DNA of 5,489 nucleotides, taken from NCBI GenBank assembly GCA_041623475.1, contig JBFJWU010000242.1, positions 1 through 5,489 on the forward strand, read 5' to 3'. Numbering within the stretch: position 1 is the stretch's first letter; every line of letters begins with the position of its first letter. The notes beneath the pieces are model-generated. The model saw only the letters and a list, made by a program, of their open reading frames with translations, searched no databases and was not told the DNA's origin. This document shows, piece after piece, positions 1 to 5,489 of this stretch. The translations under genes and the position numbers were made by a program. The DNA comes from JBFJWU01 sp041623475 [NCBI: bacterium]. Its GTDB lineage: Bacteria; J088.

Positions 1-176
1 CCGGCGGCGACCCGGGGTACGACGAAACAGCAAAGATGCTGGCCGAAGCCGCCCTGTGCATCGCCCTGGACAAGGACACACCGGACTTTGCCGGTGTCAT
101 TACGCCGGCGATGGCCACGGGCAACGCCCTGATCCGTCGCCTGCAGGCGGCCGATATCAAATTCGAGGTTCTTTGA
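1..176 (+). CDS. Saccharopine-dehydrogenase-like / trans-enoyl-reductase family protein, C-terminal fragment
   Basis: This is the last 57 codons of a gene that begins left of the window; it is open from base 3 and stops at TGA 174-176. The visible protein reads GGDPGYDETAKMLAEAALCI, then a segment with GVITPAMATGNALIRRL, ending in IKFEVL. From memory of the family, a GDPGY-x-T-x-M-LxE-ALC helix followed by G-x-x-TPA-x-AxG-x-AL-x-x-RL and a short F-E/Q-V tail is how NAD(P)-binding saccharopine-dehydrogenase-like proteins end; these are also annotated as trans-acting enoyl reductases. Members are about 390-420 residues, so roughly 85% of this one, including the Rossmann domain, lies outside the window. 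The substrate cannot be told from this piece; relatives often sit among lipid genes. It converges with the SDR gene, with only 6 bases between the two stop codons. No terminator is visible in that gap. Confidence 0.65.
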   Translation, partial: GGDPGYDETAKMLAEAALCIALDKDTPDFAGVITPAMATGNALIRRLQAADIKFEVL

Positions 177-182
177 GCGGCC

Positions 183-986
183 CTACAGCATTGCGCCCAT
201 AACGCCGGCACCCAGCAACGCCATGCCGCCATCAATCGCCACAGTGTGGCCAGTGATATAGGCTGCTGCGGGGCTGGCCAGGAACAGGGCAATGTCGGCC
301 ATTTCATCGACGGTCCCGTACCGTTTCAATGGCATGGCATCAGCCATTTTCTTTTCTGCTTCCGGCGTTGGCGTTAGCCGGGCCATGCCCTCGGTATCGG
401 CAATCGGGCCCGGCGAGAATCCGGTCACCGTGACCCCGACCGGACCCCACTCCAGGGCCAGGCCTTTGATCAGATTGTCAATCCCGGCCTTGGCAGCGCC
501 GACATGAACCTGCAGCGACACGGGGCTGACGGCCTGGGGCGCTGAAATCGCGATACAGCGGCCACCGGGCTTTGTCATATTGGGAAACGCCGTACGAAAC
601 GTGTGGAATGCGCCACGCAGATCAATATCGATCACGGCCGCAAAACCGTTGCCGCTCATGGCAACCGCCGGCGCCGGAAAATTCCCTGCCGCCGCCGCCA
701 GAGCAATATCAATCGGCCCCACAGCTGCGGACACCTCGGCCATCGCGGCTTCCATCGCCTCGAAATCACGGACGTCTATGGGGATCGTTGTCACTGTGGT
801 GCCGTAGGATTCCAGTTCGGATTTCGCAGCCGCCAGCTTGTCGGGATTTCGCCCCAGGACCGTCACGTTTGCACCGTGCTGGGCGTACCGATTGGCCACG
901 CCCAGGCCGATACCGCTGCTGCCGCCGGCAATGACGGCGTGCTGGCCGTCCAGGATCCGATCTTTAAAAATGTCCGCGCCACCCAT
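183..986 (-). CDS. SDR-family oxidoreductase, 2,4-dienoyl-CoA reductase-like
   Basis: This is a complete 267-residue short-chain dehydrogenase with an NADP-type Rossmann fold. The dinucleotide loop GGSSGIG is at residues 21-27, the core AAAAGN at 97-102, and the C-terminal SPGPIADTEG (191-200) and ITGHTVAIDGG (244-254) motifs are intact. The usual YxxxK pair is altered: K166 is present (HVGAAKAG, 161-168) but the Tyr position is V162, and the classical Asn position is D122 (DIDLRG, 120-125). The same pattern, with AAGNF, DID, QVHxGxAKA and PGPIxxTEG, is what I recall for peroxisomal DECR2-type 2,4-dienoyl-CoA reductases, where Asp and Lys rather than Tyr support catalysis. The likely role is NADPH-dependent reduction of 2,4-dienoyl-CoA to 3-enoyl-CoA in cytoplasmic beta-oxidation of unsaturated fatty acids. 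The start at ATG 986 is supported by AAGGAG 7 bases upstream. Other acyl-CoA or ketoacyl reductases of this subgroup are possible. Confidence 0.85.
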   Translation of the reverse strand: MGGADIFKDRILDGQHAVIAGGSSGIGLGVANRYAQHGANVTVLGRNPDKLAAAKSELESYGTTVTTIPIDVRDFEAMEAAMAEVSAAVGPIDIALAAAAGNFPAPAVAMSGNGFAAVIDIDLRGAFHTFRTAFPNMTKPGGRCIAISAPQAVSPVSLQVHVGAAKAGIDNLIKGLALEWGPVGVTVTGFSPGPIADTEGMARLTPTPEAEKKMADAMPLKRYGTVDEMADIALFLASPAAAYITGHTVAIDGGMALLGAGVMGAML

Positions 987-993
987 ATTTGAA

Positions 994-999
994 CTCCTT
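994..999 (-). promoter_or_regulatory. Ribosome binding site of the SDR gene
   Basis: On the minus strand the sequence reads AAGGAG, 7 bases before ATG 986. It is a near-consensus Shine-Dalgarno at standard spacing and fixes the SDR start. Confidence 0.8.
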
Positions 1000-1022
1000 G
1001 TCTGGAATGTCGGCCAGGCATT

Positions 1023-1028
1023 ATTCTA
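1023..1028 (-). promoter_or_regulatory. Candidate -10 box for the SDR gene, overlapping a plus-strand -10-like hexamer
   Basis: On the minus strand this reads TAGAAT, five of six matches to TATAAT. Transcription would start near 1016, leaving a leader of about 30 bases before ATG 986. No good -35 lies 16-18 bases upstream. On the plus strand the overlapping hexamer TATTCT (1022-1027) lies 18 bases after TTGTCT (998-1003) and could serve the LtrA-Kir gene. If both are used they are mutually exclusive. This rests on pattern only. Confidence 0.3.
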
Positions 1029-1037
1029 CGCGGCGCG

Positions 1038-1059
1038 AATTCCGGCGCATTCCGGAATT
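1038..1059. repeat. Perfect 8-bp inverted repeat in the divergent gap (possible operator or leader hairpin)
   Basis: The left arm AATTCCGG (1038-1045) and right arm CCGGAATT (1052-1059) are exact complements separated by 6 bases; a G-U pair could extend the RNA stem. The repeat lies upstream of the SDR -10 candidate, between it and the likely -35 zone, and just downstream of the plus-strand -10-like hexamer. Its right arm includes the first base of the TTG start of the LtrA-Kir gene. It could be a repressor site controlling both divergent genes, or an RNA hairpin limiting translation of LtrA-Kir. The repeat itself is certain; the role is inferred. Confidence 0.55.
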
Positions 1060-3212
1060 TGATACGCTGGAGAACCAACTGGCATCAACCCAACCTGGAT
1101 CATGTCGACGTGAAAAATCGCTGGTTTCATCCCCCCGAACTCCACAGCCCCGCACCTGGTACCGAACGCAGTGTCGGCTGGCTGGAGCTGTTCTATGACC
1201 TGATCTACGTTGCGACAATTATCCAGTTGGGTAATGCCCTGTCATCCCACGTCGGTGTCCTGGGATTCCTGGCATTTGCCGGCCTGTTCGCACCGGTCTG
1301 GTTGCTGTGGACAGGATTTACGTTCTACTCCAATCGCTTTGTCGTCAATGACTTTCTGCATCGGGCGATCGTTTTTTTGCAGATGTTCGCCGTCGGCGGA
1401 ATGGCCGTCTATATCCCCGAGGTCATCGATGGCGACACCCGGGGCTTTGCGTTGTGCTATGCCTTTGCCCGGTACTGTATCGTCGGATTGTACGTCCGTT
1501 CGCTGCTGCAAACCCCCGCATCGCGCGAGTTCAGCAAGCACCGGGTCCTGGTCTTTTCTGCAGAGGCGACGATCTGGCTGATATCGGCGTTCCTGCCGTC
1601 ACCGTGGGTCTACGTCTGCTGGGCGCTGGGCCTGGGCATTGCCCTGTCGATCCCGCTCAGCCGTCATTCGCGGGACCTGTCGTTGCGCTACCCGCCTGAT
1701 GTCCTGCACATGTCCGAACGTTACGGCCTGCTGATTATCATCGTCCTGGGCGAGTCATTTGTGAAGGTGCTGACCAGCGTCTACGAAGCCACACCGACCC
1801 CGCAAACCGTATCCATGGCCGCACTGGTCCTGATCATTACCTGCAGCCTGTGGTGGATCTATTTCGATGACGTTGCCGGGTCACGTATCAAAGCCAAGCG
1901 GGCGGCTTCGTTTGTCTGGATCTATACGCACCTGCCCCTGACCATGGCCATCACGGCGACCGGCGTCGCTGTCAAGAAAATTGTTTTCCTCGATCCATTT
2001 ATCCCTGCACCGGACAAGTACCGCTGGCTGGTCTGCGTCACCCTGGCCATGGTGTTTTTGTTTGTCGGGATCATTGATGCCGTGACTGAGCGGCGGCAAT
2101 CCGACCTGAGCGACCGCACCCGGGTCAACTCGCGAATTGCGTCGGCCTTTGTGGTCATGCTGCTGGCACCCACCGGCGCATTCCTGCCAACGTGGGTGTT
2201 TGTCCTTGGCCTGGTGGGACTGTGCGTCGGCCAGGTGGTTTTTGACCTGATGGCCGCGCCGCTCGAGGCTGACGAGGAAATGGCCAAACACGATGCCCAG
2301 GGTGCGGTCGGATTTGGCGACCAGTCCCTGGCCGAAAAGACGGACGAAAAAACGCGCCGGATGGTCGCCAGCGACGCGATCCTGCGTGGCACCCCCAACG
2401 AACTGCGCCGCGATATGTACTTCTACTTTATGGAGGGATCGTGGTGGCGATTGATGCTGTCGCTGCTGGCGATGTATGTGTTTGTCAATTTCATCTTTGC
2501 CGCATTGTTCATGCTCGAGCCCGGTTCGGTAGACGGCGTCGAGACGCTTGCAGAAGCGTTCTTTTTCAGCGTCCAGACGATGTCGACGATCGGCTACGGG
2601 GTCATGTCGCCGCTGACGCAGTATGGGCACGTGCTGGTCACCATCGAGGCCGCCCTGGGTCTGTTGGGCGTAGCCCTGGCCACGGGACTGATGTTTGCAA
2701 AGGCTGCTCGACCCAGTGCCGCCATCCTGTTCAGTGATGTCGTTGTTGTTACGCGGCACAACGGGATCGATACGCTGATGATCCGGGCCGGAAATGCCCG
2801 CGGCAACGATGTCGTCGACGCGGCGGTCACAGTCGCGGTCCTCAAGTCAGAAGTCAGCCCCGAGGGCCACGAAATGCGCAAGTTATACGACCTGCAACTG
2901 CGTCGCAGCCGCCAGCCGATCTTTATCCTGTCCTGGACGATCATCCACGAAATTGACGAAAACAGTCCCCTGTACGGAATCGACTGGGACAATCTGGACG
3001 ACCACCTGGCGACGATGATCATTACGATGACCGGTCACGACGGCACCTACGGTCAGACGACGTATGCACGGCAACAGTATTTCGCCGAGGACTTCCGGGT
3101 CGGGCACCGGTTTGTGGATATTCTGTCTGATATGGACGACGGACGATTGCTGGTCGATTACACCAGGTTTCATTCCACCGAACCGGACCCCGCCTTCGGC
3201 GGGTCGGCCTGA
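1059..3212 (+). CDS. LtrA domain - inward-rectifier K+ channel (KirBac) fusion protein
   Basis: This is a 717-residue membrane protein joining two families in one uninterrupted frame. Residues about 38-400 are an LtrA (low temperature requirement A) domain with about 10-12 hydrophobic segments. They carry the hallmark ELFYDL (43-48), a SERYGL...VLGES helix (219-233), LWWIYFDD (264-271) and the YTHLPL helix (289-294). Residues about 408-706 are a complete KirBac-type channel: N-terminal GFGD...RRMV segment (418-435), amphipathic slide helix (about 445-459), outer helix (462-485), pore helix AEAFFFSVQTMS (498-509), selectivity filter TIGYG (510-514), inner helix (522-548) with hinge G534, then the RP hinge (551-552) and the immunoglobulin-like cytoplasmic gating domain (about 553-706). 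That domain includes SEVSPEGHEMRKLYDL and SWTIIHEID. The Kir part should form a tetrameric K+ channel in the inner membrane. The role of LtrA is not established. The start is uncertain: TTG 1059 has no clear Shine-Dalgarno and overlaps an inverted repeat; GTG 1110 (700 residues) is an alternative that keeps both domains. The stop lies 5 bases from the convergent hydrolase stop. Confidence 0.9.
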   Translation: MIRWRTNWHQPNLDHVDVKNRWFHPPELHSPAPGTERSVGWLELFYDLIYVATIIQLGNALSSHVGVLGFLAFAGLFAPVWLLWTGFTFYSNRFVVNDFLHRAIVFLQMFAVGGMAVYIPEVIDGDTRGFALCYAFARYCIVGLYVRSLLQTPASREFSKHRVLVFSAEATIWLISAFLPSPWVYVCWALGLGIALSIPLSRHSRDLSLRYPPDVLHMSERYGLLIIIVLGESFVKVLTSVYEATPTPQTVSMAALVLIITCSLWWIYFDDVAGSRIKAKRAASFVWIYTHLPLTMAITATGVAVKKIVFLDPFIPAPDKYRWLVCVTLAMVFLFVGIIDAVTERRQSDLSDRTRVNSRIASAFVVMLLAPTGAFLPTWVFVLGLVGLCVGQVVFDLMAAPLEADEEMAKHDAQGAVGFGDQSLAEKTDEKTRRMVASDAILRGTPNELRRDMYFYFMEGSWWRLMLSLLAMYVFVNFIFAALFMLEPGSVDGVETLAEAFFFSVQTMSTIGYGVMSPLTQYGHVLVTIEAALGLLGVALATGLMFAKAARPSAAILFSDVVVVTRHNGIDTLMIRAGNARGNDVVDAAVTVAVLKSEVSPEGHEMRKLYDLQLRRSRQPIFILSWTIIHEIDENSPLYGIDWDNLDDHLATMIITMTGHDGTYGQTTYARQQYFAEDFRVGHRFVDILSDMDDGRLLVDYTRFHSTEPDPAFGGSA
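2280..3212 (+). other. Possible internal translation start giving a stand-alone Kir channel
   Basis: In-frame ATG 2280 is codon 408 of the fusion, exactly between the last LtrA membrane segment (ending about residue 400) and the Kir N-terminal segment. Starting here would give 310 residues, close to the usual KirBac length of about 300-330. A GAGG lies 11 bases upstream (2265-2268) and a second GAGG only a few bases upstream, so ribosome entry is plausible but spacing is not ideal. It may be a working internal start or the relic of a once separate channel gene. Confidence 0.3.
3189..3203. terminator. Stem-loop at the convergent gene ends (possible bidirectional terminator, no T-tract)
   Basis: CCCGCC (3189-3194) pairs with GGCGGG (3198-3203) around a 3-base loop TTC, giving a GC-rich 6-bp stem. 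It lies inside the last codons of LtrA-Kir and 15-29 bases beyond the hydrolase stop, so it could end transcription on either strand. No T run follows in either direction, so it is not a standard intrinsic terminator. It encodes part of the PDPAFGGSA tail beyond the Kir fold. Confidence 0.35.
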
Positions 3213-3213
3213 C

Positions 3214-3225
3214 CAGGCTAGCCTG
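3214..3225. repeat. 12-bp perfect palindrome across the hydrolase stop codon
   Basis: CAGGCTAGCCTG is its own reverse complement and contains the hydrolase TAG stop (3218-3220). It lies 11 bases right of the 3189-3203 stem-loop. It may contribute to 3'-end structure of the convergent transcripts; chance is also plausible at this length. Confidence 0.35.
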
Positions 3226-4291
3226 CGGCGGCGTCCTGCCGTTCCAGCCAGGCCTGGATATGGGGATAGACTTCGTCCTGGCACCGCCGGCCCGCGATCA
3301 TGTCGATATGGCCGTAGTGGCCGGCGTGACCGTACTCCGGACCGAAAACCAGCAGTTCCTTGTCGTCGGACCCAAGCTGGTCAAATGTTGCCCGCGCCGC
3401 GACCGGTGGACACTGCCGGTCCTCATCAGCCGCCAGCGCCAGGACCGGGGTCTTGACATCCTTGATCGCCTCAAAATAATTCAGGCTGCCATCAGTCGTT
3501 CGAAAACCGGTCGGCTCGAACGCCGTCGTCAACTGGATCAGGGCACCGGTCGAAATAGCATCCAGTGTTGTCCCCGACATCAGCCGACAGTCCACCGGAT
3601 CCATATTGTCCGGCCACCAGTTGAATTTGTCGGTTGGGATCGGGACGCGCCCCATCAATGGCGCCAGCAGCTTGGCCGCGAAACCGGCGGGAACGGCCGG
3701 CAGGAAATGACGGACCCAGGTCAGTTTGAGATATGAATGGAAGTCGCTGTCGGATGCCGAATAGTTCAGGGACGATCCCGAAATAACGGCACTTTGGATC
3801 CGGTGGGCGTGTTCGCGGGCCAGCATCCCGTACACCAGGATCCCGCCCATACTGTGCCCCACCCAGTGGACCTTTTCGCAGCCCGTATGCTGGCAGATAT
3901 ATTCAACCGCCGCCGGACCGTCGTAGACAATAAACTCGTCGAACTCCCAGTCATAGCTGCGGCCACCAAACAGCTGTGGTTTTTCACTGAACCCGCTGCC
4001 CCGGATCTCCAGGACCCAGACATCAAAGCCCAGATCCGCCAGCCACCGCGCGTACGAATTTCCGGGACGAATATCAAAGCCCGTATGGTTCGCCCCCAGG
4101 CCGTGGCTCATGACAATGGGCAGGTTTTTTGACGGTTTGTCCGGCCGAAACCGAACCAGCGCGATCCGCCAGCCGTCGGCCGTCGTGACATAATGGACCT
4201 CGTCGCGGCTGGGAATAGTCCGGTAAACATAACCGGACAGCGTGACCCAGGCCATAACGAAAAACGCAATACTGAACAGGACCCAAAGCAT
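3218..4291 (-). CDS. Membrane-anchored alpha/beta hydrolase (lipase/esterase-like)
   Basis: This is a 357-residue serine hydrolase. Residues 1-23 form one hydrophobic helix without a cleavage site (signal anchor), followed by the catalytic domain from about residue 33 (VTTADGWRIALVRFRP). The oxyanion-hole motif SHGLG is at 62-66, with H63-G64. The nucleophile elbow GHSMGG (145-150) has Ser147, the acid is probably D291 (in ADEDRQCPP) and the base H328 (in HYGHIDMIAG). A cap region lies at about 172-262. The DGWRIAL...HGLGAN...LADLGFDVWVLEIRGSGFS layout resembles acid-lipase-like and PHA-synthase/depolymerase-like hydrolases. It likely cleaves an ester of a lipid or other hydrophobic substrate at the membrane, but the substrate is unknown. 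ATG 4291 has no Shine-Dalgarno; instead a TATAAT ends 6 bases upstream, suggesting a leaderless mRNA. It lies 39 bases downstream of the coiled-coil gene on the same strand, so cotranscription is also possible. Confidence 0.88.
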   Translation of the reverse strand: MLWVLFSIAFFVMAWVTLSGYVYRTIPSRDEVHYVTTADGWRIALVRFRPDKPSKNLPIVMSHGLGANHTGFDIRPGNSYARWLADLGFDVWVLEIRGSGFSEKPQLFGGRSYDWEFDEFIVYDGPAAVEYICQHTGCEKVHWVGHSMGGILVYGMLAREHAHRIQSAVISGSSLNYSASDSDFHSYLKLTWVRHFLPAVPAGFAAKLLAPLMGRVPIPTDKFNWWPDNMDPVDCRLMSGTTLDAISTGALIQLTTAFEPTGFRTTDGSLNYFEAIKDVKTPVLALAADEDRQCPPVAARATFDQLGSDDKELLVFGPEYGHAGHYGHIDMIAGRRCQDEVYPHIQAWLERQDAAAG

Positions 4292-4297
4292 CCGTAG

Positions 4298-4303
4298 ATT
4301 ATA
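4298..4303 (-). promoter_or_regulatory. TATAAT -10 box for leaderless transcription of the hydrolase gene
   Basis: On the minus strand a perfect TATAAT is followed by CTACGG and then ATG 4291, placing the A of the start codon at the expected +1. No Shine-Dalgarno is present, which agrees with a leaderless mRNA. No convincing -35 is seen; that region is occupied by a GC-rich stem-loop. Confidence 0.5.
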
Positions 4304-4314
4304 CGGATTGCCGG

Positions 4315-4331
4315 GCCGCCGTTCAGGCGGC
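4315..4331. repeat. 6-bp stem-loop between the coiled-coil gene and the hydrolase gene
   Basis: GCCGCC (4315-4320) and GGCGGC (4326-4331) are exact complements around GTTCA. The stem includes the last base of the coiled-coil gene's TAG stop (4331-4333) and covers the place where a -35 for the hydrolase would sit. On the minus strand no T-tract follows, so it may be a weak terminator, an mRNA 3'-end stabiliser or an operator. Confidence 0.45.
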
Positions 4332-4783
4332 TAGAAGAATATTTCCCACAGCCACTCGCCGCCCAGGTACCGATGGACATACAGGGTGATCCACGCGGAC
4401 GAAATCAGGCCCGATATCACGCCTGTCACCATGCTGATGGCTGCAGCGTTGCGAACCAGCGCACCCACATAGTCACGACCCAGCCGTGATCGAAATCGCT
4501 CGACTTTGTCCAGCCCGTCTGAATGCTGCTGACGCATCTGGGCAATGTGCTCGGCCAGGTCGCCCAGCACGCCGCCAACACTGCGCAACTGCTCGTCCCG
4601 GACCCGTTCAAATTCAGCCAGCCGGGCCGCAGAAGCGGTCAGGTTCGCCTCGAATCGGGCCTGCATATTGGCCAGCGAATGCACCAGCTCCTGGACTTCG
4701 GCCAGCGCGGCCTGTTCCTGGTTTGAAAGCCACCCGCTCATTTGGTTTGCGGGTCCGTCCAGATGATCCTGCCGTGAAAGCAT
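4331..4783 (-). CDS. Small coiled-coil protein with a C-terminal transmembrane segment, function unknown
   Basis: This 150-residue protein belongs to no family I recognise. Residues about 20-100 are charged, Ala/Leu/Gln-rich and helical, with hydrophobic residues at roughly heptad spacing (for example L27, V30, L33, L37, M40, F44, L48), and look like a coiled coil. Residues about 108-136 form one hydrophobic helix (ALVRNAAAISMVTGVISGLI and onward), followed by a short tail rich in Trp and Phe (GGEWLWEIFF). The layout suggests a tail-anchored protein whose long helical part probably faces the cytoplasm and oligomerises. The start at ATG 4783 is well supported: AAGGAG lies 7 bases upstream. It is followed by the hydrolase after 39 bases on the same strand, so the two may act together at the membrane, but nothing in the sequence shows this directly. 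Confidence 0.75.
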   Translation of the reverse strand: MLSRQDHLDGPANQMSGWLSNQEQAALAEVQELVHSLANMQARFEANLTASAARLAEFERVRDEQLRSVGGVLGDLAEHIAQMRQQHSDGLDKVERFRSRLGRDYVGALVRNAAAISMVTGVISGLISSAWITLYVHRYLGGEWLWEIFF

Positions 4784-4790
4784 GGCATCT

Positions 4791-4796
4791 CTCCTT
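4791..4796 (-). promoter_or_regulatory. Ribosome binding site of the coiled-coil gene
   Basis: On the minus strand AAGGAG lies 7 bases before ATG 4783. A second ATG at 4788 is out of frame and too close to the site, so 4783 is the start. Confidence 0.8.
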
Positions 4797-4970
4797 GGTC
4801 TTGCGTCGGTGCCCCAGACATCGCACCACCGGCCGCGTGATCATTGCGAACCCACTTGATCTCGACTTTGCAAGACCGATGCCATCACCCTGGCGGTAGA
4901 AACGGGGGACCGTTAAGTCACTGACAAGAAAGAGGATTTACTCGGTATCTGTGGATTGGACGGGCCGCCC

Positions 4971-4991
4971 GACTGCCAATAATTGGCAGTC
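4971..4991. repeat. 21-bp palindrome (10-bp perfect arms, 1-base centre) upstream of the coiled-coil gene
   Basis: GACTGCCAAT (4971-4980) and ATTGGCAGTC (4982-4991) are exact complements around a single A. It lies in the 268-bp gap, 188 bases before the coiled-coil start and 61 bases past the P450 stop. Odd-length symmetry with long arms is typical of a dimeric repressor operator. It is a poor terminator, because no T run follows directly on either strand. TTGGCA occurs again at 5001-5006, a possible half-site. No clear promoter could be identified in the rest of 4797-5051. Confidence 0.6.
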
Positions 4992-5022
4992 AAACCGACA
5001 TTGGCACCGTTTTTTGCCGGTA

Positions 5023-5041
5023 ATCCCGGATCGGGATCCGG
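5023..5041. repeat. Overlapping inverted repeats just past the P450 stop codon
   Basis: ATCCCG (5023-5028) pairs with CGGGAT (5032-5037). In an alternative fold CCGGATC (5026-5032) pairs with GATCCGG (5035-5041). Either could form a hairpin in the P450 mRNA 11-29 bases after its stop. Downstream on that strand is an A-tract, not a T-tract, so it is not a standard intrinsic terminator. It may mark the P450 mRNA 3' end. Confidence 0.4.
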
Positions 5042-5051
5042 CCCCGGTTGA

Positions 5052-5489
5052 TCAGCCCACCGAGATCGGCAGTTCGTCCCATCCCCGCACAAACGCCGAC
5101 GGGATCCGGGTCAGATTGGTCGTATCGATCTCGTAGCCGGGCATCCGCGCCAGCAGTTCTTCGAACACGACCCGTCCCTGGACGCGGGCCAGGAACGCCC
5201 CCATACAATAGTGCGGCCCCTGGCTGAACGACAGGTGCCCGACGCTGTGGTCCCGGTGGATATCAAACTGGTCGGCATCATCCCCCCAGGTCCGTTCGTC
5301 CCTGTTGGCCGATGCAAACAGCATGTGCACTTTGGAGTCGGCGGGAATCATCACGCCGCGAACCTCGACGTCACAGGTCGTTGTCCGCGACAGCCCCTGG
5401 ACCGGTGCCTCCATCCGCAGGATCTCGTTGTACGCATTGGGAATCAGCGATGGATCGTCGATCAATTCCTGCCGCTGGTCCGGATGTTC
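5052..5489 (-). CDS. Cytochrome P450, C-terminal third (5' end beyond the window)
   Basis: The reading frame is open to the right edge and shows 145 residues of a bacterial soluble P450 monooxygenase. In order: EHPDQRQELIDDPSLIPNA, the K-helix ExxR as NEILR, the beta segment around VRGVMIPADSKV, ANRDERTWGDDADQFDIHR (the PERF-like region), and the heme-binding loop FSQGPHYCMG, whose Cys codon is 5205-5207. It ends in PSAFVRGWDELPISVG. The heme loop differs from the usual FGxGxHxCxG only by Ser at the first Gly. Bacterial P450s are about 400 residues, so about 250 are missing upstream, including the oxygen-activating I-helix. It would oxidise a hydrophobic substrate using ferredoxin partners encoded elsewhere; the subfamily and substrate cannot be told from this part. 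The TTG at 5465 is not the start, since family-like sequence continues upstream of it. Confidence 0.93.
   Translation of the reverse strand, partial: EHPDQRQELIDDPSLIPNAYNEILRMEAPVQGLSRTTTCDVEVRGVMIPADSKVHMLFASANRDERTWGDDADQFDIHRDHSVGHLSFSQGPHYCMGAFLARVQGRVVFEELLARMPGYEIDTTNLTRIPSAFVRGWDELPISVG

What the first reader, a model, noticed from the sequence alone, without database searches (positions are those of the whole stretch)
1059..3212. LtrA membrane domain fused to a complete KirBac potassium channel
A single uninterrupted frame carries the LtrA hallmarks (ELFYDL, VLGES, LWWIYFDD) and then a full Kir channel with the TIGYG filter and cytoplasmic gating domain. LtrA proteins have no settled function, and Kir channels are normally stand-alone. 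The fusion suggests that LtrA senses something (lipid, temperature, voltage, a ligand) or transports something tied to K+ flow, and that the tetrameric channel would assemble four LtrA units around one pore. I do not recall this architecture as a described system.
Basis: partly seen in the sequence, partly recalled or inferred. Interest (0 to 1): 0.85.

Follow-up and report, generated by a model that had tools for sequence, protein, structure and literature searches.

The report
LtrA–KirBac potassium channel fusion
A family of bacterial proteins joins a potassium channel of the inward-rectifier type to a membrane domain called LtrA, whose function is unsettled; its predicted fold matches TMEM175, a second and unrelated kind of potassium channel, which gives LtrA a testable role.

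Summary
One open frame encodes an LtrA domain (Pfam E 2.5e-73) followed by a KirBac-type K+ channel (IRK_C 2.9e-26, TIGYG filter). Homologues place the likely start at GTG 1110, giving 700 residues. It is not a merging error: of 80 loci kept from genome contigs, 40 are of the fusion type and 35 of these are uninterrupted and full length, in Myxococcota, Acidobacteriota, Verrucomicrobiota and Bdellovibrionota, two with strain names rather than MAG titles. In trees of either half the fusions share one branch; solo LtrA and solo Kir proteins nested in it suggest later loss of one half.

The main new point is LtrA's fold. Modelled alone (pLDDT 91.6) it matches TMEM175, a K+ channel without a P-loop, over 347 residues at Z 27.3; the best other chain scores 8.4. 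Sequence support is weak: two TMEM175 proteins hit Pfam LtrA in register (4.2e-7 and 2.3e-4, under the cut-off), but profile–profile comparison was not significant.

So two different K+-channel folds sit in one chain. The Kir pore very probably conducts; whether LtrA gates it, conducts, or rides along is open. Five term searches of an open-licence paper library found neither the fusion nor the LtrA–TMEM175 link.

The parts
1110..3212 (+). LtrA-KirBac fusion gene, likely start GTG 1110, stop 3210-3212, 700 aa (open frame runs from TTG 1059)
   Evidence: start from the conserved N-terminal motif in homologues; Pfam on all 36 rows of A1
1179..2255 (+). LtrA domain, 12 predicted membrane helices in two 6-helix repeats (residues 24-382), TMEM175 fold
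   Evidence: Pfam LtrA residues 22-368 of the 700-aa form; AF2 pLDDT 91.6, pTM 0.89; VIA-align Z 27.3 to 6w8o, a TMEM175 entry
1179..1199 (+). TM1 motif W24-L-E-L-F28-Y-D30, in the register of TMEM175 RxxxFSD
   Evidence: W24, E26, D30 in 36 of 36 fusions; register from HMM alignments of TMEM175 proteins L179, L181 to LtrA
1719..1757 (+). TM7 motif R204-x-x-x-L208 ... G214-E215-S216 (second repeat; register to RxxxFSD is inferred by eye)
   Evidence: R204, G214 in 36 of 36; E215 in 35 of 36
2256..2369 (+). Variable linker (roughly residues 383-420) between LtrA TM12 and the KirBac N-terminus
   Evidence: 31-49 residues between P384 and R425, 15% mean pairwise identity; pLDDT under 50 at 389-417
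2370..3191 (+). KirBac channel: slide-helix region, two TM helices, pore helix and filter, cytoplasmic Kir domain
   Evidence: phmmer 438-711 of the 717-aa frame to 7swj, 3.4e-65; Z about 22 to KirBac3.1 in the full model
2586..2600 (+). Selectivity filter TIGYG
   Evidence: [TS][IVL]G[YF]G in 36 of 36
2724..3182 (+). IRK_C cytoplasmic domain
   Evidence: 2.9e-26

Best explanation
The gene encodes the subunit of a KirBac-type K+ channel that carries, at its N-terminus, a 12-helix membrane domain of the TMEM175 fold (LtrA). Four subunits assemble around one Kir pore, which passes K+ through the TIGYG filter and is gated at the inner helices by the cytoplasmic Kir domain. Each subunit adds an LtrA unit beside the pore, with both its ends in the cytoplasm, joined by a flexible linker of 31-49 residues to the start of the Kir slide-helix region. 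I think the LtrA unit most likely sets the activity of the Kir pore, through contacts in the membrane and at the slide helix, in response to the ions or protons that its own TMEM175-like core binds or passes; the arrangement would resemble SUR with Kir6 (recalled), but in one chain. Shown here by computation: the fusion, its conservation, the single branch, the predicted fold of LtrA. Suggested by computation: N-in/C-in topology. Inferred from family knowledge: tetramer, K+ conduction. Inferred with little support: that LtrA regulates Kir.
For: Both halves are intact and similarly conserved: mean pairwise identity 47% (LtrA) and 51% (Kir) against 15% in the linker. Filter kept in 36 of 36. The LtrA-only model matches ten TMEM175 entries at Z 27.3 to 21.1 and two MtTMEM175 entries, on the first repeat, at 12.7 and 11.6; the next chain has 8.4. 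Four of the ten (6w8n, 6w8o, 6w8p, 7lf6) do not name TMEM175 in their titles but share the sequence of 6wc9, named TMEM175. Foldseek: the first 6 rows (5 entries) are TMEM175, probability 1.00, TM-score 0.56-0.68, E 2.2e-4 to 1.8e-3. Sequence: TMEM175 proteins L179 (TMEM175 5.1e-16) and L181 (7.2e-16) also hit Pfam LtrA at 4.2e-7 and 2.3e-4, starting within two residues of the TMEM175 match. Topology: K+R 14.7 per chain on the side of the N-terminus, 3.1 on the other, so the LtrA C-terminus and the Kir N-terminus would lie on the same side. The fusion is kept in four phyla.
Against: The linker is neither conserved nor ordered in the model, so there is no sign of a stiff lever. Halves occur alone inside the fusion branch: Kir in L040, L041/L209 and L210, the first two in genomes without any LtrA match (0 of 2); LtrA in L208, whose genome has no other match at 1e-40, and in L092, whose genome also holds a fusion. 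So Kir at least can do without LtrA. My crude neighbour comparison found no family at more than 3 loci, so context gives no function. No multimer was modelled. Residues fixed in the fusions (A35, I38, K219) are also in the printed sequence of solo LtrA L208, so they are not signs of coupling. D+E are also richer on the N-terminal side (15.9 against 6.2), so the topology call rests on K+R alone. Foldseek E-values are modest: four more TMEM175 entries come at 0.12-0.55 among unrelated chains, and a MOP transporter is rank 7 (E 0.02). L179 also hits Bac_rhodopsin at 5.5e-4, and the LtrA profile hit L180, by eye a GGDEF protein, at 9.3e-4, so weak membrane-protein hits of that size can be chance.
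Confidence: 0.5

Rival explanations
1. LtrA is itself a channel: two LtrA units pair as in TMEM175, TM1 and TM7 of each lining a pore, so that one tetramer holds a Kir pore and two LtrA pores.
For: Fold of TMEM175, whose vertebrate form has two 6-TM repeats and is a dimer (PMC7176437, passages). D30 of repeat 1 and R204 of repeat 2 are both unchanged in all 63 LtrA rows compared; in MtTMEM175 Arg24 interacts with His77 and Asp30 of the next subunit (PMC7176437, passages). Solo LtrA proteins exist in many groups.
Against: The threonine of the TMEM175 K+ selectivity layer (Thr38 in MtTMEM175) is I in 34 of 36 fusions and S or A in 19 of 26 solo LtrA. R24 is W24 and the second repeat lacks FSD. 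A conserved E215 sits, by inferred register, at the gate position. Pfam TMEM175 does not match the window at E up to 0.1.
Confidence: 0.25
2. LtrA is a separate transporter whose substrate flux is balanced by the K+ leak of the fused Kir; fusion only fixes the 1:1 ratio and place.
For: Flexible linker; halves occur alone; many conserved charged residues in LtrA.
Against: The best fold matches are to a channel; the one transporter near the top of Foldseek, a MOP protein, has TM-score 0.19.
Confidence: 0.15
3. LtrA only helps assembly, stability or placement of the channel.
For: Some Kir-only relatives inside the branch lack it.
Against: LtrA is nearly as conserved as the Kir part (47% against 51% mean pairwise identity) with 31 invariant positions in 36 sequences; a mere anchor would be expected to drift.
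Confidence: 0.08
4. Artefact: two neighbouring genes merged by a sequencing or assembly error.
For: 2 of 40 fusion-type loci (L036, L079) are broken by frame changes.
Against: 35 uninterrupted full-length homologues, including the complete genome of Sulfidibacter corallicola (L019) and Acanthopleuribacter pedis strain KCTC 12899 (L026).
Confidence: 0.01

Closest known systems
KirBac1.1 / KirBac3.1, prokaryotic inward rectifier K+ channels
   Same: Slide-helix region, two TM helices, GYG filter, cytoplasmic Kir domain; 3.4e-65 (7swj; that it is KirBac1.1 is recalled) and 1.1e-55 (KirBac3.1) by phmmer, Z about 22 to KirBac3.1.
   Different: The best solved KirBac chains are about 300-330 residues long, the match beginning at their residue 36; here a 12-TM domain precedes it. 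The pore-helix Q of the fusions is shared by all 40 solo Kir proteins fetched, but these were partly picked by a pattern holding that Q.
TMEM175 (lysosomal K+ channel; bacterial CmTMEM175, MtTMEM175)
   Same: Fold of LtrA: 12 helices in two 6-TM repeats, as in the vertebrate protein (PMC7176437, passages); F-x-D at the start of TM1 in register.
   Different: About 8% identity; R of RxxxFSD is W and S is Y in repeat 1; no FSD in repeat 2; selectivity threonine absent in fusions; Pfam TMEM175 not matched by the window. Bacterial TMEM175 has one repeat (PMC7176437, passages).
LtrA, Pfam PF06772 (low temperature requirement A of Listeria)
   Same: Clear member over nearly the whole profile.
   Different: The solo members with annotated ends are about 380-416 aa; open frames of others mostly 390-450. 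Needed for cold growth in Listeria (Zheng and Kathariou, as reported in PMC5491136, passages); that its molecular function is unsettled is from the finding and recall.
SUR1 with Kir6.2 (K-ATP channel), analogy only
   Same: A Kir tetramer with four larger membrane proteins around it (recalled).
   Different: SUR is an ABC protein on a separate chain (recalled); no homology claimed.
NirBac, non-selective KirBac relatives (PMC4607889, passages)
   Same: Variant of the KirBac group.
   Different: Differs in the pore loop; no added membrane domain in the passages seen.

Membership tests
KirBac / inward rectifier K+ channel | IRK_C cytoplasmic domain | tested here: met
   36 of 36 fusions
KirBac / inward rectifier K+ channel | TxGYG-type K+ filter in a two-TM pore | tested here: met
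   [TS][IVL]G[YF]G in 36 of 36; Ion_trans_2 in 36 of 36; KirBac3.1 fold. The IRK TM model itself is below cut-off on the window and matches 29 of 36 at 0.001
KirBac / inward rectifier K+ channel | Tetramer that conducts K+ | not testable with these tools
   No multimer prediction or assay available
LtrA (PF06772) | Match over the full profile above the curated cut-off | tested here: met
   247.8 bits against 31.9, profile 2-354 of 356
TMEM175 | 6-TM or 2x6-TM fold of TMEM175 | tested here: met
   Predicted model: Z 27.3, rmsd 3.9, 347 residues aligned to 6w8o_A; best other chain 8.4; 6w8o is TMEM175
TMEM175 | Match to Pfam TMEM175 (PF06736) | tested here: not met
   No match at E up to 0.1
TMEM175 | RxxxFSD motif in each repeat | tested here: not met
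   Repeat 1 has WxxxFYD; repeat 2 has RxxxLx[IL]; register in repeat 2 inferred
TMEM175 | Threonine layer that gives K+ selectivity | tested here: not met
   Position 38 is I in 34 of 36 fusions; register from the alignment, feature from PMC7176437 passages
TMEM175 | Forms a cation-conducting pore | not testable with these tools
   Needs electrophysiology or flux assay

The most novel reading that the evidence does not exclude
A three-pore complex: four fused chains form one P-loop Kir pore and two TMEM175-type LtrA pores, two unrelated K+-channel designs evolved into one gene, with ion or proton flow through one controlling the other; LtrA at large would then be a family of ion channels.
Probability: 0.2. 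Interest if true: 0.95.

Novelty: new variant of a known kind. Interest (0 to 1): 0.78.

Why it matters
LtrA is a widespread bacterial membrane family without a settled function. Two independent facts now point the same way: its predicted fold is that of TMEM175, and evolution has fused it to a K+ channel. That makes the function of LtrA testable with standard K+ and H+ flux assays. If LtrA gates Kir, it is a new way of regulating an inward rectifier; if it conducts, two unrelated K+-channel designs share one chain.

Tried and rejected
Rejected or without result: (1) My early idea (notebook) that the pore-helix Q and the lost D after GYG mark the fusions. The solo Kir loci have the Q too, and one search pattern held it, so that sample cannot decide. 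(2) A conserved gene neighbourhood: among 252 flanking ORFs of 38 loci and the window, picked crudely by length, only two families occur at 3 loci, none at more, and neither holds a window neighbour; families at 2 loci were not printed. (3) Profile-profile proof of LtrA-TMEM175 homology: hhalign gave 0.8%, 0.3% and 1.3% probability for A2 whole, first and second half against TMEM175; the reversed control scored higher than the real one for the whole (3.4%), and six column shuffles gave 0.1-0.8%. With 63 LtrA rows it was 3.7% against 0.4% reversed, still not significant. LtrA HMM on 42 TMEM175 sequences: best 13.4 bits against 7.4 for 42 reversed and 6.7 for 840 shuffled, several of the real hits on the second repeat; TMEM175 HMM on 64 LtrA rows: best 9.3 bits against 6.2 reversed. 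Suggestive only. The A2 profile found no PDB chain at E up to 10. The case rests on structure plus the Pfam hits. (4) Repeat 1 against repeat 2 by hhalign: 0.4%, not significant. (5) An apparent 1523-aa frame holding the Kir of L072 has a stop codon in it, so dropped. (6) NCBIfam: two matches far under cut-off. (7) A scan of viral contigs found no relative; of 154 plasmid records with a match none covers 80% of the query in one place. (8) Paper searches with no paper: LtrA + low temperature requirement + potassium channel; LtrA + KirBac; TMEM175 + LtrA; TMEM175 + low temperature requirement; KirBac + TMEM175. Searches gave listings, of which I looked at passages of three papers. The library is open-licence PMC only, so this does not show that nothing is in print; I could not look at Pfam clans or AlphaFold DB clusters.

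Dropped before counts: L030, L037, L038 (cut by contig ends) and L036, L079 (broken frames) are not in A1; L205 (fragment) is left out of the position counts; L197, L205, L206 (long or partial) are left out of the LtrA trees. With L197 in, it fell inside the fusion set on a branch of 3.15.
Full report
What is there. The frame 1059-3212 (+) is open for 717 codons. Pfam finds LtrA (247.8 bits, cut-off 31.9), IRK_C (92.6, cut-off 22.5) and Ion_trans_2 (36.3, cut-off 22.5); the IRK transmembrane model is under its cut-off. The Kir part aligns over residues 438-711 to 7swj at 3.4e-65 and over 452-706 to KirBac3.1 at 1.1e-55. No whole genome is held for the window. Neighbours are an SDR oxidoreductase, an alpha/beta hydrolase, a short ORF without a confident family and the end of a cytochrome P450, all on the other strand; none is a K+ gene by these matches.

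It is a real fusion. A scan of genome contigs gave 331 pattern matches, 327 relatives, of which the best 80 were kept. Of the 80, 40 are of the fusion type: 35 uninterrupted and full length, 3 cut by contig ends (L030, L037, L038; the Kir part of L037 is not seen), 2 with broken frames (L036, L079). The other 40 match in the Kir part only. The titles and lineages name Myxococcota, Acidobacteriota (among them the complete genome of Sulfidibacter corallicola and Acanthopleuribacter pedis), Verrucomicrobiota and Bdellovibrionota; several are only 'uncultured proteobacterium' or 'bacterium'. They share an N-terminal motif near M-x-[SN]-R-W-[FY]-H-x-P-x-L-H, with few departures, so the window's start is most likely GTG 1110. 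All 36 proteins of A1 match LtrA, IRK_C and Ion_trans_2.

How common. A match spanning at least 650 of the 717 residues was found in 26 of 282 genomes drawn from the phylum of L001's genome, Myxococcota by its record title (5 of the 26 rows list one stop codon inside the match, not examined singly), in 2 of 297 from the phylum of Sulfidibacter, in 1 of 97 from the phylum of L039's genome and 1 of 145 from the phylum of L013's genome. These are not independent: the centres were chosen because they hold the fusion, and at least the hits are places already seen there. Acanthopleuribacter has two fusions (L085 and L091). Of 154 plasmid records with a match none covers 80% of the query.

One branch, with losses. 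In a tree of the Kir halves (36 fusions, 40 solo) all fusions fall in one set with SH-aLRT 100, with two solo Kir proteins of Halobacteriovorax nested inside; with three more solo rows, L209 (same genome as L041) and L210 join them inside and L212 stays out. The two Halobacteriovorax genomes have no LtrA match (0 of 2). In a tree of the LtrA halves the fusions form one set with solo L092, support 100, and with L208 too after it was added, support 100. No Kir remnant was found beside L092 or L208, though the genome of L092 also holds a fusion. The simplest reading is one fusion and later loss of either half. These are quick trees without bootstrap, and solo proteins are thinly and unevenly sampled.

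Fold of LtrA. The full model has mean pLDDT 84.4; LtrA alone 91.6, pTM 0.89. VIA-align puts ten TMEM175 entries first at Z 27.3 to 21.1 and two MtTMEM175 entries, aligned to the first repeat, at 12.7 and 11.6; the next chain, a cytochrome oxidase, has 8.4. Entries 6w8n, 6w8o, 6w8p and 7lf6, untitled as to protein, have the same sequence as 6wc9, named TMEM175. Foldseek gives TMEM175 in its first six rows, probability 1.00, TM-scores 0.56-0.68 by query length, E 2.2e-4 to 1.8e-3; a MOP transporter follows at 0.02 with TM-score 0.19, and four more TMEM175 entries come at 0.12-0.55. Identity is about 8% in the VIA alignments. Sequence supports it weakly but in register: TMEM175 proteins L179 and L181 (5.1e-16 and 7.2e-16 to Pfam TMEM175) also hit Pfam LtrA at 4.2e-7 and 2.3e-4, under LtrA's cut-off, and the alignment lays LtrA lELFyDLvF on TMEM175 IEGFSDAVF. 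Against this, L179 also hits Bac_rhodopsin at 5.5e-4, the LtrA profile also hit a GGDEF-like protein (L180, named by eye) at 9.3e-4, and direct hhalign was not significant. The loops of the model carry 14.7 K+R per chain on the N-terminal side and 3.1 on the other (D+E 15.9 and 6.2), which suggests that N- and C-terminus of LtrA are cytoplasmic, as the start of Kir requires.

What the positions say. The passages I read name, in MtTMEM175, Arg24, Phe28-Ser29-Asp30, Ala34, Leu35 (gate) and Thr38 (K+ selectivity), and a bond network with Trp74, His77 and Asn95 (PMC7176437, passages). By the TM1 register LtrA has W, F-Y-D, V, A and I there. D30 is kept in all 63 LtrA rows compared and R204 of the second repeat in all 63, while position 38 is I in 35 of 37 fusions but S or A in 19 of 26 solo proteins. 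E215, which by inferred register sits at the gate position of repeat 2, is kept in 60 of 63. So the frame of TMEM175 is kept but its K+ filter is not; LtrA should not be called a TMEM175 channel on this evidence. A35, I38 and K219, typical of the fusion branch, are also in the printed sequence of solo L208, so they mark the branch, not coupling to Kir.

How it probably works. The Kir filter is kept in 36 of 36, so K+ conduction as a tetramer is very likely from family knowledge. Each subunit then brings a 12-helix LtrA unit, linked by 31-49 poorly conserved residues. LtrA is nearly as conserved as the Kir part, so it probably does more than anchor. I favour regulation of Kir by LtrA, driven by ions or protons acting on the TMEM175-like core; a conducting LtrA is the main rival. 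Two other LtrA proteins carry different C-terminal domains: zf-UBP on L177 and Fer4_19 on L190, which fits LtrA as a membrane module paired with various effectors.

Known or not. Five term searches found no paper that holds LtrA with KirBac, potassium channel or TMEM175, or KirBac with TMEM175. The library holds open-licence papers only. I rate the fusion a new variant of the KirBac kind; the LtrA-TMEM175 link may be the more useful result.

Noticed in passing
L177 (same place as L119), + strand frame of 484 aa: An LtrA protein with a C-terminal zf-UBP zinc finger (2.5e-12).
   Followed up: partly
L190, + strand frame of 683 aa, genome G633 of the cyanobacterial draw: LtrA followed in the same frame by a Fer4_19 mono-cluster 4Fe-4S domain (3.2e-22).
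   Followed up: partly
L179, L181 (two loci of one genome, G329): TMEM175 proteins that also hit the LtrA profile; possible bridge between the families.
   Followed up: partly
L085 and L091, genome G002 (Acanthopleuribacter pedis): Two different LtrA-Kir fusions in one genome.
   Followed up: partly
L208 (G742), L092 (G008): Solo LtrA proteins inside the fusion branch without a Kir remnant beside them.
   Followed up: yes
window 3210-3218: The fusion gene and the alpha/beta hydrolase gene converge with a gap of 5 bases.
   Followed up: no
window 4331-4783, - strand: Short ORF of 150 aa without a confident Pfam match (best FUSC 0.002, under cut-off), with a likely C-terminal membrane helix by eye.
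   Followed up: no
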